The notes below the pieces were generated by a model. It had not been told where the DNA came from, did no database searches, and saw only the letters and a program-made list of their open reading frames with translations. Shown piece after piece: positions 1 to 64,000 of a stretch of DNA of 64,000 nt (position 1 is the stretch's first letter; each line of letters opens with the position of its first letter). The DNA comes from Pseudomonas syringae. GTDB lineage: Bacteria > Pseudomonadota > Gammaproteobacteria > Pseudomonadales > Pseudomonadaceae. The stretch is from assembly GCF_023278085.1 (NCBI RefSeq), contig NZ_CP066265.1, positions 2,014,501-2,078,500 of the forward strand, in the 5' to 3' direction. A program made the position numbers and the translations under genes.

Positions 1-3000
1 ACAACCTGTACCAGGCCGACCCGGCCTACACCTACAGCAGCACGGAAATGCTCTGGGTTCAGGACCAGGCGCTACGCAGCACCACGCGCACCTTCAACAA
101 CTTTCACCTGTTGACTGAAGAGACCGTGACCCAGAACGACAACGTGCTGACGACCCAAACCACCTATCACTCCACACCGGGCCAGCCGTTTCTCCAGCAA
201 CCTGCCCAGTGCCAGCTGCCCGATGCCGTGCTCAAGATCTGGTATCACCCCAGCACCTCCAGCCAGACCCACGAGGAAACCACCCGCACCACCTTCGACG
301 AGTTCGGCAACCTGCTGACCCAGGAAAACCCCGATGGCACGCTCGAAACCAGCCGCTATTACCTGGCCACTGGAGGCGATGGCTGCCCACCGGACCCGCA
401 CGGGTTTGTGCGCAATCTGCAGGACAAGACCATAACCCCGGCGCCCGATGCCCTCGGCGAGGCCCCGGTGTTGTGCAGCGCCTATCGCTACGCTCTGCAA
501 ACCGGCGTCGGCGCGGGCAGCACGCCCGACTGGCTGGCCATCAGCGGCGAAACCTTGTTGCAGGTACAGGGCGCCAGCGAAACCGAACTGCAACGCACCA
601 CCTTTACCTATATCGATGAGCCCGCCAACCGCTACCTGCACGGGCGCAAACTGCAGGAAACCCAGACCCTGAACGGTCAGTCGAGCATCACCGATTATGC
701 CTACCAGCGCACAAAAAGCGCCCGTGCCGAGGAAAGCGTGCAGCACACGGTGATCAGCCTGAGCACCGACTTTGATGACGTGCACAAGTCCTACACCCTG
801 GAACACTCGCTGCTCAACGGCCAGCCGCTGCTCAACCGCGACGACAACGACGTGGAAATCGCCTACCGCTACGACGCGCTGGGCCGGGTCACCGAGGAAA
901 CCGTGGCTCCGGGCAGCGAGGAGTTCAAAGCCGTGCGCAAGTATGACTATGTCCTCAGTGCAAGCGACGGCCAGCAGGCCGAGCAGACGGTCACCAACGT
1001 CAAGGGCATCAAGACCCGCACGCTGATGGACGGCAACAATCGGGTGATCGAAGAGCTGCGCCAAGGCGCCGATGAGAGCCAGCCTGAGGCCTACAAGAAA
1101 ATCTACAGTGCGAGCTACGACGTGCGCGGTTTGCTGGTTGCGGACACGGTTTCAGACTGGCTGCTGATCGACGCCACCCTGCGCGAACTGCCGTTGACCA
1201 GCACCTATCAATACGACGACTGGGGCGAGCAGTGCAGCGTGACCGGGCCGGATGGCATCGAGCGCCACAAGGTTGAGGATCCGGTCGAGCGCACCACCAC
1301 GGAGTGGCAGGCTGAGATGGGTAAAACCGTCACGCTTAATAATCTTTTCGGCAAGCCGGATTCCATCGAGCGACTCGATGCGAGTAACCAGCGCATCAGC
1401 CTGGAGTCCATTCAGTACGATGGTCTCGGTCGTACCTTCATCCAGGTCGATGCACTGGGCAATTTACGCGAATTCAGCTACGACGCGTTTGACCGTCTCA
1501 CAGGCAATCGCCTGCCTGGCGACGCACAGATCGAACGCGCTTACGCCGGCCATAGCCGGGACGATCTACCGGTGTCCATCAGCGTCGATGGTGTGCTGCT
1601 GGGCGAGCAACGTTTCGATGGGCTGGGACGCATGACCGCCTCAACCGTCGGTGGTCGCTTGACACGCTTTGAGTTTATCGACGGGCGTCTGCAACCCCAC
1701 AAGGTGCACACGCCGAGCAAAGAAGTCATCGATTACCTGTATCAACCGCAACTGGGCGAAAACCCCATTCAGCGCAAGCTGCTCAACAGCACTGCCGATT
1801 ACACCTATGACCCGCTGAACGCACGCCTGATAAGCAGCAAGGAGCAGGATCAGGAGCTGGAGCGGGACTATTTTGCCAATGGCGAGCTCAAGCAGGAACG
1901 CCGGGTGCAGGGCGGCAAGACTTACACCGCGGACTATCAATACAGCCTTAATGGCCGGTTGCTCAGTTATACCGATGTCGTGGGGGCGACTCAGACCTGG
2001 AGCTACGACAGCAGCGGTCGCCTTGAGAGCACCCGCGTCGGTACACTGACTTCAACGTTCATCTATAACAACGCGCACGGGAGAATCGAAAGTATCGGCT
2101 CGGTTGACAGCGCCCAGAACCAAAACCTGCACATCACCCTGAAGTACGACACTGTTGGCCGCGAAGTGCTGCGCAGCTTCGCTCTACCGGATGGCACCAA
2201 GCAAACGCTGGCTCAAGCCTACGATGCTGCCGATCATCTGCAGCAGCGCACGTTGAGCGAAGGTAATACGCTGCTGCGCGACGAAACATTCGAATATGAC
2301 CCGCGCGGCAGGCTTGAGCGGTACACCGTAACCGGTGCGCTTGCACCGCAGGACCCGCTGGGCAAGCAGATCCAGAGCCAGACATTCACGTTTGATGCAC
2401 TGGACAACTTCACCGAGGTGACGACGGTATTCGCCGAGGGCAGCAACACTGCTCAATACGAATACTCCGACGACGATCCGACGCAGCTCAGAGTCATCAG
2501 CAATAACCACAAGGATTATCCTGAGCGCCTCGAACTGGATTACGACGCGAACGGTAACTTGACGATGGATGAAGCAGGGCGGACGATCAAATATGACGCG
2601 CTGGGGCGTTTGCTCAGCGTTAGCGCAACCGCTGACATCCCGGCGGTTGATTACGGCTATGACGCTCTGGACAGCCTGACCAACAGCCGTAGCACCGATG
2701 GCAGTGAACAGCGTTTTTACCGGGATGGACAACTCGCCAATCAATTGCGCGGCGAAGAACAACGAAGCTTTAGCAGGGCCGGTGACCAGCTCTTGGCGGA
2801 GCATCAGGGCGGCAACAATGCCGGAACGCAGCTCTTGGCGACCGATGCCCGGAAAACCGTTCTCGCTGAAGTGAGCCCGCAGAGCATCAACGACCTGAGT
2901 TATAGCGCCTATGGCCATCAGAGCTCGGCTGTGGCTGCCGCCAGCCGCTCGGGTTTCAATGGCGAACTGCGTGAATCGGCCACTGGCTGGTATCTGCTGG

Positions 3001-3752
3001 GGCAGGGCTATCGCGCTTATAACCCGGTGCTGATGCGCTTTCATAGCCCGGACAGTTTGAGTCCGTTTGGCGACGGCGGGCTGAATGCTTATGCCTATTG
3101 CGTGGGGGATCCGGTGAATTATCTGGACCCGGATGGGCATATCCCCTGGTGGCTTGGCCTGGCTGCTGGCATCGCCGCCACGGTGTTGACGGCGGGATTA
3201 GCGGCGTCTTTTACCGCGGTGTTCGTCAGTGTGGCTACCGCCGGTGCGGTAGCATCGGCTACGTCTGCTGTAGCAAGCGTCACGGGAGTGATCTCGTTGG
3301 GGAGTGCTGTGGGCAGCGCGCTGACAAAAGGGGCGGTGAGCGAAGGGCTGGGCTGGCTGAGTCTGGGGACGGGGATTGTGGCGGGGGTGGCTGGTGGCGT
3401 TGCGATTGGGGCGAAGTTCGTCTCAACGGCGGCCTCATCGGCCGCGAGGACTGTATCTAAGGAGCTTGCAGTTAATTACCCGGGTAGACGCTTACCGAGT
3501 AATGAATTTGTGACTACCGATATGCTGACGACTGCTAGAAATGCTAGAAATGCTAGATCGGCAGCGGTGCCAGAAATCCCCCCTGAGTTCCCGGCGGCGG
3601 CTCCCGCCAAACCGTTCAGTCTCGAAAAGTTTTATAGAAAAAATCCTGCCCACATGCGCGCGGTGATAGCTAGAAATTCAGGTTATGACGCGGCTAAGAT
3701 ACGTTCAAACCACGGGAGACCCGGTGACTGGGATAAGTTTTTTCAATGGTAA
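1..3752 (+). CDS. TccC-like RHS repeat toxin, 3' part (5' end outside window)
   Basis: The reading frame is open from base 3, so the gene starts upstream of the window; about 1249 C-terminal residues are visible. Many YD/RHS repeats are present (for example FDEFGNLL, YRYDALGRV, IQYDGLGRT, IKYDALGRL). They end in an RHS-associated core of the type GxYRAYNPVLMRFHSPDSLSPF...NAYAYCxGDPVNYLDPDGH at about 3000-3140. The family forms a hollow beta-cocoon around a C-terminal toxic domain, which is cut off at the core. Here the roughly 200-residue tip starts with a long Ala/Gly/Val-rich hydrophobic stretch (3140-3450) and ends in a short charged tail. I do not recognise its activity. The last ~300 bases are less GC-rich than the core and contain a short TARNARNARS repeat, consistent with exchange of tips by recombination. 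No immunity gene follows, which fits a TccC (Tc toxin) assignment better than a contact-dependent RHS effector. Confidence 0.85.
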   Translation, partial: NLYQADPAYTYSSTEMLWVQDQALRSTTRTFNNFHLLTEETVTQNDNVLTTQTTYHSTPGQPFLQQPAQCQLPDAVLKIWYHPSTSSQTHEETTRTTFDEFGNLLTQENPDGTLETSRYYLATGGDGCPPDPHGFVRNLQDKTITPAPDALGEAPVLCSAYRYALQTGVGAGSTPDWLAISGETLLQVQGASETELQRTTFTYIDEPANRYLHGRKLQETQTLNGQSSITDYAYQRTKSARAEESVQHTVISLSTDFDDVHKSYTLEHSLLNGQPLLNRDDNDVEIAYRYDALGRVTEETVAPGSEEFKAVRKYDYVLSASDGQQAEQTVTNVKGIKTRTLMDGNNRVIEELRQGADESQPEAYKKIYSASYDVRGLLVADTVSDWLLIDATLRELPLTSTYQYDDWGEQCSVTGPDGIERHKVEDPVERTTTEWQAEMGKTVTLNNLFGKPDSIERLDASNQRISLESIQYDGLGRTFIQVDALGNLREFSYDAFDRLTGNRLPGDAQIERAYAGHSRDDLPVSISVDGVLLGEQRFDGLGRMTASTVGGRLTRFEFIDGRLQPHKVHTPSKEVIDYLYQPQLGENPIQRKLLNSTADYTYDPLNARLISSKEQDQELERDYFANGELKQERRVQGGKTYTADYQYSLNGRLLSYTDVVGATQTWSYDSSGRLESTRVGTLTSTFIYNNAHGRIESIGSVDSAQNQNLHITLKYDTVGREVLRSFALPDGTKQTLAQAYDAADHLQQRTLSEGNTLLRDETFEYDPRGRLERYTVTGALAPQDPLGKQIQSQTFTFDALDNFTEVTTVFAEGSNTAQYEYSDDDPTQLRVISNNHKDYPERLELDYDANGNLTMDEAGRTIKYDALGRLLSVSATADIPAVDYGYDALDSLTNSRSTDGSEQRFYRDGQLANQLRGEEQRSFSRAGDQLLAEHQGGNNAGTQLLATDARKTVLAEVSPQSINDLSYSAYGHQSSAVAAASRSGFNGELRESATGWYLLGQGYRAYNPVLMRFHSPDSLSPFGDGGLNAYAYCVGDPVNYLDPDGHIPWWLGLAAGIAATVLTAGLAASFTAVFVSVATAGAVASATSAVASVTGVISLGSAVGSALTKGAVSEGLGWLSLGTGIVAGVAGGVAIGAKFVSTAASSAARTVSKELAVNYPGRRLPSNEFVTTDMLTTARNARNARSAAVPEIPPEFPAAAPAKPFSLEKFYRKNPAHMRAVIARNSGYDAAKIRSNHGRPGDWDKFFQW

Positions 3753-3785
3753 TAGTGCCAGTTTGATCTGGACATAAGCTGGAGT

Positions 3786-4763
3786 CTATCCCGCTACATG
3801 CCCAAATACCTCCTGTACAAACCGGACCCGCCGCTCGGGCGTCTCCATGGTGCCTTCCAGTGCCAACTGCTCGAGCCGCGCTTCCACCGCCTGTGTCCTA
3901 TGCGTCAACCCGCAGTCGTTGGCGATCTGGATGTTCAGGCCGGGGCGGGCGTTGAGTTCCAGGATCAGCGGGCCTTTTTCTTGGTCCAGGACCATGTCGA
4001 CGCCGATGTAACCCAGGCCGCACAGCTCGTAGCATTCGGCCGCGAGCTTCATGAAGCCGTCCCAGTTGGGCAGCTGTACGCCGTCAACGGCGTTGGTGGT
4101 GTCGGGGTGTTTGGTGATGATGCTGTTGAGCCAGGTGCCCTTGAGGGTGATGCCGGTGGCCAGGTCAACGCCAACGCCGATGGCGCCCTGGTGCAGGTTG
4201 GCCTTGCCGCCGGACTGGCGGGTCGGCAGGCGCAGCATGGCCATCACCGGGTAGCCCATCAGTACGATGATGCGAATGTCCGGCACACCTTCGTAGCTGA
4301 TGCTCTTGAAAATCTGGTCGGGCGTGACGCGGTATTCGATCAGCGCTCGGTCACGGTGACCGCCCAGTGAATACAGGCCGGTAAGAATGCTGGAGATCTG
4401 ATGCTCGATTTCCGAGTGGCTGATGATCCGCCCGGAAATAGTGCGATAGCGGTTTTCGAAGCGGTCGGCGATCACCAGAATGCCGTCGCCACCTGCGCCT
4501 TGCGCGGGCTTGATCACGAAATCGCTGCGCCCGCCGATGATCTCGTCGAGGTTGTCGATTTCTTTCTCGGTGGCAATCACGCCATACATTTCCGGCACAT
4601 GAATGCCTGCCGCGATGGCCCGTTCCTTGGTGATGATCTTGTCATCGACAATCGGATACAGGCTGCGCTTGTTGTACTTGAGCACGTAATCGGCGTTGCG
4701 CCGGTTGATGCCCATGATGCCGCGGGCTTCCAGCGCCTTCCAGGTTTTCCACCAGCCAATCAC
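3786..4763 (-). CDS. RimK-like ATP-grasp amidoligase (alpha-L-glutamate ligase-like)
   Basis: A 325-residue protein of the ATP-grasp ligase superfamily. Visible motifs are FVIKPAQGAGGDGILVI (ATP-binding lysine and glycine loop, about residues 113-130), PDIRIIVL, GKANLHQGAIGVGVD, and a metal-binding LILELNARPGLNIQIAN near the C-terminus. Such enzymes join an amino acid to a carboxylate through an acyl phosphate. The gene is last in an operon: its ATG overlaps the stop of the membrane transglutaminase-like gene by 4 bp, implying translational coupling. The association with a retropepsin-like protease and an inactive transglutaminase/7TM protein is conserved in proteobacteria and is thought to make or trim a peptide, but the substrate is unknown. 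It is not RimK itself, which modifies ribosomal protein S6; that gene has a different setting. Confidence 0.88.
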   Translation of the reverse strand: MIGWWKTWKALEARGIMGINRRNADYVLKYNKRSLYPIVDDKIITKERAIAAGIHVPEMYGVIATEKEIDNLDEIIGGRSDFVIKPAQGAGGDGILVIADRFENRYRTISGRIISHSEIEHQISSILTGLYSLGGHRDRALIEYRVTPDQIFKSISYEGVPDIRIIVLMGYPVMAMLRLPTRQSGGKANLHQGAIGVGVDLATGITLKGTWLNSIITKHPDTTNAVDGVQLPNWDGFMKLAAECYELCGLGYIGVDMVLDQEKGPLILELNARPGLNIQIANDCGLTHRTQAVEARLEQLALEGTMETPERRVRFVQEVFGHVAG

Positions 4764-6295
4764 TTCGGCTCATCCTTGAGGAAGGCCTTGAAGCGCATCA
4801 GTTCGGTCAGGCGGTAGCCACGGTATCTGCCCATCGCCAGCATGAAGCCCACCAGCACCAGCAGCACCGCCGGGAAGGTGAAGACGAAGTAGGTCAGCTC
4901 CGGCACGCTCATGATCAAGTGCGCCAGGGATGCCGCGAACAGCGTGCCGATGGCGACTTTCATGGCATGACTGCCGCCGCGTTCTTCCCAGGTGATCGAC
5001 AGGCGCTCGATGGTCATGGTCAGAATCACCATCGGGAACAGCGCCACCGAAAGGCCTCGCTCCAGCCCGAGCTTATGGCTGAACAGGCTGATAGCGGCAA
5101 TCAGCACCACAACAAACGTCAGCACTACCGACAAACGCGGCAACATCTGCAATTTCAGATGTTCCAGATAAGACCTCAGTGATAGCCCCAGCGCAGTGAT
5201 TACGGTGAACAGCACGATACCGAAACCCAGTTGCGTCTCGCGGAACGCCAAGGCGATCAGCACCGGAGTAAAGGTGCCTAGGGTCTGCAAGCCGATCAGG
5301 TTGCGCAGGATCAGAATGACCAGCACGCCGATCGGAATCATGACCATGATCATGAAGGTCTGCTGGGTCTGCAGCGGCAAGCCATACAGCGAATAGGCCA
5401 GGAAATCCGAGTCAGTGCTGGCATCCGTGAGTTTGGCCAGGCGCATGGCGTTCATTTCACTGTTGTTCAGGCTGAACGTGACCTGCACCTTCTTGCCGCC
5501 CTCGGCGTTTACCAGATTTTCGTCACCGGTCCACCACAGCAGCCGATCTTCCGGCAGACCTGCTTCACCCGTGTCAGGGTTGAAATACAGCCATTCCTTG
5601 CCATTGAAACTGCGCAGCCAGAGTTCCGGGGTTTGCGGCTGTTCGGCCTGTAAGCGAATGGTGTGGGCTTTTTCCATCGGCACATGGGCGATAGACAGCA
5701 GCAGTTCGGTGATCTGGTCTTTTCTGGCCGCAGAAGTATCACCGGCCATCAGCAGCTTGACGTTGTCATCGTTCAGGTTGTTGACGCGTTTGATCGCTTC
5801 GGTGATGAAGGTCTCGACATCGGCTGAATGCTGGCGGATCGGCGCGAGCAGCGCTTCGGCGGCAATTTTTTCAGGCCCGCCAACGGGCAGACTGTCGCGG
5901 AAGATCGGGCCTTTGACCTTGGGTTTTTCACCGCTGTAGCGTTTGGTCAGCACCAGACGGTAATACAGTGTCTGGTTGCCGGTGGCGCGGCGGGTCGACC
6001 AGGTGACGCGACGGTTGCCGTCAGCGCGGTTGACGCTGACCCCGTAATTGTTCGAGATGAAACTCTCGTTCAGGCTGATGTAGTCGTGGGCCAGCGGCGG
6101 CACGAACATCTGGATTTTCACCGTGTCCTTGGGGCTGGCGACGAATTCGACCTTGGCGTCGATATTCCACAGGTCGTCGGTTTCGTCTTCGGTCACCGGA
6201 ATGCCGAGCGCCAGTATCTGATAGGCCGTGATCGCGATGCCCAGCGTTACCAGGACCGTGATCAGAATCTTCAGATGGAGTGTAAGAGCGCGCAT
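4760..6295 (-). CDS. inactive transglutaminase-like domain fused to seven membrane helices
   Basis: A 511-residue membrane protein. Residues ~8-30 form an N-terminal membrane helix. Residues ~45-290 form an extracytoplasmic transglutaminase-like region that lacks an evident Cys-His-Asp triad (no Cys is visible in it). From ~315 to ~495 there are about seven closely spaced hydrophobic helices, for example FMIMVMIPIGVLVILIL and YFVFTFPAVLLVLVGF. This matches the family known as inactive transglutaminase fused to 7TM. The gene starts 4 bp after the protease gene and overlaps the ligase gene by 4 bp. The likely role is a membrane platform linking the periplasmic protease with the cytoplasmic ligase; that is inference. 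Confidence 0.88.
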   Translation of the reverse strand: MRALTLHLKILITVLVTLGIAITAYQILALGIPVTEDETDDLWNIDAKVEFVASPKDTVKIQMFVPPLAHDYISLNESFISNNYGVSVNRADGNRRVTWSTRRATGNQTLYYRLVLTKRYSGEKPKVKGPIFRDSLPVGGPEKIAAEALLAPIRQHSADVETFITEAIKRVNNLNDDNVKLLMAGDTSAARKDQITELLLSIAHVPMEKAHTIRLQAEQPQTPELWLRSFNGKEWLYFNPDTGEAGLPEDRLLWWTGDENLVNAEGGKKVQVTFSLNNSEMNAMRLAKLTDASTDSDFLAYSLYGLPLQTQQTFMIMVMIPIGVLVILILRNLIGLQTLGTFTPVLIALAFRETQLGFGIVLFTVITALGLSLRSYLEHLKLQMLPRLSVVLTFVVVLIAAISLFSHKLGLERGLSVALFPMVILTMTIERLSITWEERGGSHAMKVAIGTLFAASLAHLIMSVPELTYFVFTFPAVLLVLVGFMLAMGRYRGYRLTELMRFKAFLKDEPK

Positions 6296-6299
6296 GAAT

Positions 6300-6836
6300 T
6301 TACTCTGCGTTTAGAGCGACGGAAGCGCAGCCTGGCTTCCCTGCCGCGTATTTAAGACTTGGATCGACCAGCGCATCAAAGCGTTTCAACGCTTCGGAGC
6401 CGATCAAAAGCGGGTATTGGAATGCACTTCGGTCGGTCAAGTTCACTTCTATGGTGCGTAAAACTTCACCCATGCAGATAGCCAGGCTTATCACCGGGCG
6501 TGACGAGAATTTGTTTTCTTCATCCGGATCGAGATCGTCGGCGCGCCGTTTGATTTTGCTGACCCTGGCAAGCGGTCGTTCGATAGGGTGAATATGCTTA
6601 CTGTCGATGGCCAGATAAAAGCGCACCCAGCTCTCACCGTTGCGTTTGAAATGCTTGATATCGCGGGCGCTCAGCGAGGCGGTCTTGGCACCGGTGTCGA
6701 GCTTGGCGGGGACTTCAACGTCGATGTCGGTGAGCCTGGCGTATTCATTGAGGCCATACACCGTCTTGCTGGCGGCCAGCGCCATGGCAGGCAAAAACAT
6801 AAAGCAGAAAAGAGTGGGAAGGGTAGTCAGTCTCAT
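6300..6836 (-). CDS. periplasmic retropepsin-like aspartic protease (ATP-dependent Zn protease family by older naming)
   Basis: A 178-residue protein with an N-terminal signal peptide (LPTLFCFMFLPAMALA, cut after about residue 21) and a retropepsin-like core with the motif AKLDTGAKTASL, where the Asp is the expected catalytic residue, followed by a conserved [13 protein letters not shown] and LLIGSEALKRFDALVDPS. The older family name, ATP-dependent zinc protease, is not supported by any zinc motif seen here. It is the first gene of a three-gene operon with the 7TM transglutaminase-like protein (4 bp downstream) and the ATP-grasp ligase. It acts in the periplasm, probably as a dimer, as retropepsin folds with a single Asp usually do. 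Confidence 0.85.
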   Translation of the reverse strand: MRLTTLPTLFCFMFLPAMALAASKTVYGLNEYARLTDIDVEVPAKLDTGAKTASLSARDIKHFKRNGESWVRFYLAIDSKHIHPIERPLARVSKIKRRADDLDPDEENKFSSRPVISLAICMGEVLRTIEVNLTDRSAFQYPLLIGSEALKRFDALVDPSLKYAAGKPGCASVALNAE

Positions 6837-7050
6837 AAATCCTGGCGCGATGAGCAGAAAACTTAAGGGTCAGGGCGCAAGCGGGATGAGCCTGATGAAA
6901 AGTGAGGCAGGCAACTCGCAAGCGTCGGCTCCAACAAGGAGCGCGCTGCGCGGACGCGACGCGCATTCTAGCATGAAGCCTTGGAGGTGCCAGTTATCTA
7001 CCTGTGCATCTGTTCAGGTTGGCCGCTGAGCAATAACGAGGCGTTAACGG

Positions 7051-7068
7051 TTGATTGTCGACAATCAA
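7051..7068. promoter_or_regulatory. perfect 18-bp palindrome, likely operator of the GntR regulator
   Basis: TTGATTGTCGACAATCAA is a perfect inverted repeat 70-85 bases before the GntR gene. Its core TTGTCGACAA fits the TNGTnnnACNA shape typical of FadR-type GntR proteins. A second, partial copy of the core (TGTCGACAAT, 7129-7138) overlaps the start codon region of the regulator, suggesting autoregulation of the regulator-prpB operon. Confidence 0.7.
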
Positions 7069-7136
7069 TCATATTTCTTTGACTGAAAAGCCGTTTATGA
7101 CTAGATTCACGTCTATGCATTCAATGAGTGTCGACA

Positions 7137-7856
7137 ATGTTGGAAATAGTCGGGAAAGCAACGACAACCGCAGACGACCCGGAAACCCTGTCCGAGAATG
7201 TTTTTCGACGTATTCAGTCGGCCATCGTCAAAGGCGAAATAGCCCCCGGAAGCAAGATTTCCGAGCCGGAGCTGGCCCGCACCTACGGCATCAGTCGCGG
7301 GCCGCTACGCGAAGCGATTCATCGTCTTGAAGGGCAGCGGCTGGTGGTTCGCGTGCCACATGTCGGCGCCCGCGTTGTTGCGCTGAGCCACGCCGAGCTG
7401 ATCGAACTCTACGAAATTCGCGAATCCCTCGAAGGCATGGCCTGTCGCCTGGCTGCCGAGCGCATGACTCAGGCGGAAATAGATGAGCTGCGCAGCGTAC
7501 TGGACACCCATGAGCGCGACGCCGCGTTTCAGGCGGGCATCGGCTATTACCAGCAGGAAGGCGATTTCGATTTTCATTACCGGATCATTCAGGGTAGCGG
7601 TAACCGCACCCTCAGCCAGATGCTCTGCGGTGAGCTTTATCAACTGGTGCGCATGTACCGCATCCAGTTTTCCACCACGCCCAACCGGCCTCGTCAGGCC
7701 TTTGCCGAACACCACCGGATTCTCGACGCCATTGCCGAGCGTGACGGCGAGCTGGCTGAATTGTTGATGCGCCGCCATATCGGTGCGTCCAGACGCAACA
7801 TCGAACGCCACTATCAGGCGGCTTCCCAGACGACTTCCGACCGAGGTGAGCAATGA
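7137..7856 (+). CDS. GntR-family (FCD subfamily) regulator of the methylcitrate operon
   Basis: About 239 residues from ATG 7137; an in-frame GTG at 7128 is also possible and neither has a clear Shine-Dalgarno. The N-terminal winged helix-turn-helix spans residues ~15-80 ([30 protein letters not shown]). The C-terminal FCD effector domain follows ([42 protein letters not shown]), with Asp and His residues that usually bind a metal and a carboxylate ligand. The stop overlaps the prpB start by 4 bp, so regulator and enzyme are translated together. The ligand is probably a methylcitrate-cycle intermediate. A GntR gene in this place, instead of the sigma-54 activator PrpR, is usual in Pseudomonas. 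Confidence 0.88.
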
Positions 7857-8746
7857 GTCACAACAACAGTACTCCCGGCCAGCGCTTCCGCGATGCGGTT
7901 GCCAGCGAACAGCCCTTGCAGGTGGTCGGCGCGATCAACGCCAATCATGCGCTGCTGGCCAGACGGGCGGGGTTCAAGGCTATTTACCTGTCTGGCGGCG
8001 GGGTGGCCGCGGGTTCATTGGGCATTCCGGATCTGGGTATTACCGGTCTTGAGGATGTGCTGATCGATGTCCGGCGCATCACGGATGTGTGTGATTTGCC
8101 GCTGCTGGTGGATGTCGACACCGGCTTCGGTTCCTCGGCATTCAATGTGGCGCGTACCGTGCGTTCGATGATCAAGGCCGGCGCAGCGGCGATTCATATC
8201 GAAGATCAGGTGGGCGCCAAGCGCTGCGGCCATCGTCCGAACAAGGAAATCGTTTCGCAGCAGGAAATGGTCGACCGCATCAAGGCCGCCGTCGACGCGC
8301 GAACCGATGACAGCTTTGTGATCATGGCGCGCACCGATGCGCTGGCGGTCGAAGGTCTGGAATCGGCGCTGGAGCGCGCGGCGGCGTGCATCGAAGCGGG
8401 TGCGGACATGGTGTTCCCTGAGGCGATCACCGAGCTGGCGATGTACAAGCTGTTCGCTAATCGCGCCGGTGTGCCGATTCTGGCCAATATCACTGAGTTT
8501 GGTGCGACGCCGCTGTTTACCGTCGACGAACTGCGCGAAGCCGACGTGTCGCTGGTGCTCTATCCGCTTTCTGCATTCCGCGCCATGAACAAGGCAGCGG
8601 AAAACGTCTACGGTGCGATCCGTCGCGACGGCAGCCAGAAAAACGTGGTCGACACAATGCAGACCCGCATGGAGCTGTATGACGCCATCGATTACCACAC
8701 CTTTGAACAGAAACTGGATGCGTTGTTTGCGCAGAAGAAGGGGTGA
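7853..8746 (+). CDS. prpB: 2-methylisocitrate lyase
   Basis: A 297-residue protein of the isocitrate lyase/PEP mutase superfamily. It splits 2-methylisocitrate into pyruvate and succinate, the last step of the methylcitrate cycle for propionate. Visible motifs are [17 protein letters not shown] (metal-binding Asp), [19 protein letters not shown], which holds the catalytic Cys of the KRCGH signature at about residue 123, and [12 protein letters not shown]. Length is normal for PrpB. It overlaps the GntR gene by 4 bp and is followed by a REP hairpin array before prpC. Confidence 0.96.
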
Positions 8747-8768
8747 TGAGCTGAGACCATAATCGCTC

Positions 8769-8906
8769 TCGTTCCTACGCTCCAGCGTGGGAATGCAGTT
8801 CTGGACGCTCTGCGTCCGACCTTGAGCGCGTGGCGCGGCACAGAGTTGTGACGCGGAGCGTCACGGGATGCATGCCAACGCGGAGCATTGGCACGAGCGT
8901 TATTGT
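8769..8906. repeat. REP-type hairpin array between prpB and prpC
   Basis: Four short hairpins with 3-4 nt loops lie in a row: CCTACGC/GCGTGGG (8774-8791, one mismatch), GGACGC/GCGTCC (8803-8817), GTGACGC/GCGTCAC (8848-8864) and GCCAACGC/GCATTGGC (8874-8892, imperfect). The same hairpin sequences recur at 12775-12905 and at the right end of the window, so this is a dispersed genomic repeat and not a gene-specific terminator. No T-tract follows. Confidence 0.85.
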
Positions 8907-8947
8907 GCTTCGCGTTCCATTACACAAAAACAAAATTGGAGAACACC

Positions 8948-10075
8948 ATGGCTGAAGCAAAAGTATTGAGCGGTGCCGGGCTACGCGGGCAGGTTGCCGG
9001 GCAGACGGCACTGTCGACGGTGGGCATGGCCGGAGCCGGGCTGACCTATCGCGGCTATGACGTGCGTGAGCTGGCTGCCGAGGCCCGGTTCGAAGAAGTC
9101 GCCTATCTGCTGCTGTATGGCGAACTGCCTGATCAAGCGCAACTGTCCGCTTACATGGAAAAACTCAAGGGCCTGCGTGATCTGCCGCAGGCCTTGAAGG
9201 AAGTGCTGGAGCGCATCCCCGCCGACACTCATCCGATGGATGTGATGCGCACCGGTGCATCCATGCTCGGCACGCTGGAGCCCGAGCGCAGTTTTGATCA
9301 GCAGCGCGACGCGACCGACCGCTTGCTCGCGGCCTTCCCGGCGATCATGTGTTACTGGTATCGCTTCAGCCACGACGGCAAGCGCATCGACTGCACCACG
9401 AACGAAGACTCCATCGGCGGGCATTTTCTGCACCTGTTGCTGGACAAGCGCCCTAGCGAGTTGCACCGCAAGGTTATGGATGTGTCGCTGATTCTATACG
9501 CCGAGCACGAATTCAACGCCTCGACCTTTACCGCGCGGGTTTGCGCGTCGACCCTGTCGGACCTGTTTTCCTGCGTCACGGCGGCCATTGGCACCCTGCG
9601 CGGTCCGCTGCACGGCGGCGCCAACGAGGCCGCGATGGAAATGATCCAGCGTTTCGCGTCGGCTGACGAAGCGACCCAAGGTACGCTGGGCATGCTGGAG
9701 CGCAAGGAAAAGATCATGGGCTTCGGTCACGCGATCTATAAAGAGTCCGACCCGCGCAACGAGGTCATCAAGGGCTGGTCAAAAAAACTCGCTGCTGAAG
9801 CGGGTGATCGCGTGCTGTTCCCGGTCTCCGAGGCCATCGACAAAGTCATGTGGGAACAGAAGAAGCTGTTCCCCAACGCCGACTTCTATCACGCATCGGC
9901 CTACCATTTCATGGGCATCCCGACCAAGCTGTTCACGCCGATTTTTGTCTGCTCGCGACTCACAGGCTGGGCCGCCCACGTTTTCGAACAGCGTGCCAAC
10001 AACCGCATTATCCGTCCGAGTGCCGAATACATCGGTGTCGAGCAGCGTCGCTTCGTGCCCATCGAACAGCGCTGA
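8948..10075 (+). CDS. prpC: 2-methylcitrate synthase
   Basis: The ATG at 8948 follows TTGGAGAACACC (GGAG spaced 7-8 nt), giving 375 residues; upstream in-frame extension would run into REP sequence. It is a citrate synthase-family enzyme that condenses propionyl-CoA with oxaloacetate. Visible signatures are GLTYRGYDVREL near the N-terminus, RGPLHGGANEAAMEM (active-site His), and MGFGHAIYKESDPRNEVIKGW (second active-site His) with a conserved Asp in the C-terminal domain. Its length of about 375 fits PrpC better than housekeeping GltA (about 430). acnD follows 70 bp downstream. Confidence 0.95.
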   Translation: MAEAKVLSGAGLRGQVAGQTALSTVGMAGAGLTYRGYDVRELAAEARFEEVAYLLLYGELPDQAQLSAYMEKLKGLRDLPQALKEVLERIPADTHPMDVMRTGASMLGTLEPERSFDQQRDATDRLLAAFPAIMCYWYRFSHDGKRIDCTTNEDSIGGHFLHLLLDKRPSELHRKVMDVSLILYAEHEFNASTFTARVCASTLSDLFSCVTAAIGTLRGPLHGGANEAAMEMIQRFASADEATQGTLGMLERKEKIMGFGHAIYKESDPRNEVIKGWSKKLAAEAGDRVLFPVSEAIDKVMWEQKKLFPNADFYHASAYHFMGIPTKLFTPIFVCSRLTGWAAHVFEQRANNRIIRPSAEYIGVEQRRFVPIEQR

Positions 10076-10145
10076 AAAAAGGGGCAGGGGAGCCGCTGAC
10101 GAGCTTCCCGCCCGTGTTCCGAACATTCCGTGAGCGAGTCCCGCA

Positions 10146-12734
10146 ATGAACAGTGAATTTCGCAAACCGCTCCCCGGCACCCGACTGGATTATTTCGATG
10201 CACATGCGGCGGTCGAAGCGATCAAGCCCGGCGCCTATGCCACGTTGCCGTATACCTCGCGGGTGCTGGCCGAAAACCTCGTGCGCCGCTGCGATCCGGC
10301 GACCCTGACGGCTTCGCTGACGCAGCTAATCGAGCGCAGGCGCGATCTGGACTTCCCTTGGTTCCCGGCGCGGGTCGTGTGTCATGACATTCTTGGCCAG
10401 ACCGCACTGGTAGACCTCGCCGGGCTGCGCGATGCCATCGCTTCTCAGGGCGGCGACCCGGCGCTGGTCAACCCGGTGGTGCCGGTGCAGTTGATTGTCG
10501 ACCACTCGCTGGCCGTCGAGGCTGACGGCAACGACCCGCAGGCTTTCGCAAAGAACCGTGCCATCGAGGATCGCCGCAACGAGGATCGTTTTCACTTCAT
10601 TGACTGGACCAAGCTGGCGTTCAAAAACGTCGAAGTGATCCCGCCGGGCAACGGCATCATGCACCAGATCAACCTAGAGAAAATGTCGCCAGTGGTGCAA
10701 GTGCTCGATGGCGTGGCCTTCCCGGACACGCTGGTCGGCACCGACAGCCATACCCCGCATGTGGACGCACTTGGCGTGATTGCCATTGGTGTCGGTGGCC
10801 TTGAAGCTGAAAACGTGATGCTCGGCCGTGCTTCCTGGATGCGCCTGCCGGACATCATCGGCGTCGAACTGACCGGCCGCCGCCAGCCCGGCATCACCGC
10901 CACTGACGTGGTGCTGGCCCTGACCGAATACCTGCGTCAGCAGAAGGTGGTTGGTGCGTATCTGGAATTCTACGGCGCAGGTGCGTCCAGCCTGACCTTG
11001 GGCGACCGGGCGACGATCTCCAACATGGCGCCGGAATATGGCGCGACAGCGGCGATGTTTTCCATCGACTCGCAAACCATCGATTACCTGCGCCTGACCG
11101 GCCGTGAAGACGAGCAGGTCAAGCTGGTCGAGCTGTACGCCCGGCACACCGGCCTGTGGTCGGACAGCCTGACCGAGGTGCAATACGAGCGGGTGCTGAG
11201 CTTCGATCTGTCCAGCGTGGTGCGCAACATGGCCGGGCCGTCCAACCCGCACGCACGGGTGGCGACTGCCGACCTGGCGGCCAGAGGCATTGCCGGGAAA
11301 TGGGACGAGGTGCCGGGGCAGATGCCCGATGGCGCGGTGATCATCGCGGCGATCACCAGTTGCACCAACACCAGCAACCCGCGCAACGTGATTTCGGCAG
11401 GCCTGCTGGCGCGTAACGCCAACCGTCTGGGGCTCGTCCGCAAGCCATGGGTAAAATCTTCGCTGGCGCCTGGCTCGAAAACCGTGGCGCTGTACCTGGA
11501 TGCCGCCGGGCTGACGTCCGAACTGGAGCAACTGGGTTTCGGTGTGGTGGCGTTTGCCTGCACCACCTGTAACGGCATGTCCGGATCGCTCGATCCGTTG
11601 ATCCAGCAGGAAATCATCGACCGTGATTTGTACGCCACTGCAGTCCTGTCCGGTAACCGCAATTTCGACGGGCGCATCCATCCTGACGCCAAGCAGGCCT
11701 TTCTGGCCTCACCGCCACTGGTAGTGGCTTACGCGATTGCCGGGACCATTCGTTTTGACATTGAAAATGATGTGCTGGGTATTGCCGATGGCAAGGAAAT
11801 CCGCCTCAAGGACATCTGGCCCAGCGACGAAGAGATCGACGCAGTGGTGCAGGCGTCGGTCAAGCCGGAACAGTTCCGTCAGGTCTACATCCCGATGTTT
11901 GCCATCGAAGAGCACACCGGACCAAAAGTCGAGCCGTTGTATGACTGGCGTCCGATGAGCACCTACATCCGTCGTCCGCCCTACTGGGAGGGCGCGCTGG
12001 CCGGCGAGCGCACGCTCAAGGGCATGCGCCCGCTGGCGGTGCTGCCGGACAACATCACCACCGATCACCTGTCGCCGTCGAACGCGATCATGCTCGACAG
12101 CGCGGCGGGCGAATACCTGGCGAAAATGGGCCTGCCGGAGGAGGATTTCAATTCCTACGCTACGCACCGCGGCGATCACCTGACCGCCCAGCGGGCGACC
12201 TTCGCCAACCCGCAACTGGTCAACGAAATGGCTGTAGTCGATGGCAAAGTGAAAAAAGGCTCGCTGACCCGTATCGAGCCCGAAGGCGTGGTCACTCGGA
12301 TGTGGGAAGCCATCGAGACTTACATGGCGCGCAAGCAGCCGCTGATCATCATTGCCGGTGCCGACTACGGTCAGGGCTCGTCCCGCGATTGGGCGGCCAA
12401 GGGCGTCAGGCTGGCGGGCGTCGAAGCGATTGCAGCAGAAGGTTTCGAGCGCATCCACCGCACCAATCTGGTCGGCATGGGTGTATTACCGCTGGAGTTC
12501 AAACCGGGAACCAGTCGCCTGACCCTGGGCATTGACGGCAGCGAGACCTTCGACGTGATCGGCCCGCGCACACCGCGCGCGACGTTGACGCTGGTGATCC
12601 AGCGCCGTAGCGGCGAGCGCGTCGAAGTGCCAGTGACCTGCCGCCTGGACACCGCCGAAGAACTCTCGATCTACGAAGCCGGTGGCGTGTTGCAGCGCTT
12701 TGCTCAGGACTTTCTGGAGGCTACTGCTTCGTAG
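10146..12734 (+). CDS. acnD: 2-methylcitrate dehydratase, Fe/S-dependent (aconitase family)
   Basis: An 862-residue aconitase-family protein. AcnD dehydrates 2-methylcitrate to a 2-methylaconitate isomer and needs PrpF to replace PrpD. The [4Fe-4S] cysteines are visible in AITSCTNTSNPRN and FACTTCNGMSG. The substrate loop GADYGQGSSRDWAAKG lies near the C-terminal swivel domain, and GTDSHTPHVDALGVIAIGVGG in domain 1. The position between prpC and prpF distinguishes it from housekeeping AcnA. The length is typical of AcnD. Confidence 0.94.
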   Translation: MNSEFRKPLPGTRLDYFDAHAAVEAIKPGAYATLPYTSRVLAENLVRRCDPATLTASLTQLIERRRDLDFPWFPARVVCHDILGQTALVDLAGLRDAIASQGGDPALVNPVVPVQLIVDHSLAVEADGNDPQAFAKNRAIEDRRNEDRFHFIDWTKLAFKNVEVIPPGNGIMHQINLEKMSPVVQVLDGVAFPDTLVGTDSHTPHVDALGVIAIGVGGLEAENVMLGRASWMRLPDIIGVELTGRRQPGITATDVVLALTEYLRQQKVVGAYLEFYGAGASSLTLGDRATISNMAPEYGATAAMFSIDSQTIDYLRLTGREDEQVKLVELYARHTGLWSDSLTEVQYERVLSFDLSSVVRNMAGPSNPHARVATADLAARGIAGKWDEVPGQMPDGAVIIAAITSCTNTSNPRNVISAGLLARNANRLGLVRKPWVKSSLAPGSKTVALYLDAAGLTSELEQLGFGVVAFACTTCNGMSGSLDPLIQQEIIDRDLYATAVLSGNRNFDGRIHPDAKQAFLASPPLVVAYAIAGTIRFDIENDVLGIADGKEIRLKDIWPSDEEIDAVVQASVKPEQFRQVYIPMFAIEEHTGPKVEPLYDWRPMSTYIRRPPYWEGALAGERTLKGMRPLAVLPDNITTDHLSPSNAIMLDSAAGEYLAKMGLPEEDFNSYATHRGDHLTAQRATFANPQLVNEMAVVDGKVKKGSLTRIEPEGVVTRMWEAIETYMARKQPLIIIAGADYGQGSSRDWAAKGVRLAGVEAIAAEGFERIHRTNLVGMGVLPLEFKPGTSRLTLGIDGSETFDVIGPRTPRATLTLVIQRRSGERVEVPVTCRLDTAEELSIYEAGGVLQRFAQDFLEATAS

Positions 12735-12774
12735 CTACTGGCTGACTGTTGAGCATGCGACGCTGCACAGGCTT

Positions 12775-12905
12775 GTGACGCGGAGCGTCACGCAAGGCAT
12801 TCCCACGCAGGAGCGTGAGGAACGATATGCGTGCGGAAACTACTATCGTGCCCATGCTCCGCGTGGGCATGCAGTTCTGGACGCTCTGCGTCCGATTTTG
12901 AGCGC
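12775..12905. repeat. REP-type hairpin array between acnD and prpF
   Basis: The array holds GTGACGC/GCGTCAC (12775-12791), an imperfect TTCCCACGC/GCGTGAGGAA pair, TGCCCATGC/GCGTGGGCA (12849-12869) and GGACGC/GCGTCC (12879-12893). The sequence GCAGTTCTGGACGCTCTGCG is shared with the prpB-prpC array, so both belong to one REP family, here in a different order. Confidence 0.85.
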
Positions 12906-12937
12906 TCAGCGTGCTCTTCGAACAGGACAACGAATTC

Positions 12938-14128
12938 ATGGCTAACGCACCACAAATCCGAATCCCTGCCACGTACATGCGCGGCGGCACCAGCAAGGGT
13001 GTGTTTTTCAGGCTGACTGACCTGCCTGAAACCGCACAAACGCCCGGTCCTGCGCGTGATGCATTGCTGCTGCGGGTCATCGGCAGCCCCGACCCCTATG
13101 AAAAGCAGATCGACGGCATGGGCGGGGCAACGTCGAGCACCAGCAAAACCGTGATCGTGTCGCGCAGCAGCAGGCCCGATCACGATGTCGACTACCTGTT
13201 CGGTCAGGTGTCCATCGACAAGCCCTTCATCGACTGGAGCGGCAATTGCGGCAACCTGTCGGCGGCCGTGGGGTCTTTTGCCATCGCCCGTGATCTGCTC
13301 GATCCCGGCCGGGTTCCGCAGGACGGGATCGCCGTCGTGCGCATCTGGCAGGCCAACATCGGCAAGACCATCGTTGCCCGTGTGCCGATCAGCAACGGTG
13401 AAGTACAGGAAACCGGTGGTTTCGAACTGGATGGCGTGACCTTCCCGGCGGCAGAGGTGCAGCTTGAGTTTCTTGACCCTGCGGCGGATGAAGAGGGCGC
13501 AGCCGGCTCGATGTTTCCCACCGGTAATCTGGTGGATGACTTGCAGGTACCCGGCGTCGGCACGTTCAAGGCGACCCTGATCAACGCAGGCATCCCCACT
13601 GTCTTCGTCAATGCGGTCGATATCGGCTATGCCGGCACTGAATTGCAGGGCGACATCAATGGCGATCCGCTTGCGCTTGCCCGGCTGGAAGCCATCCGCG
13701 CCTACGGTGCGGTGCGCATGGGCCTGATTTCCAGCATCGATGAGGCTGCCACGCGGCAGCACACGCCCAAGGTCGCCTTCGTCGCTGGCCCGGCCGATTA
13801 CGTCTCATCCAGTGGCAAGCCAGTCGCGGCACAGAATATCGACCTGCTGGTTCGCGCCGTGTCGATGGGCAAGCTGCACCACGCGATGATGGGCACTGCG
13901 GCAGTGGCAATCGGCACTGCGGCAGCCATTCCCGGAACGCTGGTGAATCTGGCTGCAGGTGGCGAGGCACGCAGCGCCGTCCGCTTTGGTCACCCGTCGG
14001 GTACGCTGCGCGTGGGTGCTGAGGCCCGTCATGAGGGCGGCGAATGGAAAGTCACCAAGGCGATCATGAGCCGCAGTGCCAGAGTGTTGATGGAAGGCTG
14101 GGTGCGAGTGCCGCCGCAGGACGATTGA
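12938..14128 (+). CDS. prpF: 2-methylaconitate cis-trans isomerase
   Basis: 396 residues from ATG 12938; an in-frame GTG at 12911 would add nine residues that lie in REP flank, so the later start is preferred. PrpF is a diaminopimelate-epimerase-like fold enzyme that isomerises the AcnD product to the isomer used by aconitase AcnB. Visible family features are PATYMRGGTSKGVFFRL at the N-terminus, IDWSGNCGNLSAAVGSFA (with the Cys conserved in the fold), GMGGATSSTSKTVIV, and a C-terminal FGHPSGTLRVGAE. It ends 5 bp before the convergent ppsR stop. No prpD follows. Confidence 0.94.
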   Translation: MANAPQIRIPATYMRGGTSKGVFFRLTDLPETAQTPGPARDALLLRVIGSPDPYEKQIDGMGGATSSTSKTVIVSRSSRPDHDVDYLFGQVSIDKPFIDWSGNCGNLSAAVGSFAIARDLLDPGRVPQDGIAVVRIWQANIGKTIVARVPISNGEVQETGGFELDGVTFPAAEVQLEFLDPAADEEGAAGSMFPTGNLVDDLQVPGVGTFKATLINAGIPTVFVNAVDIGYAGTELQGDINGDPLALARLEAIRAYGAVRMGLISSIDEAATRQHTPKVAFVAGPADYVSSSGKPVAAQNIDLLVRAVSMGKLHHAMMGTAAVAIGTAAAIPGTLVNLAAGGEARSAVRFGHPSGTLRVGAEARHEGGEWKVTKAIMSRSARVLMEGWVRVPPQDD

Positions 14129-14133
14129 AATCC

Positions 14134-14952
14134 CTATTTGAAGCGTCGCTCCACTCCTTTCTCCACGAGGACCTTGGCGGAGATCTCTTCCACCGAGAAA
14201 TGCGTCGAGTTGATGTGCGGGATGTTCTCGCGGCGGAACAGGCTTTCCACCTCGCGCACCTCGAATTCGCACTGCGCGTAGCTGGAGTAGCGGCTGTTGG
14301 GCTTGCGCTCGTGGCGGATGGCGGTAAGACGATCCGGGTCGATGGTCAGGCCGAACAGCTTGTCGCGATGCTGCTTGAGCGCTGCGGGCAGTTGCAGGCG
14401 CTCCATGTCGTCTTCGGTCAGCGGGTAGTTGGCCGCCCGGATGCCGAATTGCATGGCCATGTACAGGCAGGTCGGGGTCTTGCCGCAGCGCGATACGCCG
14501 ACCAGGATGATGTCGGCCTTGTCGTAATAGTGCGTGCGCGCGCCGTCGTCGTTGTCCAGCGCAAAATTGACTGCTTCGATCCGCTCCATATAGTTGGAGT
14601 TGTGACCGATGGAGTGCGACTTGCCCACCGAATACGAGGAGTGTGAACTAAGCTCCTGCTCCAGCGGGGCGAGGAAGGTCGAGAAGATATCGATCATGAA
14701 GCCGTTGGACGTCGCCAGAATCTCGCGGATGTCCTGGTTGACGATGGTGTCGAAGATGATCGGCCGCACATCATCCTTCTCGGCGGCATTATTGATTTGT
14801 TGTACCATCGCCCGCGCCTTCTCGACGCTGTCGATATAGGGCCTGGTGAACTTGTTAAAGGTAATGTTTTCAAATTGTGCCAACAGGCTTTGCCCCAGGG
14901 TTTCGGCGGTGATGCCGGTGCCGTCGGAGATGAAGAAAGCAGATCGTTTCAT
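14134..14952 (-). CDS. ppsR: PEP synthase regulatory protein (bifunctional kinase/pyrophosphorylase, DUF299)
   Basis: A 272-residue protein beginning [20 protein letters not shown], the typical DUF299 start. It carries a P-loop-like [15 protein letters not shown] at about residues 152-166 and the downstream YPLTEDD. PpsR inactivates PEP synthase by ADP-dependent phosphorylation of a threonine next to the catalytic histidine, and reactivates it by phosphate-dependent pyrophosphorolysis. It is divergent from ppsA across about 190 bp, the normal Pseudomonas arrangement, so the target assignment is firm. Confidence 0.95.
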
Positions 14953-15145
14953 TTTTGTCCCTGATCTTAAGCCGTTGACGATTTCTGGATATCATAGGCG
15001 TGCCTGCCGTCCCTGAGGGCCAGCAGGCGCACCTTTTTTGCAGGTTCAGGCTTTGGCCCGACCCGACACGCCCGAGGCCACTCTACACGCGCCTCGGGTG
15101 CATGAGCTTTTCCCAACAACAAACACAGTTAGTGGAGAGATCACC

Positions 15146-17521
<2,376 letters not shown>

Positions 17522-17570
17522 TGTGACGCAGAGCAGACCTGAACCGTCATGGGGATCAGGTGTTTGAAAG

Positions 17571-17600
17571 AGGCGGTTTCTTCGGAAGCCGCTTTTTTTA
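17571..17600 (+). terminator. intrinsic terminator of ppsA
   Basis: GCGGTTTC-TTCG-GAAGCCGC stem (one G-T pair) followed by TTTTTTTA, 50 bp after the ppsA stop. Confidence 0.85.
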
Positions 17601-17666
17601 TGGCGTGCCACGCAAGCGCCCCAATGCAGTGCCTCATCCCGTCTGTCCAGCCAGATAAAGAGTGAT

Positions 17667-18659
17667 ATGCAGAGCAGCAGCCAGCTTTTTCCCGTTGCCT
17701 TGATCAGTGCCGAACGTTGTGGCGATCTGGTCGAGGACGTTTACCGTCTCAAACCTGCCAACAGCCCTGACCCGAGCGTCGAGCTGGTGGTGACCCGGTT
17801 GGGTCAGGTCGATCAGCCCGACGTACGCGGTATTCCAGTGATTCTGCTGCACGGCAGCTTCTCCAACCGGCGCTTCTGGTATTCGCCCAAGGGCATTGGC
17901 CTGGGGGCGTATCTGGCCCGCGCCGGTTACGACGTGTGGATTCCGGAGATGCGCGGGCATGGCCTGTCGTCGCGCAACCAGAACTACCGCGCCAATTGCG
18001 TCGCGCAATACGCCCGGTTCGACTTGCCCGCCATCGCTGCGTTCGTCATCGAGCAAAGTGCTCGGATACCGCACTGGATCGGCCATTCTCTGGGCGGCAC
18101 TACCTTGGCGGCTGCGTTGGGTGGTCAGTATCTGGGGCCGCAGACGGTAGCTTCGATGGCACTGTTCGGCAGTCAGGTCAGCCGCACGTACTGGCCACTG
18201 AAAATTCCGCCGCTGCAATGGTCGGCCCGTTTGCTGCTCAGGTCCTTTGAGCATATCTCCGGGCCGCGTTTCAAGCGTGGGCCGGAAGACGAGCCGATTG
18301 GCCTGGTGCTCGAAAGTCTGCGCTGGCACGGCCTGCTCGGTCGTTTTGGCGAGCGCGACAATAATTGGTGGGAAGGGCTCAAAACGGTTCAAGTGCCGGT
18401 TCTGGCAGTTGCCGCTGCTGGCGATCATCAGGACCCGGTGTGGGCCTGCCGCATGCTGTTCGATCAGATCGGGGGTGACCAGCACAAGCAGTTCCTCTGC
18501 CTGGGACGCGAACACGGTTTCAGCGATGACTTTGATCATGTGCAGATGCTGATCAGCAAAGCTGCGCAACAGCAGGTCTGGCCGCGGGTACTCGGCTGGC
18601 TGAGTGAGCAGTCTGTTCCTGAACAGGTTGCAGAGTTTCAGGCGGCAGTGGGCAGTTAG
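17667..18659 (+). CDS. alpha/beta hydrolase
   Basis: 330 residues with a standard alpha/beta-hydrolase layout: oxyanion region [14 protein letters not shown] (~58-71), [12 protein letters not shown], nucleophile elbow [12 protein letters not shown] (Ser at about 135), an acid candidate in [12 protein letters not shown], and a C-terminal His in [13 protein letters not shown]. There is no signal peptide, so it is probably cytoplasmic. The substrate is unknown; the sequence resembles short-chain ester or lipase-like hydrolases. It lies between ppsA and rraA, as in other Pseudomonas, but nothing links it functionally to either. Confidence 0.85.
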
Positions 18660-18760
18660 CGGTTAAAGTCGCTATGGTTAGTGTCAGCCGGTCGTGTCGG
18701 GTCAGGTTCAATCTGCTCGCGACCCCATGCCTCTACGCCCCAGTGACAGGAGTTACCCCT

Positions 18761-19249
18761 ATGCATTACATCACCCCCGATCTGTGCGACGCCTACCCGG
18801 AACAGGTGCAGGTCGTCGAGCCGATGTTCAGCAACTTTGGCGGACGTGATTCGTTTGGCGGCCAGATCGTTACCCTCAAATGCTTTGAAGACAACTCGCT
18901 GGTCAAGGAGCAGGTTGAACTCGACGGCAAGGGCAAAGTGCTGGTGGTCGATGGTGGCGGTTCGCTGCGCTGCGCCTTGCTGGGCGACATGCTGGCTGAA
19001 AAGGCGGCACACAACGGCTGGGAAGGTCTGGTGATCTACGGCTGCGTGCGCGACGTGGACATGCTGGCCCAGACCGATCTGGGCGTTCAGGCACTGGCCA
19101 GTTATCCCAAACGGTCCGAAAAACGCGGAGTGGGGCAGCTGGATCTGCCCGTGACCTTTGGCGGTGTGACCTTCCGCCCGGGTGAGTACCTGTACGCCGA
19201 CAACAATGGCGTTATTATTTCTCCCTCTCCTTTGACCATGCCGGAATAA
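18761..19249 (+). CDS. rraA: regulator of ribonuclease E activity
   Basis: ATG 18761 is preceded by CAGGAGTTACCCCT, giving a 162-residue protein, the normal RraA length. RraA forms a ring-shaped trimer that binds RNase E (and its partners) and inhibits mRNA decay; the family resembles aldolase-like HMG/CHA aldolases. Family signatures: [39 protein letters not shown] and [14 protein letters not shown]. cmaX follows after only 11 bp, so the two are probably co-transcribed. Confidence 0.94.
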
Positions 19250-19260
19250 GCGACGTATCC

Positions 19261-20256
19261 ATGTTCGATGAAGCAAACGCGCAGTGGGGGCTGGTTCATG
19301 CCCTTGTTTTGGACGGTAAAGGCGGGGCGCGTTTCATTGCTCGAACCGAATTGCAGGCACTCCAGTTACAGCCGCAGGAAAGCCTGTGGCTGCATTGGGA
19401 TCGCAGCCATCCGCAGACACACACGTGGCTGCGTACGGCCAGTGGCCTGAGCGAATTTGCCTGCGATCTGCTGCTTGAGGAAAACACCCGGCCGCGCTTG
19501 CTGCCATTGCCGGATCAGGAACTGCTGTTGTTTCTGCGCGGGGTGAACCTCAACCCCGGTGCCGAGCCGGAAGACATGGTCTCGGTGCGCATCTTTGCCG
19601 CAGCACAACGGGTTATCTCGCTGCGTTTGCGTCCGCTGCGGGCCACTGAAGAGCTGATTGATCTGCTGGCGCAGGGCAAGGGCCCGAAAAACGCAGCAGA
19701 GCTGATTCTTTATCTGGCGCAATACCTCACCGACAAGGTTCAGGATCTGGTGGGCGAGCTCACCGAGTCCGTCGATGAAGAGGAAGAAAAGACCGATGCC
19801 GACGAACGGTACAATCCGGAACACGGCAAATTGTTGCATATTCGCCGTCGCGCAGCGGGCCTGCGCAGGTTCCTCGGGCCGCAGCGGGATATTTACGGTC
19901 AGCTTTCCCGGATCAAATTGTCCTGGTTTGCTGATGAAGACGCCGATTACTGGAACGAACTGAACAACAGTCTGACCCGTTACCTTGAGGAGCTCGAACT
20001 GACTCGTGAGCGGGTCGGCCTGCTGTTGGAGTCCGAGGATCGGCGGCTGCGCGAGCACATGAACCGCACCATGTACCGCTTCGGGATCATTACCGGCATC
20101 TTCCTGCCGATGAGTTTTCTCACCGGTCTGCTGGGTATCAATGTCGGCGGTATCCCCGGCTCGGACAGTGCGTATGGCTTTCTGGTGGCATGCATGCTCA
20201 TCGTTGCCCTGGCCGCGGGGCAGTGGTGGTTGTTCAGGCGTCTACGGTGGGTATGA
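19261..20256 (+). CDS. cmaX: CorA/ZntB-type divalent metal transporter CmaX
   Basis: A 331-residue protein. It has a long cytoplasmic N-terminal domain with an acidic segment (TESVDEEEEKTDADE, ~173-187) and coiled helices, then two C-terminal membrane helices (ITGIFLPMSFLTGLLG and a final FLVACMLIVALAAGQWWLF). The pore motif after helix 1 is GIN (LLGINVGGIPGSD) and not the GMN of classical CorA, which is typical of the ZntB branch, so the transported ion may be zinc or magnesium. It heads the cmaX-crfX-cmpX-sigX-oprF cluster known from Pseudomonas. Confidence 0.9.
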   Translation: MFDEANAQWGLVHALVLDGKGGARFIARTELQALQLQPQESLWLHWDRSHPQTHTWLRTASGLSEFACDLLLEENTRPRLLPLPDQELLLFLRGVNLNPGAEPEDMVSVRIFAAAQRVISLRLRPLRATEELIDLLAQGKGPKNAAELILYLAQYLTDKVQDLVGELTESVDEEEEKTDADERYNPEHGKLLHIRRRAAGLRRFLGPQRDIYGQLSRIKLSWFADEDADYWNELNNSLTRYLEELELTRERVGLLLESEDRRLREHMNRTMYRFGIITGIFLPMSFLTGLLGINVGGIPGSDSAYGFLVACMLIVALAAGQWWLFRRLRWV

Positions 20257-20290
20257 GCAGGCGCTTGTACGTGTTTTTTGCCAGGCCCGT

Positions 20291-20316
20291 GTGACTTGTT
20301 GTTTTTGCGTCGCGTC
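20291..20316 (+). promoter_or_regulatory. possible ECF-sigma promoter upstream of crfX
   Basis: GTGACT (20291-20296) and CGTC (20313-20316) are separated by 16 nt, 28 bp before the crfX start. This is a shape used by ECF sigma factors, and in related pseudomonads crfX-cmpX is SigX-dependent. The match is short and may be chance. Confidence 0.3.
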
Positions 20317-20343
20317 TTTGAATGACATTACGTGAGGTGCCTG

Positions 20344-20592
20344 ATGCACGATCCGTTTGAAGAATCTTTACGCGACATGCTCAATTCGTCATCCTCCAGC
20401 CGGGATGACGATGCATGTCTGGGACGTGTCCTGAAGACCGCCAACCGCCAGGTCGGTGCCGGTGTGTTGTTCGGCTTGCTGGGTCGTTGGTCAGAGGCAT
20501 TGATGATCGCCGTGAACAACGGCTCGGCACATGTTTCTCCTGTTTCTCGTCGTACCGTGACCGGTGCGCGTTCTATCGATAAGGCTGATTGA
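20344..20592 (+). CDS. crfX: small protein CrfX
   Basis: 82 residues from ATG 20344, starting MHDPFEESLRDMLNSSSSS. It is a small soluble-looking protein with a Ser-rich N-terminus, a central short hydrophobic helix (VGAGVLFGLLGRW) and a basic tail. No enzyme motif is present. Its position directly upstream of cmpX (2 bp) and downstream of the CorA-like gene identifies it as CrfX of the sigX neighbourhood. Its function is not known; co-transcription with cmpX suggests an envelope-stress role. Confidence 0.85.
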   Translation: MHDPFEESLRDMLNSSSSSRDDDACLGRVLKTANRQVGAGVLFGLLGRWSEALMIAVNNGSAHVSPVSRRTVTGARSIDKAD

Positions 20593-20594
20593 GC

Positions 20595-21419
20595 ATGGAA
20601 TTGAATCTCTGGACCCAGAGCCTGCTTGCTGCAATGACGGCATTGTGGACCAAAGTCGCCAACTTCATTCCCAACCTGTTTGGCGCCCTTGTCGTGGTGC
20701 TGCTGGGTTTCGTCGTGGCCAAGCTGCTCGACGCGCTGTTGTCCAAATTGCTCGCCAAGCTGGGGCTGGATCGACTGGTCAGTGGCACCGGCCTGACCAA
20801 ACTCATCGGCCGTGCCGGTGTGAAAGTGCCGGTCTCGACGCTGATCGGCAAGATTGTCTACTGGTTCGTGCTGTTGATCTTTCTCGTTTCGGCAGCCGAA
20901 TCGCTTGGTTTACAGCGAGTCTCGGCTACGCTGGACATGCTGGCGCTGTATTTACCGAAAGTATTTGGTGCCGCACTGGTATTGCTGGTCGGTGTATTGC
21001 TCGCGCAGCTGGTCAACGGGCTGGTGCGCGGCGCTGCCGAAGGGGTAGGAATAGATTATTCTGCAGGCTTGGGACGAATTGCCCAGGGGCTTGTCATAAT
21101 CATCAGCATCTCGGTCGCGATCAGCCAGCTTGAGGTCAAGACCGACCTGCTTAACCACGTTATTGTGATTGCCTTGATTACCGTTGGTCTGACAGTGGCG
21201 CTTGCCCTGGGCCTCGGCAGTCGGGAAATTGCCGGGCAGATCATTGCCGGAATCTATGTTCGCGAACTGTTTCAGGTTGGCCAGCAGGTACAGATAGGCG
21301 AGACGGAAGGGCAGATCGAAGAGATCGGCACAGTCAAGACAACATTGCTGACAGACGAAGGGGAGCTGGTTTCGTTTTCCAACCGCATCCTTCTTGAACA
21401 GAGAGTAAGCAGCCGATAA
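20595..21419 (+). CDS. cmpX: mechanosensitive-channel-like membrane protein CmpX
   Basis: 274 residues from ATG 20595. Several membrane helices are visible (LFGALVVVLLGFVVAKLLDAL, IVYWFVLLIFLVSA, FGAALVLLVGVLLAQLV, VIVIALITVGLTVALALGLG), followed by a short MscS-like cytoplasmic beta segment (VGQQVQIGETEGQIEEIGTVKTTLLTDEGELVSFSNRILL). This is the MscS/YnaI type of fold in reduced form. CmpX in Pseudomonas has been linked to membrane tension, cyclic-di-GMP and SigX activity. It lies between crfX and sigX. Confidence 0.92.
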   Translation: MELNLWTQSLLAAMTALWTKVANFIPNLFGALVVVLLGFVVAKLLDALLSKLLAKLGLDRLVSGTGLTKLIGRAGVKVPVSTLIGKIVYWFVLLIFLVSAAESLGLQRVSATLDMLALYLPKVFGAALVLLVGVLLAQLVNGLVRGAAEGVGIDYSAGLGRIAQGLVIIISISVAISQLEVKTDLLNHVIVIALITVGLTVALALGLGSREIAGQIIAGIYVRELFQVGQQVQIGETEGQIEEIGTVKTTLLTDEGELVSFSNRILLEQRVSSR

Positions 21420-21501
21420 TTGGCTAACCTGCTAATCTATGCCGCCACGCTGCCGATACAGGCCATGGCGGACATTGACCTGACTGTCGGCAAGATTTGT
21501 T

Positions 21502-22092
21502 TTGAATAAACCTCAACCGTTTTCGACACGCTACGATCCACGCGAGCTCTCTGATGAGGAGCTGGTCGCGCGAGCCCATGTTGAGCTTTTCAATGTGACA
21601 CGGGCGTATGAAGAGTTGATGCGTCGGTACCAGAGAACATTATTTAACGTCTGTGCACGTTATTTAGGGAACGATCGCGACGCTGACGATGTCTGTCAGG
21701 AGGTGATGCTTAAGGTGTTGTACGGGTTGAAAAATTTTGAAGGTAAATCTAAATTTAAAACCTGGCTTTACAGCATCACCTACAATGAGTGCATCACGCA
21801 GTACCGGAAGGAACGGCGTAAGCGTCGCTTGATGGACGCATTGAGTCTGGATCCACTTGAGGAAGCGTCGGAAGACAAGACGCCCAAACCTGAAGAGCGG
21901 GGCGGACTCGATCGCTGGCTTGTGTATGTGAACCCGATCGATCGGGAAATTCTGGTCCTGCGATTTGTAGCAGAACTTGAATTCCAGGAGATTGCAGACA
22001 TCATGCACATGGGCTTGAGCGCAACGAAAATGCGTTACAAGCGGGCTTTAGATAAATTACGAGAGAAATTTGCGGGAATCGCCGAAACTTAA
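21502..22092 (+). CDS. sigX: ECF sigma factor SigX
   Basis: 196 residues starting at TTG 21502 (product MNKPQPFSTRYDPRELSDEE), the start used by Pseudomonas homologues. Region 2 contains LFNVCARYLGNDRDADDVCQEVMLKVL and KSKFKTWLYSITYNECITQYRKERRKRR; region 4 contains IDREILVLRFVAELEFQEIADIMHMGLSATKMRYKRALDKLREK. SigX controls oprF, the cmaX-crfX-cmpX genes and membrane fluidity/fatty acid genes. No anti-sigma gene is adjacent, which is characteristic of SigX; CmpX upstream may act as the membrane sensor instead. Confidence 0.96.
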   Translation: MNKPQPFSTRYDPRELSDEELVARAHVELFNVTRAYEELMRRYQRTLFNVCARYLGNDRDADDVCQEVMLKVLYGLKNFEGKSKFKTWLYSITYNECITQYRKERRKRRLMDALSLDPLEEASEDKTPKPEERGGLDRWLVYVNPIDREILVLRFVAELEFQEIADIMHMGLSATKMRYKRALDKLREKFAGIAET

Positions 22093-22146
22093 TACGGTGC
22101 AAATATCTCTTACGAACTGGCAAGGTCTGGTAGACTAGCCGACGAG

Positions 22147-22177
22147 TTGTCCCCATTGTGTGGGACTGCTTTATAAT
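22147..22177 (+). promoter_or_regulatory. candidate sigma-70 promoter of oprF
   Basis: TATAAT at 22172-22177 lies 21 bp before the oprF ATG, with TTGTCC at 22147-22152 (19 nt spacer, longer than ideal). Between them sits a small dyad GTCCC/GGGAC. In Pseudomonas oprF is also read from sigX and ECF promoters; I could not assign those by eye. Confidence 0.5.
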
Positions 22178-22198
22178 CATCAGATGGGGATTTAACGG

Positions 22199-23233
22199 AT
22201 GAAACTGAAAAACACCTTGGGCTTGGCCATTGGTACTATTGTTGCCGCAACATCGTTCGGCGCTCTGGCTCAAGGCCAAGGCGCAGTCGAAATCGAAGGC
22301 TTCGCCAAGAAAGAGTATTACGATAGCGATCGTAATTTCAAAAACGACGGCAACCTCTTCGGCGGCTCCGTTGGCTACTTTCTGACCGACGACGTTGAAC
22401 TGCGTCTGGGCTACGACGAAGTTCACAACGTTCGTAGCGATAGCGGCAAGAACATCAAGGGCGCTGATACCGCTCTGGACGCTCTGTACCACTTCAACAA
22501 CCCGGGCGACATGCTGCGTCCTTACCTGTCTGCTGGTTTTTCCGATCAAAGCATCGGTCAAGACGCTCGCAGCGGCCGCGACGGTTCCACCTTCGCCAAC
22601 ATCGGCGGCGGCGCCAAGCTGTACTTCACTGACAACTTCTATGCCCGTGCAGGCGTTGAAGCTCAGTACAACATCGACCAAGGCAACACCGAGTGGGCTC
22701 CAAGCGTCGGTATCGGCGTAAACTTCGGTGGCGGCAGCAAGAAAGTAGAAGCAGCACCAGCGCCAGTAGCTGAAGTGTGCTCCGACAGCGACAACGACGG
22801 CGTGTGCGACAACGTCGACAAGTGCCCAGACACCCCAGCCAACGTAACTGTTGACGCTGATGGCTGCCCGGCAGTTGCTGAAGTGGTTCGTGTTGAGCTG
22901 GACGTGAAGTTCGACTTCAACAAGTCTGTTGTCAAGCCTAACAGCTACGGCGACATCAAGAACCTCGCTGACTTCATGCAGCAGTACCCATCCACCACCA
23001 CCACTGTTGAAGGTCACACTGACTCCGTCGGTCCTGACGCTTACAACCAGAAACTGTCCGAGCGTCGTGCAAACGCCGTTAAACAGGTTCTGGTTAACCA
23101 GTACGGTGTTGGCGCTAGCCGCGTAAACTCGGTTGGTTACGGCGAATCCCGCCCAGTTGCTGATAACGCAACTGACGCTGGCCGCGCAGTTAACCGTCGC
23201 GTAGAAGCACAAGTAGAAGCTCAAGCTAAGTAA
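22199..23233 (+). CDS. oprF: major outer membrane porin OprF
   Basis: 344 residues: signal peptide MKLKNTLGLAIGTIVAATSFGALA, an N-terminal eight-stranded beta-barrel (~25-180), a proline/alanine hinge (KKVEAAPAPVAEVC), a Cys-containing loop (CSDSDNDGVCDNVDKCPDTPANVTVDADGCP, two disulfides expected), and a C-terminal OmpA-like peptidoglycan-binding domain (VKFDFNKSVVKPNSYGDI, TVEGHTDSVG, RRANAVKQVLV, GYGESRPVADN). It is a structural porin linking outer membrane and cell wall. Codon use is strongly biased to preferred codons, fitting very high expression. Confidence 0.97.
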   Translation: MKLKNTLGLAIGTIVAATSFGALAQGQGAVEIEGFAKKEYYDSDRNFKNDGNLFGGSVGYFLTDDVELRLGYDEVHNVRSDSGKNIKGADTALDALYHFNNPGDMLRPYLSAGFSDQSIGQDARSGRDGSTFANIGGGAKLYFTDNFYARAGVEAQYNIDQGNTEWAPSVGIGVNFGGGSKKVEAAPAPVAEVCSDSDNDGVCDNVDKCPDTPANVTVDADGCPAVAEVVRVELDVKFDFNKSVVKPNSYGDIKNLADFMQQYPSTTTTVEGHTDSVGPDAYNQKLSERRANAVKQVLVNQYGVGASRVNSVGYGESRPVADNATDAGRAVNRRVEAQVEAQAK

Positions 23234-23250
23234 TTAGCCCGCTTATACTG

Positions 23251-23280
23251 AAAAGCCCGGCTTAGGCCGGGCTTTTCTTT
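23251..23280 (+). terminator. oprF terminator, likely bidirectional
   Basis: AAAAGCCCGGC-TTAG-GCCGGGCTTTT, followed by CTTT on the plus strand and flanked by an A-run that gives a U-tract on the minus strand. It lies between the convergent oprF and cobA genes. Confidence 0.92.
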
Positions 23281-23317
23281 GCCTGCGATTTGAGCAGTCA
23301 CGACGCGTACAGCAGTC

Positions 23318-24079
23318 TCAGCCCGTTTGTAACTGCACGTGGCCGGCAAGGGTCTGATTCAACAGCTCGTTGCTGCAGGCAGCCACTGCACCTATCACCA
23401 GAATGGCGGGGCTTTTCAGCTCGAACGCCGCCGCGTCCTGCTGCATGGCATTCAGATTGCTGCGGCATTCACGTTGCCACGGCAACGAAGCATTCTCGAT
23501 CATCGCCACCGGCATCTCGCCGCTCATGCCTCCCGTCAGCAGGCTCTCGCGAATCTCTGCCAGCTTTGCCACGCCCATATACACCACCAGTGTCGTGCCG
23601 CCTTGCGCAAGCGCCTGCCAGTTGAGGCTGCTGTCGTCCTGAGTGTGAGCCGTGACCAGTGTTACGCCACGGCTGACGCCGCGCAGAGTCAGCGAAATGC
23701 CACATTGGGTTGCCCCGGCCAGGCCAGCAGTGATGCCATTGACCAGCTCCACCGCAACGCCGCGTTCCTGCAGCCATTGTGCCTCTTCGCCGGCACGGCC
23801 GAATATGCAGGGGTCGCCGCCTTTGAGGCGCACCACGCATTTGCCTTGACGGACGTAGCGCAGCATCAGGCGATGAATGAAGGCTTGTGGCGTAGAGCGG
23901 CAGCCGCCGCGCTTACCGACGGCGATGACTCGTGCAGCGGGGCAGTGTTCAAGCACTGTGGGGTTGACCAGATCGTCCATCAACACCACGTCGGCTTCAC
24001 GCAGGGCGCGCACCGCCTTGAGGGTCAACAATTCCGGGTCGCCGGGGCCTGCGCCTACCAACCAGACTTTTGCACTCAT
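23318..24079 (-). CDS. cobA: uroporphyrinogen-III C-methyltransferase (SUMT)
   Basis: 253 residues from ATG 24079, preceded by GAGGAATACAGC. The enzyme adds two SAM-derived methyl groups to uroporphyrinogen III to give precorrin-2, the precursor of siroheme and cobalamin. Motifs: KVWLVGAGPGDPELLTLKAVRAL (SAM-binding start), VRLKGGDPCIFGRAGEE, GVTLVTAH and TLVVYMG. It is the last gene of the nitrate-assimilation operon, 10 bp after the reductase gene, and would supply siroheme to an assimilatory nitrite reductase, whose gene is not in this window. It is a SUMT-only protein; CysG-type fusion domains are absent. Confidence 0.93.
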   Translation of the reverse strand: MSAKVWLVGAGPGDPELLTLKAVRALREADVVLMDDLVNPTVLEHCPAARVIAVGKRGGCRSTPQAFIHRLMLRYVRQGKCVVRLKGGDPCIFGRAGEEAQWLQERGVAVELVNGITAGLAGATQCGISLTLRGVSRGVTLVTAHTQDDSSLNWQALAQGGTTLVVYMGVAKLAEIRESLLTGGMSGEMPVAMIENASLPWQRECRSNLNAMQQDAAAFELKSPAILVIGAVAACSNELLNQTLAGHVQLQTG

Positions 24080-24089
24080 GCTGTATTCC

Positions 24090-26810
24090 TCATTCACTCA
24101 CCGCCACGGCATTGATCAGTCTTTTTATTTCCGGCACACAGGACCCGCACTGGGTCCCGCAGCCTAACCGGGTCTTTAGTTGATTCAGGTTCAGGCCCTG
24201 TTCGATACCGCTCATTACCGCGCTCTGGCTGACGTTCATGCAGTTGCACAGGGTCTTTTCCCGATGCTGTGCCGATTCCTTGCCGGGCTCGCTGCTCAAT
24301 GGGGCCAGCAGCCAGCGTCGTAGAGAGGCATCGACACGTTCTTCCTGCCATAGCGCTTGCAACCAGTGCCGCGCGACGGTCTCACCGGCCAGGCGGATAG
24401 CGGTAATGCGTCCGTTATCAATCCGTACCCGTTTGCCAATCGAGCGCGCCGGGTCGTCGTACGCCAGCACTGGCCCTTCATCAAGACCCAGCAGGCTGTC
24501 GATTTCGTGCAACAGCAACGGGTCGGGTGCTGCGAAGCTGGCGGCACTGATGATCAGTGCCGAGCGTTCACGACCGGTAAGGCTCATGCTCAGGTAATCA
24601 AACACGTCGCACAGGGGGCGCAATTTCTCCATGCGTTGCTGCACGTTACTCTCAATCAGGGCGAAGAACTGCCAAGGCAGTCGGGCTTTTTCGACCCTCA
24701 CCCCGGAATGCTTGAGCTCCGGCTGTTTCGAGACCGGATCAAACGCTGGCTGGGTCAGAACGTTCACGCCGCCCTTGAGGAAACGGTCGCCCCAGTGCAT
24801 AGGCAGGAACGCCTGGCCGGGCGCGATGTTGTCATCGCGGCTCACGGGTAAAAAAAGCTCGCCACGGCGGCTGATCAGGCGCACCACGTCGCCGGTTTGC
24901 AGGTCATGATGCTGCATTTCCTGTGTACCAAGGCTCAAAACCGCCTCGCTGACATGCCCGAACAGGCGGGCTGCGGTGCCGGTGCGGCTCATGCCGTGCC
25001 ATTGATCACGCAGCCGTCCGGTGTTAAGGGTGAGCGGGTATTCGCTGTCACGCAGCTCTCTGGCCGCGACATAGGGTTCGCATAGAAACTGCGCACGCCC
25101 GGAAACCGTCGGGAACACGCCGTCCGCGTACAGGCGTGCTGTACCTCCTGTTGCGCCAGCCGGAAACGGCCATTGTTGCGGGCCTTGTTGGTCAATGAGC
25201 GTGCGGTTGATGCCCGACATGTCCAGGTCGCGTCCAGCGGTGAGGCCCTTGAACTCGTCGAACAGCGCCTCGGGGGTCTGGAAATCAAACAACGCGTCAG
25301 CGTCCGGGCACAGGCGTTTTTGCAGGCGCTGAGCGAAATCCACGCTAATCGCCCAGTCGGGGCGCGCATCGCCGGGGGCTGCAATAGCCTTGCGTACATT
25401 AGAGATGCGTCGCTCCGAATTGGTCACTGTGCCGTCTTTTTCACCCCAACTGGCGGCGGGCAGCAACAGGTCGGCAAAGCGTGCGGTTTCGGTGGTCTTG
25501 AAAGCTTCCTGAAGCACCACGAACGGGCAGGTGTCCAGCGCTTGTCGGATTCTGTTCTGGTCGGGCAGTGATTGTGCCGGGTTGGTGCAGGCAATCCACA
25601 GTGCCTTGATTGTGCCGCTCTGCAATTGCTCGAACAGTTCGATAGCCGACAGGCCGGGGTTGGCCGGCAGGCTGTCGACGCCCCAGTAGTCGGCCACCTC
25701 GGCACGGTGTTCGGCATTGCCCGCGTCGCGATGGCCCGGCAGCAGGTTGGAGAGGCTGCCGGTTTCGCGTCCGCCCATGGCATTCGGCTGTCCGGTCAGC
25801 GAGAAAGGGCCTGCGCCCGGACGGCCGATCTGACCCGTGGCCAGGTGCAGATTGATCAGCGCGCTGTTCTTGGCGCTGCCCGCGCTGGATTGATTCAAGC
25901 CCATGCACCACAGCGACAGAACGCTGGGCGACTCGCCGATCCAGTGCGCGCAGGTGTGCAACTGTTGCAGCGTAATGCCGCAAAGTGTCGCCACGCGTTC
26001 TGGTGGATAATCGTCAGCCAGCGCTGCGAGTTCTTCATAGCCTTGGGTGTGGGCGGCGATGAAATCCAGGTCGACCTGCTTGTCGCGCATCAACAGATGC
26101 AACACACCATGGAACAGCGCCACGTCCGTCCCCGGCTGAATGGCCAGGTGCAGGTCCGCCAGCTCGCAGGTGTCGGTACGGCGCGGATCGATGACGATCA
26201 GCTTCATCTGCGGGCGACGATTTTTGGCTTCTTCCAGGCGACGGAACAGCACCGGATGCGCATAGGCCATGTTGCTGCCGACGATCATCACGCGGTCGCT
26301 CAGCGCGATGTCTTCGTAATTGCACGGCGGTGCGTCCGCCCCCGGGCTGCGCTTGTAACCGGCCACCGCCGACGACATGCACAGCCGCGAATTGCTGTCG
26401 ATATTGTTGGTGCCGACCAGCGCGCGAGCCAGTTTGTTGAACGCGTAGTAATCCTCGGTCAGCAGCTGGCCGGAGATGTAGAACGCCACGCTGTCCGGGC
26501 CATGCTCGCGAATGTTCTCGGCGAACACGTTGGCAGCATGCTCCAGCGCGGTATCCCAATCGGTAACGCTGCGCGCCAGTCCTTTGCTCAGGCGCAATTC
26601 CGGGTACAGCGCGCGGGCTTCGATGTCGCCCGTCAGGTGCAGGGTCGAGCCTTTGCTGCACAGTTTGCCGTAGTTGGCCGGGTGCGTCGGGTCGCCGCTG
26701 ACACCCAGGATTTTCTGCCCGTCGTGTTCGATCAGCACGCCGCATCCGACCCCGCAATAGCAGCAGGTAGAGGCCGTGACCTTTGGAGTGTGAATGGCCA
26801 GGCTGGTCAT
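24090..26810 (-). CDS. nasA: assimilatory nitrate reductase, large catalytic subunit
   Basis: 906 residues. The N-terminal CCYCGVGCGVLIEH binds a [4Fe-4S] cluster; the central body is a molybdopterin-guanine-dinucleotide oxidoreductase (GTNNIDSNSRLCMSSAVAGYKRSPGADAPPCNYEDI, FRRLEEAKNRRPQMKLIVIDPRRTDTCELADLHL); the MopB C-terminal domain follows. Residues ~850-900 form a BFD-like [2Fe-2S] domain (CNCMNVSQSAVMSGIEQGLNLNQLKTRLGCGTQCGSC). It reduces nitrate to nitrite in the cytoplasm. It overlaps the upstream FAD protein gene by 4 bp (ATGA). No Tat signal is present, as expected for the assimilatory type. Symbol follows Klebsiella usage; in P. aeruginosa the name nasA has been used for the transporter. 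Confidence 0.93.
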   Translation of the reverse strand: MTSLAIHTPKVTASTCCYCGVGCGVLIEHDGQKILGVSGDPTHPANYGKLCSKGSTLHLTGDIEARALYPELRLSKGLARSVTDWDTALEHAANVFAENIREHGPDSVAFYISGQLLTEDYYAFNKLARALVGTNNIDSNSRLCMSSAVAGYKRSPGADAPPCNYEDIALSDRVMIVGSNMAYAHPVLFRRLEEAKNRRPQMKLIVIDPRRTDTCELADLHLAIQPGTDVALFHGVLHLLMRDKQVDLDFIAAHTQGYEELAALADDYPPERVATLCGITLQQLHTCAHWIGESPSVLSLWCMGLNQSSAGSAKNSALINLHLATGQIGRPGAGPFSLTGQPNAMGGRETGSLSNLLPGHRDAGNAEHRAEVADYWGVDSLPANPGLSAIELFEQLQSGTIKALWIACTNPAQSLPDQNRIRQALDTCPFVVLQEAFKTTETARFADLLLPAASWGEKDGTVTNSERRISNVRKAIAAPGDARPDWAISVDFAQRLQKRLCPDADALFDFQTPEALFDEFKGLTAGRDLDMSGINRTLIDQQGPQQWPFPAGATGGTARLYADGVFPTVSGRAQFLCEPYVAARELRDSEYPLTLNTGRLRDQWHGMSRTGTAARLFGHVSEAVLSLGTQEMQHHDLQTGDVVRLISRRGELFLPVSRDDNIAPGQAFLPMHWGDRFLKGGVNVLTQPAFDPVSKQPELKHSGVRVEKARLPWQFFALIESNVQQRMEKLRPLCDVFDYLSMSLTGRERSALIISAASFAAPDPLLLHEIDSLLGLDEGPVLAYDDPARSIGKRVRIDNGRITAIRLAGETVARHWLQALWQEERVDASLRRWLLAPLSSEPGKESAQHREKTLCNCMNVSQSAVMSGIEQGLNLNQLKTRLGCGTQCGSCVPEIKRLINAVAVSE

Positions 26811-28036
26811 GCGCAGGCGACCTCGGCAGGGGCCGGTTCGCCGAACATCAGCTGGTTGCGGATTGCAGCAATGCCCTGGCCCTCGCGAATCTGCTGCAAA
26901 TACCAGGTGCCGTCTGCGGTGTCGCCGTACAGGCAGGCGCCGACCAGCACGTCGTTCTTGATCACCAGCTTCTTGTAGACCCCGCTGAGCGGGTCGGAAA
27001 GGGTGATGCTCTCGGTGCCTTCGCCACCGAGAAAGTCACCGGCAGAGAACAGGTCGATGCCGGTGACTTTCAGCTTGGTCGACGTGATGGAGCCGGAGTA
27101 GCGGGCAAAACCCAGTTGCGCGAGATGATTGGCGCAGACCCGCGCCTGCTCGAACAGCGGTGCAACCAGGCCGTAGGCGATGCCGCGATGGCTGACGCAT
27201 TCGCCGATGGCATAAATGCGCGGGTCATAGGTCTGCAAGGTGTCGTTGACCAGAATGCCGCGGTTGCAGGGCAGGCCTGCCGCTTCGGCCAGTTCGGTGT
27301 TGGGGCGGATGCCCGCAGCCATGACCACCAGGTCAGCGTCGATCACCTCGCCGTTCCTGAATTGCACTGCCCGTACCCGACCCTTGTCATCGCCCAGCAG
27401 GGCTTCGGTTTGTTCACTCAGACGAAAACGCAGGCTGCGCTGTTCCAGCGCCGCTTGCAGCATCAGGCCGCTGGTCTTGTCCAGCTGGCGTTCCAGCAAC
27501 GTCTGCCCGTTATGCACCACCGTGACCTGCATGCCGCGCAGGCTCAGGCCGTTGGCCGCTTCCAGCCCGAGCAGGCCACCGCCGATGACCACTGCACGCT
27601 TGTGGGTAGCGGCGATATCGATCATCTGCCGGGTATGGCCGATGTCGCGATAGCCGATCACGCCTTCCAGCGTGTTGCCGGGGATCGGCAGAATGAACGG
27701 GCGTGAGCCGGTGGCGATCAGCAGTCGGTCGTAGTGCGCCTCTGTGCCGTCGTCGGCGATGACCAGGCGTTGGCTGCGGTCGATCTTCACCACCCGACGG
27801 TTGAGCAATAACTGGATGTGGTTGGCGTCGTACCAGGCCAGATCGTTAAGCACGATGTCTGCGAAATCCTGTTCGCCCGCCAGCACCGGGGACAGCAGGA
27901 TGCGGTTGTAATTGGGGTGCGGTTCGGCACCGAAGACCGTGATGTCATACAGGTCTTCGCTCAATTTCAACAACTCTTCGAGGGTGCGCACGCCGGCCAT
28001 GCCGTTGCCGATCATCACCAGTTTGAGTTTTTTCAT
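26807..28036 (-). CDS. FAD/NAD(P)H oxidoreductase, NirB N-terminal-like, probable electron donor to nitrate reductase
   Basis: 409 residues from ATG 28036, preceded by GGAGGCAAA. It matches only the N-terminal half of NirB: FAD-binding VMIGNGMAGVRTLEELL, ATGSRPFILPIPG, NAD(P)-binding AVVIGGGLLGLEAANGLSLRG, second FAD motif IYAIGECVSHRG, and the small NirB-type domain (TKLKVTGIDLFSAGDF). Full NirB is about 800-850 residues and continues into [2Fe-2S] and siroheme/[4Fe-4S] sulfite-reductase domains; these are absent and there is no reading frame for them, because the stop overlaps the nitrate reductase start. It therefore cannot reduce nitrite and probably passes electrons to the reductase, like Klebsiella NasC. 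Annotation as nitrite reductase would be misleading. Confidence 0.88.
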   Translation of the reverse strand: MKKLKLVMIGNGMAGVRTLEELLKLSEDLYDITVFGAEPHPNYNRILLSPVLAGEQDFADIVLNDLAWYDANHIQLLLNRRVVKIDRSQRLVIADDGTEAHYDRLLIATGSRPFILPIPGNTLEGVIGYRDIGHTRQMIDIAATHKRAVVIGGGLLGLEAANGLSLRGMQVTVVHNGQTLLERQLDKTSGLMLQAALEQRSLRFRLSEQTEALLGDDKGRVRAVQFRNGEVIDADLVVMAAGIRPNTELAEAAGLPCNRGILVNDTLQTYDPRIYAIGECVSHRGIAYGLVAPLFEQARVCANHLAQLGFARYSGSITSTKLKVTGIDLFSAGDFLGGEGTESITLSDPLSGVYKKLVIKNDVLVGACLYGDTADGTWYLQQIREGQGIAAIRNQLMFGEPAPAEVACA

Positions 28037-28084
28037 TTTGCCTCCGAGTCGCCACACAGCGCGCCCGACACAGTGCGTGCAAAC

Positions 28085-28176
28085 AAAAAAAGGCGTCCCG
28101 TCAGTTACCTGACAGGGACGCCTTTGTCCGATCCCGTTATCTCGGGAGGCGCAGCCGTCATCGTTGAGGGCTGCGC
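28085..28176 (-). ncRNA. ANTAR-type double-hairpin antitermination leader of the nitrate reductase operon
   Basis: Read on the minus strand. Hairpin P1 (28176-28149) has arms GCGCAGCC/GGCTGCGC, continued past a C-C mismatch by TC/GA, closing a hexaloop AACGAT (A1, G4). Hairpin P2 (28129-28116) has stem GGAC/GTCC and hexaloop AAAGGC (A1, G4). An intrinsic terminator (28125-28085) has arms AGGCGTCCC/GGGACGCCT extended by GTCAG/CTGAC, followed by seven T. The 3' arm of P2 lies inside the 5' terminator arm, so the two structures exclude each other. ANTAR proteins bind two such hexaloops; NasT is encoded at 33440-34015. A small extra hairpin TCCCG/CGGGA lies between P1 and P2. Confidence 0.85.
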
Positions 28177-28200
28177 GTTATGAATCATCTGAAACATGTC

Positions 28201-28218
28201 ATGCAGCGCTTGTGCCAA
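28201..28218 (-). promoter_or_regulatory. sigma-54 promoter of the nitrate reductase operon
   Basis: Minus-strand TTGGCACAAGCGCTGCAT has the -24 TGGCAC and -12 GC elements with GG-N10-GC spacing. The predicted start, about 12 nt downstream, is just before hairpin P1 of the leader. Sigma-54 with NtrC is the usual control for nitrogen-limited expression; no convincing NtrC dyad was identified upstream. Confidence 0.75.
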
Positions 28219-28329
28219 CTCGCATTCGGCTGTGTGCCGGGGCAGAACATCAAGGGTGAAGCGTATTTCTGCACCGCCTTGAAGCGGGTCGCACAGAAGC
28301 GGGGCGGCAGCTTGTCGACAGGCTATTGA

Positions 28330-29991
28330 TCAGTGGCGGCCCATGAACCAGATAACCGCCAGCAGATTGAGCAGCAGCGAAACCAGCGCCAGCGTGCGCC
28401 AGACCTTCAGCGGTTCGCGTTCCAGTAACGGCCGTGGCCGTACGACGACCGGGCGATGTTCGGCCTGCTCCAGTTCCAGCAACCATTGCTCGGACGTTTC
28501 GTAGCGCAGTTCCGGGTCGGCTTGCAGCGCCTTGTCGAGGCTCTGACTCAACCATTGTGGAAGATCGGGTCGATAGCGGCTGGCGGGGGTCGGCGTCCCG
28601 AAGCGGCGATGTTGAAAGGCTTCAATCTCGCCGTAGGGGTAATGACCGGTCAGCAGGTAATACAGCGTCACGCCGACGGCATACAGGTCTTGTCGTGGCG
28701 CTGGCTCGACGCCATTGAAGGCTTCCGGGGCTATATAGCTTGGCGTGCCGGGCAGGTCGTCGGCGTTGACAGCGGACAGGCCGGGGCAAAAGGCCAGACC
28801 AAAATCCAGCAGCCGCAGTTCGCCGTCATCACCCAGCAGCAGGTTTTCCGGCTTGATGTCGCGATGAATGATATTGCGTCGATGCAGCAGGCCGCTGGCG
28901 CGCAACAGTCGGGTCGCCAGATCCTGCCACTGTGCGAGCGGTAAAGGGCCGCCAGCGGCGAACAGTTCGGCCAGGGTGCGTCCGGAATGCTCGCGCATCA
29001 CGTAATACAAGTGCTGGCGCTCTGCGAGCGGATGCAGCTCGGGAAAGAAACGTCCGGCAACCCGGCGCAGAAACCACTCTTCGAGCAACAGGCCTTGACC
29101 GGCCCCGGTTTCGTCATGGCGGCTGACAGGCAGGGTCTTCAAAAGCCAGGGCTGACCATGGGCATCTTTCACCCGATAGAGGATCGACTGACGGGATTGC
29201 GCCGCGATGCTGCCAATGTTCCAGCCTTCGAAAATCTGGCCGGGTTTGAGTGCCGGCGGCAGCGGCCACTGCCGCAACTGTAACAGCGCGTCGCCCAGAT
29301 CATCTTCGCCAAGGCTGTCGACCTGAATCAGCAGTGCGCTGGCATTGTCCTGACTGCCCGCCAGGTGTGCCGCGCTGACCAGGGTTTTTACCGCTGAGTC
29401 CAGGTCATCCTGTTCGCCAAGAATCGAGCGAATGCTGGCATCGCCCAGCGTTGCCCAGACGCCGTCGCTGACCAGTAACAGCCGCTCGCCTTCGTCCAGT
29501 TCGCCGTCCAGATAATCCATGACTACGTATTGATCGAGGCCCAGCGCGCGCTTGAGCACGTGCTGCATGTCGGCCTGTTCCCAGACGTGATCTTCACTGA
29601 TGCGCTTGAGCGTCCCGGCCTGCCAGCGATAAGCCCGGCAGTCACCGACATGGGCGAGGGTGAAGCGTCTACCACGCAGCACCAGTGCGCTGAGGGTGGT
29701 CATCAGGCCGTTGGCCAGCAACCAGCGATTCTGTGCCAGCAGCAGTCGATCAAGAGACTGGGCCACGCCCCAGGTTTCCGGCGTGGCGTAATAATCCAGC
29801 GCCAGTGCCTGCAGGGTGGACTGGGCCGCCAGCGCGCCATCGGCACACTGGCTGACGCCGTCGGCAAGGGCAAACAGATACCCCTTGCTGGCGGCCAGCG
29901 CCGCTACCGGAGTGACCAGGCGCAGAGCGTCCTGATTCTCCGCTCGCGGCCCGCTGGCGCTGAAGTGCGCACACCGCAGTTGCAGCGTCAT
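28330..29991 (-). CDS. PP2C phosphatase – Ser/Thr kinase fusion with C-terminal membrane anchor
   Basis: 553 residues. Residues ~1-240 form a PP2C-type phosphatase (FALADGVSQCADGALAAQ, LAHVGDCRAYRW, LLLVSDGVW, AGSQDNASALLIQ). Residues ~255-520 form a Hanks-type kinase (IIHRDIKPENLLLGDDGELRLLDFGLAFCPG with catalytic Asp near 378, GTPSYIAPEAF, DLYAVGVTLYYLLTGHYPYGE). A single hydrophobic helix (LALVSLLLNLLAVIWFM) ends the protein, placing both domains in the cytoplasm. The kinase glycine loop is degenerate. It starts 7 bp after the nitrate transporter gene and is co-transcribed with it. The substrate is unknown; location suggests control of nitrate uptake or assimilation, which is inference. 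Confidence 0.92.
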   Translation of the reverse strand: MTLQLRCAHFSASGPRAENQDALRLVTPVAALAASKGYLFALADGVSQCADGALAAQSTLQALALDYYATPETWGVAQSLDRLLLAQNRWLLANGLMTTLSALVLRGRRFTLAHVGDCRAYRWQAGTLKRISEDHVWEQADMQHVLKRALGLDQYVVMDYLDGELDEGERLLLVSDGVWATLGDASIRSILGEQDDLDSAVKTLVSAAHLAGSQDNASALLIQVDSLGEDDLGDALLQLRQWPLPPALKPGQIFEGWNIGSIAAQSRQSILYRVKDAHGQPWLLKTLPVSRHDETGAGQGLLLEEWFLRRVAGRFFPELHPLAERQHLYYVMREHSGRTLAELFAAGGPLPLAQWQDLATRLLRASGLLHRRNIIHRDIKPENLLLGDDGELRLLDFGLAFCPGLSAVNADDLPGTPSYIAPEAFNGVEPAPRQDLYAVGVTLYYLLTGHYPYGEIEAFQHRRFGTPTPASRYRPDLPQWLSQSLDKALQADPELRYETSEQWLLELEQAEHRPVVVRPRPLLEREPLKVWRTLALVSLLLNLLAVIWFMGRH

Positions 29992-29998
29992 TGGCGCC

Positions 29999-31210
29999 TC
30001 AGACCCGGGCCGCCGTCACGGCAGCCGAACCCCAGGTGGTTCTCCAGCGACGCTTGACGTTCAGCAGGCCGAACCAGGCCAGCACGGCCAGCCCCGCGAA
30101 CAGCCACAGGCCCAACTGGTAATCGCCGGTATTCTGTTTGATGCTGCCCAGACCGGCCGCCAGCAGAAAGCCGCCGATACCACCGGCCATGCCGATCAGC
30201 CCGGTCATGACGCCGATTTCCTTGCGGAAGCGCTGCGGCACCAACTGGAAGACTGCGCCGTTACCGGCACCCAGGCCGAGCATTGCCGCGACAAACAGCG
30301 CCAGGGCGGCCCACGAACTGGGCAGGTTGAAACCAACTGCTGCAATGCCGACTGCGGCCACCGCGTACATCACAGTCAATGTGCGGATCCCGCCAAAGCG
30401 GTCCGCCAGCGCGCCACCCAGAGGGCGCATCAGGCTGCCGCCGAATACGCAGGCTGCGGTGTAGTAACCGGCAGTGATCGGGCTCAGGCCGTATTGGTCG
30501 TTGAAGTAGCCGGGCAGGGCGCTGGCCAGACCGATGAACCCACCAAATGTCACGCTGTAGAAGAACATGAACCACCAGCTGTCCTTGTCGCCGAGGGCCT
30601 TGAGGTAGTCCGCCACAGACTTGGGCTTGCTGCGTTCCGGAGCGTTACGTGCCATCAGGCTGAAAGCGATCAGCGTCAGCACCAACGGGATGAGGGCCAG
30701 ACCAAACACATTGCCCCAGCCAAAACTGGCGGCCAGCACCGGGGCGATCAACGCAGCCAGCACGGTGCCGGAATTGCCCGCACCGGCGATGCCCATCGCT
30801 TTGCCCTGATGCTGTGGCGGATACCATTGCGACGCCAGCGGCAACGCAACGGCGAACGACGCACCGGCCATGCCGAGGAACAGGCCCAGCAGCAGCACCT
30901 GGCCGTAGGTGTGAATGCCCAGTTGCCAGGCCGCGAACAGCGCACCGATGACGATCACCTGGCCAATGATGCCAGCCGTCTTGGGCGACAACTGGTCGGC
31001 CAGCAGGCCCATGAAGAAACGCAGCACTGCGCCCGCCAGAATCGGCGTGGCCACCATCAGGCCGCGTTGCTGGGTGGTCAACTGCAGGTCGGTGGCGATC
31101 TGTACTGCCAGCGGGCCGAGCAGGTACCAGACCATGAAGCTCAGGTCGAAATACAGAAAGGCAGCGAACAGGGTCGGTTTATGGCCGGCCTTCCAGAAGC
31201 TTGTATCCAT
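29999..31210 (-). CDS. NarK/NasA-type nitrate/nitrite MFS transporter
   Basis: 403 residues from ATG 31210 (GAGGTG about 6 nt upstream; the in-frame GTG at 31216 is less likely). Twelve membrane helices are visible, with the nitrate-porter glycine signatures GAGNSGTVLAALIAPVLA (helix 5) and GLIGMAGGIGGFLLAAGLG (helix 11) and the MFS loop LADQLSPKTAG. It imports nitrate across the inner membrane for assimilation. Transcribed from a sigma-54 promoter through an ANTAR-controlled leader, and followed by the kinase/phosphatase gene. P. aeruginosa calls the equivalent gene nasA. Confidence 0.92.
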   Translation of the reverse strand: MDTSFWKAGHKPTLFAAFLYFDLSFMVWYLLGPLAVQIATDLQLTTQQRGLMVATPILAGAVLRFFMGLLADQLSPKTAGIIGQVIVIGALFAAWQLGIHTYGQVLLLGLFLGMAGASFAVALPLASQWYPPQHQGKAMGIAGAGNSGTVLAALIAPVLAASFGWGNVFGLALIPLVLTLIAFSLMARNAPERSKPKSVADYLKALGDKDSWWFMFFYSVTFGGFIGLASALPGYFNDQYGLSPITAGYYTAACVFGGSLMRPLGGALADRFGGIRTLTVMYAVAAVGIAAVGFNLPSSWAALALFVAAMLGLGAGNGAVFQLVPQRFRKEIGVMTGLIGMAGGIGGFLLAAGLGSIKQNTGDYQLGLWLFAGLAVLAWFGLLNVKRRWRTTWGSAAVTAARV

Positions 31211-31332
31211 TGGCACACCTCATCATCGGCTAGGGGGGGCAGTCGGGGCATGGCCACGACACGGTTTGTTCCAGACGTTGTGGCGGAGTGCTTCGGGCGA
31301 CTCCACCGGCCCCTTCGCCGGGGCCAAACGCC

Positions 31333-31416
31333 AAAAACGTCGCCTCTCCATCCACCGGAGCGGAAAGAGATGAGCGACGTCTTTGTCGTAATCGGTGGTA
31401 GCCGCCGTTGGCTACC
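31333..31416 (-). ncRNA. ANTAR-type double-hairpin antitermination leader of the nitrate transporter operon
   Basis: Read on the minus strand. P1 (31416-31397) is a perfect 7-bp stem GGTAGCC/GGCTACC with hexaloop AACGGC (A1, G4). P2 (31388-31375) is CGAC/GTCG with hexaloop AAAGAC (A1, G4). The terminator (31380-31333) has arms ACGTCGC/GCGACGT and a TTTTT run. P2's 3' arm overlaps the terminator's 5' arm. The design is the same as in the reductase leader, including AACG at the start of the P1 loop and AAAG at the start of the P2 loop. About 120 nt separate the terminator from the transporter start. Confidence 0.87.
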
Positions 31417-31430
31417 TGTGCAATTGCATT

Positions 31431-31447
31431 AGCAATAGACGGGCCAA
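31431..31447 (-). promoter_or_regulatory. sigma-54 promoter of the nitrate transporter operon
   Basis: Minus-strand TTGGCCCGTCTATTGCT matches TTGGCACG-N4-TTGCT at all but one of the fixed positions, with GG-N10-GC spacing. The expected start site (~31420) is about 4 nt before hairpin P1. Confidence 0.8.
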
Positions 31448-32135
31448 AGCAGGGGCAAGCGGTTTAGCGGCAAGCTGCAAGCGGGTCTGGGGGACTGTCG
31501 GGAGGTGTAGTTGACCGGGCCAATGACCTTGAAGCGGGCGCTGATCAGAAAGGACGCTGCAAAAAAGGGCGGGCCGCCGGCCCCGGAGCTTGTGCAGCTC
31601 ATGCCGGCTGCTGTCAGCCGGCTGATAATGAAAAAATAATGCAGCGGTTGTTGATATTTTATTAAGTTCAATATGCTGGATATTATATTTATGTGCCACC
31701 AGTTTTAATGTTGCGTACTGTCAATATGATGCTGTTTCGATGCTGCCATATGACGGTCTTAATATCGATGATCTATAAGTGTGAATATTTATTAATTAAC
31801 TATCCGGTGAGTCTTTTGGTACGTCAGTGCTGCAAATAGTTAATTTACTTTCTGTAGTATCTCTGACAGCATCCGTCCTGCCGACACCCACACGGCCCGT
31901 CGAATAGACGGTGATATTACTCTTCATCAGTGCGGCTTTATCTCAAGGTCGTCTGTCAATTCCGATAAGTGTTTACTTTGAAAGAAGTAATCGGCTACTC
32001 GCTCTTTTTTCGGGCTCCTGCTGCCTTAAATAAAGGGAAGCCCGATTTCACATGCACCTCGGCCATGCAACTTTTCGGCCGTGTTGTCTTCCTCTTCGCG
32101 CTGCTTTGAAGGGCGCCAATAAAGGATACATCATC
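31448..32135. other. long intergenic region between nitrate transporter and lscA, AT-rich in its right half
   Basis: No credible gene is seen. 31603-31622 is a perfect dyad GCCGGCTG-CTGT-CAGCCGGC. From about 31620 to 31990 the sequence is much richer in A/T than its surroundings, with runs such as TATTAATTAACT, which suggests acquired DNA. AAAGGA at 32121-32126 is the lscA ribosome binding site. I see no clear promoter for lscA. Confidence 0.5.
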
Positions 32136-33383
32136 ATGAGTAACATCAATTACGCACCCACTGTCTGGTCCCGTGCCGATGCGCTGAAGGTCAACGAAAA
32201 CGACCCCACCACCACGCAGCCACTGGTCAGCCCGGACTTTCCGGTCATGAGCGATACGGTATTCATCTGGGACACCATGCCGCTGCGCGAGCTGGACGGC
32301 ACGGTCGTTTCGGTCAACGGCTGGTCGGTCATCCTGACATTGACGGCTGACCGCCACCCTGATGATCCGCAGTACCTGGGTGCCAATGGCCGCTACGACA
32401 TCAAGCGCGACTGGGAAGACCGCCACGGCAGGGCGCGCATGTGCTACTGGTACTCGCGCACCGGCAAAGACTGGATCTTCGGTGGCCGAGTGATGGCCGA
32501 GGGCGTATCGCCGACGACACGAGAGTGGGCGGGCACACCGATCCTGTTGAACGACCAGGGCGATATCGATCTGTATTACACCTGCGTGACACCCGGTGCC
32601 TCGATTGCCAAAGTTCGCGGCCGCATCGTGACATCCGATAAGGGCGTAGAGTTGAAAGACTTTAACGACGTTAAAATTCTTTTTGAAGCCGACGGCACTT
32701 ATTATCAGACCGAAGCGCAAAACTCGACCTGGAACTTTCGCGACCCAAGTCCGTTCATTGACCCCAATGATGGCAAGTTGTACATGGTCTTTGAAGGTAA
32801 CGTCGCGGGCGAGCGTGGTTCACATACGGTTGGCGTCACGGAACTTGGCCCTGTGCCACCGGGCCACGAAGAAGTTGGCGGTGCCAGATTCCAGGTCGGC
32901 TGTATCGGCCTGGCGGTGGCGAAAGACCTGACGGGTGAAGAATGGGAAATACTTCCACCGCTGGTGACTGCGGTGGGCGTTAACGATCAGACCGAACGTC
33001 CGCACTATGTCTTCCAGGACGGTAAATATTATTTGTTCACCATCAGCCACAAGTTTACCTACGCCGATGGCGTGACCGGGCCGGATGGTGTCTATGGTTT
33101 TGTCGGCGAGCATCTGTTCGGTCCTTACCGGCCCATGAACGCCTCTGGTCTGGTGCTTGGCAATCCGCCCGAGCAGCCGTTCCAGACGTATTCCCACTGT
33201 GTCATGCCGAACGGACTGGTAACGTCGTTCATCGACAGCGTGCCCACCGAAGGCGAGGATTATCGTATCGGCGGGACCGAAGCGCCGACCGTGAGAATCC
33301 TGCTGAAAGGCGATCGCTCGTTCGTGCAGGAGGAATATGATTACGGCTACATTCCTGCCATGAAGGACGTGACGCTGAGCTGA
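32136..33383 (+). CDS. lscA: levansucrase, short N-terminal form
   Basis: 415 residues from ATG 32136, preceded by AAAGGATACATCATC. A glycoside hydrolase family 68 enzyme: it cleaves sucrose and transfers fructose to build levan. Catalytic residues are visible: nucleophile Asp46 (FIWDTMPL), transition-state stabiliser Asp in NFRDPSPF (~203), and general acid Glu in [11 protein letters not shown] (~287). From memory, active P. syringae LscB/LscC are 431 residues and carry ~16 extra N-terminal residues with a phage-derived promoter; the form here lacks that extension and starts MSNINYAP, like the chromosomal LscA that is reported to be poorly expressed. No signal peptide is present, as usual for this group. 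It is an insertion between the nitrate transporter and nasTS. Confidence 0.92.
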
Positions 33384-33405
33384 CAGAACTTAGCCCTGCG
33401 AAGCG

Positions 33406-33431
33406 AGAACGCCTGCCTGTGCAGGCGTTCT
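33406..33431. terminator. hairpin between convergent lscA and nasT
   Basis: Perfect 11-bp stem AGAACGCCTGC/GCAGGCGTTCT with CTGT loop, 23 bp after lscA. There is no T-tract, so terminator function is likely but not certain. Confidence 0.55.
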
Positions 33432-33439
33432 GCGTGCGG

Positions 33440-34015
33440 TCAGCCCAATAGCTCGCTCATCGCAATAATCTGTTCGGCCACCTGAATCAGCTTCTGCTGG
33501 CGACTCATCGCCTGGCGGCGCATCAGGGTGTAGGCCTCCTCCTCGTTGCACGCCTTCATCTTCATCAGCAGCCCCTTGGCCAGTTCGATGCGCTTGCGCT
33601 CGGCCAGTTGCTGATCGCGGGCATGCAGTTGCGCCCGCAGCGACTGATCGCTTTCGAAGCGGGCCATGGCCACGTCGAGAATCGGTTGCAGCCGTTGCGC
33701 CTGAATGCCTTCGACAATGTAAGCGCTGACCCCGGATTTGATCGCCTGACGCATCACTCCCGGATCGTGCTCGTCGGTAAACATCACAATCGGCCGCGGC
33801 TGGTCGCGGCTGACCAGCACCACCTGTTCCATCACGTCGCGGCCGGGGGATTCGGTGTCGATCAGGATGACATCCGGGCGCACCGCCTCAACGCGGGCGG
33901 GCAGGTCGATGATCAGCCCCGACTCATCGATCACCTCGAACCCGGCCTCGGTCAGTGCGGATTTGAGGCGACCGACTTTTCGGGGTGTGTCATTGATCAG
34001 CAGAATACGCAGCAT
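33440..34015 (-). CDS. nasT: ANTAR response-regulator-like antiterminator NasT
   Basis: 191 residues from ATG 34015, with GGAGG 9-13 nt upstream (start chosen for this; an upstream ATG at 34033 overlaps nasS). The N-terminal receiver-like domain (MLRILLINDTPRKVGRLKSAL, PDVILIDTESPGRDVMEQV) is followed by a C-terminal ANTAR RNA-binding domain (RKRIELAKGLLMKMKACNEEEAYTLMRRQAMSRQQKLIQVAEQII). NasT binds double-hairpin leader RNAs and prevents termination; NasS sequesters it when nitrate is absent. Two matching leaders are in this window. It lies 14 bp after nasS in the same operon. Confidence 0.95.
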   Translation of the reverse strand: MLRILLINDTPRKVGRLKSALTEAGFEVIDESGLIIDLPARVEAVRPDVILIDTESPGRDVMEQVVLVSRDQPRPIVMFTDEHDPGVMRQAIKSGVSAYIVEGIQAQRLQPILDVAMARFESDQSLRAQLHARDQQLAERKRIELAKGLLMKMKACNEEEAYTLMRRQAMSRQQKLIQVAEQIIAMSELLG

Positions 34016-34029
34016 GCTCACGTCCTCCG

Positions 34030-35241
34030 TCAACGACTGGCCAGTGCAGGCGCGGGATCGGCCAGCGAGTGAAGTTTGAAGCTGCGTGCATAGCCAGCCG
34101 GATCACTGCCATCCCAGACCTTGCCGTCGATCAGCTGACTGCTGCGCAGGTGGGCAGCCGGAACACTGATGCCCAGCGCGTCGGCTGCCTGACGGTACAG
34201 GTCCAGTTGCTGGACGCGGCTGGCGACTGCCAGGTAGTCCGGGTCTTCGCGCAACAGCCCCCAGCGTCGGAACTGGGTCATGAACCACATGCCATCGGAC
34301 AGCCACGGGTAATTGACCTGGCCCTGATTGTGGAACCGGACCGCATGCGGGTCCTGCCAGTGGTTGCCAAGCCCGTCACTGTAATGGCCGAGCAGGCGCG
34401 GTTCGATGCAGTCCAGCGGCGCGTCCAGATACTCTGTGCCGCTGAGCAATTGCGCCGTGCTGCACAGGTTGTGCGGGTTCTGCTCGATGAAGCGGCTGGC
34501 TTCAAGTACCGCCATGATCAGCGCTCTGGCGGTATTGGGGTTCTGCTCGACGAATTCGCGCGTGCAGCCGAGCACCTTGCCTGGGTGGTCGGGCCAGATC
34601 GCCTGGCTGGTGGCCATGGTGAAACCCAGCTGCTGCTGTACTGCGCTGGCACCCCACGGCTCACCGACACAGAACCCGTCGATGCGCCCGGCTTGCAGGT
34701 GCTGCGCCATCTGGGTGGGCGGCACCACCACACTGTTCACATCGTCGAGCGGATGAATGCCCTGGCTGGCGAGCCAGTAATACAGCCACATGGCGTGATT
34801 GCCGGTGGGAAAAGTCTGCGCGAAGGTCAGTTGCGAACCGTTTTGGTGCGCGCGTTTGTCCAGTGCCTCAGGCGTGATCACGCCCGCTTGCTGCAATTCG
34901 CTGGACAGGTTGATGCACTGACCGTTCTGATTGAGGCCCATCAGGATCGCCATGTCGGTCGCCGGGCCGCCGCTGATGCCCAGTTCCACGGCGTAGATCA
35001 GGCCATACAGGCTGTGTGCTGCGTGCAGCTGCCCGCTGACCAGCCTGTCGCGCAGCCCGGCCCATGAGGTCTGGCGCTTGAGGTTGAGGCTCAGCCCGTA
35101 AGGCTGGGCAAAGCCCTGCGTCGCGGCGACCACGAGCGGCGCGCAGTCAGTCAACGCCATGAAGCCGACGTCCAGGCTGTTGATTTCCGGCGCGTCGCTG
35201 CCGGCTACCCAGTCCAGGGCGTTGCTGGTTGGTTCAGTCAT
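34030..35241 (-). CDS. nasS: nitrate/nitrite-sensing NasS (NrtA-like binding protein)
   Basis: 403 residues from ATG 35241. It belongs to the NrtA/CmpA periplasmic-binding-protein fold but has no signal peptide, so it acts in the cytoplasm. Features: INSLDVGFMALTDCAPLVVAATQGFAQPYGLSL, SWAGLRDRLVSGQLHAAHSLYGLIYAVELG, and a C-terminal YPWLSDGMWFMTQFRRWGLL typical of the nitrate-binding subfamily. NasS holds NasT inactive until nitrate or nitrite binds. No ABC permease or ATPase genes are nearby, which supports a sensor and not a transporter role. Confidence 0.93.
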   Translation of the reverse strand: MTEPTSNALDWVAGSDAPEINSLDVGFMALTDCAPLVVAATQGFAQPYGLSLNLKRQTSWAGLRDRLVSGQLHAAHSLYGLIYAVELGISGGPATDMAILMGLNQNGQCINLSSELQQAGVITPEALDKRAHQNGSQLTFAQTFPTGNHAMWLYYWLASQGIHPLDDVNSVVVPPTQMAQHLQAGRIDGFCVGEPWGASAVQQQLGFTMATSQAIWPDHPGKVLGCTREFVEQNPNTARALIMAVLEASRFIEQNPHNLCSTAQLLSGTEYLDAPLDCIEPRLLGHYSDGLGNHWQDPHAVRFHNQGQVNYPWLSDGMWFMTQFRRWGLLREDPDYLAVASRVQQLDLYRQAADALGISVPAAHLRSSQLIDGKVWDGSDPAGYARSFKLHSLADPAPALASR

Positions 35242-35488
35242 AGCGAGCACTTCATAAAAAGCCCATCCAGAAAAAAGGCGCCGTTCGACCCGATGCCAGT
35301 GCAAGGGGCTGAAGCGACGCCATTGTCCATGCACGGTTCCTTCGTTGGAGTACGTGCCCGATAACCGATCCAAGCAAGGCATATGCCAGCGTCATGTGGC
35401 AGGAAGTTTATCGCGCACCTCGCTTGAGCCGCCCGCACACGGCTATAATCGCCACCCTGAATTCAGCTGCTCACGAGCCCATCCCGCC

Positions 35489-36520
35489 ATGTATAACCTG
35501 GCCCGCCAGTTACTGTTCAAACTTTCCCCGGAAACCTCGCATGACCTTTCGCTGGACCTGATCGGTGCAGGCGGGCGGCTGGGGCTCAACGGTCTGCTGA
35601 GCAAGTCTCCGGCGAATCTGCCGGTCAGCGTCATGGGCCTGGAATTCCCTAACCCTGTGGGGCTGGCGGCCGGTCTGGACAAGAACGGCGCGGCCATCGA
35701 CGGTTTTGCACAACTGGGTTTCGGCTTTGTCGAGATCGGCACCGTGACGCCGCGTCCGCAGCCGGGCAATCCCAAGCCGCGTCTCTTTCGCCTGCCGCAT
35801 GCCGAGGCGATCATCAATCGTATGGGCTTCAACAACCTGGGTGTCGATCATCTGGTGTCCAGGGTCCAGGCGGCCAAATACCGCGGCATTCTGGGTATCA
35901 ACATCGGCAAGAACTTCGACACGCCGGTCGAACGTGCAGTGGATGATTACCTGATCTGCCTGGACAAGGTTTACGCCCACGCCAGCTATGTCACCATCAA
36001 CATCAGTTCACCCAATACAGCGGGTCTGCGCAGTCTGCAATTCGGCGATTCGCTCAAGCAACTGCTCCAGGCCCTGAGCCTGCGTCAGCAGGAACTCACG
36101 CAACTGCATGGCAAGCGTGTGCCGTTGGCGATCAAGATTGCCCCGGACATGACCGATGAAGAAACCGTGCTGGTCGCTGCTGCGCTGATCGAATCGGGGA
36201 TGGATGCGGTCATTGCCACCAACACCACGCTGAGCCGTCAGGGCGTCGAAGGCTTGCCGCATGCTGATCAGGCAGGCGGTTTGTCAGGCGCGCCGGTTCG
36301 CGAAAAAAGCACGCATATCGTCAAGGTGCTGGCTGGCGAGCTGGGCGGGCGCATGCCGATCATCGCGGCGGGCGGGATTACCGAAGGCCGGCATGCGGCC
36401 GAGAAGATCGCAGCCGGTGCCAGTCTCGTGCAGATCTACTCTGGTTTCATCTATAAAGGCCCGGCGCTGATTCGCCAGTCGGTGGACGCCATCGCGGCAA
36501 TGCCACGCACCGCAGGCTGA
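35489..36520 (+). CDS. pyrD: dihydroorotate dehydrogenase (quinone), class 2
   Basis: 343 residues from ATG 35489, the normal length for class 2 enzymes. It oxidises dihydroorotate to orotate in pyrimidine synthesis and passes electrons to ubiquinone at the inner membrane. The N-terminal [25 protein letters not shown] is the membrane-associating extension. FMN and substrate motifs: [47 protein letters not shown] (catalytic Ser region), [40 protein letters not shown]. It is divergent from nasS. Confidence 0.97.
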
Positions 36521-36531
36521 ATCAGGACCCG

Positions 36532-36558
36532 AAAAAAGGGGCTCTTCGAGAGAGCCCC
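36532..36558 (-). terminator. intrinsic terminator, minus strand (rmf side)
   Basis: GGGGCTCT/AGAGCCCC stem with a TCGAG loop; the A-run at 36532-36537 becomes six U on the minus strand. It lies 100 bp past the rmf stop and 11 bp past the pyrD stop, and it may also limit pyrD read-through. Confidence 0.75.
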
Positions 36559-36658
36559 TGGGCGTTGGCCCGCCGCCCGGGTCGGGCGTGCATGGTACAG
36601 GTGTGAATCAGTCAATCATGTTGACGGCCCGTCGAGGCCTGAATGTCTATGAATCGCC

Positions 36659-36874
36659 TCATCCGACCGCGTGAAGTTCGTTGAGTCTGTGGATGCCCGC
36701 AGTGCCGGTCATACCGTCCCAGTTGTCGCCGCGTCCTTCGCGCCAGCCATTGATCCATGCCTGGCGTACTGACGGTAGAGTAAAAGGGCAAAGCTCACGG
36801 GATTTACCATGAACGCCGTATTGATATCCGCGTAAAAATGCTCTTTCCAACGGATCACGCTTAAGTCTTCTCAT
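36659..36874 (-). CDS. rmf: ribosome modulation factor
   Basis: 71 residues from ATG 36874, starting MRRLKRDPLERAFLRGYQYG. It is a small, very basic protein that pairs 70S ribosomes into inactive 100S dimers in stationary phase. The family pattern RxKRDxxxRAxxRGYxxGxxGxSRxxCP...RxxWxxGWREGRxD is complete. It is a single-gene unit. Expression is usually stringent- and stationary-phase controlled; no specific site was recognised upstream. Confidence 0.96.
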   Translation of the reverse strand: MRRLKRDPLERAFLRGYQYGVHGKSRELCPFTLPSVRQAWINGWREGRGDNWDGMTGTAGIHRLNELHAVG

Positions 36875-37460
36875 AGGGTAATGCCCTCGTCTGTTGACTG
36901 TAATATCCCTGAGACCCCGTGATGAGGTCGGGCAGAATGTTCTGCCGTTGGTGCCCGCTGCCGGCGTGGCGGGCCTTGATGCCATCACCGTTGCAGTGAT
37001 GACCTGTGTTGATTTCTAACCAAAGCGCAGGGCGGTGTGAATGATCGTTTTGTCATAAGCACGTCACATTCTGGTCTGTCCAGCAATAAGCGTTGGGGTG
37101 CGTCAACACTGATTTTTTACGCAGCCCCCTTCAGACGCGGGTTTGCGGACGAATTGAGATCGCTTATCAACCTCAAATGGTGGCTGTTTGCCTTGCCCAC
37201 ACAAGCGACGAAGGGTCACTGATCGGCCGATAAAATGTGACTTTTCGAGTCGGGCTTTTCGGCAGCATCTTTATTGCCAACATTGCAGGCCTCGATATCT
37301 GTTTTAATGTGCAGCTTAACTGCCGCAATGACATGACAGGATCATGCGGTGGACCGGCACACATCAAGTGCCACGCAGGCGTTCTCCACGAAAGACGCCT
37401 GTTCAAATCTGGCAGGGCAATGCGTTGCCCGCCGCAGACGGCTCAGGCCCTGGAATACAC
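36875..37460. other. intergenic region between rmf and rlmKL, no gene recognised
   Basis: About 585 bp without a convincing coding sequence; short frames here lack Shine-Dalgarno sites or recognisable composition. Small dyads are present (CCCGCtgccggcgtgGCGGG at 36954-36972 and GACT/AGTC at 37239-37251). It should hold both promoters, and a small RNA is possible but not demonstrable by eye. Confidence 0.4.
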
Positions 37461-39713
37461 ATGTCGGATCGCTACGAACTTTTCCTCACTTGCCCAAAGG
37501 GCCTTGAAGGCCTGCTTGCAGAGGAAGCCACTGCGCTTGGCCTGCAAGAGACCCGCGAGCACACCTCGGCCATTCGCGGCTCGGCCGACATGGAGACCGC
37601 TTATCGCTTGTGCCTGTGGTCGCGTCTGGCCAACCGCGTGCTGCTGGTGCTCAAGCGGTTCCCGATGAAGGACGCCGAAGACCTGTACCACGGCGTACTC
37701 GATGTCGAATGGCACGACCATCTCGAATCGGAAGGCACCATCGCGGTGGAATTCAGCGGTCATGGCTCGGGTATCGACAACACCCACTTTGGTGCATTGA
37801 AGGTCAAGGACGCGATCGTCGACAAGCTGCGCACGCCCGAAGGCGAACGTCCCTCCGTCGACAAGATCAACCCGGACCTGCGTGTGCACCTGCGTCTGGA
37901 CCGTGGCGAAGCCATCCTGTCGCTGGACCTTTCCGGTCACAGCCTGCACCAGCGCGGCTATCGTCTGCAGCAGGGGGCTGCGCCGCTCAAGGAAAACCTT
38001 GCCGCAGCGATCCTGATCAGAGCCGGCTGGCCGCGTATTGCTGCCGAGGGCGGCGCGCTGGCTGACCCGATGTGTGGTGTCGGTACATTCCTGGTCGAGG
38101 CCGGCATGATCGCCGCCGACATCGCGCCCAATATCAAGCGCGAGCGCTGGGGTTTCTCTGCCTGGCTCGGTCACGTTCCGGCCCTGTGGCGCAAGCTGCA
38201 CGACGAAGCGCTGGCACGCGCCGAGGCCGGGCTGGCCAAAACCCCTTCGTGGATTCGCGGTTACGAAGCCGATCCGCGTCTGATCCAGCCTGGCCGCAAC
38301 AACATCGAGCGCGCTGGCCTGAGCGACTGGATCAAGGTCTATCAGGGCGAAGTTGCAACGTTCGAGCCGCGTCCGGATCAGAACCAGAAAGGTCTGGTGA
38401 TCTGCAACCCTCCGTACGGCGAGCGTCTGGGTGATGAAGCCAGTTTGCTGTATCTCTACCAGAATCTGGGCGAGCGCCTGCGTCAGGCCTGCCTGAACTG
38501 GGAAGCTGCGGTGTTCACCGGCGCGCCTGATCTGGGCAAGCGCATGGGTATTCGCAGCCACAAACAGTATTCCTTCTGGAACGGCGCCTTGCCGTGCAAG
38601 TTGTTGCTGATCAAGGTGACGCCCGACCAGTTCGTCACCGGCGAGCGTCGCACCCCGGAACAGCGTCAGGTCGAGCGTGACAACCCGGTCGAAGTCGAAG
38701 TTGTCGAAAGAAAGCTCAACAAGAATGGCAACCCGATCAAGCCGGAACCGGTGGTGGTCGAGCAGGCTCGCCTGAGCGAAGGCGGGCAGATGTTTGCCAA
38801 CCGTCTGCAGAAGAACCTCAAGCTGATGGGCAAGTGGGTGCGCCGCGAGGGCATCGATTGCTACCGCGTGTACGACGCCGACATGCCTGAGTACTCACTG
38901 GCAATCGATCTGTATCACGACTGGGTTCACGTTCAGGAATACGCCGCGCCCAAGACCATCGACCCGGAAAAGGCTTCGGCTCGCCTGTTCGACGCGCTGG
39001 CAGCCATTCCGCAGGCGCTAAACATCGACAAGAGTCGCGTGGTGATCAAGCGTCGCGAGCGCCAGAGCGGCACCAAACAGTACGAGCGCCAGAGTGCTCA
39101 GGGTCAGTTTCTGGAAGTCAGCGAAGGCGGCGTCAAGTTGCTGGTCAACCTGACCGACTACCTGGACACCGGCCTGTTCCTCGATCACCGCCCGATGCGC
39201 ATGCGTATCCAGCGTGAGGCGGCGGGCAAGCGCTTCCTGAACCTGTTTGCCTACACGGCAACGGCCAGTGTGCATGCCGCCAAGGGCGGTGCGCGCAGCA
39301 CCACCAGCGTCGACCTGTCACGGACCTATCTTGACTGGGCGCGACGCAACCTGTCGCTGAACGGTTTTTCCGACAAGAACCGTCTGGAGCAGGGCGACGT
39401 GATGGCCTGGCTGCAGGCCAATCGTGACGAGTACGAGCTGATCTTCATTGATCCGCCGACGTTCTCCAACTCCAAGCGCATGGAAGGCATTTTCGACGTG
39501 CAGCGTGATCAGGTCGAGCTGATCGACCTGGCAATGGCGCGCCTGGCGCCGGGCGGCGTGCTGTATTTCTCCAACAACTTCCGCAAGTTCGTGCTCGATG
39601 AAAATCTGAGCCAGCGCTACGCGGTCGAAGACATCACCGCCCAGACCATCGACCCGGACTTCGCCCGCAACGGCAAGATCCACCGCGCCTGGAAAATAAT
39701 GGCGCGGGCTTGA
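37461..39713 (+). CDS. rlmL: bifunctional 23S rRNA (guanine-N2/N7) methyltransferase RlmKL
   Basis: 750 residues from ATG 37461 (MSDRYELFLTCPKGLEGLL). The N-terminal THUMP region (~45-155) precedes the RlmL methyltransferase domain (ADPMCGVGTFLVEAG, CNPPYGERLG motif near 315) that makes m2G2445. The C-terminal RlmK domain (LNLFAYTATASVHAAKGGA, FIDPPTFSNSKRM) makes m7G2069. The fused form is usual in gammaproteobacteria. It stands alone as a transcription unit. Confidence 0.96.
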   Translation: MSDRYELFLTCPKGLEGLLAEEATALGLQETREHTSAIRGSADMETAYRLCLWSRLANRVLLVLKRFPMKDAEDLYHGVLDVEWHDHLESEGTIAVEFSGHGSGIDNTHFGALKVKDAIVDKLRTPEGERPSVDKINPDLRVHLRLDRGEAILSLDLSGHSLHQRGYRLQQGAAPLKENLAAAILIRAGWPRIAAEGGALADPMCGVGTFLVEAGMIAADIAPNIKRERWGFSAWLGHVPALWRKLHDEALARAEAGLAKTPSWIRGYEADPRLIQPGRNNIERAGLSDWIKVYQGEVATFEPRPDQNQKGLVICNPPYGERLGDEASLLYLYQNLGERLRQACLNWEAAVFTGAPDLGKRMGIRSHKQYSFWNGALPCKLLLIKVTPDQFVTGERRTPEQRQVERDNPVEVEVVERKLNKNGNPIKPEPVVVEQARLSEGGQMFANRLQKNLKLMGKWVRREGIDCYRVYDADMPEYSLAIDLYHDWVHVQEYAAPKTIDPEKASARLFDALAAIPQALNIDKSRVVIKRRERQSGTKQYERQSAQGQFLEVSEGGVKLLVNLTDYLDTGLFLDHRPMRMRIQREAAGKRFLNLFAYTATASVHAAKGGARSTTSVDLSRTYLDWARRNLSLNGFSDKNRLEQGDVMAWLQANRDEYELIFIDPPTFSNSKRMEGIFDVQRDQVELIDLAMARLAPGGVLYFSNNFRKFVLDENLSQRYAVEDITAQTIDPDFARNGKIHRAWKIMARA

Positions 39714-39860
39714 GCCTGTAAAGCCTGGGGCGGTGAGCTGACGTGCAGCAACTTTGTACAGGTTTGTTCATCGCCCACTAGGCAAACTACTGGCGAGTAG
39801 CTATAAAAGATCAATAGCCAGCTTGACGCTCCAGTTCGTTGGCGTCATGAGTTTCTGTCT

Positions 39861-42245
39861 ATGACCGCTAAACGTTTCAGGCTCAGAATTCTGAGTTTTA
39901 TCAATGGTCAGCGCGCTGCATGGCTGATAGCGGTTCTGGCTTTTCTGATCGGCGTGGCGCTGACTGTTATGTTGGCGCTGGCGGACAACGAGCTGTATCA
40001 GCGTCAGGTACGCCAGCGTTTCGACATGCTCGCAGCGGAGCGCTTCAGCCGTCTACAAGAGCGTCTGGACCGGCAGGTCACCCGGCTGGATACGCTGAGC
40101 CGCTTCTTTATCTATTCAAGGCAGGTTGATCAGTCGGAATTCGACGGCTTCGTCGCACCGTTGCTTTTGGGAACCCAGGCGTATGCCTGGACCCCTCGGG
40201 TCACCAGTGCCGAGCGGGCAGCTTTTGAGGAGCAGGCGCGCAAGGACGGCATAACGGACTACGCCATACGCGAGATGGACGAAAAAGGCGCGTTGAAAAC
40301 GGCCGGTGCGCGCACTGAGTATTTTCCGGTGCGCTTCCTGCAAACCGTCAGCAAAACGCCGTCGCCACTCGGGTTTGATATTTCCTCTGAGCAGGTGCGC
40401 CGTTCCGCTCTGGAACGCGCGCGCCTGCTCAAGCGTATTGTCGCCACGCCTCGTATTCGCCTGCTGGACCCGCCCGACGCCTACGGTATCTTGCTGGTGG
40501 CGCCGGTGTTCTCGGCCACCCGGACGCCTGCTGAGCTGAACGGGTATGTGACGGCCGTTATCAGCCTGGCGCAATTGATGACTGTGGGGACCGCTGAGCA
40601 GGACAGCCTCGCGGTGACCATGCAGGACCTCAGCTCGCCAGCAAAGCCCGAGCCGATTTACGAGTCGCCGGTTGCCGCCATCCGCAATCGGCTGTACGCC
40701 AGCAGCTTGCTGAGCCTGGGCGACAGGGATTACCTGATTGAAGTCCGCCCGACGCAGATTTTCAATCTCAGCAATCAGATCATGATGCCGGGCCGGGTGA
40801 TGTGGCTTGGCGGTCTGCTGAGCCTGATGCTCAGCGCGTTGCTCTACACCCTGATCAGTCAGCGTCAGCGAGCCTTGCAGCGTGTTGCGCAACGCACCCG
40901 TGAGCTGCGCCAGCGTGAATTGCAGTTGCGTGCCGCGCACGGGCAGTTGCGCAACGTGCTCGACGCCGCGACCGAGGTGGCGATCATCGCTACTGATCTG
41001 GACGGGGTGATCAACATGTTCAACGTCGGCGCGCAGAAGATGCTGGGTTATCCTCAGGAAGAAATACTGGGCAAGTTCCGTCTCATGGACCTCTATCAGT
41101 CCGCTGAGCTGGAGGCCCGCGCGAGCAGCCTGAGCCGGCAGCGCGGGAAGCCGATCAGCGCGTCCCAGCTGATGTTTCTCGACGCTGTACAGGACGGCAC
41201 TCATCCGTCGCAGGAATGGACGCTGCAGCGCAGTGACGGCAGTACTCTGGTCGTGGATATGCTGGTCACTGCAGTGCGTGACGATCAGGGGCTGTGGACC
41301 GGCTATCTTGCCGTGTGCATCGACGTCACCGAACACAAGCGCGTCAACCAGGCCCTGGCCGAACAGGGGCAATTGCTTAAAAAACTCGGCTCGCAGGTGC
41401 CCGGCGGTATCTATCAGTACCACCTGTCTGCCGATGGCAGCGCCCGTTTCAGGTATGCCAGTGCGGGTATGTGCGAGCTGTTCGAATTGGATGAGGCACA
41501 GTTGTTTGGCGACGCCGAGGCCTTGATGCGGCGCATTCACCCCGCCGATCTGACACGGATCAAAACCTCGATTCTTTCCAGTGCGAAGCACCTGACAGCC
41601 TGGAGCCAGGAATACCGGGTCGAGTTGCCGCGCAAGGGGCTGCGCTGGCTTAGCGCTGCCTCTACGCCGGAGCGGCTGGCCGATGGCAGCGTGCTGTGGC
41701 ACGGATTTGTATCTGATATCACCGACCTCAAGCGCGTCGAGCAGGAGTTGCGAGCGCTTTCGGTCACCGACGTACTGACCGGTGCCTACAACCGGCGCTT
41801 TTTTCAGGACCGCATGCAGGCCGAGCTGAAAAGGATCGACCGGCACGGTGGTGACCTTTCGATCATCATGCTCGACGTCGATCACTTCAAACGCATCAAT
41901 GACCGCTTCGGGCACGCCGCAGGCGATCAGGTGCTCAGGTCCATTTCGGAAAAGATCAGCCAGCGACTACGCAGTGACGACGTGTTCTGCCGTCTGGGTG
42001 GCGAAGAGTTCATGGTGGTGTGCCCGGGCACGCGTGGCACACAGGCCTATCAACTGGCGTTGAGTTTGCGCGAGGCGTTGCGCAGTCAGGTTATCGAAGG
42101 AGTCGATCATGTGGTGACGGCCAGCTTCGGGGTTGCGAGCAGGCGGGCAGGTGAAGGCATCGATGCCATGTTGCTGCGCGCCGACTCGGGCGTCTACGCA
42201 GCGAAGCAGGGCGGTCGGGATCGGGTTGAGCCGGAGCAGCCTTGA
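39861..42245 (+). CDS. membrane diguanylate cyclase: CHASE – PAS – PAS – GGDEF
   Basis: 794 residues. A membrane helix at ~19-41 (AAWLIAVLAFLIGVALTVMLAL) and a second at ~305-325 enclose a periplasmic CHASE ligand-sensing domain (QAYAWTPRVTSAERAAFE, TEYFPVRFLQTV). Two PAS domains follow (~360-490 and ~500-620). The C-terminal GGDEF domain has an intact active site RLGGEEF near 713, preceded by RSDD five residues upstream, the inhibitory I-site for c-di-GMP feedback. It should therefore be an active, product-inhibited cyclic-di-GMP synthase. No EAL domain is present. Ligand unknown. Confidence 0.93.
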   Translation: MTAKRFRLRILSFINGQRAAWLIAVLAFLIGVALTVMLALADNELYQRQVRQRFDMLAAERFSRLQERLDRQVTRLDTLSRFFIYSRQVDQSEFDGFVAPLLLGTQAYAWTPRVTSAERAAFEEQARKDGITDYAIREMDEKGALKTAGARTEYFPVRFLQTVSKTPSPLGFDISSEQVRRSALERARLLKRIVATPRIRLLDPPDAYGILLVAPVFSATRTPAELNGYVTAVISLAQLMTVGTAEQDSLAVTMQDLSSPAKPEPIYESPVAAIRNRLYASSLLSLGDRDYLIEVRPTQIFNLSNQIMMPGRVMWLGGLLSLMLSALLYTLISQRQRALQRVAQRTRELRQRELQLRAAHGQLRNVLDAATEVAIIATDLDGVINMFNVGAQKMLGYPQEEILGKFRLMDLYQSAELEARASSLSRQRGKPISASQLMFLDAVQDGTHPSQEWTLQRSDGSTLVVDMLVTAVRDDQGLWTGYLAVCIDVTEHKRVNQALAEQGQLLKKLGSQVPGGIYQYHLSADGSARFRYASAGMCELFELDEAQLFGDAEALMRRIHPADLTRIKTSILSSAKHLTAWSQEYRVELPRKGLRWLSAASTPERLADGSVLWHGFVSDITDLKRVEQELRALSVTDVLTGAYNRRFFQDRMQAELKRIDRHGGDLSIIMLDVDHFKRINDRFGHAAGDQVLRSISEKISQRLRSDDVFCRLGGEEFMVVCPGTRGTQAYQLALSLREALRSQVIEGVDHVVTASFGVASRRAGEGIDAMLLRADSGVYAAKQGGRDRVEPEQP

Positions 42246-42283
42246 CGCGACGCGCTTGTCTGGGACGCGACGCGCCTGTCTGG
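42244..42283. repeat. two 20-bp tandem direct repeats
   Basis: GACGCGACGCGCTTGTCTGG is followed directly by GACGCGACGCGCCTGTCTGG (one difference). It begins inside the stop codon of the diguanylate cyclase gene. Confidence 0.85.
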
Positions 42284-42383
42284 CGGAATGATCTGAGTCG
42301 CGTTTGCAACTGATGTGTTTGAAACAGGCTGATGTGAAACCAAGATGCCCGCTGCAACGCGGGCCTCTTCGGTGGCTACGATG

Positions 42384-43853
42384 TTACTGCTGCTGGATCG
42401 ACACCGTGGTGCTGGCCAGTTTGGGCTGGCGGTACAGATCGATCAGTACTTCGTCCAGAATTGACGATGCGCCGAAAGGGCGTGGATCGTTGAGAATGGC
42501 CACTACCGCCCAGGTGTTGCCGTTGTTGTCGCGGCTGAATCCGGCGATGGCGCGTACGGTGTTCAACGTGCCTGTCTTGATATGGGCCTCGCCCAGCAGT
42601 GGCGTGCGCTTGAGGCGTTTGCGCATCGTCCCGTCGAGCCCGGCCAGAGGCATGGAACTCATGAATTCGGCGGCATACGGGCTACGCCATGCGGCTTGCA
42701 GGATAACCGCCATCTCACGGGCGCTGACGCGTTCTGCGCGGGACAGCCCGGAACCGTTTTCCATGACCAGATGTGGCGCAGTGATACCTTTTTTCGCCAG
42801 CCACTGACGGATTACCCGTTGCGCCGCTTTGCCGTCGTCGCCGTCGGCTTCGTTGCGAAACTCTTCGCCCAGGCTGAGGAACAGCTGCTGGGCCATGGTG
42901 TTGTTACTGAATTTGTTGATGTCACGGATGACTTCCACCAGGTCTGGCGAAAATGCCTTGGCAAGCAGCTTGGCGTTGCCGGGCAGTACGCCGACGCGGT
43001 CCTTGCCCTGAATGGTGCCGCCCAGCTCCTGCCAGATGGCGCGTACCGCGCCCGCAGTGTAGGTCGGGTGATCGAGCAGCGACAGATAGGTCTGCGAGTT
43101 GCAGCCGTTACCCAGTTGGCCGGTCACCGTCACGTTGACGCTGCCGTCCGGTTGCGTCACCGGGTTGTAGCGCACGTCGCCGGTACATTGCTTTGAGGCA
43201 CTGGCCTTGACCTGATTGTCGATACGGACCGTGGCGATCGGCGGCTCCACCGACACCAGAATCCGGCCGTCATCGTTGCGGGTCACGAAGCGCAGGGCCT
43301 TGAGGTTGACCATCAGCGAGTCGGGCTTGACCAGAAACGGCTTGTTGTCGTCGTTGCCGTCATCGTTGAACACCGGCAGCTGTGGTTGCACGAAGTGGCT
43401 GCGATCCAGTACCAGATCGCCGGTCACCTGTTGTACACCGTTGGCTCGCAGATCTCGCATCAACAGCCAGAGTTTTTCCATGTTCAGCTTGGGATCACCG
43501 CCGCCCTTGAGGTACAGGTTGCCGCGCAGTACGCCGTTGCTCAGGGTGCCATCGGTGAAGAATTCGGTTTTCCACTGGTGGGTCGGGCCGAGCATTTCCA
43601 GCGCGGCGTAGGTGGTGATCAGCTTCATGGTGGAAGCCGGATTCACCGACACATCGGCATTGAAAACGGTTGGTGTACCAGGGCCGTTGAGTGGCAGCAT
43701 GACCAGCGAGAGCGCATTATCGCCGAGTTTGCTGGCTTTCAGAGCCTGTTGAACCTTGGGTGGCAGGGTGGTGTTGATGACGGCGGCGTGGGCGGGGAGA
43801 GCCAGAGGCAAAAGCATCGACGCGAGCAGCAATGGACGTAACGACTTGATCAT
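42384..43853 (-). CDS. dacB: D-alanyl-D-alanine carboxypeptidase/endopeptidase (PBP4)
   Basis: 489 residues from ATG 43853, chosen because a signal peptide follows at once (MIKSLRPLLLASMLLPLALPAHA). Penicillin-binding motifs are SVNPASTMKLITT (SxxK), FSNNTMAQ (SxN) and HIKTGTLN (KTG). It is a class C low-molecular-weight PBP of the peptidase S13 family, which trims or cuts peptide cross-links in the periplasm. The Pro/Asp-rich insertion between SxxK and SxN is typical of PBP4. The gene is divergent from yggL. Confidence 0.95.
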   Translation of the reverse strand: MIKSLRPLLLASMLLPLALPAHAAVINTTLPPKVQQALKASKLGDNALSLVMLPLNGPGTPTVFNADVSVNPASTMKLITTYAALEMLGPTHQWKTEFFTDGTLSNGVLRGNLYLKGGGDPKLNMEKLWLLMRDLRANGVQQVTGDLVLDRSHFVQPQLPVFNDDGNDDNKPFLVKPDSLMVNLKALRFVTRNDDGRILVSVEPPIATVRIDNQVKASASKQCTGDVRYNPVTQPDGSVNVTVTGQLGNGCNSQTYLSLLDHPTYTAGAVRAIWQELGGTIQGKDRVGVLPGNAKLLAKAFSPDLVEVIRDINKFSNNTMAQQLFLSLGEEFRNEADGDDGKAAQRVIRQWLAKKGITAPHLVMENGSGLSRAERVSAREMAVILQAAWRSPYAAEFMSSMPLAGLDGTMRKRLKRTPLLGEAHIKTGTLNTVRAIAGFSRDNNGNTWAVVAILNDPRPFGASSILDEVLIDLYRQPKLASTTVSIQQQ

Positions 43854-44181
43854 TGAATAAAACCCTACTGCAAAGAGGGAAATAAAAAGAGGGCATGGAT
43901 GGATTCCCTCGGTAACTATTCGATATCGATGTTCGATGACTATAGTAGTGAACGCGCAGAGATATTTCGTAATAAATGAGATTGCGCGGCGAACGAGCGG
44001 CATTATGCCCCAAGCTGGGCTGGCTTGTGATGGGGACGAGTGCTCAAGTGAGTATTTTTTTGCGCTCATTGCCCAAGCGCCTGTCAGACCACCGGATATC
44101 CGTTACAAGCAGCAATTGTCGGGCTTTTACGTCGCCAAGCTGGTAAAGTGCCGGCCGATATTTATTGATGAGGATTGTCCC

Positions 44182-44526
44182 ATGGCCACTAACCGCTCCC
44201 GCCGTCTGCGCAAAAAACTGTGTGTGGACGAGTTCCAGGAATTGGGTTTCGAACTGAACCTGGACTTCAAGCAAGAGCTGGATGACAAGGCAATCGACGC
44301 TTTCCTCGACGCTTTCCTGAAAGAAGCAATGGAAGCCAACGGTCTTGGCTATGTGGGCGGCGACGACTTCGGTCTGGTTTGCCTGAGCAAGCGTGGCTCG
44401 GTCAGCGAAGAGCAGCGTGCTGCTGTTGAAGCCTGGCTGAAAGGCCGCAGCGAACTGACAGAAGTCACTGTCAGCCCGCTGATCGACGTCTGGTACCCGG
44501 AAAAAGAAATCAACCCGGCCGCCTGA
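44182..44526 (+). CDS. yggL: YggL family (50S-associated) protein
   Basis: 114 residues from ATG 44182 (MATNRSRRLRKKLCVDEFQELGF), with GAGGA about 10 nt upstream. DUF469 family. The family pattern is RRLRKKLxxxEFQExGFE...FLxxFIxExxExNGLxxxGG, all visible here. Reported to bind the large ribosomal subunit; role not established. It is a single-gene unit followed by a strong hairpin. Confidence 0.9.
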   Translation: MATNRSRRLRKKLCVDEFQELGFELNLDFKQELDDKAIDAFLDAFLKEAMEANGLGYVGGDDFGLVCLSKRGSVSEEQRAAVEAWLKGRSELTEVTVSPLIDVWYPEKEINPAA

Positions 44527-44530
44527 TGCA

Positions 44531-44560
44531 AGTGGAAGCAGGCTCAAGCCTGCTTCCACT
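44531..44560 (+). terminator. strong hairpin after yggL
   Basis: Perfect 13-bp stem AGTGGAAGCAGGC/GCCTGCTTCCACT with a TCAA loop. There is no T-tract; probably a terminator or mRNA-stabilising 3' end shared with the convergent hybrid kinase gene. Confidence 0.6.
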
Positions 44561-44641
44561 GCCGCTGTGCCTGTCCGCTCCCCTCGTTACATCGCCTTGT
44601 CTTCTCCTTTCTGTCTGCGCTGCATGATCGGGTCAACCGCA

Positions 44642-47600
44642 TCAGCCCTGATCGCTGTTTTTAGCCTGTTGCGCCTCAAGCGCCCTCTCAAGTTCGTCCA
44701 TTGCCAGGTCCATTGCCTCGTGGCACGCCTTCAGCTGTGCCTCTGACCCATCCGGTTCGCACGCCTGTTCAAGGTCATCACAGGCCTGGACGACTCTGTC
44801 GGCACTGATGATCCGTGCGGCCCCTTTGATTCGGTGGGCGATTTCACTGACTTTCCTGCGATTATCATCGCGCACCAGTTCGGCGAGCATCAACTGGTCG
44901 TCCTTGTTGCTGGACAGCAACTGGGCAATCAGCCGCTCGACCATTTCCGGACGATCACCGGTCAGGCTGCTGATGCTTTGCAGGTTGAACGGCCGCACCT
45001 TGCGCGGCAGCGGCGTCAAGCAGGAGAGCTGTTCGTTCAGGGTCTTCAGGCTGATGGGTTTGAACAGGCAATCGTCCATGCCAGCGTCCAGGCAGCGCTG
45101 GGTTTCCTCGTGCTGCGCATTGGCAGTGAAGCCAAGTACTCTGCAGCGTGGCAGGCTGTCGGCAAGTTCGCGGGCGCGAATCGAGCGCGCCAGGTCGTAG
45201 CCATTCATGATCGGCATGTTGCAATCGGCGACCACCAGATCAAAATCTCCGGCCATCCAGCGTTGCAGCCCTTGTGCGCCATTTTCGGCCATTTCGCAAT
45301 GATGACCGAGGAAACCCAGTTGCTGGCACAGCAGCAGCCGATTGGCAGGATGGTCATCCACCACGAGTATGTTCAGAACCTGCTGGGCTTGCGCCTCGGC
45401 AGTCACAACAGCAGGCAGGCTGGCCAGTGGTTCCAGTGTGGTCAATATCAGCTGCATATTGATCCGCGTACCGATGCCTGGCTCGCTGTCAAGCGACAGG
45501 CTGCCACCCATCATCGTGCACAGGCTGCGGCAGATCACCAGCCCCAGCCCGGCGCCGGTTCTGGCCATCTGCCCGGTGTTGTCAGCCTGGGCGAAGGGTT
45601 CGAACAGGCGTTGCTGATCTTCGACACTGATACCGATGCCACTGTCCTGCACCGTGATGTGCACCTGCAGTTGTTGAGGATCCGGGGTGTCGGGGGCTTG
45701 CAGGCTGATCTTTACCTGACCGTAGCGGGTGAATTTGATCGCATTGCTGACCAGGTTCGACAGGATCTGCTTGAAGCGTAGCGGGTCGATCAGCACGTCG
45801 GTGTTGATCCGGCTGTCCAGCTCCAGCACCAGGTTGAGGTCTTTCTGGCGCGCCAGGCCATCGAACACCCGGACCACTGACTCCACCAGTTGCCGCAGGT
45901 TGGCGCGTTCCGGATTTAGTGCCAGTCGCCCGGATTCGATGCGTGCGATATCGAGGATATCGCCGATCAGGTCGAGCAGCTCATTGGCCGAGCTGTAGGC
46001 AACCTCGATGGCCGGGCGATCCAGCTCGCCGTGATCGGCACGTTTGAGTGCCAGTTCGAGCATCCCGATCACCGCGTTCATGGGCGTGCGGATTTCATGG
46101 CTCATGGTCGCCAGAAAGGTACTCTTGGCGCGGCTGGCGGCGTCTGCCTGCTCCTTGGCGGTCTGTAGTTCTTCGATAAGCTGGCGGCGCTCGCTGATGT
46201 CGATCCAGCCGCCGATGATGCCCTGCACTTCGCCCAGAGAATCACGAAACGGCAGAATCCAGTGGTAGATGGTCAACCGACGGTCACCGATGTGCAGAGG
46301 CCGGTCGAGAATCAGCGCCGTGTTGCTGGCCATGACCCGTTTATAGTCAGCGGCGTATTCGCGTGCCTCGAAAGCGTTACCCAATACGCCGTCGGTGGCG
46401 CTCTTGCCGATGATGTCTTCGCGCTGCGTGGAAAAGGTGCTGAGGTAGCTGTCGTTGCACATGCGCAGCAGACCATCGCGGTCACGCACATAGATCGGGT
46501 GGGGTGTGCCGTCGACCAGCGCACTCATGAACTCGAATTGATCGCTCAGTGCTCGCTCGGCGGCTTCGCGCTGACGGATCTGGCGCCGCATCCAGGCGTT
46601 CCAGGCCAGCAGGCCGATCAGCAGCAGGCCGGCGCCGATCAGAATCTGATAAATCAGACGCTGATAATCGTGCCATTTGGCGCTGGACGGCGTGTAGGCG
46701 CGCCAGCGATTGTTGATCGCAGCCAGATCCTGAGGCGCGATACTGGCCAGCGCCTTGTCGAGGATCGAGCTCAGTTCGATGGCGTTGCGTGAGGTCGCCA
46801 TTGAGATCAGCGCCGGCTCTTCGCCGATGGTCGCGGTCATCTGCAAGCGTTCTTCGAAGATGCCGGAAGACAGAAAATAGTTGGCGCTGAGCAGCGAGGT
46901 AACCGCACCCTCGGTTCGGCCCACCGCGAGCATGTCCAGTGCCTGAAAAGGATTGTCTATTTCCAGCGGTACGACCTTCGGGTATTTGCGTTGCAGCCAT
47001 TCCAGCATCGGACTGCCCTGAGTGATGGCCAGACGCTTGCCATCCATTTGTTCCAGATAACTCGGTGAGCCCTGGTCTTTGCGGGTGACCAGTACGAACG
47101 AGTTATCGATGTAAGGCCGGGTGAAACTCAGCCGGTCTTCACGCTCGTCGCTGGAGACCAGTGCGCCGATCATGTCCGCCCGACCCTGACTGACCTGATT
47201 CTGCATGTCGGTCAGGCTCGGCGAGCGTTTGACGTCGAATTTCAAACCGGTGCGCAGGCGTATCAGTTCGAGCAGGTCGGCGGTGATTCCGCGAAAATTA
47301 CCCTTGGCGTCGAAGAAGGTCAGCGGTGCATACGCCTCGTTCACCACCACCCGCACGCTGGGATGCTGGGCAATCCAGCGTTCTTCGCGTTGCGTCAGTT
47401 GCAGCTTCTGATCGGTGAGCATCAAATCGTTGCCGGCACTCCAGCGCCGGGAGATATCGATACGTTCGTCGACCGGGATTGCCTTGAGTGTCTGATTGAT
47501 CACCTCGAGCAAGCGCGTGTTGTCGTTGCGCACGGCAAAACTGAAACCGTTGGCTTCATGCTTGCCGAAACTGGCCATCTGCACGTTATTCAGGTAGCCC

Positions 47601-48268
47601 TTGTTGATGATGTATTGCGTTGAAATCGTATCGCCGAGAAATACGTCGGCCTGATTGAAGGCAACCGCGTTGATCGCATTCTGGAAGGAGGGGTAGGTCT
47701 TGAGATTGGCACCAGGGTACGTGGCTTCGACATCGGCAGGCGGCAGATAGTGGTAGACCATGCTCAGGCGCATGCCTTTCAGGCCATCGTTCAGCGGGCG
47801 TGTTTCGCCGATGCGGGTCACCAGCACAGGCTGATCCACTGAATAGGGCTGTGACAGCCGGATATCGCGCTTGATGACTTCGAAACCATTGGCGGTGCCC
47901 AGCAGGTCTATTGTGCCGTCGACCAGTGCCTTGATCGCTGCATCGCGGCTTTCGAAACGCTTGACCCTGATCGGCAGATCCAGCGCTTTCGAAATGATTC
48001 CGGCGTAATCGGCAGTGATGCCTTCGTAATCGTTGCCGGAGATGGTGATGTCGAACGGCGGGTAATCGGGCGCCGACGTACCGAGGATCAGTTCGCGTCG
48101 ACCTCGCACCCACTGCCATTGGCCGCTGTCCAGCTTCACATCCATGTGAGCCGGGCTTGAGCGACCGAGCAGGGTGTAATGGTCGGCAGCCTCAAGGCTG
48201 GTCTGAATAGCCCAGCCCAGGCATAGGCCTATGGCCAGTATCAATAATTGTCTGAAGCGCTTGGACAT
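44642..48268 (-). CDS. BvgS-type unorthodox hybrid sensor histidine kinase
   Basis: 1208 residues. An N-terminal membrane/signal helix is followed by two periplasmic solute-binding (Venus flytrap) domains (~50-280, ~290-525), a membrane helix (~545-565, YQILIGAGLLLIGLLAWNAWM), a PAS domain (~580-700), HisKA with TMSHEIRTPMNAVIG (His ~722), HATPase_c (GAGLGLVICRSL), a receiver domain (ILVVDDHPANRLLL, VVADCNMPIMNG, Asp ~1014) and a C-terminal Hpt domain (IAHRIKGAARI, His ~1143). This is the full BvgS/EvgS phosphorelay. It is read from the same direction as the LuxR-type regulator 8 bp upstream, its likely partner. The ligand is unknown. Confidence 0.93.
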   Translation of the reverse strand: MSKRFRQLLILAIGLCLGWAIQTSLEAADHYTLLGRSSPAHMDVKLDSGQWQWVRGRRELILGTSAPDYPPFDITISGNDYEGITADYAGIISKALDLPIRVKRFESRDAAIKALVDGTIDLLGTANGFEVIKRDIRLSQPYSVDQPVLVTRIGETRPLNDGLKGMRLSMVYHYLPPADVEATYPGANLKTYPSFQNAINAVAFNQADVFLGDTISTQYIINKGYLNNVQMASFGKHEANGFSFAVRNDNTRLLEVINQTLKAIPVDERIDISRRWSAGNDLMLTDQKLQLTQREERWIAQHPSVRVVVNEAYAPLTFFDAKGNFRGITADLLELIRLRTGLKFDVKRSPSLTDMQNQVSQGRADMIGALVSSDEREDRLSFTRPYIDNSFVLVTRKDQGSPSYLEQMDGKRLAITQGSPMLEWLQRKYPKVVPLEIDNPFQALDMLAVGRTEGAVTSLLSANYFLSSGIFEERLQMTATIGEEPALISMATSRNAIELSSILDKALASIAPQDLAAINNRWRAYTPSSAKWHDYQRLIYQILIGAGLLLIGLLAWNAWMRRQIRQREAAERALSDQFEFMSALVDGTPHPIYVRDRDGLLRMCNDSYLSTFSTQREDIIGKSATDGVLGNAFEAREYAADYKRVMASNTALILDRPLHIGDRRLTIYHWILPFRDSLGEVQGIIGGWIDISERRQLIEELQTAKEQADAASRAKSTFLATMSHEIRTPMNAVIGMLELALKRADHGELDRPAIEVAYSSANELLDLIGDILDIARIESGRLALNPERANLRQLVESVVRVFDGLARQKDLNLVLELDSRINTDVLIDPLRFKQILSNLVSNAIKFTRYGQVKISLQAPDTPDPQQLQVHITVQDSGIGISVEDQQRLFEPFAQADNTGQMARTGAGLGLVICRSLCTMMGGSLSLDSEPGIGTRINMQLILTTLEPLASLPAVVTAEAQAQQVLNILVVDDHPANRLLLCQQLGFLGHHCEMAENGAQGLQRWMAGDFDLVVADCNMPIMNGYDLARSIRARELADSLPRCRVLGFTANAQHEETQRCLDAGMDDCLFKPISLKTLNEQLSCLTPLPRKVRPFNLQSISSLTGDRPEMVERLIAQLLSSNKDDQLMLAELVRDDNRRKVSEIAHRIKGAARIISADRVVQACDDLEQACEPDGSEAQLKACHEAMDLAMDELERALEAQQAKNSDQG

Positions 48269-48276
48269 CCGTTATC

Positions 48277-48903
48277 TCACACTAGCGCGTTACGTTTCGC
48301 CATCTCGATAAGGTCTACCAAGGTTTTTGTTTTCAGTTTTTGCATAAGACGGGTTTTGTAAGTACTGACCGTCTTGTTGCTCAGAAACATGCCTTTGGCT
48401 ATTTCCTTGTTGGAACGACCCTGCGCGAACAACTGCAATACCATCAGTTCGCGATCATTAACCAACTTGAACAGCTCGAGCTCGCTAGGATTTCCATCTT
48501 CACGAACGGCGCACGCCAATGCCTGACTGGGAAAGTAATTGTAGCCGGATAATACAGCTTTCACCGAACTGAGCAGTTCGCTCAGGTCTTCCTGCTTGCA
48601 TACGTAGCCGGAAGCCCCGGACTGCATGCAGCGAATGGCGAACAGGTTGGGCGTTTGCGAGGTGAGCACGAGAATTTTCGAGGGCAGGCCCATGGTGTTG
48701 AAGCGGGCCAGTACTTCAAGGCCATCGAGCTTGGGAATGCTGATATCGAGGATGATCAGGTCGGGCATGCATTCGCGAACCATTTGCATTGCGTCGACAC
48801 CGTTGTCGGTTTCGCCTACCACCTCATAGTTTTCGTTCTCCAGCAGCATTCTTACAGCCAGCCGGATAACCGGGTGGTCATCAATGATAAAGACTGAGTT
48901 CAT
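48277..48903 (-). CDS. BvgA/EvgA-type response regulator (NarL/LuxR family)
   Basis: 208 residues. The receiver domain has FIIDDHPVIRLAV (acidic pair Asp8-Asp9), phosphoacceptor Asp53 in LIILDISIPKLDG, and conserved Lys in SGYVCKQED. The C-terminal LuxR-type HTH (~145-205) is VNDRELMVLQLFAQGRSNKEIAKGMFLSNKTVSTYKTRLMQKLKTK. First gene of an operon with the hybrid kinase (8 bp apart). Targets unknown; a TAGGA/TCCTA dyad and repeated GAGTACGT upstream may be its own sites. Confidence 0.93.
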   Translation of the reverse strand: MNSVFIIDDHPVIRLAVRMLLENENYEVVGETDNGVDAMQMVRECMPDLIILDISIPKLDGLEVLARFNTMGLPSKILVLTSQTPNLFAIRCMQSGASGYVCKQEDLSELLSSVKAVLSGYNYFPSQALACAVREDGNPSELELFKLVNDRELMVLQLFAQGRSNKEIAKGMFLSNKTVSTYKTRLMQKLKTKTLVDLIEMAKRNALV

Positions 48904-49268
48904 ATTTTATTCCATACAAGCAGCGAAGAAAGCGCGCACCTTAGCTCAGATGATCGTGCAGGCACATGAAGAGACTTGGTCAGTAGGCATATATAGGAAA
49001 AGTCCTACAGTAATTAACGTATGGGAGTACGTAAAAGCCTACGTGGAACACGAGTACGTTTAAAAGTCGAAGCGTATTTTCTGCAAGTGCCAGTCACTGA
49101 TTAACAAATTGTTTATAACCATCAGGAATCATCATTCATGTTTAGTGTTGCTTTCCTACAGTTCTAAAAGTGGATTCACTAAGGGGGGCGGCTATTCATT
49201 GCTCCGCCTGTAAGTTCCGGTGTATGAAGCGGTCACTGTATCCAGGCCGACATGTGCAAATCCGTCCC
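48904..49268. promoter_or_regulatory. AT-richer control region upstream of the BvgA-like regulator
   Basis: About 365 bp without a gene. 48994-49007 is an inverted repeat TAGGA-AAAG-TCCTA, and CAGTAGG (48981-) with CCTACAG (49004-) forms an outer dyad. GAGTACGT occurs at 49025-49032 and again at 49052-49059, each followed by a run containing TAAAAG or TTTAAAAG. BvgA/EvgA regulators bind TAGGAA/TTCCTA-like sites, so autoregulation is plausible. Confidence 0.45.
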
Positions 49269-49667
49269 TCAGTCCTGAACGGATTGCGTTTCGAGCAGGC
49301 GACTCAGGTCGGGACCGTGCAAGGGCTTGCGCAGATAACCGAGCAGCGGCAGGTTACGTTTCAGGGCTGATTTCTGCAGGTTCTCAAGCTGCGCATCGGG
49401 CAGGCCGCTGAGCAGAATCGCCTGACGTGCCAGACCGTGGCGCAGGGCCTGATCAATGAGTTCAAGGCCGCTCAGATCGGGCAGGCACTGGTCACACAGC
49501 AGCAGGTCGTAGGGTGCGGGGCTACGCTGCATGGCGTTCATGGCGTCTGCTGCAGTGAGGGCCGGTGTCAGCAGAAAGTAGCCCTGATTGTTGAGCAGGA
49601 CTTCTGTGGCGATCAATTGGAAGGGGTGATCCTCCACCAGCAGGATGCGCAGATTGTTTCTGGACAT
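49269..49667 (-). CDS. single-domain response regulator (receiver only)
   Basis: 132 residues, CheY-like: acidic pair in LRILLVEDHPFQL, phosphoacceptor Asp59 in LLLCDQCLPDLSG, Ser in AILLSGLPDAQ, Lys in GYLRKPLHG. No output domain. It points in the same direction as the BvgA/BvgS-like genes, 365 bp upstream of them, and so may take part in the same phosphorelay, for example as a phosphate sink or a second target of the Hpt domain. Confidence 0.85.
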   Translation of the reverse strand: MSRNNLRILLVEDHPFQLIATEVLLNNQGYFLLTPALTAADAMNAMQRSPAPYDLLLCDQCLPDLSGLELIDQALRHGLARQAILLSGLPDAQLENLQKSALKRNLPLLGYLRKPLHGPDLSRLLETQSVQD

Positions 49668-49861
49668 GATTTTTCCGGAAAGGGCTTGGCGATGCCGCTA
49701 AGCATCGTCAGGCGTCATGCGAACCCGTAAGCGTCGCAGGCAGATGGATAAGGTGCCGACACGGCAGTGAAGTGGCTGGGATTATTGAGGGATGCAAGAA
49801 ATGCTGCGATAGGATTCGTCTGACAAGCGTGTAGGGCTTATCTGTATTTTTTCGGAGTCGA

Positions 49862-49912
49862 GAAAAATCGACCGACGGCCCACCCGCAAGCGTGCGGGTG
49901 TCCAGTCGGTCG
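49862..49912 (-). terminator. terminator of the dGTPase-like gene
   Basis: Outer stem CGACCGAC/GTCGGTCG enclosing ACCCGC/GCGGGT; on the minus strand it is followed by ATTTTTC. It starts 9 bp past the gene's stop. Confidence 0.8.
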
Positions 49913-49920
49913 GTGAGGGG

Positions 49921-51261
49921 CTATATCTGTCCTGAGCGTCCGGTCATTTCTCTGGCCATTTCGCTGGCGTAGCTGTCGGTCATTCCGGCGATGAAGTCGA
50001 TCATGCGCAGGAACGAGGCATGCAGCGGCGCTTTCGGGTCCGGCGCGCTGTTGCCCAGCAGGTCGAGAATCCGTCGATGCTTGAACGAGGGTGTCCTGCC
50101 GCCAAACTGTTCGAGCGCGGCACCGCAAAACGCGTTGAGCAGTATTTCCAGCGTGGTATAGGCACCGATTTCATGCAGCGTCTTGCGCTTGTCCTGGAAT
50201 ATTTTCTTGCGCGCCATGTCCTTGGCGCTCAAGACGCAGCGTTTGGCTGGCCCGTGCATGTGTTCGACCAGATCGCCTGGCAGGGTGCCGGCGAGCAGGG
50301 CATCCTGTTGTTCGACAAAAGCCCTGGCTGCGGCGTTGGTCAGGTGCTCGATGGCCTTGCCGCGCAGGATCGCCAGCTTGCGGCGTCGGGAGTCGCCCGG
50401 TCCGAGCTGGCGATAGGTTTCCGGCAGGTCATCGCCGACCAGCCCCAGCAGCAGCGACTCTACTTCTGCGTAGTCCAGCAGCTCCATCTCCAGCCCGTCT
50501 TCCAGATCGATCAGCGCGTAGCAGATGTCGTCTGCGGCTTCCATCAGGTAAACCAGTGGATGCCGCGCCCAGCGCTGCTCTTCAAGTTGCGGCAGACCGA
50601 GCTTGCCGGCGATCTGTTCGAGGATCGGCAATTCGCTCTGATAGCAGCCGAACTTGTGCTTCTTATAGCCCAGCGAATCAGCATGCCGGGCGGTCCACGG
50701 GTATTTGAGGTAGGTGCCCAGTGTGGCGTAGGTCAGGCGCGTGCCGCCGTCGAACTGGTGATATTCAAGCTGGGTCAGAACCCTGAACCCCTGAGCGTTG
50801 CCTTCGAAATTGAGGAAGTCGTTGCGCTCGGTATCGCTCATCGCATCCAGCCAGCCGCGCCCGGCAGCCTGATTGAACCAGTTGCGGATCGCGTCTTCGC
50901 CCGAATGGCCAAACGGCGGGTTGCCGATGTCATGGGCCAGGCAGGCTGATTGCACCACCATGCCCAGATCGCTGGGGTCGCACCAGTCGGGCAGGGCAGA
51001 GCGCAGGGTTTCACCTACGCGCATGCCCAGCGAGCGGCCGACGCAGCTGACTTCCAGCGAATGGGTAAGGCGCGTGTGAATGTGATCGTTGCTGGTCACC
51101 GGATGGACCTGGGTCTTGCGGCCCAGACGGCGAAAGGCGCCGGAAAAGATGATGCGGTCGTGGTCCTTGTGAAACGGGCTGCGCCCCAGTTCTTCGGGAC
51201 TGTGCAGGGTTTTGCCAAGTCGTTCGCGGTTAAGCAGGGTCTGCCAATCCAAGGCGGTCAC
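49921..51261 (-). CDS. deoxyguanosinetriphosphate triphosphohydrolase-like protein
   Basis: 446 residues, beginning with GTG at 51261. It belongs to the HD-domain dNTPase family: [27 protein letters not shown] (first His), [21 protein letters not shown] (HD pair), [19 protein letters not shown] (Asp). These enzymes release tripolyphosphate from dNTPs. E. coli Dgt is ~505 residues; the ~440-residue form is the dgt-like group common in Pseudomonas, whose in vivo role may be dNTP balance or ssDNA/phage response. Confidence 0.93.
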
Positions 51262-51345
51262 TCCGTCAAAAGTCGTTGCCTAGCTTCCCGGTTCGACACG
51301 CTGGCCGCAAGGGCTTCAGGTGGTGCACACAGAAAACAGGCCTCA

Positions 51346-51386
51346 TGAAAAAGCAAATGCCCGCCCCGGAGTTCCGGGGCAGGCAT
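51346..51386 (-). terminator. terminator of the DUF883/holin-like operon
   Basis: Stem GCCCCGGA/TCCGGGGC extended by ATGCC/GGCAT past a mismatch; on the minus strand it is followed by TTGCTTTTTC. Confidence 0.75.
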
Positions 51387-51424
51387 GTACGTTCAAGCCT
51401 GACTCACGCTAAAAGCCGCAGCGA

Positions 51425-51781
51425 TCAGAGTCTTTTGTTGCGATTCTGTATGGCACGACTTTGCATGGCCACCTTGATCAGCGGCGTCAAGGTGATGCCC
51501 AGTTTCAGCAGGCGACCCAGCAGGCTGGTGCGCCCGGTCTTGGCACGTTTGCCGCTCAAAAAGCCGAGCAGTGCGACCGACCCCACGCCCCAGAGCGGCG
51601 CGTGACGGAAGCCCAGCGCGCTTTTCCAGTCGTGCCGAATACCGCGAAAGCGTTGCAGCGGCTGCAACAGTTGCGTGGATTCGTGGCGTATTTCCTGACG
51701 ATGCATCTCCATGCGCAGGCGGATCAGGGCCTTGCGCAATTCGCGTCGGGTATTGCTCTGGTGCGACTTGGGTTCACTCAT
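51425..51781 (-). CDS. small membrane-associated hypothetical protein (third gene of YqjD/YqjE-type operon)
   Basis: 118 residues, strongly basic, with an Arg/Gln/Glu-rich N-terminal helix (RRELRKALIRLRMEMHRQEIRHES) and two weak hydrophobic segments (APLWGVGSVALLGFLSG, LLGRLLKLGITLTPLIKVAM). I do not recognise a defined family; its place after the YqjE-like gene, overlapping it by 4 bp, suggests a YqjK-like partner in the same envelope module. Confidence 0.75.
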   Translation of the reverse strand: MSEPKSHQSNTRRELRKALIRLRMEMHRQEIRHESTQLLQPLQRFRGIRHDWKSALGFRHAPLWGVGSVALLGFLSGKRAKTGRTSLLGRLLKLGITLTPLIKVAMQSRAIQNRNKRL

Positions 51782-52170
51782 GGCATCAATCGCTCACGGT
51801 CATTGGCCAGTTCTTCAAGGGTCGCGTGAAACGGTGACGACTCATCGAAAATAGCTGACTTCAGGCGCAATCCGCAGAAGATGGCGGCCAGAAAGTAGAA
51901 CGTACACAGGCCGATAATCCCGGCCAGTCGATAACTGTCCCACAGAACGATCAGCAGCAAGGCCGAGAGTCCGGTCAGCAGCAGCAGGCCGAAAACCAGT
52001 GCCAGCCCGGCAAACAGGAGCAGGCTGACGGTTCGCGCTTTTTGCTCCTGCAACTCGATGCCGAACAGTTCGACATGGGTGTGCAACAGGCCAAGGAAAG
52101 CAGCGCCGAGACGCCGCGGTGAAGAGCCCGGAGTTCCCTCGGGCGGTGCTGATTCCGTTCCAAGAGTCAT
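51778..52170 (-). CDS. phage-holin-like superfamily membrane protein (YqjE type)
   Basis: 130 residues with two adjacent membrane helices (VSLLLFAGLALVFGLLLLTGLSALLLIVLW and LAGIIGLCTFYFLAAIFCGLRL) and a preceding amphipathic LGLLHTHVELFGIELQEQKAR, the pattern of Phage_holin_3_6/YqjE proteins. It is not a phage gene in this setting: it sits between a DUF883 gene (4 bp upstream) and a small basic protein gene (4 bp overlap). Confidence 0.85.
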   Translation of the reverse strand: MTLGTESAPPEGTPGSSPRRLGAAFLGLLHTHVELFGIELQEQKARTVSLLLFAGLALVFGLLLLTGLSALLLIVLWDSYRLAGIIGLCTFYFLAAIFCGLRLKSAIFDESSPFHATLEELANDRERLMP

Positions 52171-52174
52171 GATG

Positions 52175-52489
52175 TTAGCGCCTTGTAGCCAGCAGACCGA
52201 TCAGAAAACCGACACCGGCAGCGATACCGACCGACTGCCAAGGGTTGTTCTGAACGTAATCTTCGGTAGCGACGACTGCTGCTTCGCCGCGCTCGCGCAG
52301 CGAGTCTTCGGTGGTCTTCAGCGTCTCTTTGGCACGCAGCAGGCTTTCACGGATCTGAGCACGCAGTTCGTCAGCCTGATCACCTGCCAGAGACGCCGTG
52401 TGCGCCAGCAGTTTCTCAGTGTCGGCAACCAGTACCTGAAAGTCGGCTCTCAGGATTTCCTGAGCATTCTGTGCGGTTTCGCGAGCCAT
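52175..52489 (-). CDS. DUF883 (ElaB/YqjD) ribosome-associated membrane protein
   Basis: 104 residues from ATG 52489 (CGGAGAAAATC upstream). A long amphipathic, coiled-coil-like N-terminal region (VADTEKLLAHTASLAGDQADELRAQIRESLLRAKETLK) is followed by a C-terminal anchor (YVQNNPWQSVGIAAGVGFLIGLLATRR) ending in two arginines. The ElaB/YqjD/YgaM family is tail-anchored in the inner membrane and binds ribosomes in stationary phase; expression is usually RpoS-linked. First gene of a three-gene operon. Confidence 0.92.
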   Translation of the reverse strand: MARETAQNAQEILRADFQVLVADTEKLLAHTASLAGDQADELRAQIRESLLRAKETLKTTEDSLRERGEAAVVATEDYVQNNPWQSVGIAAGVGFLIGLLATRR

Positions 52490-52771
52490 GATTTTCTCCG
52501 TTTGGGTGGCGTATGGATGTTTCGAGTGCAAGTGATTCCTGAAGGTTCACTTCGATTGTTGCATCGTGCCCGATCAGGCGCTTTACAGCCGCTGTACCTT
52601 ACTCCAAAAGGGCGCGTCAGGAAAAATCAGCGCTGACCGAGACATTTGGGGGTTCCGTATTTCTGGCCTTTGGCTATGCTCCACACGCGTCACCCCGTGC
52701 AGGGGCAAATAGCGCACGCCCGACGTGGCAATCGACAGGTTTCTGAAAATACCGAGAGGATGGAGAAAGGC

Positions 52772-53857
52772 ATGGAGCGGCTGTATTCCCTGCAAGGTCT
52801 CAGGGGCGTTGCAGTCCTTGGCGTGGTGCTGTTTCACATGATGTCGGTAGAGAGCAAGTTTTCCGGCGGCGATATTCTGCTGCCGCCGCTGCTCGATTTT
52901 TTCCAGCTGGGTGTCGATCTGTTCTTTGTCATCAGCGGGTTCGTGATGGTGATTGTCAGCCGCGGCCGTTTCCAGAGCAGCGTAGAGGCGCAACGCTTTC
53001 TGTTCAACAGGCTGTCACGGATCTACCCCACGTACTGGCTGTATTTCTTTATTACCCTTGCGGTCTATCTGGTGCAGCCAGGCATGGTCAACAGCGGACA
53101 TGGCTCGTCCAACCTGCTCATGTCGTTCCTGTTGCTGCCCAACGACAAAGTGCTGTTGGTGATGGTTGCCTGGTCGCTTTTGTTCGAGCTGTGGTTCTAC
53201 GTGGTGTTCTCCGGCTTGCTGCTGTTTCGCGAGCGGCTTTTGCCATCGCTGCTGGGCATCTGGGCGCTGGTCATCATCGTCTTCAACGCGCTGGCCGACT
53301 GGCAGGACTATTCGTCCGCGCTGAAAATCATTCTCCACCCTTACTCGCTGGAATTCATCATTGGCGCGGCGCTGGCGCTGTTCTTCTATGGTCGGCACAG
53401 CGCGCGCCTGCCGACCGTAGCCGTTTATGCCTTGCTGGGCGCGGGGTTGCTGCCGGGTATCGCGCTGATTGGCTATTACCGGCTGTATGACAGTCAGGGG
53501 CTGGCGCGCATGTTGCTGGTGGGTAGCGTATTCGGTGTGCTGGTGCTGACCCTGGCATTGCTGGAACGGCGCAAACGGCTTTCGGTGCCTGGCGCTCTGG
53601 TGGTCGTGGGTGACATGTCCTACACCATCTATCTGTCTCACCTGCTTGTACTGGGTGTTATCGGCCGAATCTGGAGCCTGGTCGGCGCATGGCCCGAAAG
53701 CTATCTGGATAATCTGTTGTTTGCCCTGCTGATGATGGCAGCAGCGATCTGCTATGGCTGGGTCGGTTATCGCTGTTTCGAGAAGCCGGTACTGGACCGC
53801 GCCAATGCGTTCAGCAAGCGGCACTTCAGGGCGAATTCGGCAAGGGCAGGGGCATAG
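52772..53857 (+). CDS. acyltransferase family 3 membrane protein (OafA/YrhL type)
   Basis: 361 residues from ATG 52772, which has GGAG 6 nt upstream; ATG 52760 four codons earlier is possible. N-terminal family motif LYSLQGLRGVAVLGVVLFHMM (conserved Arg and His), then FFQLGVDLFFVISGFVMVI, RLSRIYPTYWLYFFITLAVYL, and about ten membrane helices. Such enzymes move acetyl or other acyl groups onto sugars of O-antigen or exopolysaccharide at the inner membrane. No glycan gene cluster is adjacent, so the acceptor cannot be inferred. Confidence 0.9.
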   Translation: MERLYSLQGLRGVAVLGVVLFHMMSVESKFSGGDILLPPLLDFFQLGVDLFFVISGFVMVIVSRGRFQSSVEAQRFLFNRLSRIYPTYWLYFFITLAVYLVQPGMVNSGHGSSNLLMSFLLLPNDKVLLVMVAWSLLFELWFYVVFSGLLLFRERLLPSLLGIWALVIIVFNALADWQDYSSALKIILHPYSLEFIIGAALALFFYGRHSARLPTVAVYALLGAGLLPGIALIGYYRLYDSQGLARMLLVGSVFGVLVLTLALLERRKRLSVPGALVVVGDMSYTIYLSHLLVLGVIGRIWSLVGAWPESYLDNLLFALLMMAAAICYGWVGYRCFEKPVLDRANAFSKRHFRANSARAGA

Positions 53858-53946
53858 CAACATGCGCCTGCCCGGCAACTCGACGTTACTCCGTACCACG
53901 CCTAGAATGGTTTCCGGTTACCCGTATTGATTGCGAGGATGCACGC

Positions 53947-54189
53947 ATGCCACCCGAATGCCAGCTGTTCGGAACCCCGGGATGTCAGCTGTGCGAGATC
54001 GCCGAAGCGGTGTTGCTGCCGTTTGCGATCGAGCATGGCCTGATGCTTGAACTGATCGACATCAGCGAGGATGAGCAGCTCTTCGAGCGCTACGAGCTGT
54101 GCATCCCTGTGCTGCGTCGTGTCGACACCGGGGAAGAGCTGGAATGGCCTTTTGACGCGCCACAGGTGGCGTCATTCCTGAGCCGTTGA
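53947..54189 (+). CDS. glutaredoxin-like (DUF836) thioredoxin-fold protein
   Basis: 80 residues, MPPECQLFGTPGCQLCEIAEA, with a CxxC redox motif at Cys13-Cys16 and the cis-proline in CIPVLRR. The family is a short thioredoxin-fold protein common in Pseudomonas; its partner is not known. Stands alone between the acyltransferase gene and pcaQ. Confidence 0.85.
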   Translation: MPPECQLFGTPGCQLCEIAEAVLLPFAIEHGLMLELIDISEDEQLFERYELCIPVLRRVDTGEELEWPFDAPQVASFLSR

Positions 54190-54242
54190 GTCTCTCGTCG
54201 AGCGGCATTTTCCTATCTTCATTTCCTTGGACCTGACGCGCA

Positions 54243-55172
54243 TTGAATATCGATACCCGGATCAAATTCCGCCATCTGGTGTGCTTCCTCGAAGTGGCGC
54301 GTCAGGGCAGTCTGGCGCGCGCGTCGGACGTGTTGTCGATCAGCCAGCCGGCCCTGTCCAAAAGCATCAAGGAATTGGAAACCCTGCTGGCGACTACGCT
54401 CTTTGTGCGCAGCAAGAGTGGTGCTGCACTCACCGAAGCAGGCGTCGCGTTCATGCGTTTCGCCGGGCCGAGTGTTCAGGCGCTGCGGGAAGGCGTCAGC
54501 AGCCTGCGTTCCGGCGAGCATGACACGGTGACCGCGCGGCTCGGCGTGTTGTCCACGGCCGAAAGTCTGCTGGTGCCGGAGGTGATCAATCGCCTGCATG
54601 AACGGCACCCGGCGCTGATCGTCAGCGTGATGACCGGCCCCAGCGCCTGGCTGCTTTCGCAATTGCGGGTCGGGGAGCTGGATCTGGTGGTCGGCCGCAT
54701 GACCGACAGCCCCCAGATTCAGGGCCTTGTTTTCGAGCATTTGTATAACGAGTCAATGACGCTGGTGGTGCGCAGCGACCATCCGCTGCTGGCCGCGCCC
54801 CTCAAGCGTGAAAGCCTGGAGCAGTTCCCGCTGGTGCTGCCGCTGGCGGGCACCACTATCCGCAAGTTCGCTGACAGCCTGTTCGTGCAGTGCGGTATCC
54901 AGATGCCGCGTCAGCGCCTGGAAACGCTTTCTCTTACACTGAGCCGCCGCTACGTGCAATGCAGCAACGCGATCTGGATCGCGCCGCTGGATGCCGTCTC
55001 GCTGGAGTTGAAAGGCGGCACGCTGGTCGAACTGGACATGGGCATTCGTGAGCCAGGCGGCTCGGTCGGGCTGTGCAGCAACCCGGCCCTGCCACTGACC
55101 CGCGCGGCGCAATGGTGCGTGGATGAATTGCGCAGTGTCGGGGAGGCGTATCGCGGTGACCAGTATCCATAA
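54243..55172 (+). CDS. pcaQ: LysR-type activator of protocatechuate genes
   Basis: 309 residues beginning at TTG 54243 (MNIDTRIKFRHLVCFLEVARQGSLARASDVLSISQPALSKSIKELE). The N-terminal winged HTH (~1-65) is followed by a periplasmic-binding-protein-like effector domain (ARLGVLSTAESLLVPEVINRLHERHPAL, VGELDLVVGRMTDSP, VRSDHPLL). PcaQ activates pca genes in response to a lactone or muconate intermediate. It is read in the same direction as pcaHG and lies just upstream, whereas pcaQ is often divergent; a PcaQ-like dyad overlaps its stop codon. Confidence 0.92.
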   Translation: MNIDTRIKFRHLVCFLEVARQGSLARASDVLSISQPALSKSIKELETLLATTLFVRSKSGAALTEAGVAFMRFAGPSVQALREGVSSLRSGEHDTVTARLGVLSTAESLLVPEVINRLHERHPALIVSVMTGPSAWLLSQLRVGELDLVVGRMTDSPQIQGLVFEHLYNESMTLVVRSDHPLLAAPLKRESLEQFPLVLPLAGTTIRKFADSLFVQCGIQMPRQRLETLSLTLSRRYVQCSNAIWIAPLDAVSLELKGGTLVELDMGIREPGGSVGLCSNPALPLTRAAQWCVDELRSVGEAYRGDQYP

Positions 55173-55188
55173 CCATTTGGTTATGGAT
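55165..55188 (+). promoter_or_regulatory. PcaQ-type operator upstream of pcaHG
   Basis: A perfect dyad of 11-bp arms ATCCATAACCA and TGGTTATGGAT with TT between. The inner ATAACC-N4-GGTTAT fits the ATAACC-N4-GGTTAA PcaQ site known from rhizobia. It begins inside the pcaQ 3' end and includes its stop codon (55170-55172), about 110 bp before pcaH. Confidence 0.8.
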
Positions 55189-55299
55189 GGCGGAGTTTAT
55201 TTCAGTTCTCTATAAGCATGAGTTGCGCGACACTTTGCCGCAGCCTGGAGCGCAAGTGATCGACGCCTGCGCGCTCATAAGAAAAACAAGGAGAACGCC

Positions 55300-56019
55300 A
55301 TGTCTGCTGCGGACAACAGCCGCTTCGTCATTCGTGACCGAAACTGGCACCCCAAAGCCCTGACCCCGGACTACAAGACTTCGATCCTGCGCTCGCCGCG
55401 TCAGGCGCTGGTCAGCATTCCACAATCCATTTCCGAGACATCAGGTCCGGATTTCTCGCATCTGACGTTCGGCCAGCATGACAACGACCTGCTGCTCAAT
55501 TTCAATAACGGTGGCTTGCCCATCGGCGAGCGCATTCTGATTGCTGGTAACGTTTGTGATCAGTACGGCAAGCCGATTCCCCACACGCTGGTGGAAATCT
55601 GGCAGGCCAACGCGGGTGGTCGTTATCGGCACAAACGCGATGCCTATCTGGCACCTATCGACCCCAACTTCGGTGGCGTGGGACGAGCTCTGACCGACAG
55701 CGAAGGCAACTACAGCTTTCGCACGGTCAAACCCGGCCCGTACCCTTGGCGCAACGGCCCCAATGACTGGCGTCCGGCCCACGTGCATGTGTCGATCAGC
55801 GGCCCGTCGATTGCCACGCGGCTGATTACCCAGTTGTATTTCGAAGGTGATCCATTGATTCCGATCTGCCCGATCGTCAAGTCAATCACCAACCCCGATG
55901 CGGTGCAGAGCCTGATCGCGCGACTCGATCTGGCGCTGGGTAACCCGATGGATTGCCTGGCGTATCGCTTTGACATCGTTCTGCGCGGTCAGCGCAAGAC
56001 CCACTTCGAAAACTGCTGA
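55300..56019 (+). CDS. pcaH: protocatechuate 3,4-dioxygenase, beta subunit
   Basis: 239 residues. The enzyme opens the protocatechuate ring between the two hydroxyls to give 3-carboxy-cis,cis-muconate, using non-haem Fe(III). The beta subunit holds the iron ligands (two Tyr, two His). Seen: [63 protein letters not shown] (His ligands) and [11 protein letters not shown]. Length is typical. It is followed by pcaG after 11 bp, preceded by AAGGAGAACGCC. Confidence 0.96.
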
Positions 56020-56030
56020 GGAGGTCCGTC

Positions 56031-56633
56031 ATGCCCGTACAACTGTTACAGGAAACCCCTTCGCAAACCGCTGGCCCTTACGTGCATATCGGTCTGGCCC
56101 CGCAAGTGGCCGGCAACCCGACCCGCGAGCTGGAAATCTGGAACGAGCTTGTCAGGCCTGACGCGCCGGGTGAGCATATCGTGCTGCTGGGCAATGTCTT
56201 CGACGGCAATGGCCATCTGATCCGCGATGCGTATCTGGAGTTCTGGCAGGCCGATCATCAGGGCGTTTATCACAACGCATTTCATCCGGACCAGCCGTTC
56301 AATGGCTTCGGCCGCACGGCGACCAGCGACGACGGTCAATGGATTCTGAAGACCGTAAAACCGGGTTCGGTGCGTAACGCGGCGGGTGTGCCGATGGCTG
56401 CCCACATCAATGTTTCGCTGTTCGCTCGCGGCATCAATATTCATCTGCAGACGCGGCTGTATTTCGACGATGAAGCTCAGGCCAATGCCAGCGACCCGGT
56501 GCTGAACCTGATCGAGCAGCCGCCGCGTCGCGAAACCCTGATTGCGCGGCGTTGCATGCACGACGGTCAATTGGCCTATCGTTTTGACATCCGCGTGCAG
56601 GGTGAAGGCGAGACGGTATTTTTCGATTTCTGA
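56031..56633 (+). CDS. pcaG: protocatechuate 3,4-dioxygenase, alpha subunit
   Basis: 200 residues, start ATG 56031 preceded by GAGGAGGTCCGTC. The alpha subunit has the same fold but no iron and pairs with PcaH to form the (alpha-beta-Fe) oligomer. Seen: PSQTAGPYVHIGLAP, GNVFDGNGHLIRDAYLEFWQADHQGVYHN, GFGRTATSDDGQW and RGINIHLQTRLYFDDEAQAN. Length normal. Confidence 0.95.
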   Translation: MPVQLLQETPSQTAGPYVHIGLAPQVAGNPTRELEIWNELVRPDAPGEHIVLLGNVFDGNGHLIRDAYLEFWQADHQGVYHNAFHPDQPFNGFGRTATSDDGQWILKTVKPGSVRNAAGVPMAAHINVSLFARGINIHLQTRLYFDDEAQANASDPVLNLIEQPPRRETLIARRCMHDGQLAYRFDIRVQGEGETVFFDF

Positions 56634-56701
56634 AGCAATGTGCGTGCGTTTCACGGCGCCTGCACCGGCAGGCGACCTTATAAAAATAAAAGGACACCTT
56701 C

Positions 56702-58051
56702 ATGACGCTTTCAGCCAGCGGGCCTGCCACAGGTACGCTCGATGTACAGGTTTTCATCAACGCGCAGCCGTTATCCAGGTATCAGTGGCGAGTGGTCGCC
56801 TTGTGTTTTCTGATCGTCTTCCTCGACGGTCTCGACACTGCCGCCATGGGTTTCATTGCTCCGGCACTCAGCCAGGACTGGGGCATTGACCGCGCCAGCC
56901 TGGGCCCGGTGATGAGCGCGGCGCTGATCGGCATGGTGTTCGGTGCGCTGGGTTCCGGGCCGTTGGCTGACCGGTTCGGACGCAAGTGGGTGCTGGTTGT
57001 CGCCGTGTTCCTGTTCGGTGTGTTCAGTTTGGCGTCCGCCTATAGCAGCAACATCGATCAATTGCTGGTCCTGCGCCTGCTGACCGGGCTGGGTCTGGGG
57101 GCAGCGATGCCCAACGCCACCACGCTGCTCTCGGAGTACACCCCGGAGCGGCTCAAGTCGTTACTGGTCACCAGCATGTTCTGCGGTTTCAATCTGGGCA
57201 TGGCTTGCGGCGGTTTCGTATCGGCCAAACTGATCCCCAGCATGGGCTGGCACAGCCTGCTGATGCTCGGCGGTATCCTGCCGTTGATACTGGCGGTGGT
57301 GCTGATGGTCTGGCTGCCGGAGTCGGCGCGCTTTCTGGTGGTGCGCAATCGCGGTGTCGAGCGGATTCGTAAGGTGCTGGCACCGATTGCCCCCAAGGAA
57401 GTGGCGGGAGTCACCGCGTTCAGCGTGCCCGAGCAGAAAACCGTGAGCAGCCGCAACGTCCTGAAAGTCATCTTTTCCGGTACGTACAGCGCGGGTACCT
57501 TGCTGTTGTGGCTGACCTATTTCATGGGCCTGGTAATCGTTTACCTGCTAACCAGCTGGCTGCCGACACTGATGCGTGACAGTGGCGCGAGCCTGGAGCA
57601 GTCGGCGTTCATCGGTGCGTTGTTCCAGTTCGGCGGGGTGCTGAGTGCAGTGGGTGTCGGCTGGGCGATGGACCGTTACAACCCGCACAAGGTGATTGGC
57701 ACCGCTTACGCGTTGGCGGGTGTGTTTGCGTATCTGGTCGGGCAAAGTCTGGGCAATGTCGCCGTGCTGGCTACGCTGGTGCTGGTGGCGGGCATGTGCA
57801 TCAATGGCGCGCAGTCGGCAATGCCATCGCTGGCGGCACGTTTTTATCCCACTCAGGGCCGCGCCACAGGTGTGTCGTGGATGCTCGGGATCGGTCGCTT
57901 CGGTGCCATCCTGGGCGCATGGGCCGGTGCCACGCTGCTTGGCCTGGGCTGGAGCTTCGAGCAGGTGCTCACGGCGCTGGTGATCCCGGCGGCCTTGGCG
58001 GCGCTGGCGATCCTGATCAAGGGCTGGGTCAGTCATGCCGACGCCACCTGA
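56702..58051 (+). CDS. pcaK: aromatic acid:H+ symporter (4-hydroxybenzoate/protocatechuate), MFS AAHS family
   Basis: 449 residues with twelve membrane helices. The helix-1 motif FLDGLDTAAMGFIAPAL and the loop GPLADRFGRKWVLV are diagnostic of the PcaK/AAHS family (conserved Asp residues for substrate and proton). Length matches PcaK (about 448). In-operon location between pcaG and pcaB supports import of protocatechuate or 4-hydroxybenzoate. PcaK also acts in chemotaxis to aromatics in P. putida. Confidence 0.92.
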   Translation: MTLSASGPATGTLDVQVFINAQPLSRYQWRVVALCFLIVFLDGLDTAAMGFIAPALSQDWGIDRASLGPVMSAALIGMVFGALGSGPLADRFGRKWVLVVAVFLFGVFSLASAYSSNIDQLLVLRLLTGLGLGAAMPNATTLLSEYTPERLKSLLVTSMFCGFNLGMACGGFVSAKLIPSMGWHSLLMLGGILPLILAVVLMVWLPESARFLVVRNRGVERIRKVLAPIAPKEVAGVTAFSVPEQKTVSSRNVLKVIFSGTYSAGTLLLWLTYFMGLVIVYLLTSWLPTLMRDSGASLEQSAFIGALFQFGGVLSAVGVGWAMDRYNPHKVIGTAYALAGVFAYLVGQSLGNVAVLATLVLVAGMCINGAQSAMPSLAARFYPTQGRATGVSWMLGIGRFGAILGAWAGATLLGLGWSFEQVLTALVIPAALAALAILIKGWVSHADAT

Positions 58052-58075
58052 AACCTATCAATCTGGAGCGCTGAT

Positions 58076-59437
58076 GTGAGCAGACCGGGCAATCAACTTT
58101 TCGACAGCTATTTCACCCAGGCTGACATGCGCGGGATTTTCTCCGACCGAGGCCGGGTGCAGGGCATGCTCGATTTCGAGGCTGCCCTGGCTCGGGCGCA
58201 GGCGCGGGTAGGCCTGATTCCGGCCAGTGTCGTGGCCGATATCGAGCACAGCTGTCGTGCCGACCTGTTCGATTTCGACGCGCTGGCCAGCGCCATCGGC
58301 AGTGCTGGCAACTCGGCGATTCCGCTGGTCAGGGCGTTGGGCAAGCAGATTGCTATACGCAGCCCTGAAGCCGAGCGTTACGTACACATGGGCGCGACCA
58401 GCCAGGATGTGATGGACAGCGGGCTGGTGCTGCAAATACGCCAGGCAATCGTTTTGCTCGAGCGCGACCTGGCGCAACTGGCAGAGGCGTTGGCTGAACA
58501 GGCGCAGCGCCATGCGGGTACGCCGCTGGCCGGACGTACCTGGTTACAGCAAGCCACGCCCGTCACGCTGGGGATGAAAATCGCTGGCTGGCTGGGCGCT
58601 GTCACTCGCCATCGTCAACGGCTTGAGGAGATTCAACCGCGTCTGTTGTGCCTGCAATTCGGCGGTGCCTCTGGCAGCCTGGCGGCGCTGGGCGATCACG
58701 CCTTCAAGGTCGCCGAAGCGCTGGCAAGCGAACTGGGGCTGGAGCTTCCCGAGCAACCCTGGCACACCCAGCGTGATCGTCTGGTGGAGTTTGCCAGCCT
58801 GCTGGGCATGATCGCTGGCAGCCTCGGCAAGCTGGGGCGCGACGTCAGCCTGTTGATGCAGACCGAAGTCGGCGAAGTGTTCGAACCCTCTGCGCCGGGC
58901 AAGGGCGGCTCTTCGACTATGCCGCACAAGCGCAACCCGGTAGGCGCGGCAGTGATGATCAGCGCAGCAACGCGGGCACCGGGGCTGGTCGCGACCATGC
59001 TGAGCGCCATGCCGCAGGAGCACGAGCGCAGCCTGGGCCTGTGGCATGCCGAGTGGGAGACTTTGCCGGAGCTGTGCTGTCTGGTTTCCGGTTCGCTGCA
59101 ACAGGCGTTGCAGGTGATACCCGGTCTGCAGGTCGATGCCGAGCGCATGGCGATCAATCTGGAGTCCACCAAAGGTCTGGTTCTTGCTGAGGCAGTGAGC
59201 ATTGCGCTGGCTCAGCGCATCGGGCGCGATGCTGCCCACCATCTGGTAGAACAGTGCTGCCGGCGTGCGGTGGAGCAGGGCGCGCATTTGCGTCAGGTGC
59301 TCGGCGAAAACCCGCAGGTCAGCGAGCAGTTTTCTTCCGACGAGCTGGATCGCCTGCTCGATCCGGCCCATTACCTTGGCCAGGCTCGCCATTGGGTCGA
59401 GCGCGCCGTGGCCGAACACACAAGGATTTCCCGATGA
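58076..59437 (+). CDS. pcaB: 3-carboxy-cis,cis-muconate cycloisomerase
   Basis: 453 residues, start GTG 58076 (CTGGAGCGCTGAT upstream). A fumarase/aspartase superfamily enzyme that turns 3-carboxy-cis,cis-muconate into gamma-carboxymuconolactone. Family features: MGATSQDVMDSGLVLQIRQA, AGRTWLQQATPVTLGMKIAGWL and the superfamily signature GKGGSSTMPHKRNPVGAA at about 278-295. It overlaps pcaC by 4 bp. Confidence 0.95.
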   Translation: MSRPGNQLFDSYFTQADMRGIFSDRGRVQGMLDFEAALARAQARVGLIPASVVADIEHSCRADLFDFDALASAIGSAGNSAIPLVRALGKQIAIRSPEAERYVHMGATSQDVMDSGLVLQIRQAIVLLERDLAQLAEALAEQAQRHAGTPLAGRTWLQQATPVTLGMKIAGWLGAVTRHRQRLEEIQPRLLCLQFGGASGSLAALGDHAFKVAEALASELGLELPEQPWHTQRDRLVEFASLLGMIAGSLGKLGRDVSLLMQTEVGEVFEPSAPGKGGSSTMPHKRNPVGAAVMISAATRAPGLVATMLSAMPQEHERSLGLWHAEWETLPELCCLVSGSLQQALQVIPGLQVDAERMAINLESTKGLVLAEAVSIALAQRIGRDAAHHLVEQCCRRAVEQGAHLRQVLGENPQVSEQFSSDELDRLLDPAHYLGQARHWVERAVAEHTRISR

Positions 59438-59832
59438 CCGAAGACGAACGTTACGAAGCCGGCATGCAGGTGCGCCGCGCGGTGCTGGGTGACGCGCATG
59501 TCGATAACAGCCTGAGCAAACTGACGCCGTTCAATGAAGAATTCCAGGAGATGATCACCCGTCACGCCTGGGGCGATATCTGGACGCGTCCGGGGTTGCC
59601 GCGCCATACGCGTAGCCTGATCACCATTGCCATGCTGATCGGCATGAATCGCGAGGGCGAATTGCGTCTGCATCTGAAAGCCGCAAAAAACAACGGGGTG
59701 ACCCGCGAAGAGATCAAGGAAGTGCTCATGCAGAGCGCGATCTACTGCGGCATCCCGGCGGCCAATGCAACGTTTCACCTGGCCGAAGCGGTCTGGGACG
59801 AAATGGGCGTGGAGTCGTTGACGGAAGGCTGA
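59434..59832 (+). CDS. pcaC: 4-carboxymuconolactone decarboxylase
   Basis: 132 residues from ATG 59434 (ATGA overlap with pcaB). It decarboxylates gamma-carboxymuconolactone to 3-oxoadipate enol-lactone. Family features: EEFQEMITRHAWGDIWTRPGL, RHTRSLITIAMLIGMNREGELRLHLKAAKNNGVTREEIKEVLMQSAIYCGIPAANATFHLAEAVW pattern (AhpD-like fold with the conserved Cys and His). The gene ends the operon. The next enzyme, enol-lactone hydrolase PcaD, is not found here. Confidence 0.94.
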   Translation: MTEDERYEAGMQVRRAVLGDAHVDNSLSKLTPFNEEFQEMITRHAWGDIWTRPGLPRHTRSLITIAMLIGMNREGELRLHLKAAKNNGVTREEIKEVLMQSAIYCGIPAANATFHLAEAVWDEMGVESLTEG

Positions 59833-59858
59833 AAGACTGTCTGATCGATGCGAGAAAC

Positions 59859-59890
59859 GCCGCCACAGTGTTCAGCCGTGGCGGCTTTTT
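59859..59890 (+). terminator. terminator of the pca operon
   Basis: Perfect 8-bp stem GCCGCCAC/GTGGCGGC followed by TTTTT, 26 bp past the pcaC stop; it may also serve the convergent porin gene. Confidence 0.88.
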
Positions 59891-59900
59891 GAAGCAGGCT

Positions 59901-61157
59901 TCAGAGCAACGAAAGCGGATAGCTGACGATCACCCGGTTTTCATCGAACTGGTTGGTGCTGTAGTCACGGCGCATGGTCGAGTTGCGCCACTTCAACGAC
60001 AGGTTCTTCAACGCGCCGCTTTGCAGCACATAACCCAATTCGGTTTCCCGTGCCCATTCTTCGCCGTCGGTGATCGCGCCGGTGTGTACATTCTCACCGC
60101 TGATGTAGCGGTTCATCAGGGTCAGGCCGGGCACGCCCAGGGCAGCGAAGTCGTAGTCGTGGCGTAACTGCCAGGATTTTTCCCTGGCGTTGTCGAAGCT
60201 GGAGTTGTAACTGTCGTTGGCCAGCGTACCGCCGCTGGTGCCGTTGACCCGCATCCAGGCGCTGTCGCCGCTGACTTTCTGCAGGCCCAGGTAAAAGGTA
60301 TTGCCGCCGTGCCGTGCCGAAAGCAGCGCTGACCAGGTCTTGTTGTCCAGGTCACCTGCCAATGCCTGTCCGTCATCCTTGCCCTGGAAGTAACCGAGGT
60401 TGGCGCCCAGGGTCCAGCTGCCCAGCGGCTGGCTGTGCAACAGGTTGACGTATTGCTGGTGGTAGATGTCTTCGAGTTCGGCGTACCACACGCCGACCTG
60501 AGTGCGTTTCTCATTGAACACGTATTCGCCGCCGCCGAAGTTGAATCGGTCGGACGTAAACGCGCCACGGCCATTCAGGGACATGTCTTGCATGCTGGCG
60601 TCATTGCGCGGACTGTTGCCGCGGAACTGACCGCCGTAGAGCGTCAGGTTGTCGATTTCCTTCGAAGTGATCTGGCCACCCTGAAAGGTTTGCGGCAGGG
60701 AACGGCCGTCGTCCGAGCGCAAGATCGGCAGCACCGGCATCCACTCGCCAACTTTCAATTCGGTTTTCGAGACGCGTACCTTGCCGGCTACAGCCAGCCT
60801 GCCAAAGTCATCGGCCGGGCGTCCATCGCTGTGGATCGGCAGCAGTTGTGTGCCGCCAGTGCCTTTGCCGCCGTCCAGTTTCAGCGAGTACAGGCCCAGC
60901 GCGTCAACGCCGAAACCCACTGTGCCCTGGGTAAAACCGGAGCGGGCGTCGAGGATGAAATTCTGCGTCCACTCTTCGGCGTAATTCTGCGCGTTGGCCG
61001 GGTCCACGAAGTTGCGGTTGATGTAGAAGTTGCGTAGGTTCAGATTGACCTTGGCATCATCGACAAATCCGGCGGCATGGCCGGCTATCGGTGTGAGGGT
61101 CGCAGCGACGGCCGCAGAAAGACCGCAAACGATTTTGCAGGGGGCGTTCAAGCGCAT
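59901..61157 (-). CDS. OprD-family outer membrane porin
   Basis: 418 residues from ATG 61157 with signal peptide MRLNAPCKIVCGLSAAVAATLTPIAGHAAGF, followed by OprD features (DDAKVNLNLRNFYINRNF, WTQNFILDARSGFTQGTVGFGVDALGLYSLKLDGG) and a C-terminal strand ending in SLL, with alternating hydrophobic/polar residues of an 18-stranded barrel. OprD/Opd porins take up basic amino acids or, in the OpdK branch, aromatic acids such as vanillate. Next to pca genes, an aromatic acid substrate is plausible but unproven. Confidence 0.92.
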   Translation of the reverse strand: MRLNAPCKIVCGLSAAVAATLTPIAGHAAGFVDDAKVNLNLRNFYINRNFVDPANAQNYAEEWTQNFILDARSGFTQGTVGFGVDALGLYSLKLDGGKGTGGTQLLPIHSDGRPADDFGRLAVAGKVRVSKTELKVGEWMPVLPILRSDDGRSLPQTFQGGQITSKEIDNLTLYGGQFRGNSPRNDASMQDMSLNGRGAFTSDRFNFGGGEYVFNEKRTQVGVWYAELEDIYHQQYVNLLHSQPLGSWTLGANLGYFQGKDDGQALAGDLDNKTWSALLSARHGGNTFYLGLQKVSGDSAWMRVNGTSGGTLANDSYNSSFDNAREKSWQLRHDYDFAALGVPGLTLMNRYISGENVHTGAITDGEEWARETELGYVLQSGALKNLSLKWRNSTMRRDYSTNQFDENRVIVSYPLSLL

Positions 61158-61418
61158 GGAACAGACCTTTTTTGTAGTTATTGAGTCGTTGTAGCTGCCT
61201 GCGATAGTGAAATGCCGGGACGTTGTCCGCAATTGTGAACGTGTTGTTTTGGGCGGTAATCGAACGTTAATGAACCGGTTGGAACATTTTGTGCGAGACG
61301 CTGAAAATACTTGCTGCGATGCTCGCTGTTTTCGAGCACCGGACTATTGCAGTCGAAGCGCATGCAATTGTTTTTACGCTACAGATCCAGGTCGAGAACA
61401 TTTGAACAAGGAAGCCCG

Positions 61419-62306
61419 ATGAGCACTACCAGCACGCCGTTGTCCGGCGTCAACCAACCCCTCAAGGGGATTGGCTTCATTCTTCTGGCCACCTTTCTGT
61501 TTGCCAGCCACGACACACTGTCCAAATACCTTTCCGGTTTCTACCCGATCATCCTGGTGGTCTGGGCGCGTTATCTGGTGCATACGCTGCTGATGGCCTG
61601 CATTTTCATGCCATCTGCCGGTTTGCGCGTACTGCGCACCAAACGGCCCGGCTTGCAGGCGCTGCGGGCGCTGGCGCTGTTGGGTACCAGCCTGTTGTTC
61701 ACCAGCAGCCTGATGTTCATTCCGCAGGCAGAAGCCACGGCGGTCAACTTTCTGGCCCCACTGCTGGTCACGGCGTTGTCAGTGCCGCTGCTCAAAGAGC
61801 GCGTCACGCGCGGGCAGTGGATTGCCGTGGTAGTCGGGTTTATCGGCGTGATGATCATCATTCATCCGGGCGGCGAGCTGTTTACCCCCGCGATCCTGCT
61901 GCCACTTTCTTCGGCCTTGTGTTTTGCGCTGTACCAACTGCTGACCCGGCTGGTCAGTCCGTTCGACAGTCCGACAACCAGCAACTTCTTTGCCGGGCTG
62001 TTCAACACCTTGCTGATGAGCGCACTGGTGCCATTCTTCTGGGAAGTGCCCGCACTCAAACACTTGCCGTTCCTGCTCGCACTGGGCGCCTGCGGCATGT
62101 CCGCGCATCTGCTGCTGACCCAAGCCTTCCGCTTCGCCGCCCCGGCCATGCTGGCGCCGTTCAGCTATTGCCAGATCGTCTTCGCCGGGTTGCTGGGCTA
62201 CCTGGTCTTCGACCACATGCCATCCCCGACTGCACAGGCCGGCATTGCCATCATCTGCCTCAGCGGCCTGGCGGCGGCGTGGCAACAGCGACGCAAGGGT
62301 GGGTAG
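61419..62306 (+). CDS. DMT superfamily (EamA) transporter
   Basis: 295 residues from ATG 61419 (AAGGAAGCCCG upstream). Ten membrane helices in two EamA repeats (~15-145, ~155-290): LLATFLFASHDTLSKYLSGFYPIILVVWARYL opens the first and ALCFALYQLLTRLVSPFDS the second. Metabolite exporter or importer; substrate not predictable. Flanked by the divergent porin and the repeat block. Confidence 0.9.
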   Translation: MSTTSTPLSGVNQPLKGIGFILLATFLFASHDTLSKYLSGFYPIILVVWARYLVHTLLMACIFMPSAGLRVLRTKRPGLQALRALALLGTSLLFTSSLMFIPQAEATAVNFLAPLLVTALSVPLLKERVTRGQWIAVVVGFIGVMIIIHPGGELFTPAILLPLSSALCFALYQLLTRLVSPFDSPTTSNFFAGLFNTLLMSALVPFFWEVPALKHLPFLLALGACGMSAHLLLTQAFRFAAPAMLAPFSYCQIVFAGLLGYLVFDHMPSPTAQAGIAIICLSGLAAAWQQRRKGG

Positions 62307-62416
62307 CGACCGACGCTGAACGCCGTGTCGTGCCAATGTTCAGTTTGCATGCAGTTCCTGACGCACTGCCTCACAGGTCTTCGGCGCAGAACAATGTGCA
62401 GGAGGCTGCCACACAT

Positions 62417-63562
62417 GCTTTTCGATCACGGTGGCACTGACGACGCAGAGTGCGACGTAAGTGACGGCTGAGTCCTGACACTGATCCGGGGGTAGCCTGG
62501 CAGGACGCCAGGCAAGCCGCACCGGGCCATGGATGGCCCGTTGCGGCGACCCCCGGATCAGTGTCAGGACGAAGGAACCCGACGAAGTCGGGCCGGAAAC
62601 GGAGCCAGGGGGTTTGGTTACTTTGGCCCCATCAAAGTAACTCGCCGAGGGGCGAAAAGGTGACCTGAGTCGAACCTCAATCTACCTGACATCACAGAAC
62701 CGCCGTGTGACGCGGAGCGTCACGAACTGCATCCCCACGCGGGGCGCTCATCGTTATACACAAGTCCAACCGACTCTCGTGCATTGCGCCATGCCTCGCC
62801 CGTTGCGACTGCACATAGAAGCGCTTTTTTATCGCGATGGCACTGGCGACGCAGAGTGCGACGTAAGTGACGGCTGAGTCCTGGCGCTGATCCGGGGGTA
62901 GCCTGGCAGGACGCCAGGCTAGCCGCACCGGGCCATGGATGGCCCGTTGCGGCGACCCCCGGATCAGGGTCAGGACGAAGGAACCCGACGAAGTCGGGCC
63001 GGAAACGGAGCCAGGGGGTTTGGTTACTTTGGCCCATCAAAGTAACTCGCCGAGGGGCGAAAAGGTGACCTGAGTCGAACCTCAATCTACCTGACATCAC
63101 AGAACCGCTGTGTGACGCGGAGCGTCACGAACTGCATCCCTACGCGGGGCGCTCATCGTTATACACAAGTCCAATCGACTCTCGTGCATTGCGCCATGCC
63201 TCGCCCGTTGCGACTGCACATAGAAGCGCTTTTTTATCGCGATGGCACTGGCGACGCAGAGTGCGACGTAAGTGACGGCTGAGTCCTGGCGCTGATCCGG
63301 GGGTAGCCTGGCAGGACGCCAGGCTAGCCGCACCGGGCCATGGATGGCCCGTTGCGGCGACCCCCGGATCAGAGTCAGGACGAAGGAACCCGACGAAGTC
63401 GGGCCGGAAATGGAGCCAGGGGGTTTGGTTACTTTGGCCCCATCAAAGTAACTCGCCGAGGGGCGAAAAGGTGAACTGAGTCGAACCTCAACCTACCTGA
63501 CATCACAGAACCGCTGTGTGACGCGGAGCGTCACGAAATGCATCCCCACGCGGAGCGTGGGG
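62417..63562. repeat. ~405-bp structured unit in almost three tandem copies
   Basis: Copies begin at about 62417, 62823 and 63229; shared landmarks are spaced 406 and 405 bp apart. The third copy is cut at about 63562. Each unit contains a multi-branched dyad: outer arms GACACTGATCCGGGGGT/ACCCCCGGATCAGTGTC (17 bp, perfect in copy 1), enclosing GCCTGGC/GCCAGGC and GCCGCA/TGCGGC around GGGCCAT/ATGGCCC; then CCCGAC/GTCGGG, then GTTACTTTG/CAAAGTAAC, then the REP hairpin GTGACGC/GCGTCAC (62707, 63113, 63518). The block ends with CCCCACGC/GCGTGGGG. The apparent short reading frames repeat exactly with the unit and are not genes. Confidence 0.9.
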
Positions 63563-63600
63563 ACGATACCCATTCGGGTTTTTCTGGCGGTGTCAGACGA

Positions 63601-64000
63601 TTACTCGCTGAGCGTCGGAACCTTGCGCGGGGCCATGAAGTACAGCCAGATCAGTGCGATGAAATACATCGCCGGAATCATGGTGAACAGCACGTTGTAG
63701 TTGTTGTTGGTGGCGGTCAGCACAGCGCCGACGATCTGCGTCATGAACATCCCGCCGATGGCCGCGCACATCCCGCCAAAGCCGAACACTGTGCTCATCA
63801 TGTGCTTGGGCGTGTAGTCCATCACCAGGCTCCAGATGTTAGCGGTCCAGGCCTGATGCGCACCCACCGCCAGCGAGATGGCCAGCACTGCCACCCACAA
63901 ACCGCTGGCGTTGGCGGCGAACACCACACTGCAGATGGTGATCGCGAAAATCAGCATCGATACAAGGCGCGCCTTGGTTGCACGCATGCCACGCCCGATC
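63601..64000 (-). CDS. MFS transporter, C-terminal part (5' end outside window)
   Basis: The frame is open to the window edge, so only the last ~132 residues are seen. Four membrane helices are visible (LVSMLIFAITICSVVF, GLWVAVLAISLAVGAHQAW, STVFGFGGMCAAIGGMFMTQIVG, LFTMIPAMYFIALIWLYFMA). The ANIWSLVMDYTPKHMMSTVFGFGG segment is typical of the anion:cation symporter (ExuT/GudP) family that imports sugar acids or hexuronates. The substrate is not certain. Confidence 0.8.
   Translation of the reverse strand, partial: IGRGMRATKARLVSMLIFAITICSVVFAANASGLWVAVLAISLAVGAHQAWTANIWSLVMDYTPKHMMSTVFGFGGMCAAIGGMFMTQIVGAVLTATNNNYNVLFTMIPAMYFIALIWLYFMAPRKVPTLSE

Follow-up and report, generated by a model that had tools for sequence, protein, structure and literature searches.

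A sigma-54 type promoter joined to a predicted NasT-read antiterminator in three leaders of a Pseudomonas syringae nitrate assimilation locus

It is very probable that the nitrate transporter gene in this stretch of Pseudomonas syringae DNA (64,000 nucleotides, referred to here as the window) lies under a two-input leader, that the same device precedes the reductase operon (the P11/NalA leader) and nasST, and that the three leaders form one regulon, probably with positive feedback. The three leaders of this design, P11, narK and nasST, lie within 7.3 kb of the window. By analogy with NalA and other systems, the narK leader would combine a nitrogen-limitation signal with a nitrate signal. Under nitrogen limitation, NtrC and sigma-54 would start the transcript. 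Without nitrate, NasS would hold NasT, the terminator would form and the transcript would stop; with nitrate, NasS would release NasT, which would bind the P1 and P2 loops and, by holding P2, block the terminator so that the transporter is transcribed. Each leader would be an AND gate of nitrogen limitation and nitrate, and at the nasST leader NasT would raise its own expression, a positive feedback that follows a leaky supply.

The narK leader occupies 31447-31333 on the minus strand. A preliminary description of this DNA had placed here a -24/-12 promoter, two hairpins (P1 and P2) and a terminator overlapping P2, and re-reading the minus-strand letters recovered each of these as claimed. The promoter motif TGGCCCGTCTATTGCT (31431-31446) has GG at 31445-31444 and GC at 31433-31432. 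The sigma-54 consensus consists of GG and GC 10 apart within a TGGC / TTGC context, and both the spacing of 10 and the TGGC and TTGC context are present. Sigma-54 promoter elements end about 12 nt before the start, and the transcript would begin near 31420, about 4 nt before P1. P1 is a 7-bp hairpin (GGTAGCC-AACGGC-GGCTACC, 31397-31416) with the hexaloop AACGGC at 31409-31404, and P2 is a 4-bp hairpin (CGAC-AAAGAC-GTCG, 31375-31388) with the hexaloop AAAGAC at 31384-31379. Both loops are closed by C-G and, as had been described, carry A1 and G4; the loop-to-loop distance is 19 nt. The intrinsic terminator (31333-31381) is made up of a hairpin at 31381-31336 and a U-run, TTTTT, at 31337-31333. 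Its 5' arm consists of the end of the P2 loop and the P2 3' arm, so that P2 and the terminator are mutually exclusive. When growing transcripts were folded, P2 appeared first and the terminator took over at about 86 nt; P2 forms before the terminator is complete, which would give NasT an interval in which to act. The leader is followed by a gene (29999-31216, minus strand, likely ATG at 31210) that encodes a NarK-type nitrate/nitrite MFS transporter that scores 305.9 bits against NCBIfam TIGR00886, slightly below the cut-off of 311.7. A second GC-rich hairpin, GGCCCCGGCGAAGGGGCC, lies at 31325-31308 (minus strand) between the U-run and the transporter start, and similar letters are found in many relatives.

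The preliminary description presented the element as one read from sequence. Its anatomy stands, and its identity can be refined: the element already has an Rfam entry, and the locus holds two more leaders of this kind. A covariance-model search with Rfam cmscan identified the element as RF03032, narK RNA (31374-31445, minus strand; whole model, 1-72 of 72), at 77 bits against a cut-off of 43.2 (E = 1e-12). The narK RNA reportedly stems from Weinberg 2017. Model positions 1-14 (GGC...TTGC) are promoter sequence that lies upstream of the predicted transcript start, so the RF03032 "RNA" family contains a promoter and mixes two kinds of signal. We found no mention of "narK RNA" or RF03032 in the open-licence literature, and no paper joining narK, ANTAR and Rfam among the open-licence titles and abstract starts listed.

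We compared the layout with chance expectation. The combination of TGGC-N7-TTGC with a pair of A1/G4 hexaloop hairpins, each C-closed and with a stem of 4 bp or more, was found at one site in the 64 kb and at none in 60 dinucleotide shuffles; the P11 and nasST leaders, whose stems or promoter differ, escape this strict scan. TGGC-N7-TTGC alone was not above chance, with 8 sites in the 64-kb window against 5.3 in shuffles. The weight of the promoter motif therefore comes from its conservation: GG-N10-GC is present in 93/93 RF03032 elements examined, all chosen with a model that includes those positions. The NtrC consensus is GCACC-N7-GGTGC. No NtrC site was recognised upstream of the narK leader, where the best match in the window reached 7/10, the same as in shuffles; matches of at least 8/10 were found in 29/92 upstream regions and in 85/460 shuffles.

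To place the leader in its genus, 149 Pseudomonas genomes were searched with RF03032, which matched in 129 of them (125 over the cut-off). We examined 93 elements over the cut-off, namely that of the window, the 30 best and 62 weaker or second copies, with middle-scoring rows left out. The preliminary description had named loss of loop positions A1/G4 or of the pairing between P2 and the terminator in close homologues as a refuting condition; in this comparison both are kept, with one exception in the P1 loop. A stem-only search recovered a P1 loop with A1/G4 in 84/93 elements; eight of the remaining nine have an A1/G4 loop with one stem mismatch, and in the single exception (L110, in genome G068) A1 is changed to G. 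P2 with A1/G4 was found in 93/93 elements by a search pattern that required A1/G4. As the corrected hairpin parse of the 93 elements required G4, A or G at position 1 and C-G closing, the loop counts are partly by construction, and the promoter-anchored test of the nasST loops (below) is less biased. The P2 3' arm is at least 3/4 paired within a terminator in 93/93 elements and is locked at the terminator base in 85/93, compared with 103/930 when the middle was shuffled. Loop-to-loop distances range from 16 to 25 nt with a mode of 18, and 72/93 are 17-18 nt. The gene behind the element is a transporter in 65 cases and a molybdopterin nitrate reductase in 28, the latter being a second type, about 40% identical to that of the window.

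Covariation was assessed in 52 sequences, comprising narK and nasST leaders. Six pairs, all in P1, changed on both sides, which is not above shuffles (5.4). The remaining measures, which kinship inflates in both the narK and nasST sets, exceeded shuffles: in 71 P1/P2 cells both sides had changed (13.7 in shuffles), and the covariation score was 0.364 (0.130 shuffled), with zero slide beating all slides. P2 pairs are almost invariant in narK and nasST leaders, which is expected because the P2 bases have two partners and a protein, and covariation speaks neither for nor against P2.

NasT probably reads the narK leader, as judged from co-occurrence and conserved contact residues. In the window, nasT (33440-34033, minus strand) encodes a receiver and ANTAR antiterminator by domain match, and nasS (34030-35241, minus strand, start predicted) encodes an NMT1-like sensor protein; sensor and receiver-ANTAR protein adjoin each other upstream, NasT being 2 kb from the narK leader. 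NasT matches (E up to 1e-30) were found in 127/149 genomes, two of the 127 having an in-frame stop. Both narK RNA and NasT are present in 126 genomes, neither in 19, the RNA only in three and NasT only in one (Fisher p = 6e-20, uncorrected for kinship). In the genome with NasT only (G041), narK-like matches below the cut-off flank nasT on both sides. Two of the RNA-only genomes encode ANTAR proteins other than NasT: G043, whose narK element falls short of the cut-off at 31.6 bits, and G068. In the third, G086 (99% complete, 90 contigs), narK RNA is present and no ANTAR protein was found; its element precedes a nitrate reductase gene that reads as cut short at about 115 residues, and with this truncated target it looks like a remnant. 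An alignment of NasT with EutV (6ww6) showed that the equivalents of Arg142, Lys143, Lys149, Glu160, Tyr164, Arg168 and Met172 are kept whereas Lys147, Asn173, Arg175 and Arg177 differ, with residues numbered as in excerpts of PMC8934654, taken as two less than in the 6ww6 chain. According to the same excerpts, Arg142, Lys149, Glu160 and Tyr164 form the EutV pocket for G4, with Tyr164 stacking on G4.

The reductase operon of the window is headed by Rfam RF00625, P11 RNA, a NalA type leader (28092-28229, minus strand), with a promoter motif at 28217-28203, P1 loop AACGAT at 28165-28160, P2 loop AAAGGC at 28125-28120 and a terminator. Its P2 overlaps its terminator and its promoter is of the same type as that of the narK leader. 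We take P11 and NalA to be one RNA, as locus and layout agree. Between P1 and P2 lies an extra G-C closed middle hairpin with loop AGATAA (28142-28137, minus strand). The operon (24090-28057, minus strand) consists of a NirB-type FAD reductase (26807-28057) and an assimilatory-type nitrate reductase (24090-26810), and is followed by a TP methylase gene (23318-24097, minus strand, domain match). The 416-aa product of 26807-28057 matches only the FAD half of NirB, and no sirohaem reductase domain was seen in the three genes of the P11-led operon. P11 matched in 99/149 genomes, 83 of them over the cut-off. Four of the 99 have no NasT match: G001, G018 and G147, which have other ANTAR proteins, and G133 (88% complete), where no ANTAR match of any kind was found. 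A parse with a pattern requiring AACG and GACAAAGGCG covered 30 P11 leaders, namely that of the window and those of the 30 best-scoring loci except L147. The loop distance is 34-35 nt in these 30 leaders, and the middle loop has A1/G4 in 29/30; the sole exception is the window, whose AGATAA is without G at position 4.

The third leader was found through the other sigma-54 motif on the minus strand, at 35388 before nasS. The promoter motif TGGCATATGCCTTGC (35374-35388) reads TGGCA-N6-TTGC and is followed by a leader (35271-35355, minus strand) with P1 loop AACGAA at 35346-35341, P2 loop AATGGC at 35324-35319 and a terminator T-run, TTTTTT, at 35276-35271. P1 is TCC-AACGAA-GGA with an outer stem and P2 is GAC-AATGGC-GTC. 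The stretch 35388-35271 has no Rfam match, including to RF03032 and RF00625. We compared it across 80 Pseudomonas loci, kept as those with the closest NasT proteins (92-97% identity), the nearest of which presumably belong to the P. syringae group. TGGCA-N6-TTGC is at the promoter place in 80/80 loci. A motif search requiring A1/G4 in both loops found the full leader set before nasS in 73/80, and with the promoter as the only anchor 71/80 have a T-run and carry A1 and G4 in each of the two loops; in this promoter-anchored comparison A1/G4 are kept while other loop positions vary more. The same motif search returned 201 sets in the 80 loci, which precede a transporter (76), nasS (73), a NirB-type reductase (51) and a cobA-type gene (1), the last being a P11-type set for which the cobA-type gene is the first homologue found behind it. 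T-GG-N10-GC lies upstream of 201/201 sets, and the other strand, searched over the same 1.11 Mb, holds no motif set. Among 53 distinct nasST leaders, 104 P1 cells covary (44.4 shuffled) and the score is 0.300 (0.125 shuffled) with its peak at zero slide; changed pairs (7 against 7.0) and further pair types (24 against 24.0) are not above shuffles. The presence of this leader before nasST in 73/80 loci, with a covarying P1, suggests that NasT probably antiterminates its own operon and so exerts positive feedback. Among the open-licence titles and abstract starts listed we found no such feedback at nasST, the key primary papers being outside that scope.

The nasST motif search finds no set in seven of the 80 loci, where self-control would thus be absent. 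In L287 (P. psychrophila) and L313 (P. fragi) the promoter runs to the start codon and leaves no room for a switch. The P1 closing pair is lost in L252 and L304, the latter also being without a T-run, and part of one or both hairpins differs in L258, L264 and L310. At the nasST place in 20 further relatives, the set is present in 12 (with A at position 4 of the P1 loop in one of them, L167) and absent from eight, several of which have the promoter alone. Overall, we consider it likely that in most sampled loci the product of nasST controls this operon by way of an ANTAR antiterminator whose transcript starts at a sigma-54 promoter, that one AND gate with positive feedback serves sensor, transporter and reductase, and that lineages without the switch kept the promoter.

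We also built a model of our own, R1, which includes two leaders of the window, so that its scores on those two are not independent. Among 99 genomes, at least 40 R1 matches lie 1.26-1.51 kb before nasT. The terminator region of the nasST leader in locus L156 (genome G094) seems to contain an insertion, and the R1 match there lies further upstream than in the other loci. A class-wide search gave R1 matches in 58/321 genomes. We inspected 29 loci outside the window's genome: 14 precede a nas, nrt or narK homologue (including L213 and L221), and L207 and L226 are leader-like matches with no homologue found behind them. The remaining inspected loci are not leader-like, and four of them resemble sigma-54 activator genes by reading of the letters. 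We therefore claim no class-wide frequency. In the class-level leaders L209, L211, L215, L216 and L218, as we read them, three hexaloops in a row stand before transporter or NasS-like genes, and multi-loop leaders may recur.

Two further observations concern the neighbourhood and the window. A gene on the opposite strand (32052-33383, plus strand) lies between nasT and the transporter; it has no NCBIfam family and we take it to be a levansucrase. Locus L094 has the same gene at this place, and seven of the 80 loci also have 2.6-3.0 kb between the narK-type leader and the nasT start. Elsewhere in the window, 62417-63527 (plus strand) holds three copies of a unit repeating every 405-406 bp, with copies 1 and 3 being 96% alike over 300 nt, and three TwoAYGGAY RNA (RF01731) matches.

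The mechanism proposed here is already known from NalA of nirBD, and the narK leader is already in Rfam. For NalA, excerpts of a review (PMC12830290) describe a start by NtrC and sigma-54 and elongation permitted by NasT, and dissociation of NasS and NasT by nitrate is described in part of PMC3795266. The promoter half of the model agrees with the reduced expression of nasS and nasT when ntrC is mutated in P. stutzeri (excerpt of PMC8443478) and with predicted sigma-54 promoters at NasT-type genes (excerpt of PMC12316311). Bradyrhizobium narK has a predicted NasT hairpin upstream, yet according to an excerpt of PMC6759348 it was not NasT-dependent and rose in a nasT mutant.

Three other explanations were weighed. 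If only the terminator and promoter mattered, the hexaloop hairpins would be part of a constitutive attenuator or of an mRNA end yielding a small RNA. In Rfam, P11 is classed as a gene (sRNA) and not as a cis element, and terminated leaders would be short RNAs. However, P1 covaries although it lies outside the terminator, and it retains A1/G4 in a loop whose remaining positions are more variable; the RNA and NasT go together across genomes; and L287 and L313 are without hairpins and terminator together while the promoter motif stays; we regard this explanation as highly improbable. We see hardly more reason to believe that an ANTAR protein other than NasT reads the narK leader. The genome encodes one more ANTAR protein, preceded by a substrate-binding-like protein as in AmiC-AmiR, and two of the three narK-positive genomes without a NasT match have other ANTAR proteins, some in frames of more than 500 aa and NasR-like by length only. 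Against this, NasT is present in 126/129 narK-positive genomes, and in the 80 loci the full motif set is confined to the leaders of nasS, the transporter and the reductase operon.

The nasST leader may have the shape of a switch and another role, such as supplying NasS and NasT constantly and not in response to nitrate, which we judge unlikely but worth serious consideration. Both proteins are needed before nitrate arrives, so that a closed switch would need leaky read-through, and some lineages keep the promoter only. In Paracoccus, nasTS is controlled by NtrBC and shows low expression with every nitrogen source tested (excerpt of PMC5424462). The loops, spacing (mostly 16-17 nt) and terminator overlap of the nasST leader nevertheless resemble those of the narK leader, which argues for the nitrate-driven reading.

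Under the regulon proposed here, the Rfam label "narK RNA, Cis-reg" gains a likely reader protein and mechanism, and narK and P11, which are separate Rfam families, would be joined in one NasT regulon with the nasST leader as a third, unlisted member. Should NasT act on its own expression in this way, induction by nitrate is expected to be steep and perhaps all-or-none. Lineages with the promoter and without the nasST switch would then offer a natural comparison of feedback and feedback-free control. These questions are relevant to nitrate use in biotechnology strains; nasT has been deleted in P. putida in a biotechnology context (excerpt of PMC7261876).

The leaders described here can be compared with known systems from the available excerpts of the papers cited. 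ANTAR-target RNAs consist of two hexaloop hairpins with A1/G4 and a C-G closing pair (PMC7496416, PMC3369931). The narK leader of the window has the hexaloops, the mutual exclusion of P2 and terminator and a constrained loop distance, and is a full-length member of RF03032; the nasST leader has the same layout of promoter motif, two C-G closed A1/G4 hexaloops and terminator overlap. In Paracoccus denitrificans, the nasA leader likewise has NasT-dependent hairpins before nas genes, and nasTS is under NtrBC (PMC5424462); unlike in the window, the nasTS promoter carries an NtrC site, and the excerpt of that paper describes no switch before nasTS. The eutP leader of Enterococcus and nasF leader of Klebsiella resemble the window in their C-G closed A1/G4 hexaloops and in a P2 that overlaps the terminator, and the eutP positions A29/G32 and A53/G56 give a loop distance of 18 (PMC3369931). 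The window differs from both in its sigma-54 type promoter and in its probable reader, which would be NasT released by NasS and not EutV or NasR. NalA (PMC12830290, PMC3973561) and the window leaders are alike in sigma-54 promoter, A1/G4 hexaloops, terminator overlap and the predicted use of NasT. Within this design, P11 stands apart by a third hairpin, closed by G-C, that separates P1 from P2, and by a loop distance of 34-35 nt, whereas the narK and nasST leaders have two hairpins and loop distances of mostly 16-19 nt.
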